Source: Egibacter rhizosphaerae | GTDB lineage: Bacteria > Actinomycetota > Nitriliruptoria > Euzebyales > Egibacteraceae | Assembly: GCF_004322855.1 (NCBI RefSeq) | Contig: NZ_CP036402.1 | Location: 558,001-622,000, forward strand | Reading direction: 5' to 3' | DNA: 64,000 nucleotides | Part shown: positions 1-64,000 of the stretch, one piece after another | How positions within the stretch are numbered: the stretch's first letter is position 1 | How the letters are laid out: each line of letters opens with the position of its first letter | Position numbers and translations under genes: made by a program | The notes under the pieces: generated by a model | Database searches by the model: none | The model's input: the letters and a program-made list of their open reading frames with translations, nothing else | Told to the model about the DNA's origin: nothing

Positions 1-818
1 GCCATCACCACGGCGATGGCGTTCTCCAGAGCCTGCCGAGTGACGATGTCCCGGGTCCGCCACCCCTGCTCGAGGAGCGTGAGGATGGCCTCACCCGACG
101 AGGCGGCTGCGGTGTCGCGCCGAGGGTCCGGCGCCGGGGGGGAGGCCGAGCCGGGCAGGCTCAACCCGAGCGCCTCGATCGCGGACGCCATCGTGTTGGC
201 GGTGTACATCCCACCGCACGCGCCCTCACCCGGGCACGCCGACCGCTCCACCGCCGCCAACCGGTCGTCGTCGATCGACCCGGCCGCATGGGCGCCGACG
301 GCCTCGAACACGTCCTTGATGTCCAGCTCGTCACCGTCCAGGGAGCCCGGGAACGTCGCGCCGGCGTAGACGAAGACCGCGGGCACGTCGAGGCGGCATG
401 CGGCCATCACCATCCCGGGCAGCGACTTGTCGCACCCCGCGAGGGTGACCATCGCGTCCATGCGCTCCGCGTGCATCACCGTCTCGACGGAGTCGGCGAT
501 GACCTCCCGCGAGACCAGCGATGCCCGCATTCCCTCGTGCCCCATGCTGATCGCGTCGGACACGGAGATCGTGCCGAACTCCATGGGGAAGCCGCCCGCC
601 CCGCGGACACCGGCCTTCGCCGCGTCGGCCAAGCGGCGCAACGAGAGGTTGCACGGCGTCACCTCGTTCCACGACGAGGCCACACCGACCTGCGGACGCC
701 CGAGATCCTCGTCGGTCATCCCCACGGCCCGCAGCATCGCGCGGGCCGGCGCACGCCGAGCACCGGTCGTCACCTCGTGAGAGCGCGGACGCTCCGCGGA
801 CGCTCGGTCTGCTGACAT
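1..818 (-). CDS. ilvD: Dihydroxy-acid dehydratase (IlvD/Edd family), partial at window edge
   Basis: About 272 N-terminal residues are present; the C-terminal half lies beyond the left edge. The start is the ATG at 818, preceded on the minus strand by a GAGGGGATC ribosome site. The family signatures are clear: a [13 protein letters not shown] stretch near residue 45, GCDKSLPGM with one Fe-S ligand cysteine, and [18 protein letters not shown] with the second. IlvD dehydrates 2,3-dihydroxy acids in branched-chain amino-acid synthesis; close relatives in the same family (Edd, sugar-acid dehydratases) act on sugar acids. Because it follows a fuconate-type catabolic operon on the same strand after a 150-nt gap, a sugar-acid substrate is possible. 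The motif spelling fits ordinary IlvD better. Confidence 0.85.
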
Positions 819-919
819 CTCGATCCCCTCTCTCGACGCGGTGACGACCAGCGATTCGAACCGCGCCCTCCCGTTCGGCGAACCTTCCCTTCGAGCGTCG
901 GCCGATCGGAGGGCGACCT

Positions 920-939
920 ATGGTCTGAATCTAGACCAT
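920..939. promoter_or_regulatory. Candidate operator palindrome between fucD-like gene and ilvD
   Basis: Seven-base arms ATGGTCT and AGACCAT flank a six-base spacer in the 150-nt gap upstream of ilvD. On the minus strand a TAGATT hexamer lies in its centre and could be a -10 element for ilvD. The left arm belongs to a 13-base word (916–928) that recurs exactly upstream of tctC at 11732–11744. The binding protein is unknown. Confidence 0.45.
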
Positions 940-968
940 CAGTCCACAGGGTGGGAGACTGTGCCGGG

Positions 969-2261
969 TCACCGGGCCCTCCATGCGCTCCCCTCGGGAA
1001 AGCGGTACGCGCGACGGGATGCGGCGTCCAGCTCGGCGCTGTACCCCGCGCGCGCCGGTGGCAGGTAGCGTGCGCCCTCCACCCGAACGGGATCGACGAA
1101 GTGCTCGTGCAGGTGGTCCACGTACTCGACGAGACGGTCGTCGCGGGCTCCCGAAACCGCGACGTGGTCGAACATGGCGAGGTGCTGGACGTACTCGCTC
1201 AGGCCCACACCCCCCGCGTGCGGACAGATCGGAACGTCGAACCGTCGGGCGAGCAGGATGACCGCGATCGCCTCGTTCACGCCACCGAGTCGGCACGCGT
1301 CGAGCTGGCAGTACGCCATGGCGCCGGCCTCGAGGAACTGCTTGAACATGACCCGGTTGTGGACATGCTCACCGGTCGCCACGCCGACCGGGGCGATGCC
1401 CTCGGCGATCCGGGCGTGGCCGCGCACGTCGTCGGGGCTCGTCGGCTCCTCGATCCAGAGAGGCGAGAAGTCCGCGACGGCGTTCACCCACTCGATTGCG
1501 ACCGGAACCTCCCAGACCTGGTTGGCATCGAGCATCAGCACCCCGTCCGGTCCGATCTCCTCTCGAACGGTGGCGACGCGGCGGCGGTCGTCCTCGAGCT
1601 CCCTGCCGACCTTGAGCTTGAAGTGCCGCCACCCCTCCTCGAGGCCAGCCCTGACCCGCCGGCGTACCTCCTCCTCGGGATAGCCGAGCCATCCGGCCGA
1701 CGTCGTGTACGCAGGGATGCCCGAACGCTGGAGCTCCCGCTCCCGTTCCGCACGAGCGGGCTCGGCCTTGCGGAGCAGGTCGAGGGCCGCGTCACGATCC
1801 AGGACGTCCTGAAGATGGCGGAAATCGACGCAGTCGACGAGCTGCTCGGGGCTGAGGTCGGAGAGGAGCTTCCACAGCGGCTTGCCGAGCTGGCGTGCCC
1901 GGAGGTCCCACAGCGCGTTCACGAGCGCGGCGCCGGCGAGGTGGATCACCCCCTTCTCGGGTCCGAGCCACCGCAGCTGGCTGTCACCGACGATCCGGCG
2001 CCAGGTGGCGGCCGGCTCGGCGAACGCCTCGTCGACGTCGAGATCCAGGACGAGGTGGGCGAGGGAGTTGACCGCGGCGACGCAGAGCTCGTTGCCGCGG
2101 CCGATGGTGAAGGTGAACCCGTGGCCTTCGGTCCCCTCGTCGGTCCCGAGCACGACGTAGGTGAGCGAGTAGTCGGGCGCGGGGTTCATCGCATCGGAGC
2201 CGTCGAGGTTGCGGGAAGTCGGGAACCGGATGTCCTCCGGAGTGACGCTGGTGATCCTCAT
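969..2261 (-). CDS. L-fuconate dehydratase-like enolase-superfamily enzyme
   Basis: This 430-residue protein belongs to the mandelate-racemase branch of the enolase superfamily. The catalytic set is visible: KLKVG lysines, LDANQVWE and IEEPTSPDD metal ligands, a TGEHVHN glutamate, and the general-base histidine in [12 protein letters not shown]. Length and motifs match L-fuconate dehydratase, which turns L-fuconate into 2-keto-3-deoxy-L-fuconate in the cytoplasm. The ATG at 2261 overlaps the stop of the upstream FAH-family gene (ATGA), so the two are translationally coupled. Related sugar-acid dehydratases with other substrates cannot be excluded from sequence alone. Confidence 0.8.
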
Positions 2262-3127
2262 GGACGCACCCGCTCCCTGGTGGTCCCGACCTGCTCGACG
2301 GGGTTCTCGAGCGCACCGAGCCCGTGGATCGCGATCCGCACCTCGTCGCCGGGGCTCAGGGTGAAGCCGCTCGGCGGAACGATGGCGGTGCCCGTGAGCA
2401 GCACCACGCCGACCGGGAAGTCCATCCCCGCGAACAGCCACGAGACGAGCTCCTGCGGTGAGCGCTTCAGCTCGCGGACTTGCACCGTGTCGTCGAATAC
2501 GGCCCGTCCGTCGCGGTTGACGCGCAACGAGATCTCCAGCTCGTACCACGGGGGAGCTTCGGCAAGGGGCACCAAGCACGGGCCGATCGCACAGCTCCCC
2601 GTGTAGACCTTCGCTTGGGGCAGGTAAAGCGGGTTCTCCCCCTCGATACTGCGCGAGGAGACGTCGTTCCCGATCACGTAGGCGACGATCGAGCCGGTTG
2701 CGTCGGCAACGACCCCGAGCTCGGGCTCGGGAACGTCCCACTCCGAGTCGGACCGGACCCCGACCGGTTCTCCCGGCCCACGCACGCGGTCGGCGGCGGC
2801 CTTGAAGAAAATCTCGGGCCGTTCGGCGTCGTAGACCCGATCGTACGCGTCGAGCTGGTCGGACTCCTCGAGGCGCGCATCGCGAGAGCGGAGGTAGGTC
2901 ACCCCCGCGGCCCAGACGTCCTGTCCGCCCAGCGGAGCGAGCACCGAGGCGTCCGAGGTCAGCGTCCCGTGGGCCGGGAGCTCGTCGAGTCCGGCGAGAC
3001 TCGCCTCGCCCCGCAGGAGGTCGTCGACGCCCAGGTCGGGCGCGAGGAGCTCCTTCGGACCCGACGCCGCCGGTCCCCGTGCGAGACGTTCACCTTGCGG
3101 GGTGTGGACTCTCCATAGCGCGGCCAT
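2258..3127 (-). CDS. Fumarylacetoacetate hydrolase-family protein (2-keto-3-deoxy sugar acid dehydratase-like)
   Basis: This 289-residue FAH-fold protein has the metal-binding VPEPELG motif and the [11 protein letters not shown] stretch typical of the branch containing 2-dehydro-3-deoxy-D-arabinonate dehydratase. That branch has a distinct N-terminal region, here [15 protein letters not shown] and [16 protein letters not shown]. The start is the ATG at 3127, two bases after the preceding gene's stop, with GAGGTG as ribosome site; the 3' end overlaps the fuconate-dehydratase-like gene. It probably acts on the keto-deoxy acid made by that dehydratase. Hydrolysis and dehydration are both known in this fold, so the exact reaction is inferred. 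Confidence 0.75.
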
Positions 3128-3129
3128 CG

Positions 3130-4029
3130 TCACCTCGTCGTCGCGGGCTGTTGGAGCGGGTTCGTCTCGCCTGCCGGCAGCTGAATCTCGTGGCAAAGGT
3201 TGCGTTGCTCACCGAGGCCGGTGATCGCCGTCTCGAGGACGTCGCCGTCGCGAAGGAAGCGCGGGGGATTCTGGCCCATCCCGACCCCCGCGGGGGTGCC
3301 GGTCGACACGAGGTCGCCCGGCTCCAGGGTCATGAACCAGCTGAGGTACCTGACCAGCTCGGTCGGTGGGAAGATCATGTCCGCGGTCGTACCGTCCTGG
3401 ACCAGGTCGCCGGAGACCCGGGTGGTCAACCGCAGATCCCCCCGGAGCTCCTCCTTGGTCACGAGCCACGGGCCGAGAGGATTGAACGTCTCGTGCGACT
3501 TCCCCTTGATCCACTGCCCCCCGTGCTCGAACTGGTGAGCGCGCTCGGTGAGGTCGTTGGAGATGCACCAGCCGGCGATCGCCTCGTACGCGGCGGCCTC
3601 GTCCGGGAGACGACGCGCGTGCTGCCCGATGACGACGCCCAGCTCCACCTCCCAGTCGCACCGGTCCGAGTCCGGAGGCAGCCAGACCACGTCGGTGGGA
3701 CCAGTGAGCGCGTTGGGCGCCTTCCCGAACGCGATCGGCTCCGGCGGCGTCTGCATCCCGCTTTCCCGGGCATGGTCGGCATAGTTCAGACCGATCCCGA
3801 TGACCTTCGGCGGCCGTGGGATCGGGGGCCCCAGGCGGGCTTCCGAGCGCTCGAGCCGCGGAAGATCGGCTCGCGACTCGACGAGGGCGCGCACGTCAGC
3901 GAGCCCCCCCGCGGTGAGCAGCGCCGTCCCGGGATCCCCCAGACGTGCGCCCACGTCCACGATGGTGTCGTCGTCGAGCAGCACGCCGGGTCGTTCCCGG
4001 CCGGGTTCGCCGTGGCGGACGAGACGCAT
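3130..4029 (-). CDS. Fumarylacetoacetate hydrolase-family protein (2,4-diketo acid hydrolase-like)
   Basis: This 299-residue protein has the canonical FAH signatures [14 protein letters not shown], the metal-binding [10 protein letters not shown], and [15 protein letters not shown] near the C-terminus. Members next to fuconate and rhamnonate dehydratases hydrolyse 2,4-diketo-3-deoxy acids to pyruvate plus lactate, which would finish this pathway. The ATG at 4029 follows a GGGAGGA ribosome site. It is the first gene of a three-gene operon (two FAH genes and the dehydratase), transcribed divergently from the IclR gene. The cleavage products are inferred from context. Confidence 0.78.
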
Positions 4030-4096
4030 GCGTCCTCCCTCGTCAGTCCTCGTCAGTCGGTGGCCGCTGATCCACATGGGCGAATCGCTGTCACTA

Positions 4097-4115
4097 GAAT
4101 GAACGTTCGGGATTC
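4097..4115. promoter_or_regulatory. Candidate IclR operator
   Basis: In the divergent gap between the FAH operon and the IclR gene, the 8-base palindrome GAACGTTC (4101–4108) is flanked by GAAT and ATTC. IclR proteins usually bind short, gapped palindromes beside their own gene, so this is the best candidate for controlling both directions. No binding data are available. Confidence 0.4.
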
Positions 4116-4187
4116 GACCGGGCAGCACCGCCGGGACCGGCCCCGGTTCACCGGCCGCCGTTTCCGACATCCCGCTGGACGTCGACG

Positions 4188-4970
4188 ATGAGCACCAAGG
4201 AGCACCGGTCCCCCGCTCCCGCCGTGGAGCGTGCCGCAGCGATCCTGGACGTGCTGACCCGTCATCAGGGCGGCCCCCTCGGCTCGTCCAGCCTCGCCCG
4301 CGAGCTCGGTGCCCCCAAGAGCTCCGTGTTCAACGTCTGCAACGTGCTCGCGGACGCCGGGGTTCTGCGTCGAACACGGAGCGGCTACGCCCTCGGGCCG
4401 AAGCTCGTCGAGTACGGCACCGCCTACCTCTCCAGCATCGATCTCGTCCAGGAGTTCTACGACGTCTGCGACCAGTTCGGCGACCACATCGAGGAAACCG
4501 TGCAGCTCGCGATCCTCGATGGCCTCAACGTGATCTATCTCGCACGCAGGCACGGCTCGCGGCCCGTGCGCCTCCAGTCGGAGATCGGGCGCTCGCTCCC
4601 CGCGAACTGCACCGCTGTCGGCAAGGCGCTCCTCGCCGAATTGAGCGATGAAGGGGTGCGGGCACGCGTCGAGGCGAGCGGGGGCTTGTCGCGGCTGACG
4701 CCCAAGTCCATCGCCGAGGTCGAAGCTCTGCTCGGCGAGCTCGGCCAGGTCCGTGCTCGTGGGGTGGCCTTCGACGAAGGCGAAACCGCCGACGAGATCT
4801 TCTGCGCCGCCACCGTCGTCGACGCGCCCGGCTACCAAGGAGGAAAGGCCGCGATCAGCTTCACCCTCGTGCAATCCCTGGCCACCGCCACGCAGGTGGA
4901 ACGCGTGGTCGCGCAGCTCAGAGGCGTCGCGAGCGAGCTCCGCGGTCGGATGGGGGGAGGGCGCGAATAG
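4188..4970 (+). CDS. IclR-family transcriptional regulator
   Basis: This 260-residue protein has an N-terminal winged helix (about residues 10–70, with ERAAAILDVL and LARELGAPKSSVFN) and a C-terminal IclR effector domain (about 85–255; LPANCTAVGKALLA and FDEGETADEIFCAA are typical). IclR proteins sense small organic acids and repress or activate adjacent catabolic genes. It is divergent from the FAH/dehydratase operon and convergent with the zinc dehydrogenase, so it most likely controls the sugar-acid genes. The ligand is unknown. Confidence 0.88.
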   Translation: MSTKEHRSPAPAVERAAAILDVLTRHQGGPLGSSSLARELGAPKSSVFNVCNVLADAGVLRRTRSGYALGPKLVEYGTAYLSSIDLVQEFYDVCDQFGDHIEETVQLAILDGLNVIYLARRHGSRPVRLQSEIGRSLPANCTAVGKALLAELSDEGVRARVEASGGLSRLTPKSIAEVEALLGELGQVRARGVAFDEGETADEIFCAATVVDAPGYQGGKAAISFTLVQSLATATQVERVVAQLRGVASELRGRMGGGRE

Positions 4971-5101
4971 GCCCGCGTGTCCGGCGAGCCTCAACGCGGC
5001 TCCGTCACGATGCCAGGTGCCGTGACAACGAGGCCGACGCGCTGGGTCCGTCCGTCCAACATGATGGCAACCGTTCACTATAGATCACCTACCGCTGCGG
5101 G

Positions 5102-6181
5102 TCAGGCCAGTGGCGCGGTGGTGTTCGTGTCCACCGGCTGCCCCCGAGCGAGGGCGTCATCAACGACGACCAACGGCTTGACGACCTCTCCCGAGCGCGC
5201 CGCTTCGAACGCGTCGTGCGCCCGCCCCAGAGGGAACGGATCAGCGAGGCCGTCGATCTCGATCGCGCCGCGTCGCAAGAGATTGACCGCGCGCACGTAG
5301 TCCTCCCGCACCGAGGCATAGCTACAACTGAACGTCAGCTCGCGGCGTACCGCGAAAGTCGGGTTGACCGCGACCTCGCCGCCGTAGAGGGCGACGAGCG
5401 TCAGGGCCCCGCCCCTCCGGACCGTCGAGAGTGCGTCCAGCAGCGCCGCCCCAGCTCCCGACGCCTCGATCCAGCCGTCCGGGGGCCCGTCAAGCGCCTC
5501 GCTGACCCTCGTATCGATCCCCTCGCCGACGGTCGCCGTCCGGAGGCCGAAGCGTTCCGCGAGCGCGAGGCGGCGGGAGCGATCCTGCTCGACCCCGAGA
5601 ACCACGACCTCCGCCCCGGCGCGAGCAGCCAGTTGTGCCGAGAACAGCCCGATCGGTCCCGGGCCGCTGACCACCACACGGTCACCCGGCACGATCCGCG
5701 TGTGCACGCGCGTCGCCCGTACGGCGACCGACAGCGGCTCCACCAAGGCGGCCGTGCGCAGGGGCAGGTCCGCCGGCAGCGGTACCAGCTGGGCAGCCGG
5801 CAGCACCGTCAGCTCGGCGAGCCCCCCGTCGTAGCTGAGCCCCACGATCCGACGATCGGCGCAGAGGTTCGTCGTGCCCGCTCGACACGTGTCACACCGC
5901 AGACAGCCTTGGATGGAGGTCGCGACCACGTGTTGGCCGGCCTCGATGCCCGAGGCCTCCGGACCGACGGCCTCGACGACACCCGCGAACTCGTGCCCCA
6001 GCGTCACCGGGGGCGAGATCCATTCGAACCCCGGGTCGGACGCGGCGGCATGAAGATCGCTCCCGCAGATCCCGCAGGCAGCGACACGGACGAGCGCGTC
6101 CCCTGCACTCGGCCGCGGTTCCGCCACGTCACGTCGGCCGAGGTTCCACGCCTCGGGCGCGAGCTTTCCGAACGCCTCCAT
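5102..6181 (-). CDS. Zinc-dependent alcohol/polyol dehydrogenase (MDR family)
   Basis: This 359-residue medium-chain dehydrogenase has catalytic-zinc residues in CGICGSDLH and GHEFAGVVEAVG, four structural-zinc cysteines around GCLRCDTCRAGTTNLC, and a Rossmann GPGPIGLFSAQ motif. It resembles the threonine/sorbitol dehydrogenase branch. The ATG at 6181 with GGAGAC upstream is preferred over longer frames. It is the last gene of the run tctC-tctB-tctA-AKR-SDR-ADH, suggesting oxidation of a sugar, polyol or hydroxy acid taken up by that transporter. The substrate is not determinable. Confidence 0.82.
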   Translation of the reverse strand: MEAFGKLAPEAWNLGRRDVAEPRPSAGDALVRVAACGICGSDLHAAASDPGFEWISPPVTLGHEFAGVVEAVGPEASGIEAGQHVVATSIQGCLRCDTCRAGTTNLCADRRIVGLSYDGGLAELTVLPAAQLVPLPADLPLRTAALVEPLSVAVRATRVHTRIVPGDRVVVSGPGPIGLFSAQLAARAGAEVVVLGVEQDRSRRLALAERFGLRTATVGEGIDTRVSEALDGPPDGWIEASGAGAALLDALSTVRRGGALTLVALYGGEVAVNPTFAVRRELTFSCSYASVREDYVRAVNLLRRGAIEIDGLADPFPLGRAHDAFEAARSGEVVKPLVVVDDALARGQPVDTNTTAPLA

Positions 6182-6269
6182 CAAGCTGTCTCCGTTCCGC
6201 TCGCGACGCCGGCACCCGGTACACGCACTCTCGCGCTCGACCGGTGGGCATTCCGCGACCAGCCGCCGA

Positions 6270-7061
6270 TCACGCCGCGAGCCATCCGCCGTCGACCGCG
6301 ATCGCCTGTCCGGTGATGTAGCTCCCCGCATCGGAGGCCAGCAGCAGCGCGAGGCCCCCGAGATCGTCGGCGCGCCCGAGCCGGCCCATCGGGATCCGGC
6401 TCTCGACCCAGTCGCGCCGGTCAGGGTCCTGGAACAGTCCGTCGGTCAGCTCCGTGTGGAAGTATCCGGGAACGATCACGTTGCAACGGATATCGTGAGC
6501 CGCCCACTCGACCGCGAGGCTGCGCGCGAGGCCCAGCACGCCGGACTTCGCGCTCCCGTACGCCGCGGTATGCGGGATTCCGAGGTGGCTGGTCAGCGAG
6601 CCCATCAACACCACCGACCCGGGGAGGCCGCGCTCGCGCAATCGGGCCCCGACGGTTTGGCTCAGGGTGAAGGCCGAGCGGAGGTGCACGGTGTGAACCT
6701 CGTCGAACTCCTCGAGGGTGAGGCTGTCGACCGGCTTGCGGACCTGGATGCCCGCCGCGTGGACGAGCGTGTCCACTGCCTCGACGCCGGCCGCGGACGC
6801 CGCGGCGTCCACGAGGGCGGGGGCTTCCGCGGGCATCGAGAGGTCCCAAGGCAGCGGTGTCGCCGCGCCTCCCGCGGCCCGAATCTGCTCGGCCGCCTCC
6901 TCGACCCGCTCGCGACGGCGGGCCGTGACCACCACGTGCACGCCCGCGCCGGCGAGCGCGTCGGCGATCCCGCGTCCCAGCCCTTGCGCGCCCCCGGTGA
7001 CGAGGGCGGCGCGCCCGTGCAGATCCCAGGGGTGCGGGGTGGCGCTGGGCGAGGCGGTCAT
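6270..7061 (-). CDS. Short-chain dehydrogenase/reductase
   Basis: This 263-residue classical SDR has TGGAQGLGRGIA (cofactor-binding TGxxxGxG), a GSLTSHLG serine, and the YGSAKSG tyrosine–lysine pair, and it ends in the family-typical ITGQAIAVDGGWLA. In fuconate pathways an SDR oxidises 2-keto-3-deoxy-L-fuconate at C4 before hydrolysis, and this gene fits that role by position; the substrate is inference. Its ATG overlaps the stop of the aldo/keto reductase (ATGA), so the two are coupled. Confidence 0.85.
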   Translation of the reverse strand: MTASPSATPHPWDLHGRAALVTGGAQGLGRGIADALAGAGVHVVVTARRRERVEEAAEQIRAAGGAATPLPWDLSMPAEAPALVDAAASAAGVEAVDTLVHAAGIQVRKPVDSLTLEEFDEVHTVHLRSAFTLSQTVGARLRERGLPGSVVLMGSLTSHLGIPHTAAYGSAKSGVLGLARSLAVEWAAHDIRCNVIVPGYFHTELTDGLFQDPDRRDWVESRIPMGRLGRADDLGGLALLLASDAGSYITGQAIAVDGGWLAA

Positions 7062-8014
7062 CGGTTGTACCCAGGCGCCGCACCGCCGACGGTCTGCCAG
7101 ACCTCGTCGCACGCGTCGACGACATCGGCTGGCAGTGGGCCGGCGGCGCCGGCCGCGAGGTTCCCCTCCAGCTGTTCGACGCTCGACGCGCCCACGAGCA
7201 CCGAATCGACCACCGTCCGCGACCGCAGCCATCGGATCGCGAGTTCGGTCAACGACAGGCCCGCCGCCGCGGCGATCTCGTGTAGTCGGGCAACACCGTC
7301 GAACTGGGTGTCGTTCCAGTAGCGCTCCCGGTAGCGCGATCCGCTGAATCGCCCCTCAGCCGGGACCTCGTCCCGGGTGTGCTTCCCCGTGAGGAGGCCG
7401 CCGGCGAGCGGGTTGTACACCACGCTCGCGAGGCCGGTGGTCGTCGCGTACTCCGCGTACTCGTCCTCGAGGCGTCGGGCGAGCACGTTGTACAAGACCT
7501 GGGACAGCTCGATCCGGGCGTCTCCGCGCCATGTGCTCAGGCAGCGCATTTCCGCGATCTGCCACGCGGCGTGGTTCGAGACCCCAGCCCAGCGGACGAG
7601 CCCCTCGTCGACGAGTTCGGTCAACGCTCCGAGCGACTCCTCGAGCGGCACTATGCGATCCGGGGCGTGTAGACAGTAGACGTCGAGATAGTCGGTACCG
7701 AGCCGCGCCAGACTGGCGCGGATCCGTCGCCGGATGCGCTCCGGCCGCAGGCCCCGGTCCTCGGGGTCGTTCGAGGCCTGCAGACCGACCTTCGAGGCGA
7801 CGAGCACCTCGTCACGGATGCCCACCAGGCACTTGCCGAGGATCTCCTCCGAACGCCCGGCGCGGTAAGCGTCGGCGGTGTCGAACATGGTGATCCCGGC
7901 CTCCCGTGCCGAGGCCACCATGCGTGCGGCTTCCGCCTCGTCGACTTGCTCGCCGAACGTCATCGTTCCGAGTGAGAGGGCGGAGAGTCCGCCCTCGGCC
8001 ACCACCGGATTCAC
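7058..8014 (-). CDS. Aldo/keto reductase
   Basis: This 318-residue TIM-barrel oxidoreductase has the signature FDTADAYRAGRSEEILGK with the catalytic Asp and Tyr, the ASKVG lysine, the DVYCLHAPD histidine, and a C-terminal NADP-binding region (VLVGASSVEQLEGNL). The GTG at 8014 is chosen because an AGGAGGT ribosome site lies six bases upstream. It resembles the general Kv-beta/YghZ-like group more than known L-fucose dehydrogenases, so a role as the first sugar dehydrogenase is only possible. Coupled to the downstream SDR. Confidence 0.82.
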   Translation of the reverse strand: MNPVVAEGGLSALSLGTMTFGEQVDEAEAARMVASAREAGITMFDTADAYRAGRSEEILGKCLVGIRDEVLVASKVGLQASNDPEDRGLRPERIRRRIRASLARLGTDYLDVYCLHAPDRIVPLEESLGALTELVDEGLVRWAGVSNHAAWQIAEMRCLSTWRGDARIELSQVLYNVLARRLEDEYAEYATTTGLASVVYNPLAGGLLTGKHTRDEVPAEGRFSGSRYRERYWNDTQFDGVARLHEIAAAAGLSLTELAIRWLRSRTVVDSVLVGASSVEQLEGNLAAGAAGPLPADVVDACDEVWQTVGGAAPGYNR

Positions 8015-8066
8015 CGTCGACCTCCTACGCGATCGAACCATCGACCCGTTCGGGACATGGGCTCAG

Positions 8067-9584
8067 TCACCGCCCCACGGGTACGTTTTCGCCGGCACGC
8101 CACCTGACCCGGCTGCGGATCACCCGCGTGACCGTCGGCGCGAGCAGGAGCACGAAGCCGAGCGCGAGCAACACCGCCGAGATCGGCCGCGCGAGGAAGA
8201 TCATCGGGTCACCCCAGCTGATCGACAGACTCCGGGAGAGCTGACTCTCCATCTCGGGGCCGAGCACGAGGCCGAGAATCAGTGGCGCCGGCGGGAAGCC
8301 GTAGCGGTTCATCAGATAGCCGAGCAGCCCGAACGCGCAGGCGATCCAAACCCCCCACATGCGGTTCTCGATCGCGAAGGCGCCCAGCAGCGCCAACATC
8401 ACGATGACCGGGAACAGGTACTTGTAGGGGATGCGGAGGATCGACGCGAAGGCGGGCGCGAGCGGGAGGTTGAGGGCGAGCAGGAAGAGGTTCCCGATCC
8501 AGAACGACGCCATCAGGCCCCAGGCGAGGTCGGGCTGTTCGACCATCAACAGCGGCCCGGGCCGGAGTCCGAAGATGAGGAAGGCGCCCAGCAGGATCGC
8601 GGTCGTCCCGGAGCCGGGGATCCCCAGGGTGAGGGTGGGCACGAAGGCGCCGTTCGTCGCCGCGTTGTTCGCGCCCTCCGGCCCGGCGACCCCCGAGATC
8701 TCCCCCCGTCCGAACCGCTCGGGGCGCTTCGAGAGACGGCGCTCCGTCTCGTAGCCGAAGAAGGCCGCGAGCGTCGCGCCGGCGCCCGGCAACGCGCCGA
8801 TGAAGAACCCGAGGAAGCCCTGCCGGATCGCCGGCTTCGCGGTCTCGGCGAACTCCTGACGGGTGAGCTTCATGTCGCGGAACCGGGTCTTGATCGGCCG
8901 CGCGCCCCCGCGGCCGACCTGGCGCATCACCTCCGCGATCGCGAACAGGCCGATGACGATCTCGATGAAGCCGAACCCACCGAACAGTTCGATCTGATCG
9001 AAGGTGAACCGCCCCACACCGGACTGGGAGTCGATCCCGACCGTGGCGATCGCCAAGCCGAGCGCCCCCATGCTCAATCCCTTGAAGGGATTCTTCGCCG
9101 TGAAGCCGGCGACGCTCAGCATCCCCAACAGGATGAGCGAGGTCATCTCCGGGGCGCCGAACTGCAGCGCGATGGTCAAGAAGGCCGGTGCGGCCGCCAT
9201 CAGCAACACAATGCTGATCGTGCCGGCGATGAACGACGCGATCGCCGCGGCCGCGAGCGCCTTCGCCGCCTTCCCTGCCTGCGCCATCGGGTAGCCGTCG
9301 AACATCGTGACGACCGACGCCGGGTCGCCCGGCGTCGCGATCAGGACGGCGCTGATCGTGGCGCCGTACTGGCAGCCGTAGTAGATCCCGGCCAGCATGA
9401 TGAGCGCCGTCACGGGCTCGAGCGCGACGGTCGCGGGCAGCAGGATCGCAACACCGGTCGCCGAGCCGAGCCCCGGCATCATGCCGATGACCGTGCCGAG
9501 CATGACCCCGAGAAGGCAGAAGAGCAGGTTCTCGGGGGAGACGGCGGTCTGAAACCCCTCGATGACGAGCGTGAGCGTGTCCAC
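8067..9584 (-). CDS. tctA: Tripartite tricarboxylate transporter, large membrane subunit TctA
   Basis: This 505-residue integral membrane protein has about a dozen hydrophobic segments. The TctA hallmarks are present: GTVIGMMPGLGSATGVAILL near residue 30, GIYYGCQYGATISAVLI, a PGDPASVVTMFDGYPMA loop, and the second GxLPGAGATLAAFFGYETE repeat around residue 260. It forms the translocation unit with TctB, fed by the periplasmic TctC. Cargo in this family is typically citrate-like or other carboxylates. It starts at GTG 9584 with GGGGAG upstream and sits between tctB and the catabolic genes. Confidence 0.93.
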   Translation of the reverse strand: MDTLTLVIEGFQTAVSPENLLFCLLGVMLGTVIGMMPGLGSATGVAILLPATVALEPVTALIMLAGIYYGCQYGATISAVLIATPGDPASVVTMFDGYPMAQAGKAAKALAAAAIASFIAGTISIVLLMAAAPAFLTIALQFGAPEMTSLILLGMLSVAGFTAKNPFKGLSMGALGLAIATVGIDSQSGVGRFTFDQIELFGGFGFIEIVIGLFAIAEVMRQVGRGGARPIKTRFRDMKLTRQEFAETAKPAIRQGFLGFFIGALPGAGATLAAFFGYETERRLSKRPERFGRGEISGVAGPEGANNAATNGAFVPTLTLGIPGSGTTAILLGAFLIFGLRPGPLLMVEQPDLAWGLMASFWIGNLFLLALNLPLAPAFASILRIPYKYLFPVIVMLALLGAFAIENRMWGVWIACAFGLLGYLMNRYGFPPAPLILGLVLGPEMESQLSRSLSISWGDPMIFLARPISAVLLALGFVLLLAPTVTRVIRSRVRWRAGENVPVGR

Positions 9585-9658
9585 GGTGCGGATCTCCCCT
9601 CGCTACACGCAACGCTGGCAGGCCGACGCGACGCGGCGGTGCGGGCGCTGGCGTCGCC

Positions 9659-10327
9659 TCACAGGAACGGCGGCTCGGGCAGCGGGACGTTGAGGAACTC
9701 CACGAAGATGAGATGGGCGACGATGCTCACGACCACCGCGATGACGACCGCCACCCAGGGGGCCACGCGCTCCATGAACACGAGCATCGCGACCATCATC
9801 AGACCGAGCGCCGGCAGGAGACCCATCCACTCCGCCACCACGACGGCGGCGACGGTGATCCCGAACACGGCGAGCGCGCGAGTCGGACGGTCGGTATGCG
9901 TGTCCGCATCGGCGCCGCTGTCCAGGTGCTGGCTCGCGACTTCGACCTCGTGCTCCTCGGCGCTCGCCTCCCCATCGCGCCCCTCGAGGGCACGCCCGTG
10001 CGCGGTGCCCGAGGCGACTGCCACCTTGTCGGCGGGCGCAGGCTCGTTCCTCGCCTCCGCTGCCTCATCCGTCCGTGGCTTCCCCCCGGGCCTCAGCGAG
10101 GTCAGGATCACGCCGAGCCCGAGAACGGCGAGCAGGGAGCCGGCAAGGAACGGCATTCCACCCGGTTCGAGGCGACCGTCCTCGGTCACGACCCCCCATT
10201 GGACGAGCGAGTGCTGCGCCATCCACGTGCCCAGCGCCACGAAGCCCGACCCGAAGAGCGCGTCCGGGACGTTCGCGTAGCGGCGTAGCCGTTGGCCGAA
10301 CCCTGGGCGCTGCGAAGCCTCTGACAT
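9659..10327 (-). CDS. tctB: Tripartite tricarboxylate transporter, small membrane subunit TctB
   Basis: This 222-residue protein has predicted hydrophobic segments near residues 25–40, 60–80, 150–170 and 185–215. That is the usual TctB layout, interrupted by a long acidic cytoplasmic loop (about residues 85–145, rich in Glu, Asp and Ala) that most family members lack or have shorter. It partners with TctA in the membrane. It lies between tctC and tctA on the same strand, with a strong GC hairpin separating it from tctC. Confidence 0.85.
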   Translation of the reverse strand: MSEASQRPGFGQRLRRYANVPDALFGSGFVALGTWMAQHSLVQWGVVTEDGRLEPGGMPFLAGSLLAVLGLGVILTSLRPGGKPRTDEAAEARNEPAPADKVAVASGTAHGRALEGRDGEASAEEHEVEVASQHLDSGADADTHTDRPTRALAVFGITVAAVVVAEWMGLLPALGLMMVAMLVFMERVAPWVAVVIAVVVSIVAHLIFVEFLNVPLPEPPFL

Positions 10328-10380
10328 GTTCCACCTCGTGTGTGCCGCGTGAGGTCGTGGTTAGGACGAGATCGGGGTGA

Positions 10381-10406
10381 GTGCCCGGGTCACGGGACCC
10401 GGGCAC
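10381..10406 (-). terminator. GC-rich hairpin between tctC and tctB
   Basis: A perfect 11-base-pair stem (GTGCCCGGGTC / GACCCGGGCAC) closes a four-base ACGG loop 60 nt after the tctC stop. No run of T follows in the direction of transcription, so it is probably a partial terminator or an RNA-stabilising hairpin. Either would let the abundant binding protein be made in excess over the membrane subunits. Confidence 0.6.
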
Positions 10407-10466
10407 CCACCCCTCGGCGCTCACGGACTCACGTCGTCCGTCCTTCTCGGAGAAGGCAACCAGGCG

Positions 10467-11597
10467 TTAGTCGTCACCGGTCATCTCCTCCAAGTCGTCG
10501 AACACCGCGGGGTGCCACTCGTCCTCGAGCCACTGCCGCCAGTCGCCGCCGAGCTGCATGTTCTCCGCGAGCAGAGCCTCCGACATGTAGTTGTCGTACG
10601 CCTCGGTTTCCGGGAACTGCTCGAAGAGGTCGACCCAGTACTGCTCCGCTTCCTCGGGAATGCCAGGGGGCGCGATGAGCCCCCGGTACTTCGTTGCCGT
10701 GACCTCCCAGTCTTGCTCAGGGGCGACTGGAACGTCCTCGAAGAGTTCCTCATCCAATCGGTCGGTTCCGAAGCCCACTAGGGCGCGGAACTCCCCGGCC
10801 TCGAGCTCGTCACGGCCGTCGCTCGGGTTGACGACGGTCGCATCGATGTCGCCCGCAAGCAGCGCGGGGTTCGTCTCGCCCGTGCCGTCGTAAACCGGAC
10901 GCTCGAACTCGACGCCGGCCTCCTGCGCCAACTGGAAAACCGTGAGCTCGTCCACACCCGCTGCGGCGGGGACACCCACGCGGAGCGGTTCGCCGGCCTC
11001 CGTCGCCTCCTCGGCGTCCTCGATGAACTCCTCGATGTCGTCCCACTCGGAGTCCGCGTCGACGACGATGTAGCCCACGTCCTCCGCGAACATGCCGACA
11101 TCGGTCCAGGTGTCGTAGTCGAATGGCACCTCCTCGACGAAGGGCAACATGGATCGCATGACCTCCGCGGCGAGGAGGTAGTGCGGATCGCCCTCCTGCT
11201 CGAGGAACGAGGCGTACCCGACGGCCCCGGAGCCTCCGGTGAGGTTCTCGACGACGAAGTCGAGGTCGGGCTCGAGCTCCTCGAAGGCCTCGACGATCGC
11301 TCGACCGAGGAGGTCGCTGCCGCCGCCCGCGGCGAACGGCACGATCATCGTCACTTCGCCCTCGGGTTCCCAGTCCCCTGCCGCCTCGTCGTCGTCCGAG
11401 TCGTCGTCCGGTTCCTCCTCGTCGGGATCAGCGTCGTCATCCGGCTCGTCTCCCTCGGCCGGATCGTCGTCGACGTCGTCGTCGGCCGCCTCGTCCGCCT
11501 CGCAGGCAGCGACGAGCACGGTCAGGGCGGCCATCAGGGAGACCGCCGCCAGCCAGCGCCAGCGGGGCAAGGCTCTCCGGTGCTGATCGTCCCTCAT
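10467..11597 (-). CDS. tctC: Tripartite tricarboxylate transporter substrate-binding lipoprotein TctC
   Basis: This 376-residue protein has a lipoprotein signal: basic start, hydrophobic core and VLVAAC lipobox near residue 32. An extremely acidic linker of about 40 residues (almost only Asp, Glu, Ala, Pro) precedes the binding domain (EGEVTMIVPFAAGGGSDLLGR is the TctC signature). The domain should capture a carboxylate outside the membrane and pass it to TctA/TctB. The acidic tether and overall low pI suggest a saline or alkaline habitat. First gene of its run; the upstream gap holds the operator-like motif at 11732–11747. Confidence 0.9.
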   Translation of the reverse strand: MRDDQHRRALPRWRWLAAVSLMAALTVLVAACEADEAADDDVDDDPAEGDEPDDDADPDEEEPDDDSDDDEAAGDWEPEGEVTMIVPFAAGGGSDLLGRAIVEAFEELEPDLDFVVENLTGGSGAVGYASFLEQEGDPHYLLAAEVMRSMLPFVEEVPFDYDTWTDVGMFAEDVGYIVVDADSEWDDIEEFIEDAEEATEAGEPLRVGVPAAAGVDELTVFQLAQEAGVEFERPVYDGTGETNPALLAGDIDATVVNPSDGRDELEAGEFRALVGFGTDRLDEELFEDVPVAPEQDWEVTATKYRGLIAPPGIPEEAEQYWVDLFEQFPETEAYDNYMSEALLAENMQLGGDWRQWLEDEWHPAVFDDLEEMTGDD

Positions 11598-11731
11598 TGC
11601 AACTCCACTCGCTCTTGGGACTATCCGGCGATCTCCACGGATGCCAAACGGACCCTGCGCGCCTCTCCGCCGCGACCCATCTCGGTGGCTTCGGCGGTGA
11701 GTCGGAGGGGGGTGGACAGCCTCCGAAGATC

Positions 11732-11747
11732 ACCTATGGTCTGACAA
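11732..11747. promoter_or_regulatory. Candidate GntR/FadR-type operator between tctC and usp
   Basis: The 13-base word ACCTATGGTCTGA recurs exactly at 916–928 upstream of ilvD. Bases 11737–11747 (TGGTCTGACAA) match the TNGTNNNACNA pattern known for FadR-subfamily GntR regulators. No such regulator is encoded in the window, so the assignment rests on the pattern alone. Confidence 0.4.
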
Positions 11748-11876
11748 TGACCCGGTAGCAAGATGAGCGTAAGCTAGGTTCCAGACGCTGACAAGAGGTC
11801 AGCAGAGAAAACCCGAACGGCGCGGAGAAGGCCCCGACCGAGTCGACGGCGAGCACGGAGGACGAAAGGGCGAGCC

Positions 11877-12269
11877 GTGAGCACTGCCACCACGATCGTG
11901 TGCTTCTTCTCCGACAGCCCGGCCGGTCGGGCCGCGGTGGAGGTGACCGCACTCCAAGCCCGGACCAGGGACGCGGGGATTGTGCTCCTCGACGCGTACA
12001 CGCGGCAGCCGCCGGCCTCCCAGGCCGCGAAGGACGCCGCCACGCGGCTCGAGGAGGACGGCCTCGAGGTCGAGATGGTGCTCGGCGGAACCCATCGTTC
12101 GGCGGGTACCGCTGCGGTATGGCTGGCCGACGAGCGGAACGCGGCAGCGCTCGTGCTCGGCCTGCGCCGCCGTTCGCCGGTGGGCAAGCTCGTGCTGGGC
12201 AGCGACGCCCAGGACGCGTTGCTCGGAGCGGACTGTCCCGTCATCGCGGTGAAGGCCCACGAGGACTAG
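11877..12269 (+). CDS. Universal stress protein (UspA-like), single domain
   Basis: This 130-residue single Usp domain runs from a first beta strand (TTIVCFFSDSPAGRAAV) to the C-terminal GLRRRSPVGKLVLGSDAQDAL stretch, which resembles the ATP-binding Gx2Gx9GS motif, and ends with CPVIAVK. Usp proteins help cells survive stress. It starts at GTG 11877 and is transcribed divergently from tctC. No partner gene follows; the next gene is convergent. The aspartate usually found in the first loop is replaced here, so nucleotide binding is uncertain. Confidence 0.8.
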   Translation: MSTATTIVCFFSDSPAGRAAVEVTALQARTRDAGIVLLDAYTRQPPASQAAKDAATRLEEDGLEVEMVLGGTHRSAGTAAVWLADERNAAALVLGLRRRSPVGKLVLGSDAQDALLGADCPVIAVKAHED

Positions 12270-12326
12270 TGCAGGCATCACCTGAGGCCTCCCCGAACGG
12301 ACCGCCCACGGACCGCCGACTCCCCC

Positions 12327-13439
12327 TCAAGGCTCGGCCTCCGGTGAGAGCACGGCCTTGGCCACGGTCCCAGAGCGGACGGCATCGAGGGCTTCCTGTG
12401 CCCGCTCGAGCGGGAACTCGGTCACGAGACGCTCGAGCTCGAACGCTTCGGTCAGGCGTGGCAACGACTCCACGTATGTCGCGTAGTCGCGCTCCGAGAA
12501 CGCCCAGGACCCCTCTACTGACAGTTGCTTCCGCGTGATCTCGTTGGGGTTCAGCGATGTCGCCCCCTGATCGGTGTACTGCCCCACGACGAGGCAGGTG
12601 CCTCCCGGGCGGGCGAGGGCGAGCGTCTCGACCACGGCCGAGGGGACGCCGGTGCACTCGATCACGAGGTCGGCGCCGGTCGCTCCCATCCCGTCCCGCA
12701 CCCGCTCGAGGCGATCGTCGACGTCGTTCGGCTCGCCGAGCGGGATCCGCACGTCACCGATGCCGAGCTCCTCTGCGATCTCGAGCCGACGCGGTGGGCC
12801 TCCGACCACGACGACGCGAGCGGCGCCGAGTTGGATCGCCATCATCGACGCGGCCAGCCCCACGGGACCGGCTCCCTGCACGACGACGGTCGCGTGCGGG
12901 ATCGCTGCCGGGACGCGACCCAGGGCGTGGGCGACCGTCGGACCGGCGCAGCCAAGCGAGATGGCGGCAAGGGCGGAAACGCCGGCCGGGAGCCTCAGTA
13001 CGCTGGAGCCAGGGCGCAGCACGATCGCGTCGGCCCAACCCCCGGACAGATGCGGCCACTCCTCCGCGGATTGATTGATGCCGTAGATGCGGCGACGTTG
13101 GCACAGGGTCCGTTCCTGGTCCCGTAGGCAGGCCGCACACCGACCGCACGGGATGTTCGAGGCCCAGATGACCTGGTCCCCGTCGTTGACCTCTCGCCCC
13201 AGGAGGTCGGTGAATGGCGCCTCGAGCCCTTCTATCCGCCCGAACGCCTCGTGCCCGAGCACGACCGGCAGGGGGATCGGCAGGCGTCCTTCCTGCAGGT
13301 GCACATCGGTGCCGCAGATCCCCGCGTACGCGACGCGCCCGATCGCCCCGCCCGGCTCCGGCGAGGGCACCGGGTACTCGCGTAGCTGGACCGGCGCACC
13401 GAACGACTCCAGGACCGCGGCGCGGCTGCCTTCCGTCAT
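12327..13439 (-). CDS. Zinc-binding dehydrogenase (MDR family)
   Basis: This 370-residue medium-chain dehydrogenase has the catalytic zinc motif AGICGTDVHLQEG, GHEAFGRIEG, the structural zinc cluster IPCGRCAACLRDQERTLC, and the coenzyme motif GAGPVGLAASM. It is the last gene of the CoA-transferase run and probably oxidises or reduces the alcohol/aldehyde of that pathway. Substrate unknown. The insertion containing LGREVNDGDQ and the NQSAEEWPHLSGGWADAI loop resemble dehydrogenases seen in aromatic and hydroxy-acid catabolic clusters. Confidence 0.8.
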   Translation of the reverse strand: MTEGSRAAVLESFGAPVQLREYPVPSPEPGGAIGRVAYAGICGTDVHLQEGRLPIPLPVVLGHEAFGRIEGLEAPFTDLLGREVNDGDQVIWASNIPCGRCAACLRDQERTLCQRRRIYGINQSAEEWPHLSGGWADAIVLRPGSSVLRLPAGVSALAAISLGCAGPTVAHALGRVPAAIPHATVVVQGAGPVGLAASMMAIQLGAARVVVVGGPPRRLEIAEELGIGDVRIPLGEPNDVDDRLERVRDGMGATGADLVIECTGVPSAVVETLALARPGGTCLVVGQYTDQGATSLNPNEITRKQLSVEGSWAFSERDYATYVESLPRLTEAFELERLVTEFPLERAQEALDAVRSGTVAKAVLSPEAEP

Positions 13440-13526
13440 GACGTCCCTCCCTGTCTTGCGACCTTGCCCCGGGCGGACACCACGGGGCCTCCCCCTCGCC
13501 GAGACGCGTCCCGGTCGCGCGCGAGC

Positions 13527-14732
13527 TCACCGCGGGGCCTCCGTCGAGGCCTCGTCGACCGCGTAGCGCTCGATCAGCCGTTGCGCGAGCAGCATCGTTG
13601 CCCCCGCCGACAGCGCCAGGACCCCCGCGCCGCTCCATGCCCACGCGAAGTCGAAGAGCTCCACGGCCCACCCGAACAACCCCGGGCCCGCCATCGCCCC
13701 GACGAACAGTCCACCTTGCGCCACCCCGCTTGCCGCCGCCGGCTCACGGTGGAACGTCCGCACGAGCGCCAGGGCGAAGAGCCCGTTCCAGCCCCACCCC
13801 GCCGCGAAAGTCAGCAGCGCAAAGGGCGCCAGCACCGGCCCGCTCAGCCACGCGAGCCCGAGATAGCCGAGGCTGGAAACCGCCAGCAGCCCGCCCACGG
13901 GTCGCAGCGAATGCCATCCACGTCGATCCACGAGCCAGCCCCCCGCGACGCGCGCGGCGATCGCTGACGAGCTACTCAGCACCAGCAGCGCGCCGGCGAG
14001 CGATTCCGCGACGCCGTCGTCGACGAGCGACTCCACCAGGAAGATGCCGAGCGAGTTCGCCCCCATATTCCCGAGCAACGCGGCGAGCACCAGCGCGCGG
14101 AGCACGCGGTTGGCGGCGGCCGAACGTCGCCGCCCGCCCTCCCCGCGGACCGGTCCGCGCGCTCGGGACCGGTCACGCGGGGCGAGCACCACCGCGGTGA
14201 CACACAGCCCCACCGCGGCCACGAACGCCCACCGCCAGCCCACCGTCAGGGCGATCAGCGGCACGGCCGCCCCACCCAGGAGACTCGTGAACGGCACCGC
14301 TGACTGCTTGGCGCCGAACACCAACCCTTGGCGACGCTGACGGACACTGTGCGCGAGCAGCGCGTTCGCCCCCGGCTGCGCGAACGCGTTCCCGATCGCC
14401 GCGACAGCGAGGCCCGCGAGGACGTGCCCATACGACGTGGAGGCCGCGATCACGAGCAACCCGACCCCGGCGAACAGGGCCGTGGTCGCCATCGCCTTCC
14501 CGATACCCAGGCGCTCGGTGAGCCGGCCAGCGGCCGCCGAGAGCGCCGCAGACACCGCGAAGAACACCGTGACCGCAAGACCGAGCTGCCCCTCGGTGAA
14601 CGTGAGTTCCCCGCGCACCTGCACCGCCATGCCACCGAGCAGGAACGGTGGCAGCGCTCCGACCGTCGTCACCACGATCGCCGCAGCGACCGCACGTCCC
14701 GGGCCGACCGGGCCGCCGGTGTCAGTGCTCAT
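13527..14732 (-). CDS. MFS transporter
   Basis: This 401-residue polytopic membrane protein has about 12 hydrophobic helices. The loop between helices 2 and 3 (GRLTERLGIGKAMA) and its repeat in the second half (GGWLVDRRGWHSL) are the MFS pattern. The central cytoplasmic loop is basic. It lies in the CoA-transferase run and is the likely importer for that pathway's substrate. No ligand can be assigned. Confidence 0.82.
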   Translation of the reverse strand: MSTDTGGPVGPGRAVAAAIVVTTVGALPPFLLGGMAVQVRGELTFTEGQLGLAVTVFFAVSAALSAAAGRLTERLGIGKAMATTALFAGVGLLVIAASTSYGHVLAGLAVAAIGNAFAQPGANALLAHSVRQRRQGLVFGAKQSAVPFTSLLGGAAVPLIALTVGWRWAFVAAVGLCVTAVVLAPRDRSRARGPVRGEGGRRRSAAANRVLRALVLAALLGNMGANSLGIFLVESLVDDGVAESLAGALLVLSSSSAIAARVAGGWLVDRRGWHSLRPVGGLLAVSSLGYLGLAWLSGPVLAPFALLTFAAGWGWNGLFALALVRTFHREPAAASGVAQGGLFVGAMAGPGLFGWAVELFDFAWAWSGAGVLALSAGATMLLAQRLIERYAVDEASTEAPR

Positions 14733-14764
14733 GGCTGACGAGGGCTCATGGCTGGCTACGCCCC

Positions 14765-15958
14765 CTACTCAGCCGTCCCTCCCACCTCTTGGCCAGCGGC
14801 TCGGCGCCCCAACTCCGCGAGAATCTCCTCGCTGTGCTCGCCGAGCAGCGGTGGGTGCGTCGAGTCCCCCGCATGACCTTCCCCAAATGCGACCGGAGCA
14901 CTCGGCAGCTGCAACGCCCCGAGGGTCGGGTGGGCGACCTCGTCGATGAGCCCCAGGTGCGCGACCTGCGCAGACGCGTAGGTTTCGCTGATCGTCCGGA
15001 TACGGCCCGCCGGGATCCCCTCCTCCTCGAGCCGTGCGACCCACGTCGCCGCGTCAGCGGACTGGAGCGCGGGGGCCATCGCCTCGGCGAGCTCGGTGGT
15101 GCGCTCCACGCGGTCACGGTTCGTGGCGAACCGGACGTCCTGAGGATCGAGGGCGACGAGCGGCGCGAACCGCTGCCAGAGACCCTCGCTGCCCACGGCG
15201 ATGTTGATGGACCCGTCGGCGCACTCGAACGCCCCGTAGGGCGCGATGAGCGGATGATGGTTCCCGCTCGCCCGCGGCTCCTCGCCGGCGACCAGCCAAC
15301 GGGTCCCTTGGAAGGTGTGGACGGCCACCATCCCCGCGAGCAGCGAGGTGCGCACCGTCTGGCCCCGACCCGTCCGATCCCGCTCCTGAAGTGCGGAGAC
15401 GACGCCGAACGCCCCGAACATCCCGGCGAGGATGTCGGCGATGGGCACGCCGACCTTCGTCGGCTGATCCCCCCGTTGGCCCGTGATCGACATCAGCCCG
15501 CCCTCGCCCTGGACGATCTGGTCAAAGCCGGCCCGGTGTCCCTCGGGGCCTCCGTGGCCGAACCCGGTGATGGACAGTTGCACCAGCTGCGGGTTGCGCT
15601 CGCGGAGCGTCTCGTGACCGAACCCGAGTCGGTCCATCACCCCCGGGCGGAAATTCTCCACGAGCACGTCCGCGGACTCGATCAGTTCCCCCAGCACGAC
15701 GAGGTCGTCGGGGTCCTTCAGGTCGAGCGAGATCGAACGCTTGTTGCGGTTGACCGAGAGGAAGTACGCCGAGTGCGAGCGGTCACCGTCGTCGACGAAG
15801 GGAGGACCCCACGAACGGGTGTCGTCACCGGTGTCGGGGCGCTCCACCTTAATGACGTCCGCGCCCGCATCGCCCAGCATGAGCGTCGCGTAGGGACCCG
15901 CCATCGCCCGGGAGAGGTCGACCACTCGTACGCCCGCAAGCGGCCCCCCGCGACTCAC
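14765..15958 (-). CDS. CaiB/BaiF family CoA-transferase
   Basis: This 397-residue class III CoA-transferase has RVVDLSRAMAGPYATLMLGD at the N-terminus (RAMAGP variant of the family loop), a GADVIKVE motif, and NRNKRSISLDLKDP. The catalytic aspartate falls in the ENFRPGVMDRLGFG to GFDQIVQGEGG region. These enzymes move CoA between carboxylates. The GTG at 15958 overlaps the stop of the hexapeptide-protein gene (GTGA); a GTG six bases upstream is an alternative. It is one of two such transferases in this run, so the pathway may have two activation steps or a two-subunit enzyme. Confidence 0.85.
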   Translation of the reverse strand: MSRGGPLAGVRVVDLSRAMAGPYATLMLGDAGADVIKVERPDTGDDTRSWGPPFVDDGDRSHSAYFLSVNRNKRSISLDLKDPDDLVVLGELIESADVLVENFRPGVMDRLGFGHETLRERNPQLVQLSITGFGHGGPEGHRAGFDQIVQGEGGLMSITGQRGDQPTKVGVPIADILAGMFGAFGVVSALQERDRTGRGQTVRTSLLAGMVAVHTFQGTRWLVAGEEPRASGNHHPLIAPYGAFECADGSINIAVGSEGLWQRFAPLVALDPQDVRFATNRDRVERTTELAEAMAPALQSADAATWVARLEEEGIPAGRIRTISETYASAQVAHLGLIDEVAHPTLGALQLPSAPVAFGEGHAGDSTHPPLLGEHSEEILAELGRRAAGQEVGGTAE

Positions 15959-16479
15959 GCCCACAGCTCCTGGTGTTCGCGCGACTTGCGCTGGTACTCG
16001 CTCGTGGTATGCGCGATCATCTGGTGCTCGGACTCTCCGGCCTCGCGTCGCACCTTGCCTGGCACGCCTGCCACCAGGGAGTTCGGGGGGATCTCTGCCC
16101 CCGGTGTGACGACCGCGCCGGCCGCCACCACCGAGCCGCGCCCGATCCGCGCGCCGTTCAACACGGTCGCGCGCATCCCGATGAGGCAGTCGTCCTCGAC
16201 GATCGCGCCGTGGACGATCGCGCCATGCCCGAGCGAAACGCGGTCGCCGAGCAGAGTCGGCTCGCCCGGGTCGGCGTGCAGGATCGATCCGTCCTGGACG
16301 TTCACGTCCTCGCCCAGAACGATCCGCTCGTCGTCACCGCGGGCCACGCACGCGTACCAGAGGCTCGATCCTCGCGCCATCTCGACCTTGCCGATGACCG
16401 TGGCCCCGGGGGCGACGAACGCCTCCTCGTGGATGGAGGGGGTGACCCCGTGAATCGATGCGATGATGGGCTCGCTCAC
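15955..16479 (-). CDS. Gamma-carbonic-anhydrase-like hexapeptide protein (CaiE/PaaY-like)
   Basis: This 174-residue left-handed beta-helix protein has repeated hexapeptides (VAPGATVIGKVEMARGSS) and the metal histidines of the gamma-CA group in ILHADPG and LGHGAIVHGAIV. CaiE of the carnitine operon and PaaY of phenylacetate catabolism belong here; PaaY-like proteins are thought to act as accessory thioesterases. The GTG at 16479 has AAGGAGG six bases upstream. Its position between an enoyl-CoA hydratase and a CoA-transferase copies the caiB-caiD-caiE arrangement. Confidence 0.85.
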   Translation of the reverse strand: MSEPIIASIHGVTPSIHEEAFVAPGATVIGKVEMARGSSLWYACVARGDDERIVLGEDVNVQDGSILHADPGEPTLLGDRVSLGHGAIVHGAIVEDDCLIGMRATVLNGARIGRGSVVAAGAVVTPGAEIPPNSLVAGVPGKVRREAGESEHQMIAHTTSEYQRKSREHQELWA

Positions 16480-16494
16480 CGCCGGCCTCCTTGT

Positions 16495-17274
16495 TCAGCG
16501 GTTCTGCCAGTTCGCCTGCCGCTTCTCCACGAACGCGGCGGTGCCTTCCTTGAAGTCGTCGCTGCCGTAGACCTGCCGGATGATGTCCTCGTCCTCGGGG
16601 AGCTGTTCGAGCATGAGCCGGCGCGTGAGCTCCTTCGTCGCCGCCATGGTCAGCGGCGCGTGACGTTCCAGCTGCTCGCAGAGTGTGTCGACACGGGCGC
16701 CGAGAGCGCCTTCCGGGACGACCTCCGTGGCGAGCCCCAACGCGAGCGCCCGCTCGGCGTCGACGAAGTCCGCTCGATAGATGAGCGCCTTCGTCGCCGT
16801 CGGTCCGATCATCCACACGAGCCTCGAGATGTTCTCGATCGACACGCAGTTGCCGAGGGTGCGGGCGATCGGCAGCCCGAACTTGGCGGTCGACGAGCAG
16901 ACCCGCAGGTCGCACACGGCGGAGATGGTGAGCCCACCACCGACGGCGTAGCCCTCGACGGCGGCGATCGTCGGCATCGGCAGCGCCTCAAGCTTCTGGA
17001 CGATCCGCTCGATGCGCCGCTCGTAGTCGATCCCGTCCTCTCCCGACTCGAACTCCTTGAACTGTCCGATGTCGGTGCCGGCGATAAACGCCTTGCCACC
17101 CTCCCCCCGCAGCACGACGACGCGCGCCTCGGGGTCGTCGGCAAGGGACTCGCAGTGCGCCTCGAGCTCGTCGTACATCTTCCACGTCATCGCGTTGCGC
17201 GCATCCGGGCGGTCGAACGTCAGCGTGACCCTCGCGCCGTGGCGCTCGAAGCGGACCTCGCCCTCGTCACTCAT
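16495..17274 (-). CDS. Enoyl-CoA hydratase/isomerase family protein
   Basis: This 259-residue crotonase-fold protein has FDRPDARNAMTW near the N-terminus, the first oxyanion-hole loop FIAGTDIGQF, the second at EGYAVGGGLTISAVCDLR, and a C-terminal KELTRRLMLEQL. It likely hydrates, dehydrates or isomerises a CoA ester made by the neighbouring CoA-transferases. The glutamates normally used for hydration are not clearly in place (ARTLGNCVS region), so racemase/decarboxylase-type chemistry is possible. It starts two bases after the preceding transferase stop, with GGAGGTGG as ribosome site. Confidence 0.85.
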   Translation of the reverse strand: MSDEGEVRFERHGARVTLTFDRPDARNAMTWKMYDELEAHCESLADDPEARVVVLRGEGGKAFIAGTDIGQFKEFESGEDGIDYERRIERIVQKLEALPMPTIAAVEGYAVGGGLTISAVCDLRVCSSTAKFGLPIARTLGNCVSIENISRLVWMIGPTATKALIYRADFVDAERALALGLATEVVPEGALGARVDTLCEQLERHAPLTMAATKELTRRLMLEQLPEDEDIIRQVYGSDDFKEGTAAFVEKRQANWQNR

Positions 17275-17276
17275 CG

Positions 17277-18464
17277 CTAGACCACCTCCGACTGCCGCAG
17301 CGCGGCCAGCCGCTCGTCGTCGACGCCGACCTCACGGAGCACCTCGGCGGTGTGCTCGCCCACGAGAGGCGCGTGCCGGCGGATCGCCCCCGGGGTCTCG
17401 CTGAGCTTCAGCGGGAGCCCCAGCGTGTTGACGGTGCCCTCGACCGGATGCTCGTACTGTTCGAGCATGCCGCGCTCGATCGTGTGAGGGTCCTCGAAGA
17501 CCTCGGCGTAGTTGTAGATGGGGCCGGCCGGCACGCCGTGCTCGCCCATGACCTCCATCCACTCCTCGGTCGTCCGCTTCTGGAGCACGGCCTCGACCTC
17601 GTGCTCGAGCTCCTGGCGGTTCGCCATCCGGTCCTCGTTCGTCGCGAACCGCTCGTCCTCGATGAAGTCGTGACGGCCGATGGCCTCGCAGAAGCTGACC
17701 CAGAGCTTGTGGTTGTTCCCCCCGACGGTGAGGTAGCCGTCGGAGGTCCGGTAGGCCTGGTAGGGAGCGGTCAGTCGGTGCGCCGAACCCGTCGGTTGCG
17801 GGACGCGCCCGGTGGTCCAAAGCTCCGCGGTCTCCCAGATGCCCAGGGAGAGTGCTGCCTCGAACAGGCTGGTGTCGATCGCCTGACCACGACCGGTGCG
17901 CTCGGCGACCATGACCGCACTGAGCACCCCGAACGCGCAGTACAGACCGGCGCCGAGATCGCTGAGAGGGATCCCGGACTTCACCGGGTCCCCTCCCGGC
18001 TCGCCGGTGATGCTCATCACGCCGGCCATGCCCTGGGCGATGAGGTCGAAGCCAGCCCGCTGACTGTGGGGTCCGGTCTGGCCGAACCCCGAGATGCTCG
18101 CGTACACGAGACGCGGGTTGATGCCGTGGATCGTGTCGGGATCGATGCCGAGACGGGACGTCACCCCCGGGCGAAAGTTCTCGCAGATGACGTCGGCCTC
18201 GCGCGCGAGCGCGTAGAAGAGCTCCCGTCCCTCTTCGGACTTGAGGTCGAGGGTGAGGCTGCGCTTGTTTCGGTTGATCGCGATGAAGGCAGCCGTGTCG
18301 TCTCCCTTGCCCTTGAAGCCCATCGCGCGACGGGAGACCTCGCCAGACGGCGGTTCGATCTTGACGACGTCCGCACCCATGTCCCCGAGGATCATGGTGC
18401 AGAACGGCCCGGCCATCGCTTGCGTGAGGTCGAGGACACGCAGGTGCTCGAGCGGCAGCGTCAT
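17277..18464 (-). CDS. CaiB/BaiF family CoA-transferase
   Basis: This 395-residue protein carries the same class III signatures as its paralogue at 14.8–16.0 kb: RVLDLTQAMAGPFCTMILGD, GADVVKIEPP, NRNKRSLTLDLKS, ENFRPGVTSRLGID and a GFDLIAQGMAGVMS stretch. Sequence differences along the whole length show an old duplication rather than a recent one. The ATG at 18464 follows GGGAGAGGTG. It leads the run ahead of the hydratase, so it is probably the substrate-activating transferase. Confidence 0.87.
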   Translation of the reverse strand: MTLPLEHLRVLDLTQAMAGPFCTMILGDMGADVVKIEPPSGEVSRRAMGFKGKGDDTAAFIAINRNKRSLTLDLKSEEGRELFYALAREADVICENFRPGVTSRLGIDPDTIHGINPRLVYASISGFGQTGPHSQRAGFDLIAQGMAGVMSITGEPGGDPVKSGIPLSDLGAGLYCAFGVLSAVMVAERTGRGQAIDTSLFEAALSLGIWETAELWTTGRVPQPTGSAHRLTAPYQAYRTSDGYLTVGGNNHKLWVSFCEAIGRHDFIEDERFATNEDRMANRQELEHEVEAVLQKRTTEEWMEVMGEHGVPAGPIYNYAEVFEDPHTIERGMLEQYEHPVEGTVNTLGLPLKLSETPGAIRRHAPLVGEHTAEVLREVGVDDERLAALRQSEVV

Positions 18465-18553
18465 TGGGCACCTCTCCCTTGGCTCGTGGCGTCCCTTGGG
18501 TCGTGACGATCCGGGTGCGGCCTCCATCCACCGGGACCGACGGCCGAACGGTT

Positions 18554-18566
18554 CATGGTCAGACCT
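18554..18566. promoter_or_regulatory. Candidate operator upstream of the CoA-transferase run
   Basis: Within the 174-nt gap after the dmlA-like gene, TGGTCAGACCT (18556–18566) contains the palindrome GGTC-A-GACC. It is one base off the TNGTNNNACNA pattern matched at 11737–11747. This may link the transporter and CoA runs under one FadR-type regulator located elsewhere. Confidence 0.3.
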
Positions 18567-18638
18567 TATGGCGGCGCAACGTACGCGTCGTCGGTACCCG
18601 TGGCAAGAGGCGATCCGCCTCCCGTTGCGTCTCTTCGC

Positions 18639-19730
18639 TCAGCTGCGTGAGGTGCCAGCGGGTGCGAGGAGCGACTCGAGTGTGGAGGCGACCTCCTCCG
18701 TCGAGGCGCTGCCCCCGAGGTCGGCGGTGCGAACGTCCGTGCTCGACAGGAGCTGTTCGATCGCCGAGAGGAGCGTGTCGTGCGCACGCTCCAGGCCGAG
18801 GTCGCGCAGCATCAAGGCCCCGGACCACACCTGGCCGATCGGGTTCGCCACGCCCTTGCCTGCGATGTCGGGTGCGGACCCGTGCACCGGCTCGAACATG
18901 GATGGCCCATCCCCGCCGAGGCTCAGGTTCGCCGAGGGTGCGATGCCGAGGCTCCCGGCGACCGCAGCGGTGAGGTCGCTCATGATGTCCCCGAAGAGGT
19001 TGGAGCCGACGATCACGTCGAGCGTGCTCGGCCGGGACACACACGCGGCGGCGAGCGCGTCGATGTGCATGGACGCAACCTCGACGCCGGGGTGCTCCTC
19101 GGCGACCTCTGCCACGATCTCGTCCCAGAACGGCATCGAGTGGACGAGGCCGTTCGACTTCGTTGCCGACGTCAACACCCCTCGCCGCCCTGCGGCCGCG
19201 TCGAACCCGGCGCGCACGACACGTTCGACCCCTGCGCGGGTGAACACCGATTCCTGGATCGCGAGCTCCTCGGGCCGTCCGGAGTAGACGCGGCCGCCGA
19301 CCTCCGAGTACTCCCCTTCCACGTTCTCGCGGACCACAAGCACATCGAACGTCCCGAGGACCTCCGGGCGCAGAGGCGACGCGATCCCGGCGAAGCTGCG
19401 GACCGGGCGCAGGTTCACGTACTGGTGGAATCGCCGACGGATGGGGATGAGCATCCCCCACAGCGAGATGTGGTCCGGCACATCCGGCCGACCGACGGCC
19501 CCGAGGAAGATCGCGTCGAAGGCCTCGAGATCCTCCAAGGCGTCTTCGGGCATCATTGCGCCCTGTGCGACATAGCGGTCGCAGCTCCAGTTCCGCTGCT
19601 GCCACCGCAGCTGGACGCCCTCCTGTGCCGCCGCCGCAGACACCAATGTCTGCGCGGGTTCCATGACCTCACGGCCGATTCCGTCGCCAGGAAGCGCCAC
19701 GATGTCGACTCTGTCCGGTGCCGCGCCCAC
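18639..19730 (-). CDS. D-malate/tartrate dehydrogenase-like decarboxylating dehydrogenase
   Basis: This 363-residue member of the isocitrate/isopropylmalate dehydrogenase family has IVALPGDGIGREVM at the N-terminus, RPVRSFAG with the substrate arginines, VVRENVEGEYSEVGG, the TSATKSNG lysine region, metal aspartates around LDVIVGSNLFGDIMSD, and FEPVHGSAPDIAGKG. The spelling suits the tartrate dehydrogenase/D-malate dehydrogenase branch, which oxidatively decarboxylates D-malate or tartrate. It is upstream of and co-directional with the CoA-transferase run. The GTG start has GAGG six bases before it. Confidence 0.8.
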   Translation of the reverse strand: MGAAPDRVDIVALPGDGIGREVMEPAQTLVSAAAAQEGVQLRWQQRNWSCDRYVAQGAMMPEDALEDLEAFDAIFLGAVGRPDVPDHISLWGMLIPIRRRFHQYVNLRPVRSFAGIASPLRPEVLGTFDVLVVRENVEGEYSEVGGRVYSGRPEELAIQESVFTRAGVERVVRAGFDAAAGRRGVLTSATKSNGLVHSMPFWDEIVAEVAEEHPGVEVASMHIDALAAACVSRPSTLDVIVGSNLFGDIMSDLTAAVAGSLGIAPSANLSLGGDGPSMFEPVHGSAPDIAGKGVANPIGQVWSGALMLRDLGLERAHDTLLSAIEQLLSSTDVRTADLGGSASTEEVASTLESLLAPAGTSRS

Positions 19731-20224
19731 GCAAGCCTCGATCGTCTCAGACGTCGGACGCTGTTCAGCCTATCGGAAGCACTCGGCCGCTCGCCATCGC
19801 TGCCGACAAGGCCCGTGGGCGTGCCGACGCTGCCCGAGCCAGACGACCCCTACTCCGTCGCCAACGTGGCGTGCGCGCCCAAACCCAAGGGCTTTTCCAC
19901 CGGGCAGAGTTGGCGTCCCACCGAGTCGGTGAGGCTCTCGCCGCCTGGGAGAGGTCAGATCGTGCCCGGCCGGGTGGCGCGCGGCTGCCTGTAGCGCCGA
20001 TGGGACGGCGTGCCTAAACGCGAGCCCCTCGTCGACAGGGTCCGTTCCCGAAGTAGCCCGCGAGCGGCTGGCGTTAGCTCGGGCTGACGCCGACCGTGTT
20101 GATCCGATCGAGGTTCGTGCGTCATCCCTTACGCGATACCAGCGGGGTGGCCTGTTGGCACCGCGGAGCGCGGACCTCATACTCATGTTCGCGGCTACTC
20201 GCACCAGGCGGTGCGGAGGTCATG
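19731..20224. other. Divergent intergenic region, about 490 nt, no gene recognised
   Basis: This gap separates the dmlA-like gene (minus) from the AfsR/LuxR regulator (plus) and must hold both promoters. Open frames exist on both strands but none shows a recognisable protein, a good ribosome site, or a family motif. No strong hairpin or repeat was seen. Confidence 0.5.
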
Positions 20225-23071
20225 ATGGCGAGCATGAACGGCGGGCCGGAGTCCGCATCGGCCGTGGACGGACTCGAGCTCGGCGCATGGGGTGCGGGTC
20301 GGCGGAGGCACGGGTTGGTCGCGTTGCCCGTGGCGGTTTCGACGCTGGTGGGTCGAGAGCGAGAGCGTGGGGAGGTCGCCGAGCTCCTCGGTGAGGGGCG
20401 GCTGGTCACGCTCACGGGCGCGGGCGGCTGTGGGAAGACCCGGTTGGCGCTCGAGGTCGCCGGTGACGTGGCTGCGGGGTTCGCCGCTGGGGCCTGCTGG
20501 GTGGATCTGGCGGGGGCGGGAGAGGCGGACACGGTCGCGGCGGCGCTCGCCGAGGCGGTCGGGGTGCGTGAGCAGCCGGGGCGGGGGCTGGTGGACACGC
20601 TCCTCGAGCAGCTGCGCGCGTGGCACGGCTTGGTGGTGTTGGACAACTGCGAGCACTTGGTCGAGGCGTGCGCGGCGCTGGTGGCGGGGCTGTTGCGGTC
20701 GTGCCCGCAGGTGCGGGTGCTGGCGACCAGCCGGACGCCGTTGGCGGTGGAGGGGGAGACGGCGTGGGAGGTCGCCCCGTTGTCGGTGCCCGAAGCGCAT
20801 GCCGGATCGGCGCGCGAGGTCGGGCGCGCGGAGGCGGCGCGGCTGTTCGAGCTGCGGGCGCGGCAGGTGCGGCCCGACTTCGCGTTGAGCGACGACAACG
20901 CGGCGGCGGCGGCAGAGATCTGTCGGCGGCTGGATGGGATCCCGCTGGCGGTGGAGTTGGCGGCGGCGCGGGTGCGGGTGCTGTCCCCGGCGCAGATCGC
21001 AGCGGGGTTGTCGGACCGGTTCGGGCTGCTGACCGGCGGGGTGCGCGGGGCCCCGGTGCGGCAGCAGACGCTGGAGGCGTCGGTGGCGTGGAGCTTCGGG
21101 TTGCTGTCGGATGCCGAGCGGCTGGCGTTGGCGCGCCTGTCGGTGTTCGCCGGATCCTTCACGCTGGACGCCGCGGCGGAGGTCGTCGGCGACATCGACT
21201 GCGGCACCCCGGTGATCGATTTGCTCGCCGGCCTCGTCGACCAATCCCTGGTGCAGACCATCGACGACACCGAAGAGGTCCGCTATCGCCTGCTCGAGAC
21301 GATCCGTGTCTACGCCCGGCAGCGGCTCTGTGTGCTCGACGACCCCGCGCGAGTACGCGAGCGCCACCTCGACGTGGCCCTGCGCCGGGCGGCGCGCGCG
21401 GGCGTCGCTTTGAACGGCCCTGAGCCGCAGGCGTGGCAGGCGCGTCTGACCGCGGAGGTGGAGGATCTGCGTGCGGCGATGGCGTGGGCGGTCGAGTCCG
21501 GCCGGCCCGCAGCGGCGCTGGACATCGCCGAGCCCACGTTTGCCTTCTGGTTCGAGCGCGGTCTGCACTCGGAGATGCTGCGACGGCTGCACGCCGCCGT
21601 CGAGTTGCCCGCGGCGGGCGACGTCGAGCGTGCCCGTGGCTTGACGACGGCCGCGCTGTTGGCTCTGGCGGGAGACGACTGTCGGGCTAGCCACCGCGTC
21701 GCCGACCGGGCGGTGGCGCTGGGGCGGGCGACCGAGCTCGACGCACACCTCGTGCGGGCGCTGACCTACCGAGCGGCGGCTGGGTTCCGCAGCGGGTGCG
21801 CGACCAGCGAAGAGGTCGAGGCGGACGCCGAGGAGGCGATCACCCTCGCCCGCGAGCTCGGCGACGACAAGACGCTCGCGCGGGCGTTGGTCCTCACCGG
21901 AGAGCTCGCCATGGGCGGGCGCACCCTCGTTCGCGGACGCGAGCTGCTGGCCGAAGCCGCCGACGTCTGCGACCGCGCCGGACTCACCTATCAGCTCGCG
22001 TCCGCCCTGGCGCTCTCGAGCTTGGGGCTCGGGTTCGCCGGCGATCTCGACACCGCCCGCGCGCACGCGCGGCGCGCCCTCGAGCTCGTCCGACGGTTCG
22101 AGCGGCCGGGCGTCGCCGCGTGGGCGCGGACCGGGCTCGCCGTCGCCGACCTGGTGCAGGGCGACGGCCGTGCCGCGCGGGAGCACCTCGCCGAGGCAGT
22201 CACCGCGGCCCGTCGCAGCGGGCTGGCCACCTTCGAGCTGACCGCCAGCCGGTGGGTGGCCGTGGCGGCACACCGGGTGGGCGATGCCTCCGTCGCCCGA
22301 GCCGGGGGCGAGGCGGTGCTGCGCACCGCGCGCGAGCGGGGAAGCCGCTTCGACGAGGCGGGCGGCGAGTGGGTGCTCGGCGCCGTCGCTCTGGCCGAGG
22401 ATCGACGCGACGACGCCCGCGCTCACCTCGCGCGCAGCCGCCAGCTGTCGGTCGATCCGTGCTACCCGTTCGCCCTCGGGCGCGCGCTGCTCGGGCTCGC
22501 CCACCTCGCCGAGACCGACGGTGACCCCGACGACGCGTGGGAGCTCGCACACGAGGGTCTCGCGGTGCTGGCCGACCACGGCGACCGGGTCGGAACGGCT
22601 GAGGTGCTGGAAACCGTCGCCGGACTGGCCGTCGCGCGCGACCACTCTGACGAGGCGTTGCGGCTGCTGGCCGCGGCCGAGCGATTCCGCGACGAGGCGG
22701 GCATCGTGCGGTTCCCGCTGGCAGCTCGGTGGGCGGCCCGGCACGTGGCTGCCGCACAGGCAGCGCTCGATCAGGAGGACGCCGAGGCGTGCTGGGCCGA
22801 CGGGACCGGCCTGTCGTTGAACGAAGCGGTCGCCTATGCGCGCCGCGGTCGGGGGGAGCGCGCACGCCCGGAGTCGGGCTGGGGTTCGCTGACCCCCGCC
22901 GAACACGACCTGGTGCGGCTGGTCCCGCAGGGCTGCACGAACGCCGAGATCGGTGCGCGTCTGTTCATGAGCGTCAACACCGTCAAGAAGCACCTGTCCC
23001 ACGTCTACGCCAAGCTGGACGTCGACGGGCGCGCCGATCTCGCCGCCGAGGTTGCCCGCCGCGACCTGTAG
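20225..23071 (+). CDS. Large ATP-binding LuxR-family regulator (AfsR/LAL-like)
   Basis: This 948-residue protein has an N-terminal NB-ARC-type ATPase (Walker A TGAGGCGKTRLA near residue 65, Walker B LVVLDNCEHL near 140, and LATSRTPLAVEGE). A winged-helix segment follows, then a long helical TPR-like region (about 400–860) and a C-terminal LuxR helix-turn-helix (LTPAEHDLVRLVPQGCTNAE through NTVKKHLSHVYAKL). ATP binding probably controls activation. The ATG at 20225 is favoured by GGAGGT upstream; 20222 and 20234 are alternatives. The adjacent hydrolase gene may be its target. Confidence 0.9.
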   Translation: MASMNGGPESASAVDGLELGAWGAGRRRHGLVALPVAVSTLVGRERERGEVAELLGEGRLVTLTGAGGCGKTRLALEVAGDVAAGFAAGACWVDLAGAGEADTVAAALAEAVGVREQPGRGLVDTLLEQLRAWHGLVVLDNCEHLVEACAALVAGLLRSCPQVRVLATSRTPLAVEGETAWEVAPLSVPEAHAGSAREVGRAEAARLFELRARQVRPDFALSDDNAAAAAEICRRLDGIPLAVELAAARVRVLSPAQIAAGLSDRFGLLTGGVRGAPVRQQTLEASVAWSFGLLSDAERLALARLSVFAGSFTLDAAAEVVGDIDCGTPVIDLLAGLVDQSLVQTIDDTEEVRYRLLETIRVYARQRLCVLDDPARVRERHLDVALRRAARAGVALNGPEPQAWQARLTAEVEDLRAAMAWAVESGRPAAALDIAEPTFAFWFERGLHSEMLRRLHAAVELPAAGDVERARGLTTAALLALAGDDCRASHRVADRAVALGRATELDAHLVRALTYRAAAGFRSGCATSEEVEADAEEAITLARELGDDKTLARALVLTGELAMGGRTLVRGRELLAEAADVCDRAGLTYQLASALALSSLGLGFAGDLDTARAHARRALELVRRFERPGVAAWARTGLAVADLVQGDGRAAREHLAEAVTAARRSGLATFELTASRWVAVAAHRVGDASVARAGGEAVLRTARERGSRFDEAGGEWVLGAVALAEDRRDDARAHLARSRQLSVDPCYPFALGRALLGLAHLAETDGDPDDAWELAHEGLAVLADHGDRVGTAEVLETVAGLAVARDHSDEALRLLAAAERFRDEAGIVRFPLAARWAARHVAAAQAALDQEDAEACWADGTGLSLNEAVAYARRGRGERARPESGWGSLTPAEHDLVRLVPQGCTNAEIGARLFMSVNTVKKHLSHVYAKLDVDGRADLAAEVARRDL

Positions 23072-23171
23072 GCGTACCCACCCCTGCGCGGTTTCGTACC
23101 CGGTCGGGTGATGTTCTCCGGCAAGGGGTCCTCCATCCTCGCCGCAGCACCCGAGAGCAGGAGCGACCACC

Positions 23172-24008
23172 ATGCCTTCCGACCGGATCCACCGCGCCGT
23201 CTCCGCCGACGGCACCGAGATCGCTGGACGCGTCCACGGCCAAGGGCCACCACTGGTCCTGTTCCACGGTGCGCCACACGACGGCGCCCTCGCCTGGGAG
23301 GCGCTGATTCCTCACCTCGCCGACCGATTCACCTGCTACCTGCCGAGCTCGCGTGGCCGAGAACTGTCCAGCGATAGCGAGGATCACACGCCCCCGCGCC
23401 ACGTGGAGGACGCCAGGGCTTTCGTCGACACCATCGGCGGATCGGTCTACGTAGCCGGCTGGTCAGCCGGCGTCACGGCAACGCTGGGCGCCGCCGCCAA
23501 CAGTGGCGCGGTGGCCGCCGTGGCACTCTACGAGCCCACCGTGATGTCAGTGATGCGCGAGGACGACCTCGCCGACATCAACGCCGCGTTCCAGCAGATC
23601 GGCGCGGCGGTCGCCGAGGGCCGGCTGGCCGATGCGGCGCGTGCTTTCCACCCCTTCGTCGCCACCGACGATGAGCTGGCTGCCCTGGGGCCGGACTACT
23701 ACGAACGCTCCGGGCCCGCCTTCCCCCCGCTGCTGCGCACGGTGCAGGCGCTCCAGGGCTACGAGGGACCCAGAGCCACCGACCCCGAGGCGATGGCGCG
23801 GATCAGCGTGCCGGTCCTGCTTCTGCGAGGCCAACGGACCCTGCGCGCTACCTACTACACCGCCTGCGAGCAGTACGTCGCCGAGCACGTCGCCGACCCC
23901 CACGTCCGCGAGCTGCCCGGCATCGGCCACTTTGCCCCGGCCCTCGCCCCCGAGCACGTTGCCGAGGCACTGGTCTCGTTCTTCGAATCGGTCCGGCAGC
24001 CGGCCTGA
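23172..24008 (+). CDS. Alpha/beta-fold hydrolase
   Basis: This 278-residue serine hydrolase has an LVLFHGAPHDG oxyanion loop, nucleophile elbow GWSAG near residue 98, acid-residue region VLLLRGQRT, and catalytic histidine in GIGHFAPA. Substrate unknown. It begins 100 nt after the LuxR-type regulator on the same strand, a pairing common in actinobacteria, so it may be the regulator's target. No signal peptide, hence cytoplasmic. Confidence 0.82.
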   Translation: MPSDRIHRAVSADGTEIAGRVHGQGPPLVLFHGAPHDGALAWEALIPHLADRFTCYLPSSRGRELSSDSEDHTPPRHVEDARAFVDTIGGSVYVAGWSAGVTATLGAAANSGAVAAVALYEPTVMSVMREDDLADINAAFQQIGAAVAEGRLADAARAFHPFVATDDELAALGPDYYERSGPAFPPLLRTVQALQGYEGPRATDPEAMARISVPVLLLRGQRTLRATYYTACEQYVAEHVADPHVRELPGIGHFAPALAPEHVAEALVSFFESVRQPA

Positions 24009-24130
24009 CCAACGAACTGAGGCCCCTTCCAAGCGGTTCCACCGCCCCGCTCGCGGGCCGGTGGACCTCCGATCCTTGCGTCCGGACTCGTAGCAGCAGA
24101 AGCATGCCCGCCAAGCGGCAGCAGCCCCTA

Positions 24131-25165
24131 TCAGGGCACCATGACCGCGCGGCCCCGGACCTCGCCCTGCTCGAGCTTGTGGTAGACGGCGGCGACGTCG
24201 TCGAGGGCGTAGCGCGTCGAGGTCACGTGAATCCGACCCTCGGCGGCGAGGGCGAGGACCTCCCGCAGCTCGGGGACCGTGCCCCAGTAGGTCGTCTGCA
24301 CCGAGGCCTCCTGCGGCACGCCGAAGAACGACACCGGCAGCGCGCCGCCGCCGATCCCGACGATCGAGATGTCGGCGAGCGGTCGGGTGACCTGCGCGGC
24401 GAGGGCGAGCGTACCGTCGACCCCGACGTTGTCGACCACGAGGGCGGCACCCTTGCCGCGGGTGTGCCCACGTACCGCCTCGGCGGCCTCACCGTCGGAG
24501 CGCACCACGTGGTCGGCGCCGATCTCGCGGGCGTGCTCGAGCTGTGCGTCGTCGAGGTCGATCGCGACAATGCTCGCCGGCGAGAGCTCCCGCAGGAGCT
24601 GCACGGCCATGTGGCCCAGCCCCCCGACACCGATCACCACGGCGGTGGTCCCTGGCTCGAGCTTGTGCAGGCTCCGCTTGATCGCGTGGTACGGCGTGAG
24701 CGCCGCGTCACCGAGCGGTGCCGCATCCGCCGGATCGAGGCCCTCGAGGGGCACGAGCAGTCGCTCGGAGGGCACGAGCATGTAGTCAGCCATGCCCCCG
24801 TCACGACCCAGCCCACCTCCCGCGGCACCGATCTCGGCGGCGTGCTCGCAGTAGTTCTCCATCCCGAGCCGGCAACGCTTGCAGTTCCCGCAGCCCCACG
24901 GCCCGTAGACCGCCACGGGCTGTCCGGGCTCGACGGTGCGCACTCCTGCCCCCACGGCCTCCACCCACCCGGCGTTCTCGTGGCCGAGCGTGAAGGGCAC
25001 CTCGTAGGGCACCACGCCCTCAGGCCACTCCATCAGATGCAGGTCGGAGTGGCAGGCCCCTGCCCCACCGATACGGACGAGCACCTCGCCGGCTCCCGGC
25101 TCGGGGACGGGCACCTCACGCAGCTCGGGCGGCTGCTGCCAAGCGGTCAGTTGGTAGGCACGCAA
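24131..25165 (-). CDS. NAD(P)-dependent zinc alcohol dehydrogenase
   Basis: This 344-residue MDR protein is of the tetrameric AdhA type, with GACHSDLHLMEW (catalytic Cys and His), GHENAGWVEAVGAGV, the structural zinc set WGCGNCKRCRLGMENYC, and coenzyme motif GVGGLGHMAVQLL. It should interconvert alcohols and aldehydes. A TTG at 25165 is chosen because GAGGAA lies five bases upstream and the protein then begins MRAYQLTAW as in relatives. Stands alone, convergent with the hydrolase gene. Confidence 0.85.
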   Translation of the reverse strand: MRAYQLTAWQQPPELREVPVPEPGAGEVLVRIGGAGACHSDLHLMEWPEGVVPYEVPFTLGHENAGWVEAVGAGVRTVEPGQPVAVYGPWGCGNCKRCRLGMENYCEHAAEIGAAGGGLGRDGGMADYMLVPSERLLVPLEGLDPADAAPLGDAALTPYHAIKRSLHKLEPGTTAVVIGVGGLGHMAVQLLRELSPASIVAIDLDDAQLEHAREIGADHVVRSDGEAAEAVRGHTRGKGAALVVDNVGVDGTLALAAQVTRPLADISIVGIGGGALPVSFFGVPQEASVQTTYWGTVPELREVLALAAEGRIHVTSTRYALDDVAAVYHKLEQGEVRGRAVMVP

Positions 25166-25395
25166 CGGTGTTCCTCTCCACAGGACCGGGACCGACATGC
25201 ATACTCACACACGCCAGCATCCCCGCGCGGTCCTCCCCGACCGATCCGAAGGCCTACCGTCGAGGGGGTCGTTCGGCCCCTTCACGACGCACGACGGAAC
25301 GTCCGGAGCCCGATTGGCATGACAGCTCAGGCCGTTGCCACATCGCACCGCGGGCGGCTGGACGGTACGGGGCGGCGTGAGCGAGGCTGGACCAC

Positions 25396-25794
25396 GTGAA
25401 CCGACCGGCCATACCGCTTGCGAGGCACCTGTTGCGGGTGCGCGACCTGATCGACCGGGCGTATGCCGAGCAGCTCGACCTTGCCGCGCTGGCTCGCAGT
25501 GCGTCGGTGTCGCCCGACTACTTCAGCCGCAGCTTCAAAGCCGCATTCGGGGAAGCTCCGCATCGGTACCTGATGAGCCGGCGGATGGAGCGCGCCAAGG
25601 CGCTGCTGCGTGAGGGTGAACTCTCCGTCACCGAGGTCTGCCTCGCGGTCGGGTTCACGAGCCTGGGGTCGTTCAGCACCCAGTTCCGGCGGTTCGTCGG
25701 GCAGAGCCCGAGCGAGTACCGCGAGCTGGGCGGTCACGAGGAGCTGGCCCGGCTGCCGTCGACGGTCCGATCGCCGAGCAGATCCGATCGTTGA
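25396..25794 (+). CDS. AraC-family regulator, likely with damaged 3' end
   Basis: This 132-residue protein is essentially a stand-alone AraC DNA-binding domain: two helix-turn-helix units around LDLAALARSASVSPDYFSR and LSVTEVCLAVGFTSLGSFST, ending in FVGQSPSEYRE. Relatives of this short type are followed by a VOC-family gene that they control. Here the last coding bases overlap, in another frame, the C-terminal half of such a VOC gene, so a deletion appears to have removed the junction. The DNA-binding part is intact. Start is GTG 25396. Confidence 0.78.
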   Translation: MNRPAIPLARHLLRVRDLIDRAYAEQLDLAALARSASVSPDYFSRSFKAAFGEAPHRYLMSRRMERAKALLREGELSVTEVCLAVGFTSLGSFSTQFRRFVGQSPSEYRELGGHEELARLPSTVRSPSRSDR

Positions 25795-26012
25795 TCGCGA
25801 CCGGCCACCTGGGACCTGGTGCATTCGCAACCAAGGACTGCAGGGCCACCTATCGCGAGCTCAAGGCCAAGGGCGTCGAGTTCATCGAAGAGCCCGAGGA
25901 GCGCTTCTACGGCATCGACGCCGCCTTCCGTGATCCCTTCGGCAACCACTGGCGGCTGACCAACGCAAGGACACCATCACGGCGCCCTGAGCCTGGAAGA
26001 GCAGAGGACTGA
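25761..26012 (+). pseudogene. VOC (glyoxalase/bleomycin-resistance) gene, C-terminal half only
   Basis: In the frame from 25761 the protein reads as the second half of a VOC domain: a TKDCRATYRELKAKGVEFIE stretch, then EERFYGIDAAFRDPFGNHW, ending soon after. The first betaalphabeta module with its metal ligands is missing, and the recognisable part starts inside the 3' end of the AraC gene. A TTG at 25791 could start a short product, but without the first module it should not be functional. Confidence 0.7.
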
Positions 26013-26221
26013 AGAGCCGTTCGGCGTCGGGGGTGTCGACCAGGCCGTACACGCGGATTGATTCATCGGAGGAAGCAGCACAGCAACCTCCGACGAAATG
26101 TGGTCCTCAGGTTTCGTCGGGAGCTAGATTCCGGCTCCACGACGAGGGTGTGCACGCCAGGAGCAGTCGCGTCGCCTATTGTCGGACACGACCGAGCACA
26201 CGAGCGAGCCAGGAGACGAGC

Positions 26222-26773
26222 ATGTCCGAGATCGCCGACCGCTACGCGCGCCTGGCCGACGCGTTCGCCGGCACGGTCGCCGGCGTCCCCGCCGACCGGT
26301 GGGCAAACCCCTCGCCCTGCGAGGGGTGGACGGCACGCGACGTGGTCCAGCACGTGGTCGACGCCCACGCGATGCAGTTGGGGTTCGTCGGACGGGACCT
26401 AGGCGACGTGCCCTCGGTCGATGAGGATCCGCTCGGCGCCGTCCGGGGCGCGAAGGCGGCGGTGCACACCGACCTGACCGACCCCGCAAGGGCCACGACG
26501 CCGTTACAGGGTCTGGCCGGCGAGACCACGTTCGAGCAGTCGGTCGACGCCTTTCTCTCCTTCGACCTGGTCGTGCACCGATGGGACCTGGCCAGGGCGA
26601 CCGGGCTCGAGGAGCGCATCGACACCGACGACGTGCGCTGGGCCGCCGACGCGGCCGCGTCCTTCGGCGAGCTCATCCGCAGCGACGGCGTCTGCGGCCC
26701 GGAGCTGACCCCGCCGCCCGGAGCCGATGAGCAGACCAGGTTGCTGGCCTACCTCGGCCGCCACGCCTGGTAA
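26222..26773 (+). CDS. TIGR03086-type metal-dependent protein (maleylpyruvate-isomerase/DinB-like fold)
   Basis: This 183-residue protein has the actinobacterial TIGR03086 pattern: WANPSPCEGWTARDVVQHVV near residue 28 (with a metal-ligand histidine), DLVVHRWDLARATGLE around residue 120 (second histidine), and a C-terminal LLAYLGRHAW. Members of the four-helix DinB/mycothiol-dependent superfamily bind a metal and often act with mycothiol. Start ATG 26222. A paralogue lies at 47.5–48.1 kb within an ArsR operon. Specific function unknown. Confidence 0.82.
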   Translation: MSEIADRYARLADAFAGTVAGVPADRWANPSPCEGWTARDVVQHVVDAHAMQLGFVGRDLGDVPSVDEDPLGAVRGAKAAVHTDLTDPARATTPLQGLAGETTFEQSVDAFLSFDLVVHRWDLARATGLEERIDTDDVRWAADAAASFGELIRSDGVCGPELTPPPGADEQTRLLAYLGRHAW

Positions 26774-27042
26774 TCACCAAGCAACGGCCCACCGCCACCA
26801 CCACCGTGGCCATCGGCCCGCCGTCCACACGCTCATCTCCCCCTCGAGTCCGCGACGCGTTGCTCCACGCGGCCGCCGCCGTCGTCGGACACAACCATCC
26901 GTTCGCCCAGAAGGGCGGAGAGCCGCAGGAACTTTGGTCCCACCTGCCTGCGCGTGACGTCGTCGGTCGTCCTCGACGTCGACATCCGCCCGGGACCGAC
27001 GGAGCATTCCGCATGCGTGGGGCCTGTCAGTGGGCTTCAGGA

Positions 27043-27528
27043 TCAGGCACCTGAGACGCGCTGCGCGTGCCGGCGGTGCAACTCCCTCAGCTCGTCGGCG
27101 AACTCCTCGGCCGGGCCGTCGACCACCGCACCCGGCACCACCTGTTGGATCGGCAGCAGCGCCACAGGCCCCGGCGGAGCGCCGAACTCTTCCAACCATG
27201 TCCGCAGCTGCGCGGAAGAGGCCGCGTAGACGATGCGACCCAACCCGACCGAGCCGTGCGCCGCCGCACACATCGGACAGTGCTCCCCGGAGGTGTAGAC
27301 GGTGGCAGCCGCGCGCTGGTCTGGCGTCAGCTGCTCCGCCGCCCACCGAGCCAACTCGAACTCCGGATGGCGGGTTGGATCCCCGCCGGAGACGCGGTTG
27401 CGATCCTGGGTGAGCACCGTGCCATCGCGCGCCACCAGCACCGACCCGAAGGGCTCGTCTCCGGCCTCGAAGGCCTCGCGGGCCAACACGATACAGCGGC
27501 CCAGATGCTGCCGATCCACCTTGTCCAT
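27043..27528 (-). CDS. Nucleoside/nucleotide deaminase-family protein
   Basis: This 161-residue cytidine-deaminase-like zinc protein has GDEPFGSVLVARDG, a zinc-binding HPE (TRHPEFELARWAA, where most relatives have HAE), and the second zinc motif GEHCPMCAAAHG. The layout matches guanine/tRNA-adenosine-type deaminases. The ATG at 27528 has GGAGGG six bases upstream. The substrate (base, nucleoside or tRNA wobble adenosine) cannot be read from sequence; the HPE variant suggests it is not the housekeeping TadA. Confidence 0.8.
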   Translation of the reverse strand: MDKVDRQHLGRCIVLAREAFEAGDEPFGSVLVARDGTVLTQDRNRVSGGDPTRHPEFELARWAAEQLTPDQRAAATVYTSGEHCPMCAAAHGSVGLGRIVYAASSAQLRTWLEEFGAPPGPVALLPIQQVVPGAVVDGPAEEFADELRELHRRHAQRVSGA

Positions 27529-27820
27529 TCGGAACCCTCCGGCGCGCGGGCAATGGCGCGAAGGGTACCCGGTCGCGATCGCCGACGGTCTCCACGTAGC
27601 ACCGCGGACCGGGAACACCTCGCGGACCCGGGTGCCGGATACAGGGGTAGTAGTCGTGGTAGTGCATATCATCTGCCTCTTGCCGCATCGCGAGATGAAG
27701 CCATCACGGCGAGCGTCTCGAGAGGTGAGTCGGTCGCCAACCTCATCTATCGTCTACGAGCTCGTGGTCCGCCCACCCAAGGACGAGGAGTAGCAGCAAG
27801 GCGCCCCGCCCGCGTGACGG

Positions 27821-28318
27821 TCACTGCGGCGAGTCGCTGCGTGCGAGGAGCGTGCCACCGACAACGAGGAGCGCGCCGAGAACCAAGAAGCCGAGGTCCC
27901 ACGCCAACGGGTAGGCAGCTTCGGGGTTGACCCGGTGGAGCTGGAGCAGGTGGTGGTTGACCGAGCCCTCGATGAGGTTGAACAGACCCCAGCCCACCAG
28001 CATCCAGCCGCTCAGCGAGCGCCAGGTCCACCGCCAGCCTCCGCGGCCAGCCCGGGCCCACAGCATGAACAGCCCGACGAGCACGAGCGCAAGCGCGGCC
28101 ACATGGAAGAGGCCGTCGGCGAACATGTTGAGCTGCATGTTGTCCATCGTCGTGTTGGGATACAGCTGCGTGAGCATGCCGTGCCACTGGAACAGCTGGT
28201 GGGCCACGATGCCGTCGATGAAGCCGCCGATCCCCGCTCCCACCACGATCGAGGGCACGGTGATCGGTGCCGGCCTCGCGATCTCCTGCTGAGCGCTCAA
28301 GGGGACCCTGCCTTTCAC
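27821..28318 (-). CDS. DUF2243 membrane protein
   Basis: This 165-residue protein has four hydrophobic helices. The family hallmarks are GAGIGGFIDGIVAHQLFQWH near residue 30 and NLIEGSVNHHLLQLHRV near 115, with conserved histidines lying at the membrane edge. Biochemical role unknown; in many genomes it sits near copper or cytochrome-oxidase assembly genes. Here it is divergent from the CopD fusion, consistent with a metal- or heme-related role. Confidence 0.8.
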   Translation of the reverse strand: MKGRVPLSAQQEIARPAPITVPSIVVGAGIGGFIDGIVAHQLFQWHGMLTQLYPNTTMDNMQLNMFADGLFHVAALALVLVGLFMLWARAGRGGWRWTWRSLSGWMLVGWGLFNLIEGSVNHHLLQLHRVNPEAAYPLAWDLGFLVLGALLVVGGTLLARSDSPQ

Positions 28319-28461
28319 GCGCGGCTGCGCTCTCCTGCGGACTCGGAACGCTGGCCGGCTGCGTACCCCCCGTAGCCAACAACATGCGACCGTTCACCCT
28401 GCCGAGCCGTTGACCTCGCGTGAGACCTGCCCCCGATCCACCGCACTGCCAGACTGGCTGC

Positions 28462-30342
28462 ATGGCGAAGCACGAGGCGCGTATCGGTGACCTCGGCTCC
28501 ATCCACCGCAGCGCCAGCCGCGCTGCTCTTGTACGCCTCGCGCTGGCCGTCCCCCTGGCCTTGCTGCTCCTCGCACTGATCCCCACCCTCGTCCACGCCG
28601 ACGAGGCCGGCGTCGACCACGACGGCGAGCTACCGAGCGACGGCGACCTCACGCTCGCGGAGACCGCCGGGTCGGTGCTCGTGGCTCTCACGGTACGTCC
28701 AGCCGAAGGCGGCAACGCCGAGCTGTGGCTGCATCTGCAGGCCTCCAACCCCGCGCCGGAGGCCGCCGAGCTCGATCCCGTCCTCACCGTCGACGGCGAC
28801 GAGGTGACGCTGGAGCGTTGCGGTGACGCCTGCCGAACGACGACCGCCACCGTGGCCGGTGGGGAGGACGTCGCGGTGGACATTCCCGATGACGGCGGAG
28901 GCACTGCCGCGTTGCCGCTGCCGGACCAGCTGCCACCCCCCTCCGCCGAGGAACGCCTCGACGTCGCCACCGAGCACATGAACGGCCTCGACACTTACCG
29001 CCTCGTCGAACTCGTGGGTCCGGAGGGAGCGCAGACCCGCAACCTCCACGCCATCGAGGCCCCCGACCGCCTCCGGGTCGACTTCGGAGGCGACCGCACG
29101 ATGATCCGCGTGGGAGACCGCACGTTCACCAAACGCGATGCCGAGCGCTTCTGGACCTCCCGTGAACGCGACGCCGCCGACCTGCCCAGCCACATCTGGG
29201 ACATCGGCGAGTCGCCGGTGGCCGTCCGGGAGGTCGGATCCTCCACCGTCGACGGGACGCCCGTCACCGAGCTGGCGTTCTTCATCGACACCGGCGACCT
29301 GGCGATCTGGTATCGCCTCTCCGTCGACGACGAGGATCGGGTCCACGCCGCCGACATGCTGACGGGCGGCCATTTCATGCGGCACCGCTACGAGGCCTTC
29401 GACGAGCCGGTCACCATCGAACCACCGCGTGGACCGGTCGCCCAGTTCGCCGCCGACACCTTCGGCGACCCGCCCGACGGGTCCTGGCGCGCTGGCGCGA
29501 GCGCCGCCGAGACGCTCGCGCACGTCGGGGTGCTGGCTGCCGCAGGCGGCGTCTGGTTCCTCGCCGGGGTGCACGATCGGCATTGGACCGAACGCCTGCC
29601 GCTGCTGCGGATCGTCAGTGCGGCGGCCATCCTCGCACTCGTGGCGACCGTGCTCGCGTGGCCGTTGCGCGTCGGGGCGGTCGACGGGGTCACCGGACTC
29701 GCGGATCCCGACGCGTGGGGCGAGGCCCTCAACGTGCCCCGGGCCCTCGAGTTTGGGCTGCGCCTCGCCGGGGCGGTCGCAGTGCTCCTGGCCCTGCCGG
29801 ACATGTGGCGGTCACGCGCCACGAGCGTCGCCGTGATTGGCGCGCTGCTGACGGTCGCCTCACTCCTGCCGGTGGGTCACGCCGCGACCGCCGACATGGC
29901 CTGGCTCGCACTGCCATTGGAATACGCCCATCTGCTCGCTGCGGCGGGCTGGTTCGGCGGGTTGGTCCTGTTGGCCGTCACGGTGCACCACCGCGCCTCG
30001 CAGAACCCACCCGCAGACGTTCTCGCCGCGTTCTCGCGGCTCGCCTCGATCTGCCTGCTGGTGGTCGCGCTCGCGGGGCTCGGGCTGTCCGCCATCCACC
30101 TCGGCGGGCCCGCCGGCCTGGTCGAAGGCGCCTACGGGGCGGTGCTGGGCGTGAAGGTCGCGGTGATCGCCGCGGTGGCCCTGCTCGCCGCGCACGTGCG
30201 CTACCGCCTCGTTCCCGCCTGTCGTGCCGGTGCGGCAGATGCGTGGCCGCGACTGCGCCGCAGCGTGCGCCTGGAAGCTGCCGGGCTCGTCGCCGTGCTC
30301 GCGATCACCGCCGTGCTCGTCAACCTGCCCCCTCCCACCTGA
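28462..30342 (+). CDS. CopD-like copper transport protein fused to an LppX/LolA-like extracytoplasmic domain
   Basis: This 626-residue protein has an N-terminal hydrophobic signal (about residues 20–42) and an acidic extracytoplasmic region. A domain at about 163–315 (EERLDVATEHMNGLDTYRL, then YRLSVDDEDRVHAADM) looks like the LppX/LolA lipid-binding fold. Eight membrane helices follow (about 350–626) with CopD features such as EYAHLLAAAGWFGG and HLGG. CopD proteins move copper across the membrane with CopC. The ATG at 28462 opens the mature-length frame. The extra domain replaces the usual CopC-like head seen in CopC–CopD fusions. Coupled to copC, 23 nt downstream. Confidence 0.75.
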   Translation: MAKHEARIGDLGSIHRSASRAALVRLALAVPLALLLLALIPTLVHADEAGVDHDGELPSDGDLTLAETAGSVLVALTVRPAEGGNAELWLHLQASNPAPEAAELDPVLTVDGDEVTLERCGDACRTTTATVAGGEDVAVDIPDDGGGTAALPLPDQLPPPSAEERLDVATEHMNGLDTYRLVELVGPEGAQTRNLHAIEAPDRLRVDFGGDRTMIRVGDRTFTKRDAERFWTSRERDAADLPSHIWDIGESPVAVREVGSSTVDGTPVTELAFFIDTGDLAIWYRLSVDDEDRVHAADMLTGGHFMRHRYEAFDEPVTIEPPRGPVAQFAADTFGDPPDGSWRAGASAAETLAHVGVLAAAGGVWFLAGVHDRHWTERLPLLRIVSAAAILALVATVLAWPLRVGAVDGVTGLADPDAWGEALNVPRALEFGLRLAGAVAVLLALPDMWRSRATSVAVIGALLTVASLLPVGHAATADMAWLALPLEYAHLLAAAGWFGGLVLLAVTVHHRASQNPPADVLAAFSRLASICLLVVALAGLGLSAIHLGGPAGLVEGAYGAVLGVKVAVIAAVALLAAHVRYRLVPACRAGAADAWPRLRRSVRLEAAGLVAVLAITAVLVNLPPPT

Positions 30343-30365
30343 CGAACCTGACGAGGAGAACCTCG

Positions 30366-30941
30366 ATGCCACCCCATTCCACCTCCGGCCCCTGCCGCAG
30401 CCCCGCCGCTGTCGTGCTGCTCCTGGTCGCCGGGGTGCTCGCGGCATCGGCGTTACTCATCGCACCGCCGGCCTGGGGCCACGCGCACCTGGTCGACAGC
30501 GAACCCGCGGATGAGGAAACCGTCGGCGAGGCCCCCGAGGAGGTCTCGCTCGAGTTCGACGAGGTCGTCGACCCGCAGCACATCGAGGTGGTCGGCCCCG
30601 ACGGCGACGACCTCGCCACCGGCGATCCCGAGCAGGAGGACGAGGTGGTGCGCCAGCCCATCCACGGGCCGACCTCCACTGGCGAGCACGTGGTCACCAT
30701 CGACCTGGTCGCCGACGACGGCCACGAGCAGCAGGAGTCGATCGTCTTCGAGTACACCGGCGCCACCGCAGGAGCCGGCGAGAACGGCGACCTGACCGCT
30801 GCGCAGGATGACGGCACCGCGGCCGGCGGCGCCCTCCCGAGGGTGCTCGCCATCGCTGGTGGCGCCGTCGTCCTCGCCCTGGTCGTGACCCTGGCGATAC
30901 GCCGCCTGAACCGTGCGGGTGCGCACGACACCAGCGACTAA
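30366..30941 (+). CDS. copC: CopC-domain copper resistance protein
   Basis: This 191-residue secreted protein has a signal sequence ending in PPAWGHAHLVDSEPADE, so the mature chain begins near the histidine used for copper binding in CopC. The beta-sandwich follows (EVSLEFDEVVDPQHIEVVG to FEYTG), then a low-complexity acidic linker and a C-terminal membrane anchor (ALPRVLAIAGGAVVLALVV, residues about 155–180). It delivers copper to the CopD protein encoded just upstream. Confidence 0.88.
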   Translation: MPPHSTSGPCRSPAAVVLLLVAGVLAASALLIAPPAWGHAHLVDSEPADEETVGEAPEEVSLEFDEVVDPQHIEVVGPDGDDLATGDPEQEDEVVRQPIHGPTSTGEHVVTIDLVADDGHEQQESIVFEYTGATAGAGENGDLTAAQDDGTAAGGALPRVLAIAGGAVVLALVVTLAIRRLNRAGAHDTSD

Positions 30942-31113
30942 CCCTGCCGGGCACGCAGCGACGCTTCAGCCCGGCCGGTGCTGCCGCTGGACCGGGGGCA
31001 GCAGGGCGCGACCCCCTCTCCGCCGTCATCCCGGTGAAAGTCACTCGAGGACGCCGGCTGCGACCCACCGCCGCCGGGGTCCGCGCCGGACGGTCTGACG
31101 ACTCGGAGTGCGT

Positions 31114-31129
31114 ATCCTGGGCCCAGGAT
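31114..31129. promoter_or_regulatory. Perfect 16-bp palindrome overlapping the sirtuin start
   Basis: ATCCTGGG directly abuts its reverse complement CCCAGGAT, and the last two bases are the first two of the sirtuin ATG. A TATCCT hexamer at 31113–31118 is a plausible -10 element, which would make the mRNA leaderless. The palindrome would then cover the promoter and transcription start, a strong repressor position. Confidence 0.5.
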
Positions 31130-32039
31130 GCATGGGCAATCAACAAAGGTCGAGGCGCTTGCGGACGTCCTGTCACAGGGCGAGATCTTGATCCTGACCG
31201 GCGCCGGCATCTCCACCGACTCGGGGATCCCCGACTACCGCGACCCCGACGGGCGGGCTCGCAACACCGCGCCCATGACCTTCCAGCGCTTCGTCGCCTG
31301 CCCCGAGGAGCGTCGCCGGTACTGGGCTCGCAGCCACGTCGGCTGGCCGCGCGTCGCCGCTGCCCGGCCCAACGCCTCCCACCGAGCCGTCGCCGAACTC
31401 GAGCAGGCTGGCCTCCTGGCACACACCGTCACTCAGAACGTCGATGGGCTGCACACCGCAGCGGGAAGTCGGCAGGTCATCGACCTGCACGGCCGCCTCG
31501 ACGTCGTGGCGTGCTTGCAGTGCCACGTCCGTCGTCCCCGGATCGAGATCGCGTTGCGGTTGGACGCGGTCAACCCCGGATTCCTCGAGGAGGTCGCCGA
31601 TGACGTCCTGCGTCCCGACGGCGACGTGGTGCTGTCCGACGAGGCCGTCGCCAGGTTTCGGATGGTTTCGTGCCGGCGCTGCGACGGGCCGGTCAAGCCC
31701 GACGTCGTCTACTTCGGCGAGCAGGTCCCCCGCGACCGTTTCGCCCGGGCGCTCGACCTGGTCGAGCAGTCCGCCGCCCTGGTCGTGCTCGGCTCGTCGC
31801 TGGCGGTCGGCTCGGGCTATCGGTTCGTGACCGCGGCGGCCAAGCGCGACATCCCGATCGTGATCGTCACGCGCGGCCTCACTCGTGGGGACCGACACGC
31901 CTCGCTCAAGATCGACGCAGCCCTCGGCGACGTGCTACCCACAGCCACCGCCCGCGCCCTCGAGCCCCGCCCGTCAGGACGGGTGGCAGGGCCCGGGAGT
32001 GCCCACCAAGCGCCCGAGAAGGCGCTGTCCGAGCTGTAA
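31128..32039 (+). CDS. NAD-dependent protein deacylase, Sir2 family (class II-like)
   Basis: This 303-residue sirtuin has ILTGAGISTDSGIPDYRDPD (NAD-binding GAGxS and IPDYR), QNVDGLH with catalytic histidine in DLHGRLD, a zinc knuckle of two CxxC-type pairs (CLQCH and CRRC), KPDVVYFGE, and GSSLAVGSGYRF. The zinc-loop sequence and length match class II (SIRT4-like) bacterial members. It removes acyl groups from lysines. A 51-base copy of its 3' region occurs at 37463–37513. Probably leaderless from ATG 31128. Confidence 0.88.
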   Translation: MHGQSTKVEALADVLSQGEILILTGAGISTDSGIPDYRDPDGRARNTAPMTFQRFVACPEERRRYWARSHVGWPRVAAARPNASHRAVAELEQAGLLAHTVTQNVDGLHTAAGSRQVIDLHGRLDVVACLQCHVRRPRIEIALRLDAVNPGFLEEVADDVLRPDGDVVLSDEAVARFRMVSCRRCDGPVKPDVVYFGEQVPRDRFARALDLVEQSAALVVLGSSLAVGSGYRFVTAAAKRDIPIVIVTRGLTRGDRHASLKIDAALGDVLPTATARALEPRPSGRVAGPGSAHQAPEKALSEL

Positions 32040-32221
32040 GCGCGGTGGGGACGCGATGTTCCGTTGGTGACCCTCGAAGCAAACGCGAGCCCGAACAGCG
32101 CACCCTGACAACGTGCGGAGGCGGAGGCCGGTTGGACGGAGGAGCGTCACCGACCCCACCCACGGGTATGGGACGTGGGGGCGTGCTCGGCCCTTCGAGC
32201 CCTATACGAGAGGAACCTTCG

Positions 32222-32695
32222 ATGAGCTTGTTGACGATGAGCCGGTGGGAGCTGCCGCTTCGCGCGGTGACTGGCGCGTTCATCTTGAACTCGGGTCTGA
32301 ACAAGCGTGACATGCCACGCGAGCAGGCCGAGGGCCTGCACGGGTTCGCCCAGACCGCCCAGGTGCCGGGCCTCGATCAGCTCGAGCCGACGACGTTCTC
32401 CAAACTGTTGTCCGCCACCGAGATCGGCCTCGGCGCAGCTCTGCTCGCGCCGGTGGTGCCACGCCAGGTTGCCGGCCTGGGGCTCAGCGGCTTCTCCGCG
32501 GGGCTGCTGCGGCTCTACTGGAAGGCTCCCGGCATGCGGCAAGAGGGCGACGTGCGCCCCACCGAGCAGGGCACCGGCATGGCCAAGGATCTCTGGATGC
32601 TCGGGATCGGCCTCTCGCTGCTGCTGGCGTCGGAACGCGGCAAGGCGGACCGCAAGCGCAAGGCCGCCGCCAAGCCGTCTCGAAGCAAACGTTGA
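32222..32695 (+). CDS. DoxX-like small membrane protein
   Basis: This 157-residue protein has hydrophobic stretches near residues 10–25, 60–80, 85–100 and 118–135 and a basic C-terminus (AAAKPSRSKR). The FILNSGLNKRDMP and FSKLLSATEIGLGAALL features suit the DoxX/SURF4-like superfamily. Role unknown. Start ATG 32222 with GAGAGGAA upstream. It lies 180 nt after the sirtuin gene on the same strand. Confidence 0.7.
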   Translation: MSLLTMSRWELPLRAVTGAFILNSGLNKRDMPREQAEGLHGFAQTAQVPGLDQLEPTTFSKLLSATEIGLGAALLAPVVPRQVAGLGLSGFSAGLLRLYWKAPGMRQEGDVRPTEQGTGMAKDLWMLGIGLSLLLASERGKADRKRKAAAKPSRSKR

Positions 32696-33002
32696 GGGGA
32701 ACGGCAGCCCCAGCGCAACGCTTCACGCTCGCGCTGACCTTGGACAGCTCGACCTTCAGTCCTACGAAGATGCGCTTGCCGCCGTGGGTGCGCCAGATCT
32801 CTTCCATCACCTCCGGATCGTCCAGAGCAGCTGCGGTCGCGTCGGTGTGATCGACGTGCACGATCGCGAACGGGTCGTTCTCGTCCGTGTGGACGCTGAC
32901 GAACAATTTGTCCCTAACGCGAAAGGCGGGACGCCCGAAGTGTGGTTTCTCCTCGACTTCTGGCAGCGTGGTCACGAACGCACGGATGTCTTCGAGTCGC
33001 AT
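32484..33002 (-). CDS. MmcQ/YjbR-family protein with aberrant C-terminus
   Basis: Residues 1–89 (33002 down to 32736) are a clear MmcQ/YjbR domain: LPEVEEKPHFGRPAFRVRD, VHTDENDPFAIVHV, and a GLKVELSKV strand. The normal family then ends within about 25 residues in an EAWR-type helix. This frame instead runs on for about 80 arginine- and proline-rich residues antisense to the DoxX-like gene. A frameshift or deletion near 32730 is the simplest explanation, so the gene is probably broken or its real end is lost. MmcQ proteins have a DNA-binding-like fold of unknown role. Confidence 0.55.
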   Translation of the reverse strand: MRLEDIRAFVTTLPEVEEKPHFGRPAFRVRDKLFVSVHTDENDPFAIVHVDHTDATAAALDDPEVMEEIWRTHGGKRIFVGLKVELSKVSASVKRCAGAAVPLNVCFETAWRRPCACGPPCRVPTPAAARGRSRASRDPWPCRCPARWGARRPLAACREPSSRAAAAPRRSR

Positions 33003-33032
33003 CTTCGGTATCCGATCCTCAGCCAGTCTGGG

Positions 33033-33713
33033 TCATGCACCTTCCACATCGTCCTGACCTCGTGCCCCGAGGAGCCCGAGGTCGAGCGCTCGTAGCACGG
33101 CCCGGGTGCGGTCCCGCACGCCGAGCTTGAGCAGCAGACTCGATACGTGATTCTTGACCGTCCCTGGCGCCAGGTACAGGACGTCCGCGATCTCGTGGTT
33201 GGCGTAGCCAGCGGCCATGAGCCGAAGGATCTCGAGTTCGCGTTCGCTCAGGTCCTCCGCGCGGAGTAGGCCGTCGAGGAAGCCGGGCTGCGGTTGGGAC
33301 GCGGCGGCGTCCAGGAGTCGCTGGGTCACCGAAGGCTCGACCAGGGTTCCTCCCTGCGCGAGGGTTCGGACGGCGCCGATGAGGTGCTCGAAGGTCACGT
33401 CCTTGAGCAGGTAGCCGTGCGCCCCGCTGCGCAGGGCATGCAGGACAAGCTCGTCGTCGTCGAAGGTGGTGAGCACGAGCACGGGGGTCTCGTCGCCCCG
33501 TCCCCGCAGTGCCTCAAGCGTGGCGATGCCGTCGCGTCGGGGCATACGCAGATCGAGCAGGACGACATCGGGTCGGTGGCGACGGATAACCTCGAGGGCT
33601 TCGTCCCCATCGCTGGCTTCCGCGGTCACGACGACCTCGCCGCTGTAGGACAGCAGGCTGCGGATGCCCTGGCGGACCAGGGTCTGATCGTCGACCACAC
33701 AGACCTCGATCAT
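33033..33713 (-). CDS. NarL/FixJ-type response regulator
   Basis: This 226-residue protein has a receiver domain (residues 1–120; acidic pocket in VVDDQ, phospho-acceptor in VVLLDLRMP, conserved VLVLTTFDDDE and GYLLKDV) and a LuxR helix-turn-helix (150–215; LSERELEILRLMAAGYANHE and APGTVKNHVSSLLLKLGV). Its ATG overlaps the kinase gene's stop (ATGA). It is the output of the adjacent sensor kinase and probably regulates the ABC exporter in the same operon. Confidence 0.92.
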   Translation of the reverse strand: MIEVCVVDDQTLVRQGIRSLLSYSGEVVVTAEASDGDEALEVIRRHRPDVVLLDLRMPRRDGIATLEALRGRGDETPVLVLTTFDDDELVLHALRSGAHGYLLKDVTFEHLIGAVRTLAQGGTLVEPSVTQRLLDAAASQPQPGFLDGLLRAEDLSERELEILRLMAAGYANHEIADVLYLAPGTVKNHVSSLLLKLGVRDRTRAVLRALDLGLLGARGQDDVEGA

Positions 33714-34942
33714 CGCAACGGGATCCGTGCGGCTATGCGCATGCCGCGACCGGGCGCGGTCACGAACTCGACGCTGCCGCCAAGGGCGTCGATGCGCTCG
33801 GTGACGCCGTTGAGGCCGCTACCAGGGCGCAGCCGGGCCGTGCCTTTCCCGTCGTCGCGGGCATCGAGGAGGACGGCGCCGTTGCCGTCGTGGCCGATCT
33901 CGATCGACAGCGTGGTGGCCTCGGCGTGCCGCACCGTGTTGGTGACGACCTCCTGCACGCACCGCACGAGAGCCAGCGAGGTCGCGTCGTCGATGTCGAG
34001 GCCGTCCTCGACCGACAACTCGATGCGGAGGTGCGGCAGTCGGGTCACGTCCGCCAGGGCGTCCTGGAGCGCGGGCGGCTGATCACGAAGGTCAGTGACG
34101 GCACCTCGGACCGCACCGAGCAGGCTGCGGGCGATGTCACGCGCACGCCCCACGTGGGAGCTGTCGCTGGTTGGCTCGGCCTGGGTCGCGGACTCCAACT
34201 CCAGGATCAGCGCGGTCAGGTGATGGCCGACCACGTCATGCAGGTCACGAGCGATGCGGAGTCGCTCTCCGGTGCGGCTCGATGCCTCCAACAGCGTCGT
34301 CGCCGCGCGCAGTTCGGCGTGGGCGTCCGCGAGACGAGCGCGGGCGGCCGTCTCGCGCTGCTGGCTCCAGATCACCAGTACCGCGAACGCCTGGAAGCTG
34401 GTGAACACCACCACCGAGACGGCCGCGTTCAGCGGGTCGTCCTCGGTGCGGAAGGTGACCCCCGCGATCAACAGCATCTGCACGACCACGACGGCGATCG
34501 TGCCGCGCTTTGGCAGCACGTAGGCAGCGGCCGCCGCGGTCACCACCAGCAGCACCAGCGCCCAGCCGTCGGCCGGAGCGAACGCATAGGCGAGCGCTCC
34601 CAAGGTCACCTGGACCGCGAGCAGCGGTCGGTCCGCCAGCCATGCGGGCCTGCGGTCGGCCGGCACCTGGCCGAGCAGTGCGAACGCCGCCAGGTAACCG
34701 AGGTAGCAGCCCCACCACAGCCAGACGATCCACCCCGGGGACCGCACCGTCCCTGCGAGGAACTCAAGCAGCACGGGCACCCCTACGGCGGCACTGGCGA
34801 TCAACCCGGCCAGTGCACCGAACCGTTCCGTGGTCGCCGCGTCCACACCGTCACCGTACGCGCGCCATTGCCGTGGGGGTAGGTGCCGCTCGGCATGGCC
34901 TCCCACGCGCTGATCCTTCGCCGGTACGGTCGTCGTGGCCAT
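33710..34942 (-). CDS. DesK-type sensor histidine kinase
   Basis: This 410-residue kinase has about six N-terminal membrane helices (residues 45–205), a short coiled segment, a HisKA_3 dimerisation domain with the phospho-histidine in IARDLHDVVGHHLT near residue 240, and an HATPase_c domain (VVTNTVRHAEATTLSIE; DDGKGTARLRPGSGLNG). Members with this topology sense the membrane or cell-envelope state. It sits between the ABC permease and the response regulator on one strand, with coupled ends. Confidence 0.9.
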   Translation of the reverse strand: MATTTVPAKDQRVGGHAERHLPPRQWRAYGDGVDAATTERFGALAGLIASAAVGVPVLLEFLAGTVRSPGWIVWLWWGCYLGYLAAFALLGQVPADRRPAWLADRPLLAVQVTLGALAYAFAPADGWALVLLVVTAAAAAYVLPKRGTIAVVVVQMLLIAGVTFRTEDDPLNAAVSVVVFTSFQAFAVLVIWSQQRETAARARLADAHAELRAATTLLEASSRTGERLRIARDLHDVVGHHLTALILELESATQAEPTSDSSHVGRARDIARSLLGAVRGAVTDLRDQPPALQDALADVTRLPHLRIELSVEDGLDIDDATSLALVRCVQEVVTNTVRHAEATTLSIEIGHDGNGAVLLDARDDGKGTARLRPGSGLNGVTERIDALGGSVEFVTAPGRGMRIAARIPLR

Positions 34943-34978
34943 GGCGTCCTGCCTGCGAGCTCGGTGCCGACGAGGCCC

Positions 34979-35848
34979 TCACGCGCGGCTGGTGATCCCC
35001 GCCCGGCGGCTCGCCAGCGCGGCGATCGCACCGAACACCACGACGGACCCCAGCACCCAGGCGAGGTGAACCACGGTGCTGGCCGGTGCGACACTGGTCC
35101 ACGCCTCGGCGTCGGCCGCCGGGGCGACGTACTGCCAAGCAAGTTGGCCGAAGTGGTAGGTGGGTAGCCACACCGCGATGTCAGACAGCACCGAGGGCAA
35201 CTCACCAAGGGGCACAAAGAAGCCGGACAGGAACGCCAGCGGCAGGAAGATCAGGTTGGCGATCGCGGTCGCGGCCCGTGGCCGAACCGCATAGGCGATC
35301 GCGAACCCCAGCGTGCTGAACGCCAACACCCCGGCCAGCATCGTCAACGTGATCGCGAGCCAGGTGCCGGCGTCCAGGCGTACGTTGCCCGCCGCCACCG
35401 CCAGCCCACCGGTCGAGGCGACGATCAGCAGCCCTCCGACGAGCGCGACTCCCACCTTGGCCGCGAAGAAGCTCCAGCTCGGTAGCGGCGTCGCACGCAT
35501 CGTGCGCACCCACCCACGGCCACGCTCCTCGGCCACGCTCTCACCAAACGTGAAGATCGCCAAGGACACGACCCCGTAGGCGCAGAACGACACCATCTGC
35601 ATCGTGCCGACGTGGGTTCCGTCGGGCAGCACGTTCGAGGGGGAGGCGTTCGACAACCCGAACATCGCGTACAGCAGGGCCGGCAGCGCCACGGCGCCGA
35701 TAACGAACTGCATCGACCGGGCGGTACTTCGTAGTTCCACCACCGCGTGCGTTGCGAGCAGCCCCAGCCGCCCACCGTTGGGCCGTAGCCCTGGCCGCGA
35801 CCCCGTCGCCCGTTCGGTCACCTCGGGAGTCCTCGCACTCGCCATCAT
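34979..35848 (-). CDS. ABC-2 type transporter permease
   Basis: This 289-residue membrane protein has six hydrophobic helices. The GESVAEERGRGWVRTMRATP loop is the signature of ABC-2 drug/lipid exporter permeases, and PLGELPSVLSDIAVWLPTYH is the usual extracytoplasmic segment before the last helix. It works with the ATPase encoded immediately upstream, whose stop overlaps this start (ATGA). Confidence 0.88.
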   Translation of the reverse strand: MMASARTPEVTERATGSRPGLRPNGGRLGLLATHAVVELRSTARSMQFVIGAVALPALLYAMFGLSNASPSNVLPDGTHVGTMQMVSFCAYGVVSLAIFTFGESVAEERGRGWVRTMRATPLPSWSFFAAKVGVALVGGLLIVASTGGLAVAAGNVRLDAGTWLAITLTMLAGVLAFSTLGFAIAYAVRPRAATAIANLIFLPLAFLSGFFVPLGELPSVLSDIAVWLPTYHFGQLAWQYVAPAADAEAWTSVAPASTVVHLAWVLGSVVVFGAIAALASRRAGITSRA

Positions 35849-36783
35849 GCCGCTCCCTGTGTCGCAGCCGGGGAACCGGGCCCGGCGGTCGTTGCCGTCA
35901 ACTCCGCGAACGCCTCCTCCAGATCCGCCTCGTCCACCGACAAGCCACGCATCCGAAAGCCCGCCTGCGCCATGGGCACCACAACGTTCTCAGCAGCGTT
36001 CGCCCAGACGTGCAGCTTCCACAGTCCGTCCACCACCGCAGCGTCGAGCGGTTCCTCCACGCGGTCGACACCGTCCCACGCCGCAACCACCTCATGGGGG
36101 GCATCGGTGGACACCGTGACCATCACCCGCGAGACCTGCCGCTTGAGCACGGCCGGCGAGGCGTCGGCGATCAGGCGCCCTCGCTGCAGCACGAGCACAC
36201 GGTCAGCCACCGCATCCGCTTCGGCAAGGTCGTGGGTCGCGAACACCAGGGTCACGCCTTCCCCAACGCTCGCACGGGTCCGTTCCCAGAAGCCGCGTCG
36301 CGCATCGACGTCCATCGCCGCGGTCGGCTCGTCGAGCACCAGCAACTCGGGCTCCCCTACGAGCGCCATCGCGAGCAGTAGACGCTGCCGCTCCCCGCCC
36401 GAAAGCACCTCGACCGTCCGGTCACGCTTCCGTGAGAGGCCCACGCGGTCGAGCACCTCGTCGACCGACAGCGACGACGGATAGCTTCGTCCCACGAGTC
36501 GGACCAGTTCGGCGACGCTGACCTGGCCTGGCAGCCCGGCGTTCTGGAGCATCGCCCCCACCCGGGACCGCAGCGCACCTCCAGGGGCCCGTCCGAACAC
36601 TCGAACCGTCCCGTCGCCAGGGCGAAGCAGTCCGAGGAGCACGTCGAACAAGGTCGACTTCCCCGCACCGTTCGCGCCGAGCACCGCCACCACCTCGCCA
36701 CGGCCGATGACGATCTCCACCTGGTCGAGTGCCACCACCTCGCCGTAGCGCACGCCCACCTGCTCCAACTCCAACACTGCCAT
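35845..36783 (-). CDS. ABC transporter ATP-binding protein
   Basis: This 312-residue ATPase has Walker A GANGAGKSTL near residue 38, Q-loop AMLQNAGLPGQ, signature VLSGGERQR near 130, Walker B LLVLDEPTAAMD, and switch histidine in FATHDLAEAD. A C-terminal extension of about 80 residues is typical of DrrA-like exporters. First gene of a four-gene operon (ATPase, permease, kinase, regulator), an arrangement typical of antibiotic- or envelope-stress exporters that control themselves. Confidence 0.92.
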   Translation of the reverse strand: MAVLELEQVGVRYGEVVALDQVEIVIGRGEVVAVLGANGAGKSTLFDVLLGLLRPGDGTVRVFGRAPGGALRSRVGAMLQNAGLPGQVSVAELVRLVGRSYPSSLSVDEVLDRVGLSRKRDRTVEVLSGGERQRLLLAMALVGEPELLVLDEPTAAMDVDARRGFWERTRASVGEGVTLVFATHDLAEADAVADRVLVLQRGRLIADASPAVLKRQVSRVMVTVSTDAPHEVVAAWDGVDRVEEPLDAAVVDGLWKLHVWANAAENVVVPMAQAGFRMRGLSVDEADLEEAFAELTATTAGPGSPAATQGAA

Positions 36784-36915
36784 GCGGACCTCGCTTGAAG
36801 GACGGCCTCTACGCGAGCGACGCTACGCAGCAGGACCCCCCAGGGCGAGTGCCAAAAGTCACGGCAGGCGTAGTCAACGACATGACCCGCGAACGCTTCG
36901 TAGGTTCGTTCGGGC

Positions 36916-37290
36916 TTAGCGTCGCGGCACGTAGGTGCGCATCCGTTGCGTCGGGACAAAGCCGATGTCCGGGGTAGACGGCAGACGAGGCCGGGTTCTC
37001 GGCCTCCCAGCTGATCCGGATGCGCTCGGCGCCGAGGTCGACGAGGCGGCGAAGGCCGGCGGTGACCAGGTGACGGGCGAGGCCGCGGCGCTGATGATCG
37101 TCCTCGGTGCGGAGCGGTTCCACGGGCCGACCCTCGTGACGGGGTCGTACCAGCACAGCGCGTAGCCGGCGCGCTCGTGCGCCGCGGTGACGCCCACCAG
37201 ATCGAGGTCGGGCCGGTAGAGCGAGGTCTGGCGGAGGCGGTCTTCGATGTGAGGACCGTTGTGAGCGGCGAGCCAGTGCGGTGCGTCTGG
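36916..37290 (-). pseudogene. GNAT acetyltransferase gene with two frameshifts
   Basis: Three pieces in changing frames add up to one GNAT domain. The first reads GYALCWYDPVTRVG; after one shift comes VEPLRTEDDHQRRGLARHLV (acetyl-CoA-binding QRRGLA loop) continuing to ISWEAENPASSAVY; after a second shift it returns to IGFVPTQRMRTYVPRR and a TAA at 36916–36918. The shifts fall near 37130 and 36970. No single frame gives a complete enzyme. The N-terminal start is not clear; the coordinate 37290 is approximate. Confidence 0.7.
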
Positions 37291-37462
37291 CCACGATGAG
37301 CGCGCCCCTCGACACCCTCCCGTCGATGCACCGACGGCAGGCTCCCGAGAGCCCTCTCCTGGTCACGGAGATGACCGACCGCATCCTCGAGGTCCGCGAC
37401 GGCGAGCTCGTCCAAGACGTCCGCAACAGCTACCGGTGAGCGGCGGTCGAGGTGGTAGGCGG

Positions 37463-37513
37463 GTGATCGTCACGCGCGGCGTCACTCGTGGGGACCGACA
37501 CGCCACGCTCAAG
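37463..37513 (+). pseudogene. Sirtuin gene scrap (3' region)
   Basis: These 51 bases are identical to the intact sirtuin gene at 31860–31910 except at two positions, in the same orientation, and encode VIVTRGVTRGDRHATLK. Similarity stops abruptly on both sides. A GGCGGTGGGGAC-like stretch follows here, as it does after the intact gene's stop. It looks like debris from a second sirtuin copy or a local duplication. Confidence 0.65.
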
Positions 37514-37596
37514 CACCGAGGGGGCGGTGGGGACACGGCGGCGGTCGGGTCCGTCCGCGCAGCCGTAGCACGGTGGACCCGACCGTCGCGGTTCAG

Positions 37597-39261
37597 CTAC
37601 TCGTAGACGATCCAGCCGTCGACGCGAGCATCGACCTCCTCGCGCTCCTCGACGTAGTCCATGACGAGCTCGCTGAGCAGGCCGCCGGCCTGCGGATCGA
37701 TGAGCATCTCGCCTTCGTTGAGCATCTCGTAGGCCTCGCCGCGGTCGAGCAGGAAGTCGAAGGCGGCGACCGTGTAAGTGCCGTCGGGGTCGACCGGCTC
37801 GCCTGCGATCTCGAGCTGCGTCACCCGGTCACCGTGCTCGGCATCGAGATCGACGAACTTCTGCGCGCCGCTCACCTGGAAGTACCGGGTGCGGTCCTCG
37901 TCGGTGTCGTGATGGACGAAGTTGTCCTCCATCAGCTGCTCGAGCTCGGCGCCGGAGAGCTCGATGAGCACCGAGTAATTGGCGAACGGCAGCATGCTCA
38001 GCACGTCGCGGCGGGTGATCGCCTCCCCGGCGGTGAAGTCGTCGCGGACGCCTCCGGTGTTCGTGAGGCCGACGTCGGCGTCACCCCAGTCGCGCAGGAC
38101 ATCCGCGAGGAACACGCGGTTGTGCTGGTCGCGCACGTCGTAGCCCTCGTCCTCCAGCTGCTCCGCGCGCTCGCTCATCGAGCCCCAGGTGTCGGCAGTG
38201 GCGCCGATCGGCTCGTCGAGCTCCTCGTCGAGCTCCGCCTCGTAAGCGTCCTGCACGTCCTGGACCGCCTCATCGGCCTCTTGCTCGGGATCGAGGTCGT
38301 GCATGGTGAAGTCGAAATCGGCCACGTCACCCTCCTCGACGTGCAGCTCGAGCTCCCCGAGGTGCTCGAACTCGTAGCCGACGTAGCTGAAGATGGTGTC
38401 GGTCTCACCGGCCTCGATGACGATGGGCTCGCGCGGCTCAGCGTGCGAGTGCCCCCCGACGAAGACGTCGATCCCGTCGACCTCCCCGGCCACCTCCTCG
38501 GCGTGGGGGTTGAGCAGGTGGTTCATTACGACCACCACGTCGGCGCCCTCGTCGTGCAGCTCGTCGATCACCGGCGGCAGCGCCTCGGCGGCGTCGATCT
38601 CGATTGCCTCGCCGTCGGTGCTGGTGAAGTCCTCCATGCCACGGGGCCCGACCCCCGTGAGACCCACGGTGACGCCGTCGAGCTCCTCGATGGCGTACTT
38701 GGCCGCGCCCTGATCGGCGGCGAAGACCTCGTCAGGGTCGTCGGCGTCGCGCACGTTGGCGCTGAGCCACTGGAACTCGCTCTCGCCGGTGAGCTCGTAG
38801 AGGTTGGCCGCGCCGTAGTCGAAGTCGTGGTTGCCGAAGGTGTTGTAGTCGAAGACCGAAGCGTTCAGCGCGTCGATCATGTGCTGACCCTCGAAGACCG
38901 CGGACTCCACCGAGGAGCCGAGATCATCGCCCGCGCCCACGAACAGCACCTGGTCGAGCGCCTCGTAGCGCTCCCGCGCGAGCCCCATGTACTGGGAGAT
39001 AGAGGCGCCGTCCTCCCCCACACGGTCATCGTGGTAATTGCCGTGGAAGTGGGTGTCGTGCAGCAGCGTGAACGAGCCGGAGGTCGGCTCCTCGTCGTCG
39101 TCCGGCGGGCCGGGGGCGTGGTCGGGCGGGCCGGGGGCGTGGTCGGGCGGGCCGGGGGCGTGGTCCGGCGGGCCGGGGGCGTGGTCGGGCGGGCCGGAGG
39201 CCGCGGGACCCGCCGCGGTGATCGCGAGTACCGCCGCGGCGACTAGGGAGAGCTTCAGCAC
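37597..39261 (-). CDS. Secreted bifunctional metallophosphatase/5'-nucleotidase
   Basis: This protein of about 554 residues has a signal sequence (LSLVAAAVLAITAAGPAAS), a repeat linker (see 39103–39197), and a calcineurin-like metallophosphatase domain with LLHDTHFHGN, GAGDDLG, FGNHDFDYG, VVVMNHLL and GGHSHAEP metal ligands. The 5'-nucleotidase C-terminal domain follows (LTNTGGVRDDF, FDFLLDRGEAYEML). It should strip phosphate from nucleotides outside the membrane. The protein is very rich in Asp and Glu, as in halophiles. The start is uncertain: GTG 39261 places the signal correctly but has no good ribosome site. Confidence 0.85.
   Translation of the reverse strand: MLKLSLVAAAVLAITAAGPAASGPPDHAPGPPDHAPGPPDHAPGPPDHAPGPPDDDEEPTSGSFTLLHDTHFHGNYHDDRVGEDGASISQYMGLARERYEALDQVLFVGAGDDLGSSVESAVFEGQHMIDALNASVFDYNTFGNHDFDYGAANLYELTGESEFQWLSANVRDADDPDEVFAADQGAAKYAIEELDGVTVGLTGVGPRGMEDFTSTDGEAIEIDAAEALPPVIDELHDEGADVVVVMNHLLNPHAEEVAGEVDGIDVFVGGHSHAEPREPIVIEAGETDTIFSYVGYEFEHLGELELHVEEGDVADFDFTMHDLDPEQEADEAVQDVQDAYEAELDEELDEPIGATADTWGSMSERAEQLEDEGYDVRDQHNRVFLADVLRDWGDADVGLTNTGGVRDDFTAGEAITRRDVLSMLPFANYSVLIELSGAELEQLMEDNFVHHDTDEDRTRYFQVSGAQKFVDLDAEHGDRVTQLEIAGEPVDPDGTYTVAAFDFLLDRGEAYEMLNEGEMLIDPQAGGLLSELVMDYVEEREEVDARVDGWIVYE
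39103..39197. repeat. 21-bp in-frame tandem repeat (PDHAPGP linker)
   Basis: Four near-perfect 21-base units code for the heptad PDHAPGP in the 5'-nucleotidase, between the signal sequence and the phosphatase domain. The units differ by single bases, and their length keeps the frame. This is a flexible, histidine-bearing extracytoplasmic spacer that could vary in copy number between strains. Confidence 0.85.
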
Positions 39262-39497
39262 GAGACGATGGGGGTGGTCGGCATGGCAGCTCCTATGGCA
39301 GCTCCTGGTGTCGCTTCCGTCGCGCTGCGTCGCCCCGTCCGCACCACGCGCCAAGGCCTGGCGGGGAACGGTGCGAGGCAATGATCCCGGCGGGGTGCGT
39401 TCCGAGGCGCGAAGAGGTTAGCCCCCGTGGGGCGAGCCGCGCGGCCCTCGCCGGGTGGGGTCACACGTGGTGATCGTACCCGGGCTCGTGGGTGGGG

Positions 39498-40910
39498 CTA
39501 CTGGTCGGTTCCGGCGGGTTCGGACGATGACGCAGTGTCGTGGTCGGGTGGCTGATCAGGTGGAGGTGCGTGCCACTCGCCGCTGGTGTCGCTGTCGCTG
39601 TCGCTGTCGGCGTCGTGCTCGTCGGTGGCGCTGCTACGGGTGCTGCGCATGCGGGGGGCGCTGGGTTGCCAGTCGCTGAGGTGCTGGACGAGGTCGCGGT
39701 AGAAGTCGATGGCCTGCTGGCGCGTGTCGGTGATGAACGCGCCGGGGCCGGTGGTCTTCTTGGTGCCCATGGGGCGCGCCAGCGAGAGCGCGAACTCGCG
39801 GGGTTCGCGTTTGGGGTCGTCGGCCAGCAGCACGTGCTTGGGCTTGTCACGCACGTCGCCGAGCAGCACGGTCGTGGACTTGCTGGTGCGCACGAACTTG
39901 GTCTCGATGCGCAGGTCGTCCGGCGCGTCGCGTAGCTGGCGAAGGATCCAGTTCACCTGGGTGGTGGGCTTGCCCTCACGGGGCGCCTTGATGCCCACGC
40001 TGCTGGTCACCATCCGTGCTCGCATGTCAGCGGTGAGCGCGACCAGCCCGACCGCGTCGGGGACCTTCAAGCTCATCGACAGGGTGCCGTGCTCCGCCAG
40101 TTCGCTGCGCGTGTCGGCAAGGCGCTCGTCGAGGGGCTTCTTCGAGCGTTCGGGCACGACGTCGCGGCCGAGGTCTTGGGTCATCCCGAGCGCGACGTAG
40201 TGAACGAACTGCTCCCAGCGGCGAGCGATGTCGGCGACCTCGGGCTGTTTGGCGTTCAGCGCGTCGCGGCGGGCGCCGTCGCGGACCTTGGTCCACGACG
40301 GGCCCATGTCATCGAACTCGCCCGCCCCGGAGTTCTCGTGCAGCAGGTAGGCGATGAGTTCCCGCAGGATCCACTGCTGCTCGGTGTCCTCGATGCCCCG
40401 GTGGTCGTGCTGGATGATCGCCTCGGTGAGGATGCGCCACCACGACAGCTGCCACAGTGACACGCTACGCAGCTTCTTCTTGGGCACCTCCACGGGCACG
40501 TCGTCGGGGCCGCCGAGGATGTGGTTGTCGATCACCAACACCCCGTCGAAGCCCTCCCGGCGCGCCACGTCGAGATACGAGGTCACCTGCTCCGCGCTGG
40601 CAGTGTTGTTGCGCGTCTTGACCTCCACCAGCACCGACCAACGCCGCTTGCCGCGCGTAGCCACGATCACCCCGTCAGGGCGCACCGTCTTGCCCTGCTC
40701 GTCGGTGAACGGCACCTCGGTGTAGGCCTCGACCTTTCCCCGCGGCGCTCCCAGCCCGGCAAGCAACTCGCGTCCGAAGCCGGGCACCCCGCTCATCACC
40801 GCCAGCAACGTCGAGGTCGCCCGCTGCTCCTGCTCCCGGGCACCACCGATCCCCGCGGTGGGGATCAGCCGCGCCGCCTGCCAGACCACCTCGCCGTTAC
40901 CCTCAGCCAT
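39498..40910 (-). CDS. Actinobacterial 'stress response' family protein with a PD-(D/E)xK-like motif
   Basis: This 470-residue protein starts MAEGNGEVVWQAARLIPTAG, a conserved opening of an actinobacterial family usually named 'stress response protein' without experimental basis. Residues about 55–125 carry RPDGVIVATRG followed by VLVEVKTRN, which fits the PD…ExK core of restriction-type nucleases, then YLDVARREGFDGVLVI. The rest is unassigned, ending in an Asp/Ser-rich low-complexity tail (about 440–470). No methylase or helicase neighbour is present, so a stand-alone nuclease or a DNA-ends function is only a hypothesis. Start ATG 40910 is weakly supported. Confidence 0.7.
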   Translation of the reverse strand: MAEGNGEVVWQAARLIPTAGIGGAREQEQRATSTLLAVMSGVPGFGRELLAGLGAPRGKVEAYTEVPFTDEQGKTVRPDGVIVATRGKRRWSVLVEVKTRNNTASAEQVTSYLDVARREGFDGVLVIDNHILGGPDDVPVEVPKKKLRSVSLWQLSWWRILTEAIIQHDHRGIEDTEQQWILRELIAYLLHENSGAGEFDDMGPSWTKVRDGARRDALNAKQPEVADIARRWEQFVHYVALGMTQDLGRDVVPERSKKPLDERLADTRSELAEHGTLSMSLKVPDAVGLVALTADMRARMVTSSVGIKAPREGKPTTQVNWILRQLRDAPDDLRIETKFVRTSKSTTVLLGDVRDKPKHVLLADDPKREPREFALSLARPMGTKKTTGPGAFITDTRQQAIDFYRDLVQHLSDWQPSAPRMRSTRSSATDEHDADSDSDSDTSGEWHAPPPDQPPDHDTASSSEPAGTDQ

Positions 40911-41056
40911 CACATCCCCACGAGCACTCGCGCATATCCCAATAGCCTCCCCGAAACATCTCAGAGGGGCCAACGATCGACAGCACTCCCGTAGCCGTCA
41001 ACCCCCAGAACGCTCAGGCCGACCCTGGCCGTGTCGGGTTGGCGCGTAGCTGAGGG

Positions 41057-41491
41057 CTACGGCCTGGTGAAGTCGGGAACGGTGAGCGCCCCGTCTTCGG
41101 AGAGCGTGAAACCAGGATTGTGTGCGACCTCCCACACGTGACCGTCCAGGTCAGCGAAGCAGGCGGCGTAGCCCCCGTAGAACGTCTTTCCGGGCGGGCG
41201 GGTCACCGTGGCTCCGGCGTCCCTGGCAGCCTGCACGATGTCCTCCACCTCGCCCTCTGACCGGACGTTGTGAGCGAGGACCACGTTGCCGAACCGGTCG
41301 ACAGGCTCGTCAAGGACTCCACAGTCAGTGGCGAGCTTCTCGCGTCCCCAAAGCACCACGGCCAGGCCCCCGGCTTGGAAGAACACGGTTTCTTCGACCT
41401 CTTGGCCCTCCCACCCGAGGCCCTCATAGAACGCGCGAGCACGGCTGAGGTCGGCGACGCCGAGCGTGATCAAATTGACGCGCTGTTCCAT
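41057..41491 (-). CDS. VOC-family (glyoxalase-like) protein
   Basis: This 144-residue protein has two betaalphabeta modules: VNLITLGVADLSRARAFYEG at the N-terminus and AACFADLDGHVWEVAHNPG near the end, with ligand-position residues of the vicinal oxygen chelate fold. Such small intracellular proteins act as isomerases, dioxygenases or drug-binding proteins. No neighbour helps choose; it stands alone after the 'stress response' gene on the same strand. Confidence 0.8.
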   Translation of the reverse strand: MEQRVNLITLGVADLSRARAFYEGLGWEGQEVEETVFFQAGGLAVVLWGREKLATDCGVLDEPVDRFGNVVLAHNVRSEGEVEDIVQAARDAGATVTRPPGKTFYGGYAACFADLDGHVWEVAHNPGFTLSEDGALTVPDFTRP

Positions 41492-41668
41492 GTCCCAACG
41501 CTACCGCCTGCGGCTCCGCAGGGTCGGGGGCCGGGAGGCACGACCGCGTCGCGCTACCCGATGCTGCGGCCCAACGCTCCCCGCTGAGGTGCTCGACTTT
41601 CACCTTCGCCAGTTGTTCCGACGTGATTCGGCTGGGCTCTCGGCGGACCGACCGATGCGCCCCTGCGG

Positions 41669-41869
41669 CTAGCCATCCCTGATACGGACATCCTTGCGCG
41701 TGCTGCCCGGAATGGGCGTGTGATCGTGGCTGCGGACACGGACTTCGCTGATCCGCTGGCTGCGAGCGAGGCCACGGAGCCGGCGGTCGTGTTCGTGTCC
41801 CGGGCGGACGGTTCCCGACGGCCTCCCGCATCCCTTCGGGCTCCGAAGCATCGTCGAGCCCGAGACTAG
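41669..41869 (+). pseudogene. PIN-like (DUF5615) toxin, C-terminal remnant
   Basis: From 41681 the frame reads DTDILARAARNGRVIVAADT followed by DFADPLAASEATEPAVVFVS, the second half of DUF5615 PIN-like proteins, whose acidic residues lie in the ADTDF motif. It ends at TAG 41867–41869. There is no start codon or first half (the usual DANL/DAQL metal site), and no matching antitoxin, so it is a relic. Confidence 0.55.
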
Positions 41870-42411
41870 TGCTCTTCCAGGAGCTCTTGGATCGCTCGAA
41901 TTGCGTCGCCCACGTGGCCGCCGCTCAAGCGTCCAGGCCCGAGTGGCCCGGAGCGGTTCTCGCCAAGTGCCGGCAAAGAACCAAGGGCACGCGCGACGGC
42001 ATCCGTCGTGGCCGTGACAAGGCGGCGGGCTTCTGACCGCGTCACCGTTCCGGCATCGCCACCTGCAGCCAATGTCGATGCCTTAACGGAGTATCCAGCC
42101 GCACTCAGCGCATGTGCTCCCATGTGGGCGACAGCGGCTGCTTGCTCGGCCGCGTAGGCCGCTGCCCTTGCCGCTGATGTTGGCGCTTCCCGAGCAGCGG
42201 CACCCGCTTACCCACCTCGATGTCGCACCGCGTCCGCGACGTCGAGGTCGCCCGCGGCAAAGGAGCGAGTCTGCTCGATCGCGGCTCGCACCCTGACGTC
42301 GTTGGGCACAGCGTCCTCGAAGATGGCGAGGACGCGCTCCGCGCAATCGGCTGCCCACGACGCAACAAGTCGACGATCGTCGACACTCAAGGTCTGCGGA
42401 GCGTTCGCCAT
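41866..42411 (-). pseudogene. Imm5-like 'putative immunity protein' gene with an in-frame stop
   Basis: One reading frame spans both pieces. The first, from ATG 42411, reads LSVDDRRLVASWAADCAERV through RAAIEQTRSFAAGDLDVADA. A TAA at 42208–42210 interrupts it, then it continues as AGAAAREAPTSAARAAAYAA with HMGAHALSAAGYSVKA before the terminal stop. The family is an alanine-rich helical protein often annotated as putative immunity protein. A single base change would restore about 181 residues, so the inactivation looks recent, or the sequence has an error. Confidence 0.65.
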
Positions 42412-42993
42412 CGCGAGAACATTATCAGTCGATGCCCGCCACCCGGTGACCAGAACATCGTCACGACTATTGCGCGGTCACCAGCGTGTCGGTTCCCGGA
42501 TAGCGGTCAGCAGCCGAACGAGGCCCCACCCAGCCAGGAGACACGACCCAATGTCCCTTCGAAGCAGTCGCTATCGGCACTTGGCCGGGCCGCCCTGACC
42601 GCGCGTCGTCACCTCGTCAGCGTCCGTCAAGCCTGCTGCCGCCAATGCTGCCTCGGCACCGCTGTCATGCCGTTCGTAACCAAGCCCGCCGTAGCCCAAC
42701 TGCACGACAGCTCGCATCACAGCCTCCACGCGTTCACGCACGAGCACGGATCACTTCACTGCACGGCGCGTTCCCGCTCCTGCGCCGCATGCCCGAAGCA
42801 CGCCTCGAATACCCCGCAGCTACCCGCCCCTTGCAACACGGCACAACATCCCGCGGAGCCTTTCTCGAGTTCAACCTCAGCCGGGCAGGCTCGATGTCGA
42901 AACCAGCCCGTGGGACGGTATAGCTTCCACCGATGTGGAGGACTAGGATCAAGACCCACCGCCCTGGACTCCCGCCCACTTGGAGCAGGATCG
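42412..42993. other. Intergenic region of about 580 nt upstream of the NAD(P)-binding protein gene
   Basis: No protein of known family was recognised in any frame. Its base composition is somewhat less GC-rich than that of its neighbours. Close to the downstream gene, TCCAC-CGAT-GTGGA (42926–42940) forms a small inverted repeat next to a TATAGC hexamer and may be an operator or promoter for the gene at 42994. Confidence 0.4.
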
Positions 42994-43854
42994 ATGAGTG
43001 ACGTGTCAGTCATCGGGACAGGAGTGATGGGCAGCGCGCTGGTCGAGGCCCTTGCCGCCTCGGGAGCCGAAGTGGCGGTGTGGAACCGGACCACCGACAA
43101 AGCCGAAACCCTGTCGGGACCGCGGGTCCGTATCGCGCAGTCGGTTGCCGAAGCCCTCACGGTGAGCCCGCTCGCGGTCGTGTCGGTGTCAGACCACGAA
43201 CTCGCGCGCACTCTGGTGGAAGGGGCGGGACCGGATCTGCAAGGAAAGGCGGTGGCCTCTACCTCCTTCGCGACCCCGGAGCAGAGCCGAGCCTTCGCTG
43301 CCATCGTGAGCGCAGCGGGCGGGGGCTACCTGGACCTTTCCATTCTCGCGTATCCCAGCGAGGTTCGGTCGGGGGCCGGAGTCTTCTTCATCTCGGGGGA
43401 CCGCACCGCCTACGAGGCGCACCGCGAACGGCTTGAGCAGATCGGCCGGGCCAGCTATGTCGACGAGGCACCGGGGGCCGCGTACATCAGCGAGATGGCG
43501 GTTCTGCTCGCATACCTGCCGATGGCGGTCGGCCTCCTGCAGGGGCTGCGCATCTGCGAGCAGCACGACCTTCCCATGGAGTGGTTCAAGAAGACCGTCG
43601 TCGAGCTGTACCCCTTCCACATCCGCTCGCTGCTCGACCGGGTCCCCCCGGAGGCGGACTCGTCGGTGTCCAGCGTGGAGGCATCCGTCGAGGTCTGGGG
43701 CGAAGGAGCAGCAGAGTATGCCGCCTACCTGCGGGAACTGGGCCTCGACGCCGGGATGTACGACGCGCTGCACCGGCTCTTTGCCGCTGCCTCCGAAGCC
43801 GGTGACGGTGACGCCGACTGGACATGCATCGCAGGGCACACTGCGACCCGCTAG
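42994..43854 (+). CDS. NAD(P)-binding 6-phosphogluconate/3-hydroxyisobutyrate dehydrogenase-like (imine reductase-type) protein
   Basis: This 286-residue beta-hydroxyacid dehydrogenase superfamily member has a Rossmann motif SVIGTGVMGSALVEALA at the N-terminus and WNRTTDKAE (NADP-preferring arginine). The central GGGYLDLSILAYPSEV replaces the DAPVSGG of hydroxyacid dehydrogenases, and a helical C-terminal domain follows (LLAYLPMAVGLLQGL). These changes resemble the imine-reductase-like branch. The catalytic lysine position of hydroxyisobutyrate dehydrogenases is not evident. ATG 42994 follows GGAGCAGG. Substrate unknown. Confidence 0.78.
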   Translation: MSDVSVIGTGVMGSALVEALAASGAEVAVWNRTTDKAETLSGPRVRIAQSVAEALTVSPLAVVSVSDHELARTLVEGAGPDLQGKAVASTSFATPEQSRAFAAIVSAAGGGYLDLSILAYPSEVRSGAGVFFISGDRTAYEAHRERLEQIGRASYVDEAPGAAYISEMAVLLAYLPMAVGLLQGLRICEQHDLPMEWFKKTVVELYPFHIRSLLDRVPPEADSSVSSVEASVEVWGEGAAEYAAYLRELGLDAGMYDALHRLFAAASEAGDGDADWTCIAGHTATR

Positions 43855-44146
43855 CTGGCCGACCGGGAGCGGGGCGACGACGGCAGGCAACGCTGGAAGT
43901 CGATGAGCCCTCAGCCGCGGTCGCGGGCCGCTTCAAGGGTGCCCGCAGCTTAGCGCCCGCCTCGCCAGCCCCTTCAGGAACCCCGCCACGCTGGGACAGA
44001 AACCGGCGCCTTGCTCCGCCGTGAAGGAGTCCGGGCAGGATCCGCGAGTGCGGTCCAACATCTCCCAGGACGCGGCTCAACCGCGGCCCTCGCCGGGATA
44101 GCCCGCGCTCGGGGTTGCCGGGACCTCCATTCTCCGTCGTGGTGGT

Positions 44147-44785
44147 TTAGCCGGGCCCGGTACGGCGGTCGATGCCGAGTGTGGCGATGAGGTCTTCGTG
44201 GAGTTCGAACCAGACGCGGTGGCAGGAGTCGATGTCGGTGCGGTCGACCCAGGCGGGCTCGCCGGTTTGGGCACGCGTTAGCGCGGTGGTGAACCGCTTG
44301 TCGTAGCCGCGGAAACGTGTGAGCCGGTTGCCGAGTCGGTCGATGAGCGGGCGAAGCGCACGGTCGATGGTGGTGAGTTCCCGAAGGATGTTGGCGTCCC
44401 AGGCGGGGTCGGTGTGGTCGTTGGGAACGAGTCGGTCGCCGGGGGCGGGTTTGAGTTGCCAGTCGGTACAGGCTCGCAGCACCACGGCGTTCAAGGGCAG
44501 GAACTCGCGGTAGACGTGTCGGACGTCATCTGCGCCGCGGGTGCTGGTGAGCTCTGATGCGAGTTGGCGCTCGCTCTCGGCGCGGCCGCGTTCGGTAAGG
44601 GACCATCCTGCGGTGTCGCCAAAGGCGGTGTAGGTCGTCCAGCCGTGTGCTTCGGCGTCGCGCAGGAGCTCTTGCGTCTCGTCTTCGTCGAGGTCGAACC
44701 GGCGGGCGACCGTCGCGGTGTCGGCGAACCCGGTGATGCGGACGGCGTGCAGGACCAGCAGGTCGGGCGGGGAGTTGTGGCTCAC
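44147..44785 (-). CDS. Winged-helix transcriptional regulator-like protein next to PEP-synthase-like gene
   Basis: This 212-residue protein has a DNA-binding-type N-terminus (residues about 8–75: LLVLHAVRITGFADTATVAR then SLTERGRAESERQLASEL, a wing) and a C-terminal alpha-helical domain of unknown role with DRLVPNDHTDPAWDANILRE and LRPLIDRLGNRLTRFRGYD. I do not know a named family for the second half. Its GTG overlaps the preceding HTH gene's stop (GTGA), so the two are co-translated, and both are divergent from the PEP-synthase-like gene. Confidence 0.6.
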   Translation of the reverse strand: MSHNSPPDLLVLHAVRITGFADTATVARRFDLDEDETQELLRDAEAHGWTTYTAFGDTAGWSLTERGRAESERQLASELTSTRGADDVRHVYREFLPLNAVVLRACTDWQLKPAPGDRLVPNDHTDPAWDANILRELTTIDRALRPLIDRLGNRLTRFRGYDKRFTTALTRAQTGEPAWVDRTDIDSCHRVWFELHEDLIATLGIDRRTGPG

Positions 44786-45165
44786 GAGCCGGCGTCGTGT
44801 CGTGCCGTCAGTCGGGTGTAGTGCTGTTGGCAGGCCTGCGGGGACTTGAACCCCATCGCCTGCGCGATCTGGGTCCAGGTCAGTCCTGCGCTGCGGGCGG
44901 TGAACAGCAGGCCGGCTTCGAGCCCCTCGACCTCAGCGCGGGCCGCCGGCAGCAGAGTGAGCGCAGCCAGGAGGTCATCGGGGTCGAGCTCGGTGGAGCG
45001 CCAGAGGGCGAACTGTGCGAGGTCGACCGCCGATGGCGGGACCGGAGCCGGCCGCCACGGGCGGGGCGCGATCGCGTCGGCAGCCAGTTCCGTCAGGCGT
45101 GTTTGGGCACGCCACTCTCGCTCGGCTTGGGCGTGGTCTGTGTGACCGTGTGGATCGCGGGGCAT
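44782..45165 (-). CDS. Small helix-turn-helix DNA-binding protein
   Basis: This 127-residue protein has a C-terminal helix-turn-helix with the spelling AGLTWTQIAQAMGFKSPQAC followed by QQHYTRL, typical of small actinobacterial regulators. The N-terminal part is helical and charged. Start ATG 45165; a GTG at 45171 is possible. Only 36 bases separate it from the divergent phosphotransferase gene, so the inverted repeat at 45179–45215 can control both, and this protein is the likely ligand. Confidence 0.7.
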   Translation of the reverse strand: MPRDPHGHTDHAQAEREWRAQTRLTELAADAIAPRPWRPAPVPPSAVDLAQFALWRSTELDPDDLLAALTLLPAARAEVEGLEAGLLFTARSAGLTWTQIAQAMGFKSPQACQQHYTRLTARHDAGS

Positions 45166-45178
45166 GGACACATGGTCC

Positions 45179-45215
45179 GTCTTCAACGTATTGTTGTCAA
45201 CATGACGTTGAAGAC
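45179..45215. promoter_or_regulatory. Large inverted repeat spanning the divergent promoter and start codon
   Basis: Perfect 11-base arms GTCTTCAACGT and ACGTTGAAGAC flank 15 bases that contain an inner GTTG-T-CAAC palindrome. The right arm begins one base after the ATG of the phosphotransferase gene, so bound protein would block transcription or leaderless translation. The left arm lies 14 bases from the HTH gene's start. Confidence 0.65.
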
Positions 45216-46476
45216 AAACGAGTTGTTCGTGCCACTTGCGGAGGCGACCGGCGAGACCTGCGGCGGCAAAGCGGGAGTGCTCGGCGTGTTGCTGCGGGCG
45301 GGCCTGGCGGTGCCCGACGGGTTCGTCGTGCCATTCGCCGTGCACGACGCCGCTGTCCGCGACCTCGCACCGCACACCAGCCACCGGCATGGGCTCGGGA
45401 CGCTACGCGCAGCGGTCGAGAGCCGACCGTTGCCCTTTGCCGTGGTCAAGGCGCTGGAGCGCGCACTCGAAGGGCTCGGGAACCAGCCTGTGGCGGTTCG
45501 ATCGTCCGCTGCGAACGAGGACACCAGCGAAGCGTCGGCGGCAGGCCAGTACGACAGCGTCCTGGCGGTCTGCGGCGTCGCCGACGTTGCGGCAGCCGTT
45601 CGGACCTGCTGGGCCTCGCTGCACTCCCCACGCGCAACCGCTTATCGAACCCGCTTTGGTGAGGACGGGTCCGGGAGCGAGGACCCGGCCATCGCCGTCA
45701 TCGTCCAGCGCCACCTCGACGCCGAGGTGTCAGGGGTCATGTTCACGCCCGCCGGCCAGGACGAGCCGACCGCGATCGAAGCCTCCTGGGGACTGGGGCC
45801 AAGCGTCGCGGCCGGCACGGTCACACCCGACACGTATCACGTCCACCCCGACGGGACGGTGACCTGCGTGGTAGCGGACAAGCCGACCCGGCTCGACCGG
45901 GTCGGAACCCAGCTCGCCACTCGAGCCGTGCCTCGCGAGAGCCGCCAACGCTCGACCCTCGACGAAGCCACCGCGACCACACTCGCGACTCTGGGCAGCA
46001 ACGTCGCCGCCACCCTGGGCGCTGCCCAAGACATCGAATGGTCCATCGCCGACAACCGCCTCTGGCTCTTGCAGGCGCGACCGATCACCGCCGCGCCACC
46101 CGCGCCACCACCATCCAGCGCGCCCTCCGGCCCCGTCACGCTGAGCGGCACACCCGCCAGCCGGGGAACGGCCACCGGCACCGCCAGAACCGTGCAGGGT
46201 CCGCAAGACTTCGGGCGCATACGACCCGGCGACATCCTCATCTGCCCCTACACCGACCCGGCATGGACGCCGCTGCTGCGCATCGCCGCCGGCGTGGTCA
46301 CCGAGGCGGGAGGCGCACTCTCCCACGCCGCGATCGTCGCCCGCGAGCACCAGATCCCCGCCGTCCTCGGCATCCCGGGGGCGACGACGATCACCGACGG
46401 CAGCGTCGTCACCATCGACGGCACCGCCGGCACCGTGACCACGACGCATGCCGGACCGACCCCACCAACCCGATAG
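45202..46476 (+). CDS. Compact PEP-synthase-like phosphotransferase (ATP-binding plus phosphohistidine domain)
   Basis: This 424-residue protein contains a PPDK/PEP-synthase ATP-grasp region (GGKAGVLGVLLRAGLAVPDG; VAVRSSAANEDTSEASAAGQ; SGVMFTP; EASWGLGPSVAAGTVTPDTY), a proline-rich linker (about residues 298–312), and the swivelling phosphohistidine domain (GGALSHAAIVAREHQIPAV, His375). Neither a PEP/pyruvate TIM barrel nor the large drug-binding domain of rifampin phosphotransferase is present. It could phosphorylate a small acceptor or another protein by way of His375. It overlaps its own operator, and a phosphatase gene follows 52 nt later. Confidence 0.8.
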   Translation: MTLKTNELFVPLAEATGETCGGKAGVLGVLLRAGLAVPDGFVVPFAVHDAAVRDLAPHTSHRHGLGTLRAAVESRPLPFAVVKALERALEGLGNQPVAVRSSAANEDTSEASAAGQYDSVLAVCGVADVAAAVRTCWASLHSPRATAYRTRFGEDGSGSEDPAIAVIVQRHLDAEVSGVMFTPAGQDEPTAIEASWGLGPSVAAGTVTPDTYHVHPDGTVTCVVADKPTRLDRVGTQLATRAVPRESRQRSTLDEATATTLATLGSNVAATLGAAQDIEWSIADNRLWLLQARPITAAPPAPPPSSAPSGPVTLSGTPASRGTATGTARTVQGPQDFGRIRPGDILICPYTDPAWTPLLRIAAGVVTEAGGALSHAAIVAREHQIPAVLGIPGATTITDGSVVTIDGTAGTVTTTHAGPTPPTR

Positions 46477-46528
46477 CCCGACAGGAGGAGGACAGCGGAT
46501 CCGCACGGATGCGCTGCCGCATCGCCCC

Positions 46529-47143
46529 ATGGTCACTCGACACCTCCACCTCGCTCGCCACGGCGCCGCTGACGCCTTCGGCGAGCTCACCGAGACCGGC
46601 TACCAGCAGGCACAGCTGCTCGGCCAACGGCTCGCGAACGCGCCGATCGACGTGGTCTGGCACTCCCCACTGCCACGCGCCGCCGACACCGCCCAGGAGA
46701 TCGCCAGGCAGCTTGCGAGCGTGCCAGTGATCGAGGCGCCCGAGCTCACCGACCACGTCCCCTACGTGCCGCCGGCCAACGAAACGCCCCCGTCCTGGAT
46801 CGGGTTCTTCGACGGCTACGACGAAGCCGAAGCCGCAGCCGGACAGCACATCGCCGAAACCCTCGTGGCCCGCTTCGGCGGCATCGCCTCCGCTACGACT
46901 ACTAGGGCGCCCACCGACACCCACGAGGTCCTGATCACCCACTCCTACCCCATCGCCTGGCTGATCCGCCACGCACTCGACGCGCCACCAGCCCGCTGGC
47001 TAGGACTCGACGGCGCCAACGCGGCCCTGACCCTCATCGAACACCGCACCGGCCTCCCACCAGCAGTCGTGATGCTCAACGAGATGAGCCACCTCCCAAC
47101 CGACCTGCGCTGGACCGGATTCCCCGCAACGGCCAGGCCATGA
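46529..47143 (+). CDS. Histidine phosphatase family protein
   Basis: This 204-residue member of the phosphoglycerate-mutase-like superfamily has the catalytic LARHGAAD motif near residue 10, SPLPRAADTAQEIA, and the second histidine in LITHSYPIAWL near residue 145. It may remove phosphate from metabolites or proteins. It follows the PEP-synthase-like gene closely on the same strand, suggesting opposing kinase and phosphatase roles. ATG 46529 is the first in-frame start; a strong AGGAGGAGGA lies 40 bases upstream, so the true start may be unusual. Confidence 0.78.
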   Translation: MVTRHLHLARHGAADAFGELTETGYQQAQLLGQRLANAPIDVVWHSPLPRAADTAQEIARQLASVPVIEAPELTDHVPYVPPANETPPSWIGFFDGYDEAEAAAGQHIAETLVARFGGIASATTTRAPTDTHEVLITHSYPIAWLIRHALDAPPARWLGLDGANAALTLIEHRTGLPPAVVMLNEMSHLPTDLRWTGFPATARP

Positions 47144-47522
47144 GCCAGGCACCGCGACCGCTCACGTCACGTGAGCACTCGACCGCCTACCACCGACCTG
47201 GGCGACCGTCGTCCACTCCACCTTGGCAACGACTCCGCGCCGCTCATCAGGGACGCGTCCTGACCTCGCAGAAGCCGACGCCCCCAACCGCCGAGTCCGC
47301 CCACAGGACCGCGACAGGGCCGAGCGAGTTCGGTCCAACCTCCCACCGAGGGAGTGTCGGTTAAGTTAAAGGGTGTAACGGAGCTGGCCTGACAGGCTGA
47401 GCTATCCGCCCGGCCGGAAGGGACAGCTGATGACCGATGCCACTGGTAAGAACGCCGAGCGGGAGCGCTCGGACGACGATCGTGAGGTTGGCGAGGCACG
47501 GGGGGTGTAGGCGATCGCGCGG
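47144..47522. other. Intergenic region of about 380 nt, no gene assigned
   Basis: The region lies between two convergent genes. A less GC-rich patch, GGTTAAGTTAAAGGGTGTAA, at 47360–47379 is followed by a short frame at 47429 (MTDATGKNAERERSDDDREV) that stops after 26 codons. This could be the 5' edge of a lost mobile element, but no transposase signature is visible. Confidence 0.35.
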
Positions 47523-48110
47523 TCATGGACGGGGTCGTAGGTCTGGCTGCCAGGACGGGTTGCGTCCGATGAAGGCGATCATCTGGGTCTGGGGGTCAGC
47601 GTCCGCGGGCACGTCGACCTTGGGGCCGTACTGGCCGGAGGAGCGCATCGCCTCCTCCATGGGTTCCATGCCGGCGAGCAGCGTCGCGCAGAACTCGGGC
47701 TCGAGCGCGGCGTCCTGCCCGCCGGCGCGGGCGAGGTCCCAGGTGTGCATGAAGACGTCGGTGGTGTAGAAGCGGTCAATCGCCTCGCCGACCGGCATGC
47801 TGCCCATCCGCTCGTGCGAGTACAGCGTCGCCGCCCGCTCCGGGTCGTCGAGCAGCGCCTGCACCGCAGCGGCGTGGAAGGTCCACGCCGCCACCGGACT
47901 CTCGGCCACCGTCGGGCCCGTGGGCAACTCGTGATCGCCGGCCGACAGGAAGCCCGGGAGCCAGGTCACGAGGTGGTCGACGACGTCGCGCGCGGTCCAG
48001 CCGGCCACCGGTGCGGGGGCGTCCCAATCGGCTACCCGCTGCACTCGTTCGGTGAACTCACCGGCGATCCGGCGGTGCCGCTCGGCCGCCGTGAGGTCAG
48101 ACAGTGCCAT
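47523..48110 (-). CDS. TIGR03086-type metal-dependent protein
   Basis: This 195-residue protein has VAGWTARDVVDHLVTWLPGF near residue 35, TTDVFMHTWDLARAGGQD near 130, and MIAFIGRNPSWQP at the end, the same layout as the paralogue at 26.2–26.8 kb. It belongs to the DinB/maleylpyruvate isomerase-like fold with two metal histidines. It is the third gene of an ArsR-controlled operon, overlapping the SRPBCC gene by 14 bases. Confidence 0.82.
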   Translation of the reverse strand: MALSDLTAAERHRRIAGEFTERVQRVADWDAPAPVAGWTARDVVDHLVTWLPGFLSAGDHELPTGPTVAESPVAAWTFHAAAVQALLDDPERAATLYSHERMGSMPVGEAIDRFYTTDVFMHTWDLARAGGQDAALEPEFCATLLAGMEPMEEAMRSSGQYGPKVDVPADADPQTQMIAFIGRNPSWQPDLRPRP

Positions 48111-48579
48111 CGGCCAGCACCCGGTCGAGCTTGGCGTACCCGTCGTTGACGCCGACCTCCATGCCCGAGCGCAGCCACGCGTCGCGGGCCTCGAACGAGT
48201 CGACCAGCGACTGGGCGTGCAGCCGGGTGCGACCGTCGCCGAGGTCCTCGAAGGTGAGCGTCTCGAGCGCCACGCCGTCGGGCTCACCCTCGAAGCTGAA
48301 GGTCTGCACGATGCGCCGCTCGGCCACCTGGTGAAAGCAGCCGCGGAACCCGTACTCCTCATCGGCGTGCCGAGACACGAACCGCCACTCGCCGCCGTCG
48401 CGTGCATCCCAGACGGCGATCTGGGTCTCCGTGCCGTCCGGGCCGACCCACTGCGCGAACAGTGCGGGGTCGGTGTGCGCCGCGAGCAACTGCGCGGGCG
48501 TGGCCGCGAAGTCGCGGGTGATGCGGATGATCGGTAGCCGCCCGTCCGCATCGATTGTGGCCTGCGTGGTTGTGGTCAT
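48097..48579 (-). CDS. SRPBCC/Aha1-type (START-like) domain protein
   Basis: This 160-residue protein has the activator-of-Hsp90/SRPBCC fold: IRITRDFAATPAQLLAAHTD at the start, a LFAQWVGPDGTETQI strand and loop, GGEWRFV, and FEDLGDGRTRLHAQSLVDSF. Such proteins bind hydrophobic ligands and very often follow an ArsR gene, as here. The ATG at 48579 overlaps the ArsR stop (ATGA). Function unknown. Confidence 0.87.
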   Translation of the reverse strand: MTTTTQATIDADGRLPIIRITRDFAATPAQLLAAHTDPALFAQWVGPDGTETQIAVWDARDGGEWRFVSRHADEEYGFRGCFHQVAERRIVQTFSFEGEPDGVALETLTFEDLGDGRTRLHAQSLVDSFEARDAWLRSGMEVGVNDGYAKLDRVLADGTV

Positions 48580-48917
48580 GATGCCTGTCCTTTCTGCTCC
48601 TCGGTCATGCGCGCCAGGACGACGTCCAGGCGCTGGTAACGCTGATCGGCGCGTTGCCGGTAGCGCTCGATCCATGCGGTCATGAGGTCGAACACCTCTG
48701 CTTCGAGGTGCACCGCACGGCTCTGCGCGACCTTGGTCTTGCTGACTACCCCCGCGTCCTCCAGCACCTTGAGGTGCTTGGAGACCGCCTGCACGCTGAC
48801 GTCGTAGGGCTCGGCGAGCTCCCCGACCGTCGCGTCCGCTACCGCCAGCCGCGCGACGATGTCCCGACGCATCGGGTCGGCCAGCGCGGCGAACACCTTC
48901 GACAGCGGCTCGTCCAA
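48576..48917 (-). CDS. ArsR-family repressor
   Basis: This 113-residue winged-helix protein has VFAALADPMRRDIVARLAVA, the recognition helix in YDVSVQAVSKHLKVLEDAGV, and wing SKTKVAQSRAVHLEAEV. No metal-binding cysteine motif is present, which is normal for the sub-group that partners with SRPBCC genes. TTG 48917 is the likely start because GAGGAG lies six bases upstream; longer upstream frames cross the promoter. It leads the operon ArsR–SRPBCC–TIGR03086, and two matching operators precede it. Confidence 0.85.
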   Translation of the reverse strand: MDEPLSKVFAALADPMRRDIVARLAVADATVGELAEPYDVSVQAVSKHLKVLEDAGVVSKTKVAQSRAVHLEAEVFDLMTAWIERYRQRADQRYQRLDVVLARMTEEQKGQAS

Positions 48918-48927
48918 CGACTTCTCC

Positions 48928-48989
48928 TCAACCGCAGGGTTGAATAAAACCGTAGGGGCCTGCGGCACGTTTGTCAACCGCTGGGTTGA
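48928..48989 (-). promoter_or_regulatory. ArsR operon promoter with two identical-type operators
   Basis: Two 16-base palindromes, TCAACC-GCAG-GGTTGA (48928–48943) and TCAACC-GCTG-GGTTGA (48974–48989), are 46 bases apart. On the minus strand a TTGACA -35 element (48977–48972) and a TACGGT -10 element (48954–48949) are separated by 17 bases. The first operator sits at the transcription start and the second overlaps the -35 box, the classic arrangement for self-repression. Confidence 0.75.
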
Positions 48990-49002
48990 AGAAGGTCCCG
49001 AG

Positions 49003-49170
49003 GAGCACATCGGGCGGGCTGCTGGCCATCGGCTGCGCGGGCGACTGACCGGGCTGCGGTCCTACCGGGTGGGGAGCTACCGGATCATCTACCAGCTGCG
49101 CAACTCAAACACCGTCCGCGTGGTCGCGATCCGCCACCGCGGCCACGCGTACGGCACCGACCCTCGCTGA
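49003..49170 (+). pseudogene. RelE/ParE-type toxin, C-terminal remnant
   Basis: The frame reads HRLRGRLTGLRSYRVGSYRI then RVVAIRHRGHAYGTDPR, which is the second half of the RelE/ParE fold (G-LRSYRVG-YRIIY and the terminal IRHR). The upstream part runs directly into the ArsR promoter, and no antitoxin gene is present, so the N-terminal half and partner have been lost. Confidence 0.65.
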
Positions 49171-49401
49171 CGAGCGCAGAAGACGAGCCGACCTCCTCTG
49201 ACAGCCACCGCGACTGCGGACCAATCGTCCCGGCCAATGCCTCTGGGCTCGGACTATGCCGGGAATGCCCGCGCTCGCCTCAGGCTGGTCGCAGCTGCGA
49301 CCTGCGCTCGGAGGGCTGCCTGCTCGTCGCCACTCCGCCAACGCAGCCCGTCGGGCCAGGCCGCCCACGCGGCGGCCTCATCGAGCAGCAGCCGGTAGTT
49401 G
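49171..49401 (-). other. Unassigned stretch after tRNA-Ile with a short coding-like frame
   Basis: Downstream of the tRNA on the minus strand a frame without a clear start (about 49401 to 49255) reads LLLDEAAAWAAWPDGLRW and ends FPA-stop. Codon usage looks protein-like, but I do not recognise a family. It may be the tail of a lost gene at the tRNA's 3' side, next to the RelE remnant. Confidence 0.3.
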
Positions 49402-49474
49402 TGGGCCCGGCGGGGATCGAACCCGCGACCAAGCGGTTATGAGCCGCCTGCTCTGACCACTGAGCTACGGGCCC
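49402..49474 (-). tRNA. tRNA-Ile2 (CAT anticodon, lysidine type) or tRNA-Met
   Basis: A 73-nt cloverleaf is present with acceptor GGGCCCG/CGGGCCC, discriminator A and no encoded CCA. Anticodon loop CTCATAA gives CAT. The stem ends in a G·T pair (GGCGG/CCGCT), and AGAGCAGGCG plus CGCTTGGTCGC closely follow bacterial ileX, so the C34-lysidine isoleucine tRNA is favoured over elongator methionine. Confidence 0.85.
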
Positions 49475-49488
49475 GGCACGAACGCAGC

Positions 49489-50727
49489 CTACCCAGCACC
49501 GCCTCCCCCGCGCCGCGCCCGCAGGCTGCGAGCCAGCACGGTCACCGGGTGGACGACCTCGAAGCCCTGCTGCTCCAGTTGCATGGCGCAGCCGGGGTTG
49601 CCGCTGACGACCTGCTCGCAGCCGGTCCGGCGGATCGCGGCCGCCTTCTTCTCCCCCAGCGGCCGACCGAAGTCGGGACGCTCGACGGAGAAGATCCCAC
49701 CGGAGCCGCAGCACAGCTGCCCGTCGTCGGGCTCGGCGAGCTCCACGCCGGGCACGCTGGCCACGAGGTCGCGGGGCCGGTCACCGAGCCGCTGCACGTT
49801 GCGGCTGTGGCAGGGAGCCTGGAAGGCCATCCGCTCCCCCAGGTCACCGAGGTCGAGGCGAGCCGGGTCGACGATCTCGCTCGGGTCGACCACGCGCGCG
49901 CTCACGGCCCGGGCCTCGTCGGTGTCGAGCAGATGCCCGGCCTCCTTCAGCATCGCCCCGCAACCGCCGGAGTTCACGACGATCGGCCCGCTCGTGTCGC
50001 GATAGTGGCGCACCACCCGCGCCGCGAGCGCCTTGGCCTCCTCCTCGCGACCCGCGTGCAGGTGCAGCGCGCCGCAGCAGGGGACCCCGGGTTCCGCGGA
50101 CACCGCGTAGCCGGCGGCGTCGAGCACCTCGGCGGTGTCGCGGTGCACATCGCGGAACCACGCGTCCATCACGCAGCCACGGAACAGGTGGGCCGGCTCA
50201 CCGTCCCGGGTGCCGCGCAGCGGTCGCCGCAGCTCGGCGAGGCTGACCCGGTGCGCCGGACGCAGCTGCGCGGGGGCGAGCCGGTCGAGGCCGAGCCGCT
50301 GCGCCACCGCGAGCAGCGCCGACAGCACCCGCAGCACAGCGCGGCGCGGGAGCACGAGCCGGAACCCCACCGCGTGGGCGAGGCCTCGCAACCCCGTGGG
50401 GGGCTCGCGCCGGGTGATCGCCGTGCGCGCGGTCTCGATCAGATCGCCGAACTCGACCAGCGACGGGCAGACGTACTCGCAGGCGCGGCATTGCACGCAG
50501 GTCTCGAGCGACTCGCGCACGTCCGGGTCGGTGAGCGACAGCTCGCCCGACTCGGTCAGCCGCATCGCCATGATCCGACCCCGGGGCCCGTGCTCCTCGA
50601 GGTGGGTGAGCTCGTACGTCGGGCACGACGAGAGGCAGAGGCCGCACTGCACGCACTGCGCGAGCTGCGACGGCTCGAAGACGCGCCCGGTGGCGCGTTG
50701 CTGCTGGGGCTGCGGTTCGGCGGCCAT
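49489..50727 (-). CDS. glcF: Glycolate oxidase iron–sulfur subunit GlcF
   Basis: This 412-residue protein has two N-terminal 4Fe-4S motifs (CVQCGLCLSSCPTY near residue 25 and CVQCRACEYVCPS near 77) and two cysteine-rich CCG domains (GVPCCGALHLHAG with VNSGGCGAML, and QLCCGSGG with GNPGCAMQL). Together with GlcD and GlcE it oxidises glycolate or D-lactate at the membrane and passes electrons to the respiratory chain. It follows glcE by 11 bases on the minus strand. Confidence 0.9.
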   Translation of the reverse strand: MAAEPQPQQQRATGRVFEPSQLAQCVQCGLCLSSCPTYELTHLEEHGPRGRIMAMRLTESGELSLTDPDVRESLETCVQCRACEYVCPSLVEFGDLIETARTAITRREPPTGLRGLAHAVGFRLVLPRRAVLRVLSALLAVAQRLGLDRLAPAQLRPAHRVSLAELRRPLRGTRDGEPAHLFRGCVMDAWFRDVHRDTAEVLDAAGYAVSAEPGVPCCGALHLHAGREEEAKALAARVVRHYRDTSGPIVVNSGGCGAMLKEAGHLLDTDEARAVSARVVDPSEIVDPARLDLGDLGERMAFQAPCHSRNVQRLGDRPRDLVASVPGVELAEPDDGQLCCGSGGIFSVERPDFGRPLGEKKAAAIRRTGCEQVVSGNPGCAMQLEQQGFEVVHPVTVLARSLRARRGGGGAG

Positions 50728-50738
50728 GGCCGCCGATC

Positions 50739-51896
50739 CTATGACGCACGCCTGGGCGCGGTCGCGAGGACACCGGGGTGCAACACTCGGTCGGGGTCGA
50801 GCGCGTCGACCAGACGCCCCGACTGGGGGCGCTCGTCACTGGCCAGGGCGGGGCCCGGCGCCGAGGGGTCGAGCACGAGCAGCGAGCCGCCCGCGGCCTC
50901 GGCCTCCGCCCGCAGCGCGGCCAGCTCCCCGTGGGGCGCGTCGACGCAGAGCACCCCCACCCCGTGGAAGGCGGCCCAGTCGTGGCACCGCGTCGCGACC
51001 CGGCGGGTCACGGCGTCGAGCGCCGCGGGGGACACCGCGAGCCGTGCGGTCGCCGGCGGCACCGGTGCCTCGCTCGGCTCGAGCCCCGCGGCGGCGGACT
51101 GCTCGGCCACGTCGTCGGGATGCCCTTCGAGCAGCACGCGCGTCTCGTTCGGGGACGCCACGACCGCCGACGGGCCGAAGACCCTGGGAAGCCAGCGCTC
51201 ACGCGGGACGGCGGTCGCGAACCAGGCCGCGTGCGGAGGCGCCGGACGCACCTTCAGCGTGACCTCGGTGAGGACGGCCAGGGTCCCCCAGGCGCCGCAG
51301 AGCAGCCGGGCCAGGTCGAACCCCGTCACGTCCTTGACCGTCACCCCTCCGGAGCGGGCCGGCCGGGCCTCGCCGGTGACGAACCGCACCCGCAGCACCC
51401 AGTCGCGCAACGGACGCGCACCGAGTTGTCGCGGGCCCGCGAGCGCGGTGGCGAGCCGCCCGCCCACGGTGGTGCCGAGCGCGCCACGCGCGTCGGTCGG
51501 CGCTTCGATCGGGCACTCCTGGCCGCTGGCGGCGAGGACGCCGGCGACCTCGTCGAGCCGAGTGCCGGCGCGCACGGTGAGCGTGAGGTCCTCGGGCCGG
51601 CGCTCGACGATCCCCGTCAGCCCGCCGAGGTCGAGCGGCCGCGTGCCGACCGCCCCAGCGCCCACCGGGTCGGCAGGGACCGTGTCCGCGGTGGCCCCGT
51701 CGTCGCCGTCCGGGCCCGCGGTGGCCCCGTCGTCGCCGTCCTGGCCCGCGCCGACCCCCTCCCCCGCCGGTAGGCGCGCCAGGACGCTGCCGCCCCTGCG
51801 CGGCACCAGCGCCGTGCCCGCCGACCGGGCCTCGGTGATCGCCTCGGCGACCTCCCCCGGTGTGGACGGCGTCGAGGGGGTGGGGGCCGCGGACAC
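50739..51896 (-). CDS. glcE: Glycolate oxidase FAD-binding subunit GlcE
   Basis: This 385-residue subunit has a truncated FAD_binding_4 domain: VPRRGGSVLARL, LTLTVRAGTRLDEV, GALGTTVGGRLATALAGPRQ, and the VTVKDVTGFDLARLLCGAWG stretch typical of GlcE. A 30-base tandem duplication (about 51692–51751) inserts two DGDDGATA-containing decapeptides into a surface loop. The GTG shares one base with the glcD stop (TAGTG). Confidence 0.87.
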   Translation of the reverse strand: MSAAPTPSTPSTPGEVAEAITEARSAGTALVPRRGGSVLARLPAGEGVGAGQDGDDGATAGPDGDDGATADTVPADPVGAGAVGTRPLDLGGLTGIVERRPEDLTLTVRAGTRLDEVAGVLAASGQECPIEAPTDARGALGTTVGGRLATALAGPRQLGARPLRDWVLRVRFVTGEARPARSGGVTVKDVTGFDLARLLCGAWGTLAVLTEVTLKVRPAPPHAAWFATAVPRERWLPRVFGPSAVVASPNETRVLLEGHPDDVAEQSAAAGLEPSEAPVPPATARLAVSPAALDAVTRRVATRCHDWAAFHGVGVLCVDAPHGELAALRAEAEAAGGSLLVLDPSAPGPALASDERPQSGRLVDALDPDRVLHPGVLATAPRRAS

Positions 51897-53335
51897 TAGA
51901 CCCACGTCCCTTCCGGCACGAGGCGCTGGGTGCCCTCCGCGCACCCCTGCGGCGAGGGCAGCACCTTGCCGGGGTTGGCCAGCCCCGAGGGGTCCATCGC
52001 GTCGCGCACCGCGCGCTGGACCGCGAGGTCGTCCTCGCTGTAGACGTCCCCGAGGAGGTCGCGCTTCTCGATGCCGACCCCGTGCTCACCCGTCAGCACG
52101 CCGCCGGCGGCCAGCGCGGTCTCGACGATCCGGTGCCCGGCGCGCAGGACCCGGTCGAGCACCCCCGGGTCCTCGCGGTCGAACAGCAGGAACGGGTGCA
52201 GGTTGCCGTCGCCCGCGTGCACGACGTTGATGACGAGCAGCTCCTCATCGGCCGCGATCTCCAGCACGCCGGCGAGCATGTCGGCCAGCCCGGACCGAGG
52301 GACGACCACGTCGTGCAGGTAGAAGTCGGGAGCCCGCTTGGCGATCGCACCCGCCACGCCCTTGCGCCCCTTCCACAGCTTGGTGCGGTGCTCGGCGGTC
52401 CGGGCGATCTCGACGCTGGTCGCGCCCTCCGCGGTGCACGCCTCGGAGGCGGCCTCGGCGCCGTGGGCGACCTCGGCGGGCAGCCCCTCGAACTCGGCGA
52501 GCAGCACCGCCTCGGCGTCCATCGGGTAGCCAGCCCGCGCGTAGGGCTCGACGAGCTCGACCGCCTCGCGGTCCATCAGCTCGAGCGCGGCGGGCAGAGT
52601 GTCGCCGGTGACGATGCGGCTCACCGCGCGGGCGGCGGCGACCGCGCTCGGGAAGCCCGCGAGCAGCGTGCGGGTCTGCGGCGGCAGTGGCTGCAGCCGC
52701 ACGCACGCCTTGGTGACCAGGCCGAACGTGCCCTCGCTGCCGACGGCCAGGCCCCGCAGGTCCAGGCCTCCCTGCTCGGGCAGGTCGCCGCCGAGGAGGT
52801 GCAGCTCCCCGTCGGCGCCGAGCAGCTCGACCGCGAGGACGTGCGCGCTCGTCACCCCCTCCGAGAGGCAGTGGATCCCGCCGGCGTTGGTCGCGACGTT
52901 GCCGCCGAGCGTCGCCGCGATCTGGCTCGCGGGGTCGGGAGCGAACCGCAAGCCGTACGGCGCGGCCCGCTCCGACAGTCGCGCGTTGGGCACGCCCGGC
53001 TGCACCCACGCGCGTCGGTGCTCTGGGTCGATGTGGATGATCCGGTCGAGGCGGCCGAGCGCGACCACGAGCGGGGCCCGCTCCGGCGCCACCGGGACCG
53101 CGCCGCCCGCGAGGCCGGTGCCCGCGCCGCGCGGGGTGAACGGCACCGACGCCTCCCGGCAGAGGCGGACGACCTGCTGGGCCTGCGCCACGGTCGCCGG
53201 CGCGCACACCGCCAGTGGTTCCGCGTTCAGGAACGAGGCGTCCCGCCGGTACAGCGCGCGGCCCAGGCGGCCCGCCCGCAGGCCCTCCGGCCCGACGATC
53301 CGCTCGAGACGCTCGAGGAAGGTCGCGTCGTCCAC
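51896..53335 (-). CDS. glcD: Glycolate oxidase catalytic subunit GlcD
   Basis: This 479-residue vanillyl-alcohol-oxidase-type flavoprotein has FTPRGAGTGLAGGAVP, HRRAWVQPGVPNARLS, DPASQIAATLGGNVATNAGG (FAD pyrophosphate contacts), VHAGDGNLHPFLLFD, GEHGVGIEKRDLL, and a C-terminal MDPSGLANPGKVLP. It is the substrate-oxidising subunit of glycolate (or D-lactate) oxidase. GTG 53335 with GGAGAGG upstream is preferred; a GTG at 53362 is an alternative. First of three coupled genes glcD–glcE–glcF. Confidence 0.9.
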   Translation of the reverse strand: MDDATFLERLERIVGPEGLRAGRLGRALYRRDASFLNAEPLAVCAPATVAQAQQVVRLCREASVPFTPRGAGTGLAGGAVPVAPERAPLVVALGRLDRIIHIDPEHRRAWVQPGVPNARLSERAAPYGLRFAPDPASQIAATLGGNVATNAGGIHCLSEGVTSAHVLAVELLGADGELHLLGGDLPEQGGLDLRGLAVGSEGTFGLVTKACVRLQPLPPQTRTLLAGFPSAVAAARAVSRIVTGDTLPAALELMDREAVELVEPYARAGYPMDAEAVLLAEFEGLPAEVAHGAEAASEACTAEGATSVEIARTAEHRTKLWKGRKGVAGAIAKRAPDFYLHDVVVPRSGLADMLAGVLEIAADEELLVINVVHAGDGNLHPFLLFDREDPGVLDRVLRAGHRIVETALAAGGVLTGEHGVGIEKRDLLGDVYSEDDLAVQRAVRDAMDPSGLANPGKVLPSPQGCAEGTQRLVPEGTWV

Positions 53336-53449
53336 GAACGCCTCTCCGTCCTCCCGCAGCACCGGTGTTGGCGGGTTCGCTCGGTCGGCCGCAGGCTACG
53401 GAGCTGGCCTTCCCGCGACAACGCGAGGGATCCCGCCAACGATGCCGGG

Positions 53450-54361
53450 TCAGAAGTCGGCGCCCGGCATCTCCCCGAAGGCCTCCTCGAAGTCGACGGC
53501 GTCCTCGGGCTCCTCGATGTCGACGTCGGCGCCGAAGTCGTGGAACTCCATCCGCGTCGTCTGGGTCATGTCGGCCATCTCGTCGACCATCGCGTCCACG
53601 TCGGCCTGCTCGGGGCCCTCATCGGGGAGAGCGTCAGGCGCGAGCTCCTCGGGATCGACGTCCGAGAAGTCCACGGTCATCTCCATCCGCACGACCCGCT
53701 CCTGCTCGTCGACCCAGACGTCGATCGGCAGCTCGTCGAACCCCGTCACGTCCATCTGCTCCTCGAGCGCCGCCCGTGTGTCGGGGTCGTCGATGTCCTC
53801 CAGGCTGACCTCCGCCAGGTCGGCCACCATGGCGTACCGGGTGGCGGATTCCCCGCGGACCTCCTCCTCGCCGACCTCCTCGACCTCGGAGGCCGCCTCC
53901 TTCAGCACGGCGAGCTGCGCACCCGGGTCCCAGTCCGGCTGGGCGTCCATCAACGCGGCCGGATCCACGCCCATCGCCTCGGGGTCGAGGCGGATCCATT
54001 CCGCGTCGAGGCCCATCATTTCGCCCATGTCGCCCATGCGCATGTACATCGTCGTATCGATCATGCGCATCTCCATCTCGTCCATGCCGTCCTGGCCGGG
54101 CGCCCCCATCATCGCGCCGAGGTCGGTGCGCATCGTCATCCGGTGCTCGGCGAAGTCGATCTCCCCCTCGCCGTCCATGGTCATCGGCCCGGCCATGTCG
54201 GGACCACCCTCGGTCTCGACCTCGAAGCTCAGCCGCGCGGTCTCGTCGCCCGTGGCCTCCGCGGCTTCGGCGACCCGCTCCGCCGCTCCGCCCTCACCCG
54301 CGCACGCCACCGCGAGCAACGCGAGGCCCGCGAGCACCCCCACACCGATCATGACCCGCAT
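53450..54361 (-). CDS. Secreted acidic lipoprotein (LppX/LprG-like)
   Basis: This 303-residue lipoprotein has a signal ending in LLAVACAGEGG (lipobox cysteine near residue 19). The rest resembles the LppX/LprAFG beta-sheet fold that binds lipids: TARLSFEVETEGG, DFAEHRMTMRTD, GESATRYAMVADLAEVS, IDVWVDEQERVVRMEMTVDF. It is rich in Asp, Glu and Met. ATG 54361 has GGGGGAG upstream. Stands alone between glcD and tRNA-Asn; role unknown, probably envelope lipid handling. Confidence 0.75.
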   Translation of the reverse strand: MRVMIGVGVLAGLALLAVACAGEGGAAERVAEAAEATGDETARLSFEVETEGGPDMAGPMTMDGEGEIDFAEHRMTMRTDLGAMMGAPGQDGMDEMEMRMIDTTMYMRMGDMGEMMGLDAEWIRLDPEAMGVDPAALMDAQPDWDPGAQLAVLKEAASEVEEVGEEEVRGESATRYAMVADLAEVSLEDIDDPDTRAALEEQMDVTGFDELPIDVWVDEQERVVRMEMTVDFSDVDPEELAPDALPDEGPEQADVDAMVDEMADMTQTTRMEFHDFGADVDIEEPEDAVDFEEAFGEMPGADF

Positions 54362-54506
54362 GATGCTCCCCCCGTTTGATCTGAGCTTCTTCCGTGTCCG
54401 CGCAGGTATCCTATGCGATCGGCGGCATCGGGGCACGCCACCGGTGCGGCGCGCAGGCACCCCGCCGTTGCGGACGGGCGCGAGACGCTAGACTCGTGGA
54501 CGCCAT

Positions 54507-54579
54507 TCCGGGGTAGCTCAGTTGGCAGAGCGCTCGCCTGTTAAGCGAGATGTCGCCGGTTCGAGCCCGGCCCCCGGAG
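54507..54579 (+). tRNA. tRNA-Asn (GTT)
   Basis: A 73-nt cloverleaf is present: acceptor TCCGGGG pairs with CCCCGGA, D-arm GCTC/GAGC, anticodon stem CTCGC/GCGAG with loop CTGTTAA (anticodon GTT), T-arm GCCGG-TTCGAGC-CCGGC, discriminator G. CCA is not encoded. Confidence 0.95.
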
Positions 54580-54710
54580 CCGGGAAGCGCCCCGCCCGAG
54601 CCCCTCGGGCGGGGCGTGGTGCGTTCCGGGGCGGGCGCGGACCGCCCCCGTCGTGTGAGACTACGCGCAACGGGATACGAACCCGGTACGGCAACCAGGG
54701 AGGAGCCGCG

Positions 54711-54983
54711 ATGCGCCTGTTCCGCTTCGGACTCGTGCTCGGCCTCGCGATCGGCTACATCGCCGGCGCGGCCGCGGGCCGCCAGCGCTACGAGCAGATC
54801 CGCAGCATGTACCAGCGCCTCAGCTCGAGCGGACCCGCGCAGCAGCTGTCCGGGGAGGTCCGTGACCTCGCCGGCAAGGCCGGCGGCCGCCTCGAGGACC
54901 GCGCCACGCAGGGCGTGAGCCGGATCACCGACTCGGTCAAGCGCGGCGGGGACGGGTCCGACGACCCGACCACGGGCCGGTGA
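54711..54983 (+). CDS. Small membrane protein, YtxH-like
   Basis: This 90-residue protein begins with one glycine/alanine-rich membrane helix (LFRFGLVLGLAIGYIAGAAA) followed by an arginine-rich boundary and an amphipathic helix. This is the YtxH-like layout of actinobacterial stress-associated small proteins. ATG 54711 has GGGAGGAG seven bases upstream. Convergent with the sigma-factor gene. Function unknown. Confidence 0.7.
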   Translation: MRLFRFGLVLGLAIGYIAGAAAGRQRYEQIRSMYQRLSSSGPAQQLSGEVRDLAGKAGGRLEDRATQGVSRITDSVKRGGDGSDDPTTGR

Positions 54984-54987
54984 TCCG

Positions 54988-55917
54988 CTAGCCCGTCGGG
55001 TCGCCGGCGCTGATCGTTCGAACCCGGGCGGGGTGGCGCAGCTTCGAGAGGATCTTGCCCTCGATCTGGCGGACCCGATCCGGCGGGAGGTCGAAGGCCG
55101 CCCCCACCTCCTCCAGGCTGCGGGGGTACCCGTCGTCGAGCCCGAAGCGCCACCGCACGACCCGTCGCTCGCGGTCGGACAGCTCGGCGAGGAGCCGCTC
55201 GATCTGCTCGCGCAGCAGGACCCGGTCGGTCGTCTCGGGCGGCTGCGGCACGTCGGGATCAGGGAGCACGTCGACCAGTTCGCGGTCCCCCTCGTCGGCC
55301 GGGGTCTGCAGGCTCACGCACTCGCGGCGCAGGCCGTCGAGCTCGCGGATCCGTTCCGGCGTCATCCCGGTCAGCGCGGCGACCTCCTCCACCTCGGGCT
55401 GCCGGCCCAGGCGTTGACTGGCCTGCTGTTCGGCGCGACGCGCCCGGTGCAACTCGTCGAGCACCTGCCCGGGGATCCGGATCGTGCGCCCCTGGTCCGC
55501 GAGCGCGCGGACGATCGCCTGGCGTATCCACCAGGTCGCGTAGGTCGAGAACCGGTAGCCCCGCGCGGGGTCGAACCGCTCGACGGCGCGCATCAGTCCA
55601 ATGTTGCCCTCCTGCACGAGGTCGGCGAAGGCGAGGCCGCGCCCTCGATAGTGCTTCGCGACCGAGACGACCAGCCGCAGGTTGGCCTCCACCAACGTCG
55701 TGCGCGCCCGGTCGCCCTCGCGCCGCACCCGGTCCAGCCGCCGAGGGCACGCCGCGGCATCCGCCCCGCGCAGCAGGCGCGAGGCCTCCTGGCCGGCGGC
55801 GACCCGCTTGGCGAGATCGGCCTCCTCGGCGGGAGTGCGCAGGCGGGCCTGCTCGGGATCGGGGTCGAGGCCACCCGGCTTGGCTGGGGACACACGGGCA
55901 GCGGTCAGCGGGCTCAC
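54988..55917 (-). CDS. RpoD/SigA-family RNA polymerase sigma factor
   Basis: This 309-residue sigma-70 has a short region 1.2-like segment ([15 protein letters not shown]) and full region 2 ([56 protein letters not shown]). Region 3 follows, then region 4 with [17 protein letters not shown] and [20 protein letters not shown]. The short N-terminus without region 1.1 suits a group 2 factor, but its coupling to dnaG recalls the macromolecular-synthesis operon of primary sigma. The GTG overlaps the dnaG stop (GTGA). Confidence 0.88.
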
Positions 55918-57737
55918 CCCCCTTCGTGGCCGTCGCGGATCGCGTCGCGGCGGCGACGCAGCTCCTCGATCCGGGCGGCCAGCGATCGACGTTCGTCGGT
56001 GGACAGCTGCTCGCGCTGGGTGTCCATGCGCGCGCGGACCTCCGCCATCTCGCGGTCGATCGCCGCGCGGCGCAGCGCGTCGATCACCTGCGCGGCGTGC
56101 GCCGAGTCGGACGTCGGCAGGTCCGCGAGGGCCAGGGCACGCACGCGTCGCCGGGTGTCCTCGTCCGGCAGGGCCTCCAGCACGTCGTCGAGCCCCCCGC
56201 TCGGTGCCGCCGCGAGCGCCACGAACAACTGCCGCGACGCCGGGGAGGTGAAATCGTGCTCGCCGACCTTCGACCAGCTGGGCGGCAGCAGGTCGGGCCG
56301 CTGCAGCGCGAGCTGCAGCACCTGCCGCTCGAGCCGCAGCTGCGGGTCGCGGGGCTCGGACGGACGAGGGGCCGCGGCGACCTCCACCGCGGTCGACGAG
56401 GACGGCTCCTGGTCGGCCGCGTCGAGCTCGGCCTCGATCCGGTCCGCCGACAGCTTCACGACCGGGGCGACGATGTCGCGGATGTACCGGTAGCGCAGGA
56501 CCCGGTCGCCGATCCGCGCGAGCAGCGGGAACGTCCGCCGGTAGGCCTCCACCTGACCCTCGGGGGTGCTGGTGTTCGCGGTCCGCAGCAGGTGGGTGAT
56601 CTGGAACTCGATCGCGGTGCGGACGTCGGCGAGGGCCTCCTCGACCCGCTCGGCCCCGCTGGCCGCCAGGTCGGCGGGGTCCTCACCCGGGGGCAGCGGC
56701 AGGACCGCGACCTCGCGCACCCCGGCCTCCTCGGCCAGCGCCCGCGCCCGGTCCGCGGCGGCGAATCCGGCGTCGTCGGCGTCGAGCGCGAGCACGACCC
56801 GCCGGGCGAACTTCTCGAGCTGGCGGAAGTGCTCGGCGGTCAGCGCCGTCCCGCAGGTCGCGACCGCGTTGCGCACGTCCGCCCGGTGCAGGGCGATCAC
56901 GTCCATGTAGCCCTCGACGACGAGCACCGTGTCGCGGCGCTGCGCCTCGGCCCGGGCCCAGTTCAGGCCGTACAGCACCTTGCTCTTGACGTAGATCTCG
57001 GACTCGGGCGAGTTGATGTACTTCGGGGGCTCCCCGTCGCGGGGCGCGGTCGTGGGCGGGCGGTCGGGCAGGACCCGGCCGCCGAACCCGAGCACGTCGC
57101 GCCCGCTCGCATCGAAGATGGGGAAGATCAGCCGGCCGCGGAACCGGTCGAGCAGCCCGCGCTGGCCGCGGGTCGCCACGCCGGCGTCGACCAGCTCGGC
57201 CTGGCCGAAGCCGGCGTTCGTGAGATGGCGGACCAGCCCGTCCCACCGGTCGGGAGCCCAGCCGAGCTGGAAGTGCTCGGCCGCCTCGCGGTCGAGCCCG
57301 CGCTGCTTGAGGTACGTGCGCGCCGCCGAGCCGTCGTCGGTGAACAGGTGCTGGTGGAAGAAGCGCGCCGCCTCCCCCACCAGGTCGGTCAGCCGCGTCC
57401 GCCGGCCGAGGGCCTTGCGCTGGCCAGGCGACATGTCCTCGTAGGTCAGCTCGTAGCCGGTGAGGCGCGCCAGCCGCTCCACGGCCTCGGGGAACGTGAG
57501 CGCCTCCACCTTCTCGAGGAACTTGTAGGCGTCCCCGCCCTCCCCGCAGCCGAAGCAGTGCCACAGCCCGCGCGCCGGATCGACCGTGAAGGACGGGGTG
57601 CGCTCCTCGTGCAGGGGGCAGAGGCCCTTGTACCGCGTCCCGGCGCGCTTCAGGCCCGTGTAGTCCCCGATGACCGACGCGAGGTCAGCGCGCTCGCGCA
57701 GCGCCTCGATGTCCCCGGAGCTGATGCGACCGGCCAC
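55914..57737 (-). CDS. dnaG: DNA primase DnaG
   Basis: This 607-residue primase has an N-terminal zinc-binding domain ([13 protein letters not shown] with a following HCFGCGEGG), the catalytic core with Toprim motifs ([13 protein letters not shown] and [10 protein letters not shown]), and a helicase-interaction C-terminal region. It makes RNA primers for DNA replication. GTG 57737 is chosen because AGGGGAG precedes it and the product then begins VAGRIS, like other actinobacterial primases; ATG 57758 is seven codons upstream. Coupled to the downstream sigma factor. Confidence 0.95.
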
Positions 57738-57847
57738 CCGCTCCCCTCTGAAGGCCACGACTTGGATGCTCCGGCGCGAGTGTACGCAGCCGCTCCCGGC
57801 CGTCGCCGAACCCGAGCCGCCGGCTTGTGGGGATGTCGCCCGTGCGG

Positions 57848-58873
57848 CTACCCGCGCGGCAGGAAGCGTTCCGTGAAGGCGCTGCGCGCCTCGCGGTCGG
57901 TGAGCCGGCAGAGGTGGTCGAGCACCCGCTGCTCGGTCACGTCGCCGTCGCGGCCCGGCAGGCTCTCAGGGTTGGTCGCCCCCTCGATGGCGAGGCTCTG
58001 CAGGCAGTGCGCGGCCCGCCCGGCCTCGGCCCGCGCCTCCGGGCGTCCGTGGACGCGTTCGTCGAGGAACGCCTCCAGCGTCCCGAGCGCGGCCTCCACC
58101 GGCGGGGTCAGCGCGATCTCGGGCCGTTCGGCGCTGGCCTGCACCGCCGACGTCACCACGGCCGCGACCCTGGTGCCGTGTCCGGCGCCGAGACCGGTGC
58201 GGACCTCGGCCGGCACGTCGTCGAGGTGGACGAGTTCGCCTCGCAGGGCCCCGGTCAGATCGTGGAGGCTGCCCGCGACCCACGTCGACAGGGCCGCCAC
58301 CTGGCCCTCGTGCGTGGCCGCATGGGAGCGGGGCCAGGTCTGGTGCAGCAGGCCGTCGCGCACCTCCCACGTGAGGTTGAGGCCCCGCCCGTCGCGAACC
58401 AAGCGTTCGACGACGCGTAGGCTCTGCTCGCCGACGTCGAACCCGGCGGTGGCGACCTCGGCGAGTGCGTGCTCGCCGGCCACCCCGAACGGCGGGGCGC
58501 CCACGGATTGGCCGAGCGCGACGGCCTCGGCGAGGTCCTCGTTGAGGCGCAGCGCCCGCGCGATCGTGCGCGCGAGCTGGCTCGTAGCGAGACTGTGCGC
58601 GAGCCGCGACCGCCACGGTGGCACGACGTCGAGGACCTGCGCGGTGGGCTCGGCCGGGACGAACGACTGGGTCGTCCCCGCGAGCCGCAGGAACACGTCC
58701 GCGTGCAGGAGCCGGTCCCGATCCTGCTGGAAGGCCGTCCGGATCGGATCCGGGTCCTCGTAGCGATCCCGACCCTTCGATTCGCCGGAGAGCGCCGCCC
58801 ACGTCGACAGGCTCGTTCGCTCGACCGCTTCCGCGCGCTCCCGAATGTCGAACGATTCGATCACACTGGGCAT
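57848..58873 (-). CDS. dGTP triphosphohydrolase-like protein lacking the HD motif
   Basis: This 341-residue protein has dGTPase family architecture: a start region RDRLLHADVFLRLAGTTQSF (usually RDRLLHSRAFRRLAGKTQVF) and RSRLAHSLATSQLARTIARA with the first histidine (His93) kept. The family's AHDLGHPPFGHAGE motif is here GQSVGAPPFGVAGE: Gln122 and Ser123 replace His-Asp, and two further histidines are Ala126 and Val131. The distal aspartate also seems lost. Metal-dependent dNTP hydrolysis is therefore unlikely. The gene still sits upstream of dnaG as dgt does in actinobacteria, so it may have a structural or regulatory role. Confidence 0.8.
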   Translation of the reverse strand: MPSVIESFDIRERAEAVERTSLSTWAALSGESKGRDRYEDPDPIRTAFQQDRDRLLHADVFLRLAGTTQSFVPAEPTAQVLDVVPPWRSRLAHSLATSQLARTIARALRLNEDLAEAVALGQSVGAPPFGVAGEHALAEVATAGFDVGEQSLRVVERLVRDGRGLNLTWEVRDGLLHQTWPRSHAATHEGQVAALSTWVAGSLHDLTGALRGELVHLDDVPAEVRTGLGAGHGTRVAAVVTSAVQASAERPEIALTPPVEAALGTLEAFLDERVHGRPEARAEAGRAAHCLQSLAIEGATNPESLPGRDGDVTEQRVLDHLCRLTDREARSAFTERFLPRG

Positions 58874-58976
58874 GGTACCAGCAGGCAACGAGGGATCGGG
58901 AGCCCCGAAGCGGCCCAGAACGGCCCGGAATCGGGCGTTCGGGACCACGATGACGACGCGAAGGGCAGGCAACCCC

Positions 58977-59372
58977 ATGGAGCAGGTCAAACCACGCGAG
59001 CTGATCGTGGCCGCCCGCGTCGCGGACGCGCTCGTCTACGCCGCCGGTGTGGCCGGTGTCGTTGCCGGCGGGGTCCTGTTCATGGAGGGCCAGCGCTGGT
59101 TCGCCGTCGTGGCCTGGGTGCTGACCTTCGTGGCCGGCGCAGCTCTGCGGCTGGCCGCCTGGGCCGCCAAGGCCCTCGCCGAGCTGCTGGAACGCACCGC
59201 CCGGATGGAGCGGGACCTCACCCACCTGCTCGTCCGCCCGCGCGAGCAGGATCCCGGGGCCGGCCCCCACGAACGCGACCTCCCCCCGGGCTTCGGCGAC
59301 TCCGGGGGGCGCCGACCCGGCGGGCGCGACGAACCCCCGGACCCGTGGAAGCGCCTCGGCGGCTGGCACTAG
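58977..59372 (+). CDS. Small two-helix membrane protein
   Basis: This 131-residue protein has two hydrophobic helices (about residues 14–32 and 36–58), an alanine-rich amphipathic segment (AAWAAKALAELLERTARMER), and a charged, proline- and glycine-rich C-terminus ending DPWKRLGGWH. No family recognised. It is divergent from the dGTPase-like gene. The last codons form the first unit of the 54-bp tandem repeat that continues past the stop. ATG 58977 chosen; ATG 58950 possible. Confidence 0.6.
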   Translation: MEQVKPRELIVAARVADALVYAAGVAGVVAGGVLFMEGQRWFAVVAWVLTFVAGAALRLAAWAAKALAELLERTARMERDLTHLLVRPREQDPGAGPHERDLPPGFGDSGGRRPGGRDEPPDPWKRLGGWH

Positions 59373-59535
59373 CGCCGACGTCCAGGCCGCCACGCACCCG
59401 TGGAAGCGCCTCGGCGGCTGGCACTAGCACCGACGCCCAGGCCGCTACGGGCCGTGGAAGCGCCTCGGCGGCTGCACCAGCGCCGACGCCCAGGCCGCGA
59501 CGACCGCGGAAGCGCCTCGGCGGCCTGCACCAGCG
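59345..59535. repeat. Tandem repeat, about 54 bp, four copies, starting inside the preceding gene
   Basis: Copies start with G(T/C)GGAAGCGCCTCGGCGGC at 59345, 59400, 59454 and 59506 (spacing 55, 54 and 52) and continue through a conserved CCGACGCCCAGGCCGC block. The first copy encodes the last residues and stop of the small membrane protein; the others are non-coding. There is no unique spacer, so this is a minisatellite-like array rather than a CRISPR. Confidence 0.85.
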
Positions 59536-59554
59536 CCGCGACACGGGCTTGCCG

Positions 59555-59750
59555 GCGGTGTGGACACGACCGCACACCGCAAGTGCCAATGGTGTCCACA
59601 CCGCTACCACGTCGGGCCCGTGCGCGCGAGGTGTGGACGGACCCGGCGGCGCCACCTCCCCGATGTGTCCACACCGCCGGGAAGGCGACGGCTCTCCGCG
59701 CACGGTGTGGACGGTTCCGCGCGTGGAACCTGCGGAGTCGTCCACACCGT
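59555..59750. repeat. Array of three related hairpins built on TGTGGAC/GTCCACA
   Basis: Inverted pairs begin at 59555, 59630 and about 59703. Arms are GCGGTGTGGACAC/GTGTCCACACCGC (13 bp), GGTGTGGAC/GTCCACACC (9 bp) and ACGGTGTGGACG/CGTCCACACCGT (12 bp), each with a loop of about 24 bases, at a period near 73 bases. Loop sequences differ, while stem changes are compensated on both arms. No T-run follows. The six half-sites also resemble DnaA boxes, with one to two mismatches from TTGTCCACA. Confidence 0.75.
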
Positions 59751-59862
59751 CCGGACCTCGTCGGGAAGCTCACCCCCGCCAGCACAGGCCGCCAGGGGTG
59801 CGCCGTCAGGGAGGACTACGGGGGCGAACCTCGCAATCACGGGGTGCGGTCGAAGCGCTCGT

Positions 59863-61335
59863 CTACGGCGTGAGGTCGAGGCGCTCGTCGAGATACGTGG
59901 ACAGCTGGTCGATCGCCACGCGCTCCTGGGTCATCGTGTCCCGGTCGCGCACGGTCACCGCCCGGTCATCCTCCACGGTCTCGAAGTCGACCGTGACGCA
60001 GAACGGCGTGCCGATCTCGTCCTGGCGGCGGTAGCGCTTGCCGATCGAGGCGGCGTCGTCGTACTCGATCGGGAACCGCGGGCGCAGCAGGTCCGCGACC
60101 TCGCGGGCCGTGGGCACGAGCTTCTCGTTGCGCGACAGCGGCAGGACCGCGACCTTCACCGGCGCGAGCGCGTGATGCAGCTGCAACCACACGCGCCGCT
60201 CGGTCCCGCCCTTCGCGGCCGGCGCCTGCTCGTCGCGGTACGCGTCGATCAGGAACGCCAGCGCGGCGCGGTCGACGCCCGCGGCCGGCTCGATCACGTA
60301 CGGCAGATAGCGCTCGTCGCGCTCGCCGTCGTAGTACGTGAGGTCCTTGCCGCTGGTCTCGGCGTGTGCGCCGAGGTCGAAGTCCGTGCGGTTCGCGATC
60401 CCCTCGAGCTCCGACCAGGCGAACGGGAAGCGGTACTCCACGTCGACGGTGCGCTTCGCGTAGTGGCTGAGCTCGTCGGAGGCGTGCGGGCGGATCCGCA
60501 GGTTCTCCGCGCGGAGGCCGTAGCGGGTGTACCAGTCCCAGCGGTGCTTGATCCAGTACTCGTGCCACGCCTCGTCGGTGCCGGGCCGCACGAAGTACTC
60601 CATCTCCATCTGCTCGAACTCGCGCACCCGGAAGATGAAGTTGCGCGGGGTGATCTCGTTGCGGAACGACTTGCCGACCTGCGCGATCCCGAACGGGACC
60701 TTCTGGCGGCTCGTCAGCTGCACGTGGGCGAAGTCGACGAACATCGCCTGCGCGGTCTCGGGCCGCAGCCACACCTCGCTGCCGGACTCCTGCGTGGGAC
60801 CGACGTGGGTCTGGAACAACAGGTTGAACTGGCGCGGCTCGCCGAACTCGCAGAGCGAGTAGTCGCTGCGCGGGCACTCGTAGGTGGAGGCGTCGCCCTG
60901 GGTGACCTGGTCGGCGCGGAACCGCGCGTTGCAGGTGCGGCACTCGGTCAGCGGGTCGGTGAAGTTCTCGATGTGCCCGCTGGCCTCCCACACCCGGGGG
61001 TGCATGAGGACCGACGCGTCAAGCTGCACGACGTCGCCGCGCAGTTGGATCATGTGTCGCTTCCATGCGGCCTTGACGTTGTCCTTGAGCGCGGCGCCGA
61101 GCGGACCGAAGTCCCAGGCGCCCCGCAGTCCCCCGTAGATCTCCGAGGACTGGAAGATGATCCCGCGGCGCTTGCACAGCTCGGTGATCTCGCGCATCGA
61201 GGTGTGGTGCGACTCCACGGTGTCGTCGGCGTCCTCGGCCACCTCGGTGTAGGTGGCATCGACGACCGGGTCACCGTCGGCCGGCGGGAGTTCGTGCGGA
61301 TGGGCGCCGCTCAGGGAGGAGGTCTCGGTGCTCAC
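59863..61335 (-). CDS. glyS: Glycyl-tRNA synthetase (dimeric class II type)
   Basis: This 490-residue enzyme has the archaeal/eukaryal-type alpha2 layout: [20 protein letters not shown] near the N-terminus, [15 protein letters not shown], the motif 2 region [20 protein letters not shown], and the C-terminal anticodon-binding domain ([20 protein letters not shown]). It charges tRNA-Gly. GTG 61335 has AGGAGA six bases upstream, preferred over the longer frame to 61383. Divergent from gntR. Confidence 0.95.
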
Positions 61336-61435
61336 GTCGGTCTCCTGGGATCGGGTGCCCGCGCTGGCGGCGCGAGTCGACACCCGAGCGTAGCCGCACT
61401 TGACGAGCCCGGCGGCCGACGACTAGGTTCATCAC

Positions 61436-61449
61436 GTCATCATGATGAC
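61436..61449. promoter_or_regulatory. 14-bp perfect palindrome over the gntR start codon
   Basis: GTCATCA is followed directly by TGATGAC; the tandem ATG codons of gntR lie inside. TAGGTT at 61423–61428 could be a -10 element for a leaderless message. The position suits self-repression by the GntR protein that controls the microcompartment genes. Confidence 0.45.
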
Positions 61450-62236
61450 TCAGGATCCCCCCGCCGTCGGCGCCGCCATCCACCAGGGATCGGGGCTGCC
61501 ACTGCACGTCCAGCTCCGGCGGGCCGTGCTCACCGAGATCCACGAGCGGGGCCTGCGACCGGGCGACCGGCTCCCCACCGAAGGCGAGCTCGAGCAACGG
61601 TACGGCGTGTCCCGCAGCACCATCCGCCAGGCGATGGCCGACCTCGCCACCGAGGGCCACGTCACGCGCGTCCAGGGCAAGGGCACGTTCGTCGGGACCC
61701 CGAAGATCCAGCACCTGCCGGTCCTCGAGTCGTTCTCCGAGCTCCTGCGCAAGCAGGGCTACGACGCCAGCCACCGCCTCCTCGAGTCCGAGGTACGTGA
61801 GGCCCCCGGGGAGGTCGCCGAGGGCCTCGGCACCGCCGTCGGGACTCCCTGCCGGCGCTTGCAGCGGCTCTTCCTCGCCGACGGCAGCCCGGTGGGCACC
61901 GCCGAGACCTGGTTGCCGATCGCGCGCCTCGAACCCCACGACCAGCTGCTGGCGGACCCCGCCGACGGCGACTGGTCGCTCTACGCGGTGCTGCAGGACG
62001 AGCCGTTCGGCCTCCGCCTCGCCCGCGCGATCGAGACCGTGAACCCCGCGATCGCCGACGACGAGAGCGCCAGGCTGCTGCGGTGCGCGCCGGGCACCCT
62101 CCTGCTGTTGATCCACCGGGTCACCCACACCGCCGACGACGAGCCGCTCGAGTGGTCCCGACTGCGCTTCCTGGGCGGGCACTACGAGTACCGCGTCGAG
62201 CTCCACCCGAGCCGGCCGGCGGAGGGGCCCGCGTGA
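61442..62236 (+). CDS. GntR/HutC-family regulator of the microcompartment locus
   Basis: This 264-residue protein has an N-terminal winged helix (about residues 18–82; GDRLPTEGELEQRYGVSRST and VTRVQGKGTFVG) and a UTRA ligand-binding domain (about 95–255; LLESEVREAP, FLADGSPVGTAETWLPI). UTRA domains bind sugar phosphates or similar small molecules. It is the first gene of the run gntR–rpiB–deoC–BMC-T, so a pentose phosphate is the likely inducer. Its stop lies in the first copy of a 26-bp duplication. Confidence 0.88.
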   Translation: MMTQDPPAVGAAIHQGSGLPLHVQLRRAVLTEIHERGLRPGDRLPTEGELEQRYGVSRSTIRQAMADLATEGHVTRVQGKGTFVGTPKIQHLPVLESFSELLRKQGYDASHRLLESEVREAPGEVAEGLGTAVGTPCRRLQRLFLADGSPVGTAETWLPIARLEPHDQLLADPADGDWSLYAVLQDEPFGLRLARAIETVNPAIADDESARLLRCAPGTLLLLIHRVTHTADDEPLEWSRLRFLGGHYEYRVELHPSRPAEGPA

Positions 62237-62262
62237 GCCGGCCGGCGGAGGGCCCCGCGTGA
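62211..62262. repeat. 26-bp tandem duplication at the gntR–rpiB junction
   Basis: Two adjacent 26-base units (62211–62236 and 62237–62262) differ at one base. Each ends in GCGTGA: the first provides the gntR stop, the second the GTG start of rpiB. Before duplication the two genes would have overlapped by GTGA, as rpiB and deoC still do. Confidence 0.9.
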
Positions 62263-62861
62263 GCGGCGAGCCGTCACGGGAGGAGATCCGCGGCCTGGTC
62301 ACGGCGGTCGTCGACGAGGTCCTCGGCGACGCGTCGAACCCGGCCTCCCAGGAGGCCGCCGCCCGCAGCGAGGCCGACGCGCGCAGCGGCGCGGCCGGCG
62401 CGGACCGGATCGCGGTCGGCGCCGACCACGGCGGGTTCGCCCTGAAGGAGCGGCTCGCGGCCGAGCTGCGCGACCGCGGCCACGCCGTCACCGATTGCGG
62501 GACCCACAGCACGGAGTCCGCCGACTACCCCGATTTCGCCCACGCGGTCGCCCGCCACGTCGCCGACGGCAGCTGCGACGTCGGCATCGTCGTCGACGGC
62601 GCGGGCATCGGGTCCGCGATGACCGCGAACAAGGTCCCCGGGATCCGGGCCGCGACGTGCTGGGACGTCTCCAGCGCGCAGAACAGCCGCGAGCACAACC
62701 ACGCCAACGTGCTCTCCCTCGGGGCGGGGCTGCTCGGCGAGAACCTCGCCCTGCAGGTCGTGTACGCGTGGCTGGCCACCCCGTGGGGAGGCGAGCGGCA
62801 CGCGCGGCGCGTGAACAAGATCACCGAGTACGAGGGGCGCTACCTGAGGGGGCAGCGGTGA
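62259..62861 (+). CDS. rpiB: Ribose-5-phosphate isomerase B-like, with N-terminal encapsulation peptide
   Basis: This 200-residue protein has about 48 extra residues at the N-terminus, including the amphipathic helix [16 protein letters not shown], then the RpiB fold: [41 protein letters not shown] and [14 protein letters not shown]. The phosphate- and ring-opening histidines are kept. In the active-site loop the usual Cys-Gly-Thr-Gly is Asp113-Gly-Ala-Gly ([11 protein letters not shown]), so the catalytic cysteine is replaced. It should interconvert ribose 5-phosphate and ribulose 5-phosphate, or a related sugar phosphate, inside the shell. Confidence 0.85.
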
Positions 62862-63742
62862 GAAGCGACCGCGACAGGCTCGTCGAGACGGTGACCGAGG
62901 AGGTCGTGCGGGCGCTCGAGGCCCGCCACGGGTCGAGCACCGATCAGGCCGGTGGAACCGGATGCCCGAACTGCACCGGGACGCGGGCCACCGACCCGGC
63001 CGAGAAGGTCCGCGAGATCGTCGACACCGGAGCCGACCGCATCGCCCACAACGGGCACGGACACGACGTGCCCGACGACCTCGCCTCCTACATCGACCAC
63101 ACGCTGCTGCGCGCCGACGTGACCGCCGACGACGTCGATCAGCTCTGCGACGAAGCGCTGCGCTTCTCGTTCAAGGCCGTCTGCGTGAACCCCACCTGGG
63201 TGCGCCGCTGCGCGCAGCTGCTGCGCGGCACCGACGTCGAGGTCGCCTCCGTCGTCGGCTTCCCGCTCGGGGCGACGACGCGACAGACCAAGGCCCTCGA
63301 GGCGCGCCGAGCACTGCGCGACGGCGCGACCGAGATCGACATGGTCGTCAACGTCGGGGCGCTCAAGAGCGGCCATCACGACGACGTCCGCGCCGACATC
63401 GAGGGCGTCGCCGACGCGTGCCACGAGACCCGCGGACGGCTGAAGGTGATCATCGAGACCGCCTACCTCACCGACGAGGAGAAGGTGGTCGCCAGCCACC
63501 TCGCCAAGCAGGCGCGCGCCGACTTCGTCAAGACCTCCACCGGCTTCGGACCCGGAGGGGCGACGGCCTACGACGTGCTGCTCATCCGCGAGACCGTCGG
63601 CGAGCACATGGAACTCAAGGCGTCGGGGGGCATCCGCACCGAGGAGGACATCCGCACGATGCTCGCCGCCGGCGCGACGCGCATCGGAGCGTCCGCGGGC
63701 GTGCAGATCATGACCGGCGGCGACGGCGACGGCGGGTACTGA
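62858..63742 (+). CDS. deoC: Deoxyribose-phosphate aldolase with N-terminal encapsulation peptide and CxxC linker
   Basis: This 294-residue protein starts at GTG 62858, overlapping the rpiB stop (GTGA) with GAGGGGG upstream. Residues 5–23 form an amphipathic helix ([18 protein letters not shown]). A linker with Cys36-Pro-Asn-Cys39 and [16 protein letters not shown] leads to the DERA barrel (from about residue 70): [23 protein letters not shown] (Asp161), [11 protein letters not shown] with Schiff-base Lys225, and LKASGGIRT with Lys254. It splits 2-deoxyribose 5-phosphate into glyceraldehyde 3-phosphate and acetaldehyde; acetaldehyde is a reason for encapsulation. Confidence 0.92.
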
Positions 63743-63786
63743 ACCCGGCCAATGGGAGGCGCGATGAGCAGGCCGAAGGAGAACCG

Positions 63787-64000
63787 ATGAGCAGTGGTGA
63801 TGTCGAGCTCAGGGCGTACTGCTTCCTGGACAACCTCCAGCCGCAGTACGCCGCGTTCCTGGGGACGGTGGCGCCCGGCTTCCTGCCCGTCGCCGGCGAC
63901 GCCTCCCTCTTCATCGAGGTGGCCCCGGGCATCGAGATCAACCGGCTGACCGACGTCGCGGTGAAGTCCACCACGGTCAAGCCCGGGATGCAGATCGTCG
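63787..64000 (+). CDS. BMC-T microcompartment shell protein, partial at window edge
   Basis: Only 71 residues fall inside the window. [20 protein letters not shown] and the following [20 protein letters not shown] then KPGMQIV match the first BMC domain of trimeric tandem-domain shell proteins found in actinobacterial microcompartment loci. AAGGAGA precedes ATG 63787; an eight-codon frame (ATG 63763) ends on this start (ATGA) and is probably incidental. The rest of the shell operon should lie just beyond the edge. Confidence 0.88.

Follow-up and report, generated by a model that had tools for sequence, protein, structure and literature searches.

Among the systems described so far, a close counterpart of the locus presented here is Rv1127c (VadK), a virulence kinase of Mycobacterium tuberculosis. 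VadK is a compact ATP-grasp and histidine protein that autophosphorylates at His422 (PMC13400623). It has been made soluble by co-expression with its operonic neighbour Rv1126c, the two proteins being separated by a 2 M NaCl wash, and it co-precipitates PrpC and PrpD (PMC13400623). Dikinases made of two components are also known to exist (PMC12167813). On the phosphatase side, the phosphohistidine phosphatase SixA is a member of the histidine phosphatase superfamily (PMC7948535). The locus compared here with these systems lies in a stretch of 64,000 nucleotides from Egibacter rhizosphaerae (the window, i.e., the whole stretch of DNA that was analysed). In this locus, an HTH–WH gene pair, in which the last 4 nt of HTH are also the first of WH, is divergent from a PPS–HPP pair, and its features are as follows:

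44147–44785, minus strand: WH, 212 aa, proposed partner or acceptor subunit of the dikinase
44782–45165, minus strand: HTH, 127 aa, DNA-binding protein of Myb/SANT-like type (GLTWTQIAQAMGFKSPQACQQHYTRL), proposed to repress or regulate both promoters
45184–45210, no strand: operator CAACGTATTGTTGTCAACATGACGTTG, i.e., [CAAC-N5-GTTG]-T-[CAAC-N5-GTTG]
45202–46476, plus strand: PPS, compact dikinase, 424 aa as read, with ATP-grasp, linker, and histidine swivel
46324–46326, plus strand: codon of His375 of PPS, predicted phospho-acceptor of the swivel domain
46529–47143, plus strand: HPP, 204 aa, branch 1 of the histidine phosphatase superfamily, proposed phosphatase resetting the relay

The Compact Dikinase PPS

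PPS consists of the Pfam domains PPDK_N (residues 19–298, E 7e-58) and PEP-utilizers (residues 341–410, E 3e-25), joined by a proline-rich linker, and nothing more; a third domain is absent according to both Pfam and the AlphaFold2 model, in which a disordered linker (297–310) lies between the two domains. The preliminary description had presented this protein as an ATP-grasp and phosphohistidine protein of 424 residues without an acceptor domain, followed by a histidine phosphatase and forming with it a phosphotransferase–phosphatase module that lacks the third domain of rifampin phosphotransferase (RPH). This description holds, since Pfam finds no third domain in PPS, its best fold match is RPH (5hv3, E 1e-26), and the downstream gene product HPP belongs to branch 1 of the phosphatase superfamily (PF00300, His_Phos_1, 84.6 bits for a cut-off of 21.7, E 9e-24). 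The nearest fold relatives of PPS are RPH, PEP synthase, and HpeI. Its swivel histidine, His375 (GGALSH375AAIVARE), is invariant in 19 PPS homologues and aligns with the catalytic histidine of RPH and PEP synthase; across the same homologues, the motifs VRSSAA..ED, TDPAWTPL, and GG.LSHAAIVARE are invariant or nearly so.

With the established family models, PPS scores below the respective cut-offs, namely 245 bits for NCBIfam RIF_Ptrans_rph (cut-off 999), 248 bits for PEP_synth (cut-off 740), and 83 bits for PRK05878 (cut-off 456). When the family scores are compared, PEP synthase reaches 248 bits and PPDK 35 bits, and the sequence of PPS thus places its origin on the PEP-synthase/RPH side of the dikinases. 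That PPS acts alone as an RPH-related, antibiotic-inactivating kinase is scarcely credible: RPH is its best fold match and the RPH model of NCBIfam yields 245 bits, but the 999-bit cut-off is not reached, the RIF-binding domain is absent (Pfam, NCBIfam, and AlphaFold2 model), and the PEP synthase and PigC models score the protein as high as the RPH model does. Among the targets suggested earlier, a protein partner is possible, whereas an antibiotic finds no support, given that PPS has no drug-binding domain, that its conserved neighbourhood contains no resistance genes, and that the operator described below is private. The probability that PPS is a degenerate remnant of a PEP synthase or PPDK is practically negligible. 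Its domains do come from the PEP-synthase lineage, but the gene is widely conserved under its private operator; this candidate was rejected because the active-site motifs are kept in the 19 homologues and no fragment of a barrel or PEP-binding domain is found nearby. PPS itself is devoid of the C-terminal PEP/pyruvate-binding barrel (Pfam). Moreover, PF00391 otherwise matches only two PTS enzyme-I-type proteins in the same genome, so that a full-length PEP synthase or PPDK with which PPS might pair is lacking.

The start of PPS deserves a comment. Residue 8 of the 424-aa reading is where the homologues start, and a homologue from the same family carries a Shine–Dalgarno-like GAGGA at the corresponding start, so that TTG 45223 is a likelier true start than ATG 45202, which falls within the operator. 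The 36-base promoter reported previously (45166–45201) is correctly measured for the longer reading, although the spacer would extend to about 57 bases if translation starts at TTG 45223.

The Operator and Its Probable Regulator

The operator is a 27-bp element of the form [CAAC-N5-GTTG-T]x2-3, located inside a larger inverted repeat (45161–45233). In a pattern search, its exact match occurs once in the 4.64-Mb genome, against about 7e-5 expected. The same operator, with two or three units, is present at the same place in the loci of G010 (a genome of the same family), Nonomuraea, and G573 (an actinomycete sampled with the Mycobacteriales genomes), and in the Kribbella-type loci. In some loci the arrangement is broken. 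In genome G496, HTH–WH (at 35 kb) and PPS–HPP (at 47 kb) are 12 kb apart, and the whole genome contains two operator sites, one before each of the separated gene pairs. In L068, a sortase-like gene splits the divergon and an operator site is found on each side; and in L131, an HTH–WH pair without an adjacent PPS has kept the operator. On the other hand, the operator is absent from two loci with WH and no HTH (L129 and L134), and two exceptions (L127 and L135) have HTH and no recognisable operator. HTH matches Pfam Myb_DNA-bind_6 (E 9e-5) and its DNA-binding segment is conserved in 15 homologues. Since the operator occurs together with HTH and is absent from the loci having WH without it, HTH is likely to be the protein that binds this element. 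As judged from these sites, the four genes constitute a closed, private regulon of HTH in the genomes examined. No RNA element was detected at the promoter, the Rfam matches in the 64-kb window being two tRNAs only.

Distribution of the Four Genes

The same four-gene order recurs in other actinomycete genomes, a recurrence that had been proposed as a check: it is found in G010, Nonomuraea indica (L004), Nonomuraea gerenzanensis (L042), and G573 (L128). Its conservation in other actinomycete orders at 55–70% identity indicates that the module is not a product of chance. HTH and WH divergent from PPS, with no neighbouring HPP, are present in 17 of the 38 Kribbella-family genomes. Within the window's own class, a close relative exists in 2 of 66 genomes only, and in the phylum sample in 2 of 397, a distribution that is therefore patchy. 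A third match in the class is an 842-aa frame in G030, a longer protein. Most of the Kribbella-family genomes carry the module at one fixed site, with rph/rdgB-like genes on one side and a von Willebrand-type gene on the other (names given from sequence reading), and none of these flanks recurs in the window or in the Nonomuraea loci. No pathway, catabolic, or resistance genes are conserved beside the PPS module. Consistent proximity or fusion of the homologues to a PEP-synthase part, which would have spoken against the earlier proposal, is not observed; their constant neighbour is WH.

HPP follows PPS in the window and in L004, L042, L085, L128, and L185. It has the RHG...TH motifs, the RHG being conserved among the copies, and its closest PDB sequences are PGAM5 proteins. 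In L132 and L133, an HPP copy about 60% identical adjoins a VadK-type kinase and WH, and HPP is thus found with both types of compact kinase.

The WH Protein

WH is composed of a winged-helix N-terminal half (about residues 7–81) and a four-helix C-terminal domain (85–203), a wHTH followed by four helices being modelled by AlphaFold2 with high confidence (pLDDT 95.7, pTM 0.90). In an alignment of 37 homologues (plasmid-borne relatives not included), F95, N99, W109, Q110, A168, S187, H189, W192, and H196 are invariant in all rows, and N122, H124, D126, and D130 are invariant or nearly so among the rows having that segment. Conservation is concentrated in the C-terminal domain and not in the wHTH, and the invariant residues have, in their sequence pattern, the character of a binding or catalytic site and not of a scaffold. 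Foldseek finds a resemblance between the wHTH half and MarR/DtxR-type regulators; its PDB matches cover this half only, with no convincing match for the four-helix domain and none at E<=1e-3 for the whole protein. No NCBIfam model matches the WH family, and Pfam and PADLOC give weak wHTH models only. A role in anti-phage defence was considered from the PADLOC models MkoB (20 bits) and PRTase_III-A (17 bits) and was rejected, these scores reflecting generic winged-helix similarity.

The preliminary description had seen in HTH and WH two coupled DNA-binding regulators. The 127-aa HTH does behave as an operator-binding regulator; for the 212-aa WH, the name of DNA-binding regulator is doubtful. 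A plain MarR-type repressor that would regulate the kinase gene jointly with HTH, without any catalytic part, agrees with the wHTH fold of the model and its Foldseek matches, with the co-transcription of WH and HTH, and with the MarR family annotation of WH relatives in database records. Nevertheless, this possibility is very improbable, because the loci with WH and no HTH are also devoid of the operator, WH is found fused to enzymes and conserves mainly its C-terminal domain, and the position of regulator is already filled by HTH or by a TetR-like protein. Indeed, the regulator beside WH varies (HTH, or TetR-like in L132, L133, and L137, according to sequence reading) and WH is constant.

WH and the Compact Dikinases of Two Lineages

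A dikinase gene, either of the PEP-synthase type or of the PPDK/VadK type, adjoins WH in 22 of the 28 loci found in the 26 Mycobacteriales genomes with WH; in one further locus (L130), PPS lies 12 kb away and has its own operator. All nine plasmid records inspected likewise place relatives of WH within or adjacent to dikinase loci, next to VadK-type kinases or between HpeH-like and VadK-type proteins. In Rhodococcus opacus B4 (L091), WH is fused behind a swivel protein, and in Rhodococcus LW-XY12 (L090) it is fused behind an AMP-binding enzyme with a VadK-type kinase alongside. The kinase tree separates PPS and VadK-type proteins into two clades (100% SH-aLRT), and the WH tree follows the kinase type, the WH proteins of the PPS clade forming one group and those of VadK-type loci another. 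In accordance with this separation, a vadK orthologue scores 107 bits for PEP synthase and 450 for PPDK, and the vadK orthologue L142 reaches 922 bits for PRK05878. The two kinase clades, both accompanied by WH, thus represent two separate reductions to an ATP-grasp and a swivel domain with a single family of partners. The literature search returned no paper describing the WH–dikinase pairing, and the VadK paper does not discuss WH as a protein family (PMC13400623).

The plasmid clusters also bear on the possibility of a kinase acting on small molecules, its substrate site being split: the four-helix domain of WH would bind a small metabolite or drug and PPS would phosphorylate it, in the manner of HpeHI, CreHI, and phenylphosphate synthase. 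These clusters contain AMP-binding enzymes, alcohol and acyl-CoA dehydrogenases, and HpeH-like proteins; two-component dikinases exist, as indicated above; and the invariant N, H, D, W, and Q residues of WH are active-site-like. This alternative is a serious one, though unlikely, since the PPS module has no conserved catabolic or resistance neighbours (the flanks of the Kribbella family differ from those of the window and Nonomuraea), and HpeHI needs only H and I for its activity in vitro (PMC12167813).

The link to VadK comes from four loci (L136, L139, L141, and L142) that match the published vadK primers with 2–6 mismatches and in whose products the histidine lies within the sequence GGA(A/S)SHAAVVSREL. 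In all four, WH lies directly beside the kinase gene, which is the position of Rv1126c. Among 298 genomes of the genus, the published vadK qPCR primer did not reveal M. tuberculosis itself, and we infer strongly, from the position beside the vadK orthologues, that Rv1126c is a WH protein. Alternatively, PPS could be a regulatory kinase like VadK, phosphorylating itself and binding or modifying a distant metabolic enzyme, with WH as a chaperone or tether. The autophosphorylation of VadK, its co-precipitation of PrpC and PrpD, and the improved solubility conferred by Rv1126c (PMC13400623) are consistent with this idea, which is nonetheless improbable: PPS falls outside the VadK family (83 bits against the 456-bit cut-off), a pure chaperone has no obvious need for three invariant histidines together with the N/D/W/Q residues, and the fusions of WH to other enzymes argue for an active role.

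A Possible Phosphohistidine Relay

The locus is a real, conserved variation on the compact dikinase theme. Our preferred reading, held tentatively and at somewhat less than an even chance, is that of a self-contained and self-regulated, ATP-driven phosphohistidine relay, in which WH would supply the missing acceptor, HPP would reset the system, and HTH would control it. By analogy with the domains and motifs of VadK, RPH, and PEP synthase, PPS would bind ATP and phosphorylate its own His375. Lacking an acceptor domain, PPS would work with WH in trans, its swivel docking on the four-helix domain, and the phosphate might then pass to an invariant histidine of WH (H124, H189, or H196) or to a ligand that these residues hold. 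This role of WH as acceptor, or as acceptor site, is suggested by its constant pairing with dikinases, the fusion, the co-solubilisation, and the invariant residues. HPP would remove the phosphate or the product to reset the cycle, and HTH, binding to the CAAC-N5-GTTG repeats recognised by sequence, would control both transcription units. More speculatively, the loop could be closed by WH conveying the phosphorylation state to HTH.

Several observations count against this relay. The Kribbella-family loci lack HPP, and two genomes (G513 and G571) have HTH and WH with no compact PPS found in the genome. WH also lies beside HpeH-like dikinases that have their own acceptor-like domain (L093 and L094), and it is thus not just a replacement acceptor. 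Finally, the target proposed for VadK is methylcitrate synthase and not Rv1126c (PMC13400623).

With respect to the preliminary description, three points are added: the intergenic palindrome is a dedicated operator, WH is a general partner of compact dikinases, and VadK shares the minimal layout and the kind of neighbour. A broader proposal, rather unlikely in its full extent, is that VadK-type and PEP-synthase-type compact dikinases form the donor side of a widespread system, for signalling or modification, in which WH is the acceptor, its four-helix domain carrying the phosphohistidine or phosphorylating a ligand, and Rv1126c is the missing half of VadK. WH is found with compact dikinases belonging to two lineages, also in the neighbourhood of a published tuberculosis virulence kinase, and the kinase–WH pair may therefore be a widespread, overlooked phosphate-relay unit. 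The direct prediction is that Rv1126c-type proteins are the acceptor or an essential partner of VadK. If true, this would provide an ATP-driven counterpart of the two-component and PTS relays, for which the version in the window would be a clean non-pathogen model: it has one private operator and its own phosphatase, and no other pathway genes accompany it.

Comparison With Known Systems

The likeness to VadK lies in the reduction to an ATP-grasp and a histidine swivel, with loss of the acceptor domain, and in the adjoining WH-type gene (by position in the orthologous loci). However, VadK comes from PPDK (PRK05878) and PPS from the PEP-synthase/RPH side, and PPS is accompanied by an operator of its own, by HTH, and usually by a phosphatase. 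RPH shares with PPS the ATP-grasp and the histidine swivel with an intact catalytic histidine, as well as the VRSSA and TDPAWTPL...SHAA motifs, but it acts alone and carries between both parts a large RIF-binding domain that PPS lacks. Another example is given by HpeHI, CreHI, and PpsAB, in which dikinase parts are also split between proteins and some of whose relatives co-locate with WH. In these systems the ATP-grasp is on one chain and the swivel plus acceptor (RIF-like) domain on the other, whereas PPS, which does not belong to this type, has the ATP-grasp and the swivel on one chain and no acceptor. Finally, the PTS-Ntr and SixA offer the precedent of a phosphohistidine relay in which a protein of the histidine phosphatase superfamily acts on the phosphocarrier, although the donor there is PEP via EI and not ATP, and the carrier is NPr.

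Operator in split and rearranged modules

In genome G496, a distance of 12 kb separates the genes for the proposed regulator HTH and the winged-helix protein WH from those for the compact dikinase PPS and the histidine-phosphatase-superfamily protein HPP (locus L185, C1:34000-53500). The operator, built of repeated CAAC-N5-GTTG units, occurs twice in this whole genome, once with each half, and both copies lie within L185. At L068:7478-9900, HTH and PPS are parted by an inserted sortase-like gene, and the operator is found on either side of the insertion. Another arrangement is the single-direction operon of HTH, PPS, and WH at L135:7596-9720, which has no recognisable operator.

Source genome

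Besides PPS, the swivel-domain (PF00391) matches of the source genome are two PTS enzyme-I-type proteins (C1:2895147, L002; and C1:3129478, L003), one of which has HPr- and DhaM-like parts; neither PEP synthase nor PPDK was seen among these matches. The following tRNA genes lie in the window:

49401-49474, minus strand, tRNA-Met
54507-54581, plus strand, tRNA-Asn

Variants and fusions

The PPS at L083:6004-7740 carries an acidic low-complexity repeat insertion of about 150 aa between residues 51 and 77. At L134:7510-8611, a 140-aa protein consists of the swivel only, with its histidine kept; its gene overlaps that of WH, and no ATP-grasp gene adjoins the pair. On the Rhodococcus opacus B4 plasmid pROB02 (L091:4192-6573), swivel and WH are joined in a single protein, whose gene is followed by a tyrosine-phosphatase gene. 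From N- to C-terminus, this protein comprises:

swivel (PF00391)
long middle region
WH

Finally, on another Rhodococcus plasmid locus (L090:4426-6597), WH is fused to an AMP-binding enzyme, followed by a kinase of the type of VadK (Rv1127c) of M. tuberculosis.

What the first reader, a model, noticed from the sequence alone, without database searches (positions are those of the whole stretch)
61442..64000. Start of a sugar-phosphate-utilising (SPU-type) microcompartment locus
Seen: a GntR/UTRA regulator, RpiB, DeoC and a BMC-T shell protein in one coupled run, with both enzymes carrying N-terminal helical extensions. Known: microcompartment loci classed as SPU pair DeoC and RpiB-type enzymes with BMC shell proteins. 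Inference: the organelle processes deoxyribose or ribose phosphates, perhaps from DNA or nucleosides, and contains acetaldehyde. A secreted 5'-nucleotidase elsewhere in the window could feed nucleosides to it.
Basis: partly seen in the sequence, partly recalled or inferred. Interest (0 to 1): 0.85.

Follow-up and report, generated by a model that had tools for sequence, protein, structure and literature searches.

The report
Complete sugar-phosphate (SPU) microcompartment locus
The window ends inside a complete ten-gene locus for a protein-shelled bacterial organelle of the known SPU type, predicted to break down deoxyribose phosphate; unexpectedly, its RpiB-like enzyme has lost the catalytic cysteine of true RpiB, so one of the two enzymes that define this organelle type may not do what its name says.

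Summary
To the right lie BMC-H, three BMC-P, a PduT-like BMC-T and an acylating aldehyde dehydrogenase: one ten-gene run, GntR-RpiB-DeoC-BMC-T(CcmP-like)-BMC-H-BMC-P-AldDH-BMC-T-BMC-P-BMC-P. The same order from RpiB onward recurs in most of about 87 related loci, from Actinobacteriota to Chloroflexota, Gemmatimonadota, Acidobacteriota and Planctomycetota. It is a member of the known SPU type, probably the CcmP-bearing SPU2/SPU3 kind. DeoC keeps all catalytic residues and is the genome's only DeoC. Nucleoside phosphorylase is present; DeoB and any phosphotransacetylase (PduL or Pta) are not. New here, as far as the papers I could search show: the encapsulated "RpiB" is a separate clade with Asp in place of the catalytic Cys (79/79), Ala in place of the proton-relay Thr/Ser (78/79) and mostly Gly in place of a conserved Arg, while housekeeping RpiBs beside the same loci keep all three. 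The motif is a perfect marker of SPU loci in 397 actinobacterial genomes. As deoxyribose-5-phosphate has no C2 hydroxyl, ordinary isomerase chemistry cannot act on it; the enzyme may open its ring for DeoC, or use another substrate.

The parts
61436..61449 (.). Perfect 14-bp palindrome GTCATCATGATGAC over the GntR start codon; candidate operator of the locus regulator
   Evidence: Only exact match in the 4.64-Mb genome. The same palindrome with 0-2 mismatches lies at the GntR start in L042, L045, L048, L049 and L097; 9 hits in 1.2 Mb of related loci, 7 of them at GntR starts (one locus counted twice).
61442..62236 (+). GntR/UTRA (HutC-like) transcriptional regulator
   Evidence: PF00392, PF07702; conserved at this place in Nitriliruptoria and in three other actinobacterial loci (L076, L084, L097), absent from most others.
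62209..62264 (+). 26-bp tandem duplication (2.2 copies) of the GntR stop / RpiB start junction
   Evidence: TRF score 105.
62259..62861 (+). RpiB-like SPU enzyme with N-terminal helix (residues about 7-26) and linker; active-site motif DGAGIG in place of CGTGIG
   Evidence: PF02502, TIGR01120; AlphaFold pLDDT 88.9, core 0.7 A rmsd to 3he8; D113 79/79, A115 78/79, G157 72/79 against C/S/R in housekeeping RpiBs.
62858..63742 (+). DeoC deoxyribose-phosphate aldolase with N-terminal extension (about 72 aa); catalytic D161, K225, K254
   Evidence: TIGR00126 274 bits; catalytic residues 83/83 in relatives; the genome's only other PF01791 protein looks like a class I fructose-bisphosphate aldolase (L069 read).
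63787..64000 (+). CcmP-like gated BMC-T (BMC-Tdp) shell gene, cut by the window end (ends at window-equivalent 64422). Beyond the window, in window-equivalent coordinates: BMC-H 64497-64808, BMC-P 64876-65184, AldDH 65181-66641, PduT-like BMC-T 66646-67230, BMC-P 67328-67612, BMC-P 67683-67967
   Evidence: PDB CcmP 4ht5/5lsr 8.5e-86; E72-R73 86/86 in relatives; downstream genes PF00936, PF03319, PF00171.

Best explanation
This is a complete SPU-type metabolosome locus. Shown by sequence: a full shell set (one BMC-H, one CcmP-like gated BMC-T, one PduT-like BMC-T, three BMC-P); three enzymes with N-terminal extensions of the encapsulation-peptide kind (RpiB-like, DeoC, CoA-acylating AldDH); and a GntR/UTRA regulator with a palindrome over its own start codon. 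Inferred: the regulator represses the operon until a sugar-phosphate effector binds. 2-deoxyribose-5-phosphate, made from deoxynucleosides by the pyrimidine-nucleoside phosphorylase and an unidentified pentomutase, enters through the gated CcmP-like trimer. [quoted passage not shown] AldDH turns acetaldehyde plus CoA and NAD+ into acetyl-CoA and NADH. With no PduL, no Pta and no alcohol dehydrogenase gene in the locus, acetyl-CoA and cofactors must exchange with the cytosol rather than be recycled inside. The RpiB-like protein belongs to an SPU-only clade in which the isomerase base and proton relay are replaced (Cys to Asp, Thr/Ser to Ala). It probably handles the same sugar phosphate as DeoC but not by ordinary R5P-Ru5P isomerisation. 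My preferred reading is opening of the furanose ring (or a carboxylate-based isomerisation) ahead of DeoC.
For: Genome context and families. Same order from RpiB on in most of about 87 loci. DeoC K225/D161/K254 83/83. BMC-Tdp gate residues E72/R73 86/86, closest solved relative CcmP. AldDH catalytic Cys287 in 77/77 readable rows, family PRK15398 (EutE type) 592 bits. Extensions on all three enzymes, absent from the genome's other RpiB. PyNP present; DeoB, Pta and PduL absent. RpiB active-site changes in a clade with 100/96 support and strict association with SPU loci: 10 of 11 SPU-type genomes, 0 of 386 others. Marinimicrobia carry aldolase and isomerase as one fusion protein (PMC4207490), which fits consecutive steps on one substrate.
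Against: No SPU organelle has been assayed in any paper I found, and nothing here is experimental. No deoxyribose kinase, transporter or DeoB is linked to the locus. Single extensions do not stand out by hydrophobic moment; only the set of relatives is above shuffles. The role of the RpiB-like enzyme is inferred from residues alone; Asp could still act as a base, as Glu75 does in M. tuberculosis RpiB.
Confidence: 0.72

Rival explanations
1. Same organelle, but the substrate is ribose-5-phosphate or another pentose phosphate: the RpiB-like enzyme isomerises it with Asp113 as base, and DeoC cleaves a non-deoxy sugar phosphate to glycolaldehyde plus glyceraldehyde-3-phosphate; AldDH makes glycolyl-CoA.
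For: RpiB fold is intact (0.7 A to 3he8) and the protein passes the NCBIfam rpiB cut-off; the ring-opening His and phosphate-binding Arg are kept; a carboxylate base works in the family (Glu75 in M. tuberculosis, PMC4783025).
Against: DeoC passes the deoxyribose-phosphate aldolase equivalog with all catalytic residues; the Thr/Ser proton relay is lost too; an RpiB of the M. tuberculosis type is already encoded elsewhere.
Confidence: 0.17
2. The RpiB-like protein is a structural or regulatory passenger with no catalytic role, retained for core assembly with DeoC; the organelle is otherwise a DeoC-AldDH compartment.
For: Loss of the catalytic Cys and Thr; L145 is a related locus in which no RpiB or DeoC match was found.
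Against: D113, S119, H146, R180 and R184 are invariant in 79 sequences from several phyla, which looks like selection on an active site, not decay.
Confidence: 0.07
3. The locus is not a working organelle in this genome (remnant or unexpressed).
For: Tandem duplications loosen gene junctions in this genome only; no sigma-70-type promoter match.
Against: All ten frames are open, catalytic and gate residues are intact, and the regulator site is intact.
Confidence: 0.04

Closest known systems
SPU (sugar phosphate utilisation) microcompartments, Axen 2014 and Sutter 2021 (PMC4207490, PMC8217296)
   Same: DeoC-type pfam01791 aldolase, RpiB-type pfam02502 enzyme, pfam00171 AldDH, full BMC-H/P/T shell; CcmP-like BMC-Tdp as described for SPU2 and SPU3; three BMC-P.
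   Different: No PduL, PduS or TIM gene in the run. The papers call the second enzyme RpiB type; its active site differs from RpiB in all 79 sequences examined here.
Ribose-5-phosphate isomerase B (RpiB), e.g. C. thermocellum 3he8 and E. coli 1nn4
   Same: Fold (TM 0.97 to 3he8), Asp-His, Tyr, His99 and Arg equivalents.
   Different: Cys66 to Asp, Thr68 to Ala, the GxRVVG Arg to Gly; N-terminal helix plus linker of about 48 aa.
HO microcompartment of Haliangium ochraceum
   Same: Similar BMC-Tdp type and BMC-P triplet (PMC8217296); PDB shell relatives 5v74, 6mzx, 5dih.
   Different: In HO loci the pfam01791 enzyme, where present, is described as lying at another genomic place; here DeoC and RpiB lead the operon.
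Beta-carboxysome CcmP
   Same: BMC-T aligned over residues 5-208 without gaps, E 8.5e-86, with the gate residues.
   Different: Falls just short of the CcmP equivalog cut-off (330 against 340 bits); no RuBisCO in the run.

Membership tests
SPU microcompartment | DeoC-type pfam01791 aldolase in the locus | tested here: met
   PF01791 3.7e-22, TIGR00126 274 bits; catalytic residues intact.
SPU microcompartment | RpiB-type pfam02502 enzyme in the locus | tested here: met
   PF02502 5e-54, TIGR01120 155.5 bits. Family met; catalytic Cys not present.
SPU microcompartment | pfam00171 AldDH with the shell genes, on the acetaldehyde (EUT1-like) branch | tested here: inconclusive
   PF00171 1.6e-36; PRK15398 (EutE type) 592 bits; nearest PDB entries include BMC-type AldDHs. 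Branch placement by tree not done.
SPU microcompartment | BMC-H, BMC-P and BMC-T shell genes | tested here: met
   One BMC-H, two BMC-T, three BMC-P.
SPU microcompartment | Encapsulation peptides on cargo enzymes | tested here: inconclusive
   Conserved N-terminal extension on RpiB, DeoC and AldDH, modelled as a helix plus linker for RpiB; amphipathicity above shuffles only as a set.
SPU subtype (SPU1-7) | Subtype-specific shell composition and gene order | not testable with these tools
   Supplementary Data 2 of PMC8217296 could not be read; the CcmP-like BMC-Tdp points to SPU2 or SPU3 by the main text.
SPU microcompartment | Assembled polyhedral bodies that process dR5P | not testable with these tools
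   Needs expression and microscopy.
Complete-core metabolosome (AldDH + PTAC + AlcDH) | PduL or Pta phosphotransacylase | tested here: not met
   No PF06130 and no PF01515 in the genome.
Complete-core metabolosome (AldDH + PTAC + AlcDH) | Alcohol dehydrogenase in the locus | tested here: not met
   No such gene between GntR and the third BMC-P. Not searched genome-wide.
RpiB, ribose-5-phosphate isomerase B | Cys66 (or Glu75 in the M. tuberculosis type) as base | tested here: not met
   Asp at the Cys position 79/79, Ser at the Glu75 position 79/79; residue roles from PMC4783025.
RpiB, ribose-5-phosphate isomerase B | R5P isomerase activity | not testable with these tools
   Needs enzyme assay.

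The most novel reading that the evidence does not exclude
The RpiB-like enzyme of SPU organelles is not a ribose-5-phosphate isomerase. It forms an SPU-only clade with Asp and Ala in place of the isomerase base and proton relay, and opens the ring of 2-deoxyribose-5-phosphate (or does another carboxylate-based step) to feed the open-chain aldehyde to DeoC.
Probability: 0.25. Interest if true: 0.72.

Novelty: new member of a known kind. Interest (0 to 1): 0.5.

Why it matters
[quoted passage not shown] Here one of the two carries conserved active-site substitutions that make the assumed reaction doubtful, and the assumed substrate, deoxyribose-5-phosphate, cannot be isomerised at C2 at all. That turns the open question 'what does the SPU organelle do' into a few enzyme assays. 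The DGAGIG motif also gives a sharp one-gene marker for SPU loci, and the window genome, a single-contig assembly, offers a locus with its own regulator and a candidate operator.

Tried and rejected
A four-Cys motif in the DeoC linker (CxxCxxxCxxxC in near relatives) looked like a metal site, but the linker Cys number varies from 0 to 8 among 83 DeoCs, so it is not a defining feature. A PduT-type iron-sulphur cluster in the second BMC-T was rejected: the position aligned with the PduT pore motif is mostly His or Gln, and Cys is not among its common residues. A tie to erythritol-type isomerases (EryI) was tested: rhizobial RpiB proteins beside a triose-phosphate isomerase keep CGTG. A regulon search with the palindrome found no second exact site; the one single-mismatch site shows no evident nucleoside-related gene. 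Clustering of flanking genes among the loci was noisy and showed no recognisable nucleoside or deoxyribose gene. Hydrophobic-moment tests of single extensions gave nothing.

Full report
What was checked. The nearest named relative with the same locus is the MAG 'Nitriliruptorales bacterium CSSed162cmA_398R1' (L096, the same contig as L031/G003, which is in the same family as the window genome). The window genome is therefore a Nitriliruptoria-related actinobacterium; its own name was not available.

Anatomy. In window-equivalent coordinates, all + strand: GntR/UTRA 61442-62236; RpiB-like 62259-62861; DeoC 62858-63742; CcmP-like BMC-T 63787-64422; BMC-H 64497-64808; BMC-P 64876-65184; AldDH 65181-66641; PduT-like BMC-T 66646-67230; BMC-P 67328-67612; BMC-P 67683-67967. 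Family hits are clear for all but the CcmP-like protein, which Pfam scores just under its BMC cut-off (23.6 against 24.5 bits) but which matches CcmP over residues 5-208 (8.5e-86; 330 bits). There are no other PF00936 genes in the genome. The next gene downstream is a putative membrane protein, and no alcohol dehydrogenase, PduL, PduS or TIM gene lies in the run.

Relatives. In 121 related genomes, BMC genes occur in 31. The full ten-gene order recurs in G003, G043, G048, G055 and G057, and without GntR in G108 and G119; other genomes show parts cut by contig ends. A scan of 84,980 species genomes with the BMC-T alignment gave 80 further loci, most with the same order from RpiB on, titled Acidimicrobiia, Thermoleophilia, Nitriliruptorales, Chloroflexi, Gemmatimonadota, Acidobacteria, Phycisphaerae and others. 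Two of them, L086 and L096, are the same contigs as L049 and L031. This is an established and widespread locus type, not a curiosity of this genome.

Comparison with the literature. SPU loci were named in 2014 from a few single-cell genomes with a DeoC-like aldolase, an RpiB-like isomerase and AldDH (PMC4207490) and grew from eight to more than 280 members in 26 phyla and seven subtypes, all sharing pfam01791 and pfam02502 (PMC8217296). This locus meets those features. By the main text, CcmP-like BMC-Tdp proteins occur in HO, MIC3, SPU2 and SPU3 loci, so SPU2 or SPU3 is likely here; the supplementary table that would settle it could not be read.

DeoC and AldDH. The Schiff-base lysine K225, D161 and K254 of DeoC are present in 83 of 83 relatives (roles of these residues from general knowledge of DeoC). 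Apart from it the genome has one PF01791 protein, at C1:2502207, whose sequence looks like a class I fructose-bisphosphate aldolase, so the encapsulated DeoC is the only DeoC. AldDH is of the acylating EutE/PduP kind, with catalytic Cys287 present in all readable rows. There is a pyrimidine-nucleoside phosphorylase (C1:4324276, 472 bits against a cut-off of 409) but no DeoB, no Pta and no PduL. How dR1P becomes dR5P here (a PGM/PMM-family mutase is my guess) and how CoA is recycled are open. The core is incomplete in the sense used by Axen and colleagues.

The RpiB-like enzyme. It passes the NCBIfam rpiB equivalog cut-off, and its model lies 0.7 A from C. thermocellum RpiB 3he8. Yet at the position of the catalytic base Cys66 it has Asp in 79 of 79 SPU sequences; at the proton-relay Thr/Ser it has Ala in 78; at the Arg of the GxRVVG motif it has Gly in 72. 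The 12 housekeeping RpiBs encoded near the same loci have Cys, Ser and Arg in 12 of 12; the window genome's second RpiB is of the M. tuberculosis type with Glu75. The alternative Glu position is Ser in 79 of 79 SPU sequences. Asp-His, Tyr, the His99 equivalent and two Arg are kept. In Leishmania RpiB, C69S abolishes R5P isomerisation, and Cys66 or Glu75 are the bases described there for other species (PMC4783025). The SPU sequences form one clade (support 100/96; the tree includes the motif columns). A DNA pattern for DGAGIGS...ANK occurs in 10 of 397 genomes sampled across the phylum. All ten carry the SPU-type BMC-T. The one SPU-type genome without the pattern (G222) has its BMC-T 0.9 kb from a contig end, so its RpiB is probably cut off. 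None of the 386 others has it, including seven with other BMC-Tdp shells (one-sided Fisher 4.6e-19, not corrected for relatedness). I found no mention of this in the papers searched, but only open-licence papers are held.

Mechanism. From chemistry, 2-deoxyribose-5-phosphate has no hydroxyl at C2 and cannot be converted to a ketose by an RpiB-type enediol mechanism. DeoC needs the open-chain aldehyde. An RpiB-like enzyme that keeps sugar-phosphate binding and the ring-opening histidine, but has lost the isomerase base and relay, would suit ring opening ahead of DeoC; the aldolase-isomerase fusion in Marinimicrobia (PMC4207490) fits consecutive action. This is a hypothesis (0.25). The rival, that Asp simply replaces Cys as the base on ribose-5-phosphate or a relative, remains open.

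Regulation. GTCATCATGATGAC, a perfect palindrome, spans the GntR start codon (61436-61449). It is the only exact copy in the genome and recurs with 0-2 mismatches at the GntR start of five of the eight other GntR-bearing loci. By eye, TTGAC-like boxes precede it at a promoter-like distance in several loci; the consensus scanner found none. Autoregulation is inferred.

Verdict.

Noticed in passing
window 62209-62264; L005 9218-9315, 9600-9688, 9958-10034 (window-equivalent 67218-67315, 67600-67688, 67958-68034): Tandem repeats of 18-27 bp sit at three gene junctions of the locus and just after its last gene (GntR/RpiB, BMC-T/BMC-P, BMC-P/BMC-P, after the last BMC-P), the units duplicating stop, ribosome-binding and start regions. 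Relatives have overlapping or near-overlapping junctions at the same places. Only three other arrays of that score lie in the 64-kb window.
   Followed up: partly
L162 (G055:C205) and L048 (G055:C250): One relative carries two different SPU RpiB-DeoC pairs on separate contigs; a second locus or a strain mixture in the MAG.
   Followed up: no
L030, L032, L035, L041, L043, L050 (G001, G009, G018, G039, G044, G061): Nitriliruptoria relatives without the SPU locus often carry another BMC locus with a BMC-Tdp; in L041 it includes EutB/EutC/EutH-like genes, resembling EUT3 (gene names by eye).
   Followed up: partly
DeoC linker, window about 62965-62976; relatives: Near relatives have a CxxCxxxCxxxC stretch between the N-terminal helix and the aldolase domain; here only CPNC remains, and the number of Cys varies from 0 to 8 across phyla.
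   Followed up: yes
BMC-Ts residue 38 (L005 8646-9227): The position aligned with the PduT pore motif is His (51) or Gln (18) in most SPU relatives, so a three-His or three-Gln pore site is possible.
   Followed up: partly
window 37597-39381 (-): Secreted-looking 5'-nucleotidase (PF02872, PF00149) with a 21-bp repeat array of five copies inside the gene (39096-39201).
   Followed up: no
window 59340-59538: A 55-bp repeat array of 3.7 copies overlapping the end of the small ORF 58845-59372 and continuing past it.
   Followed up: no
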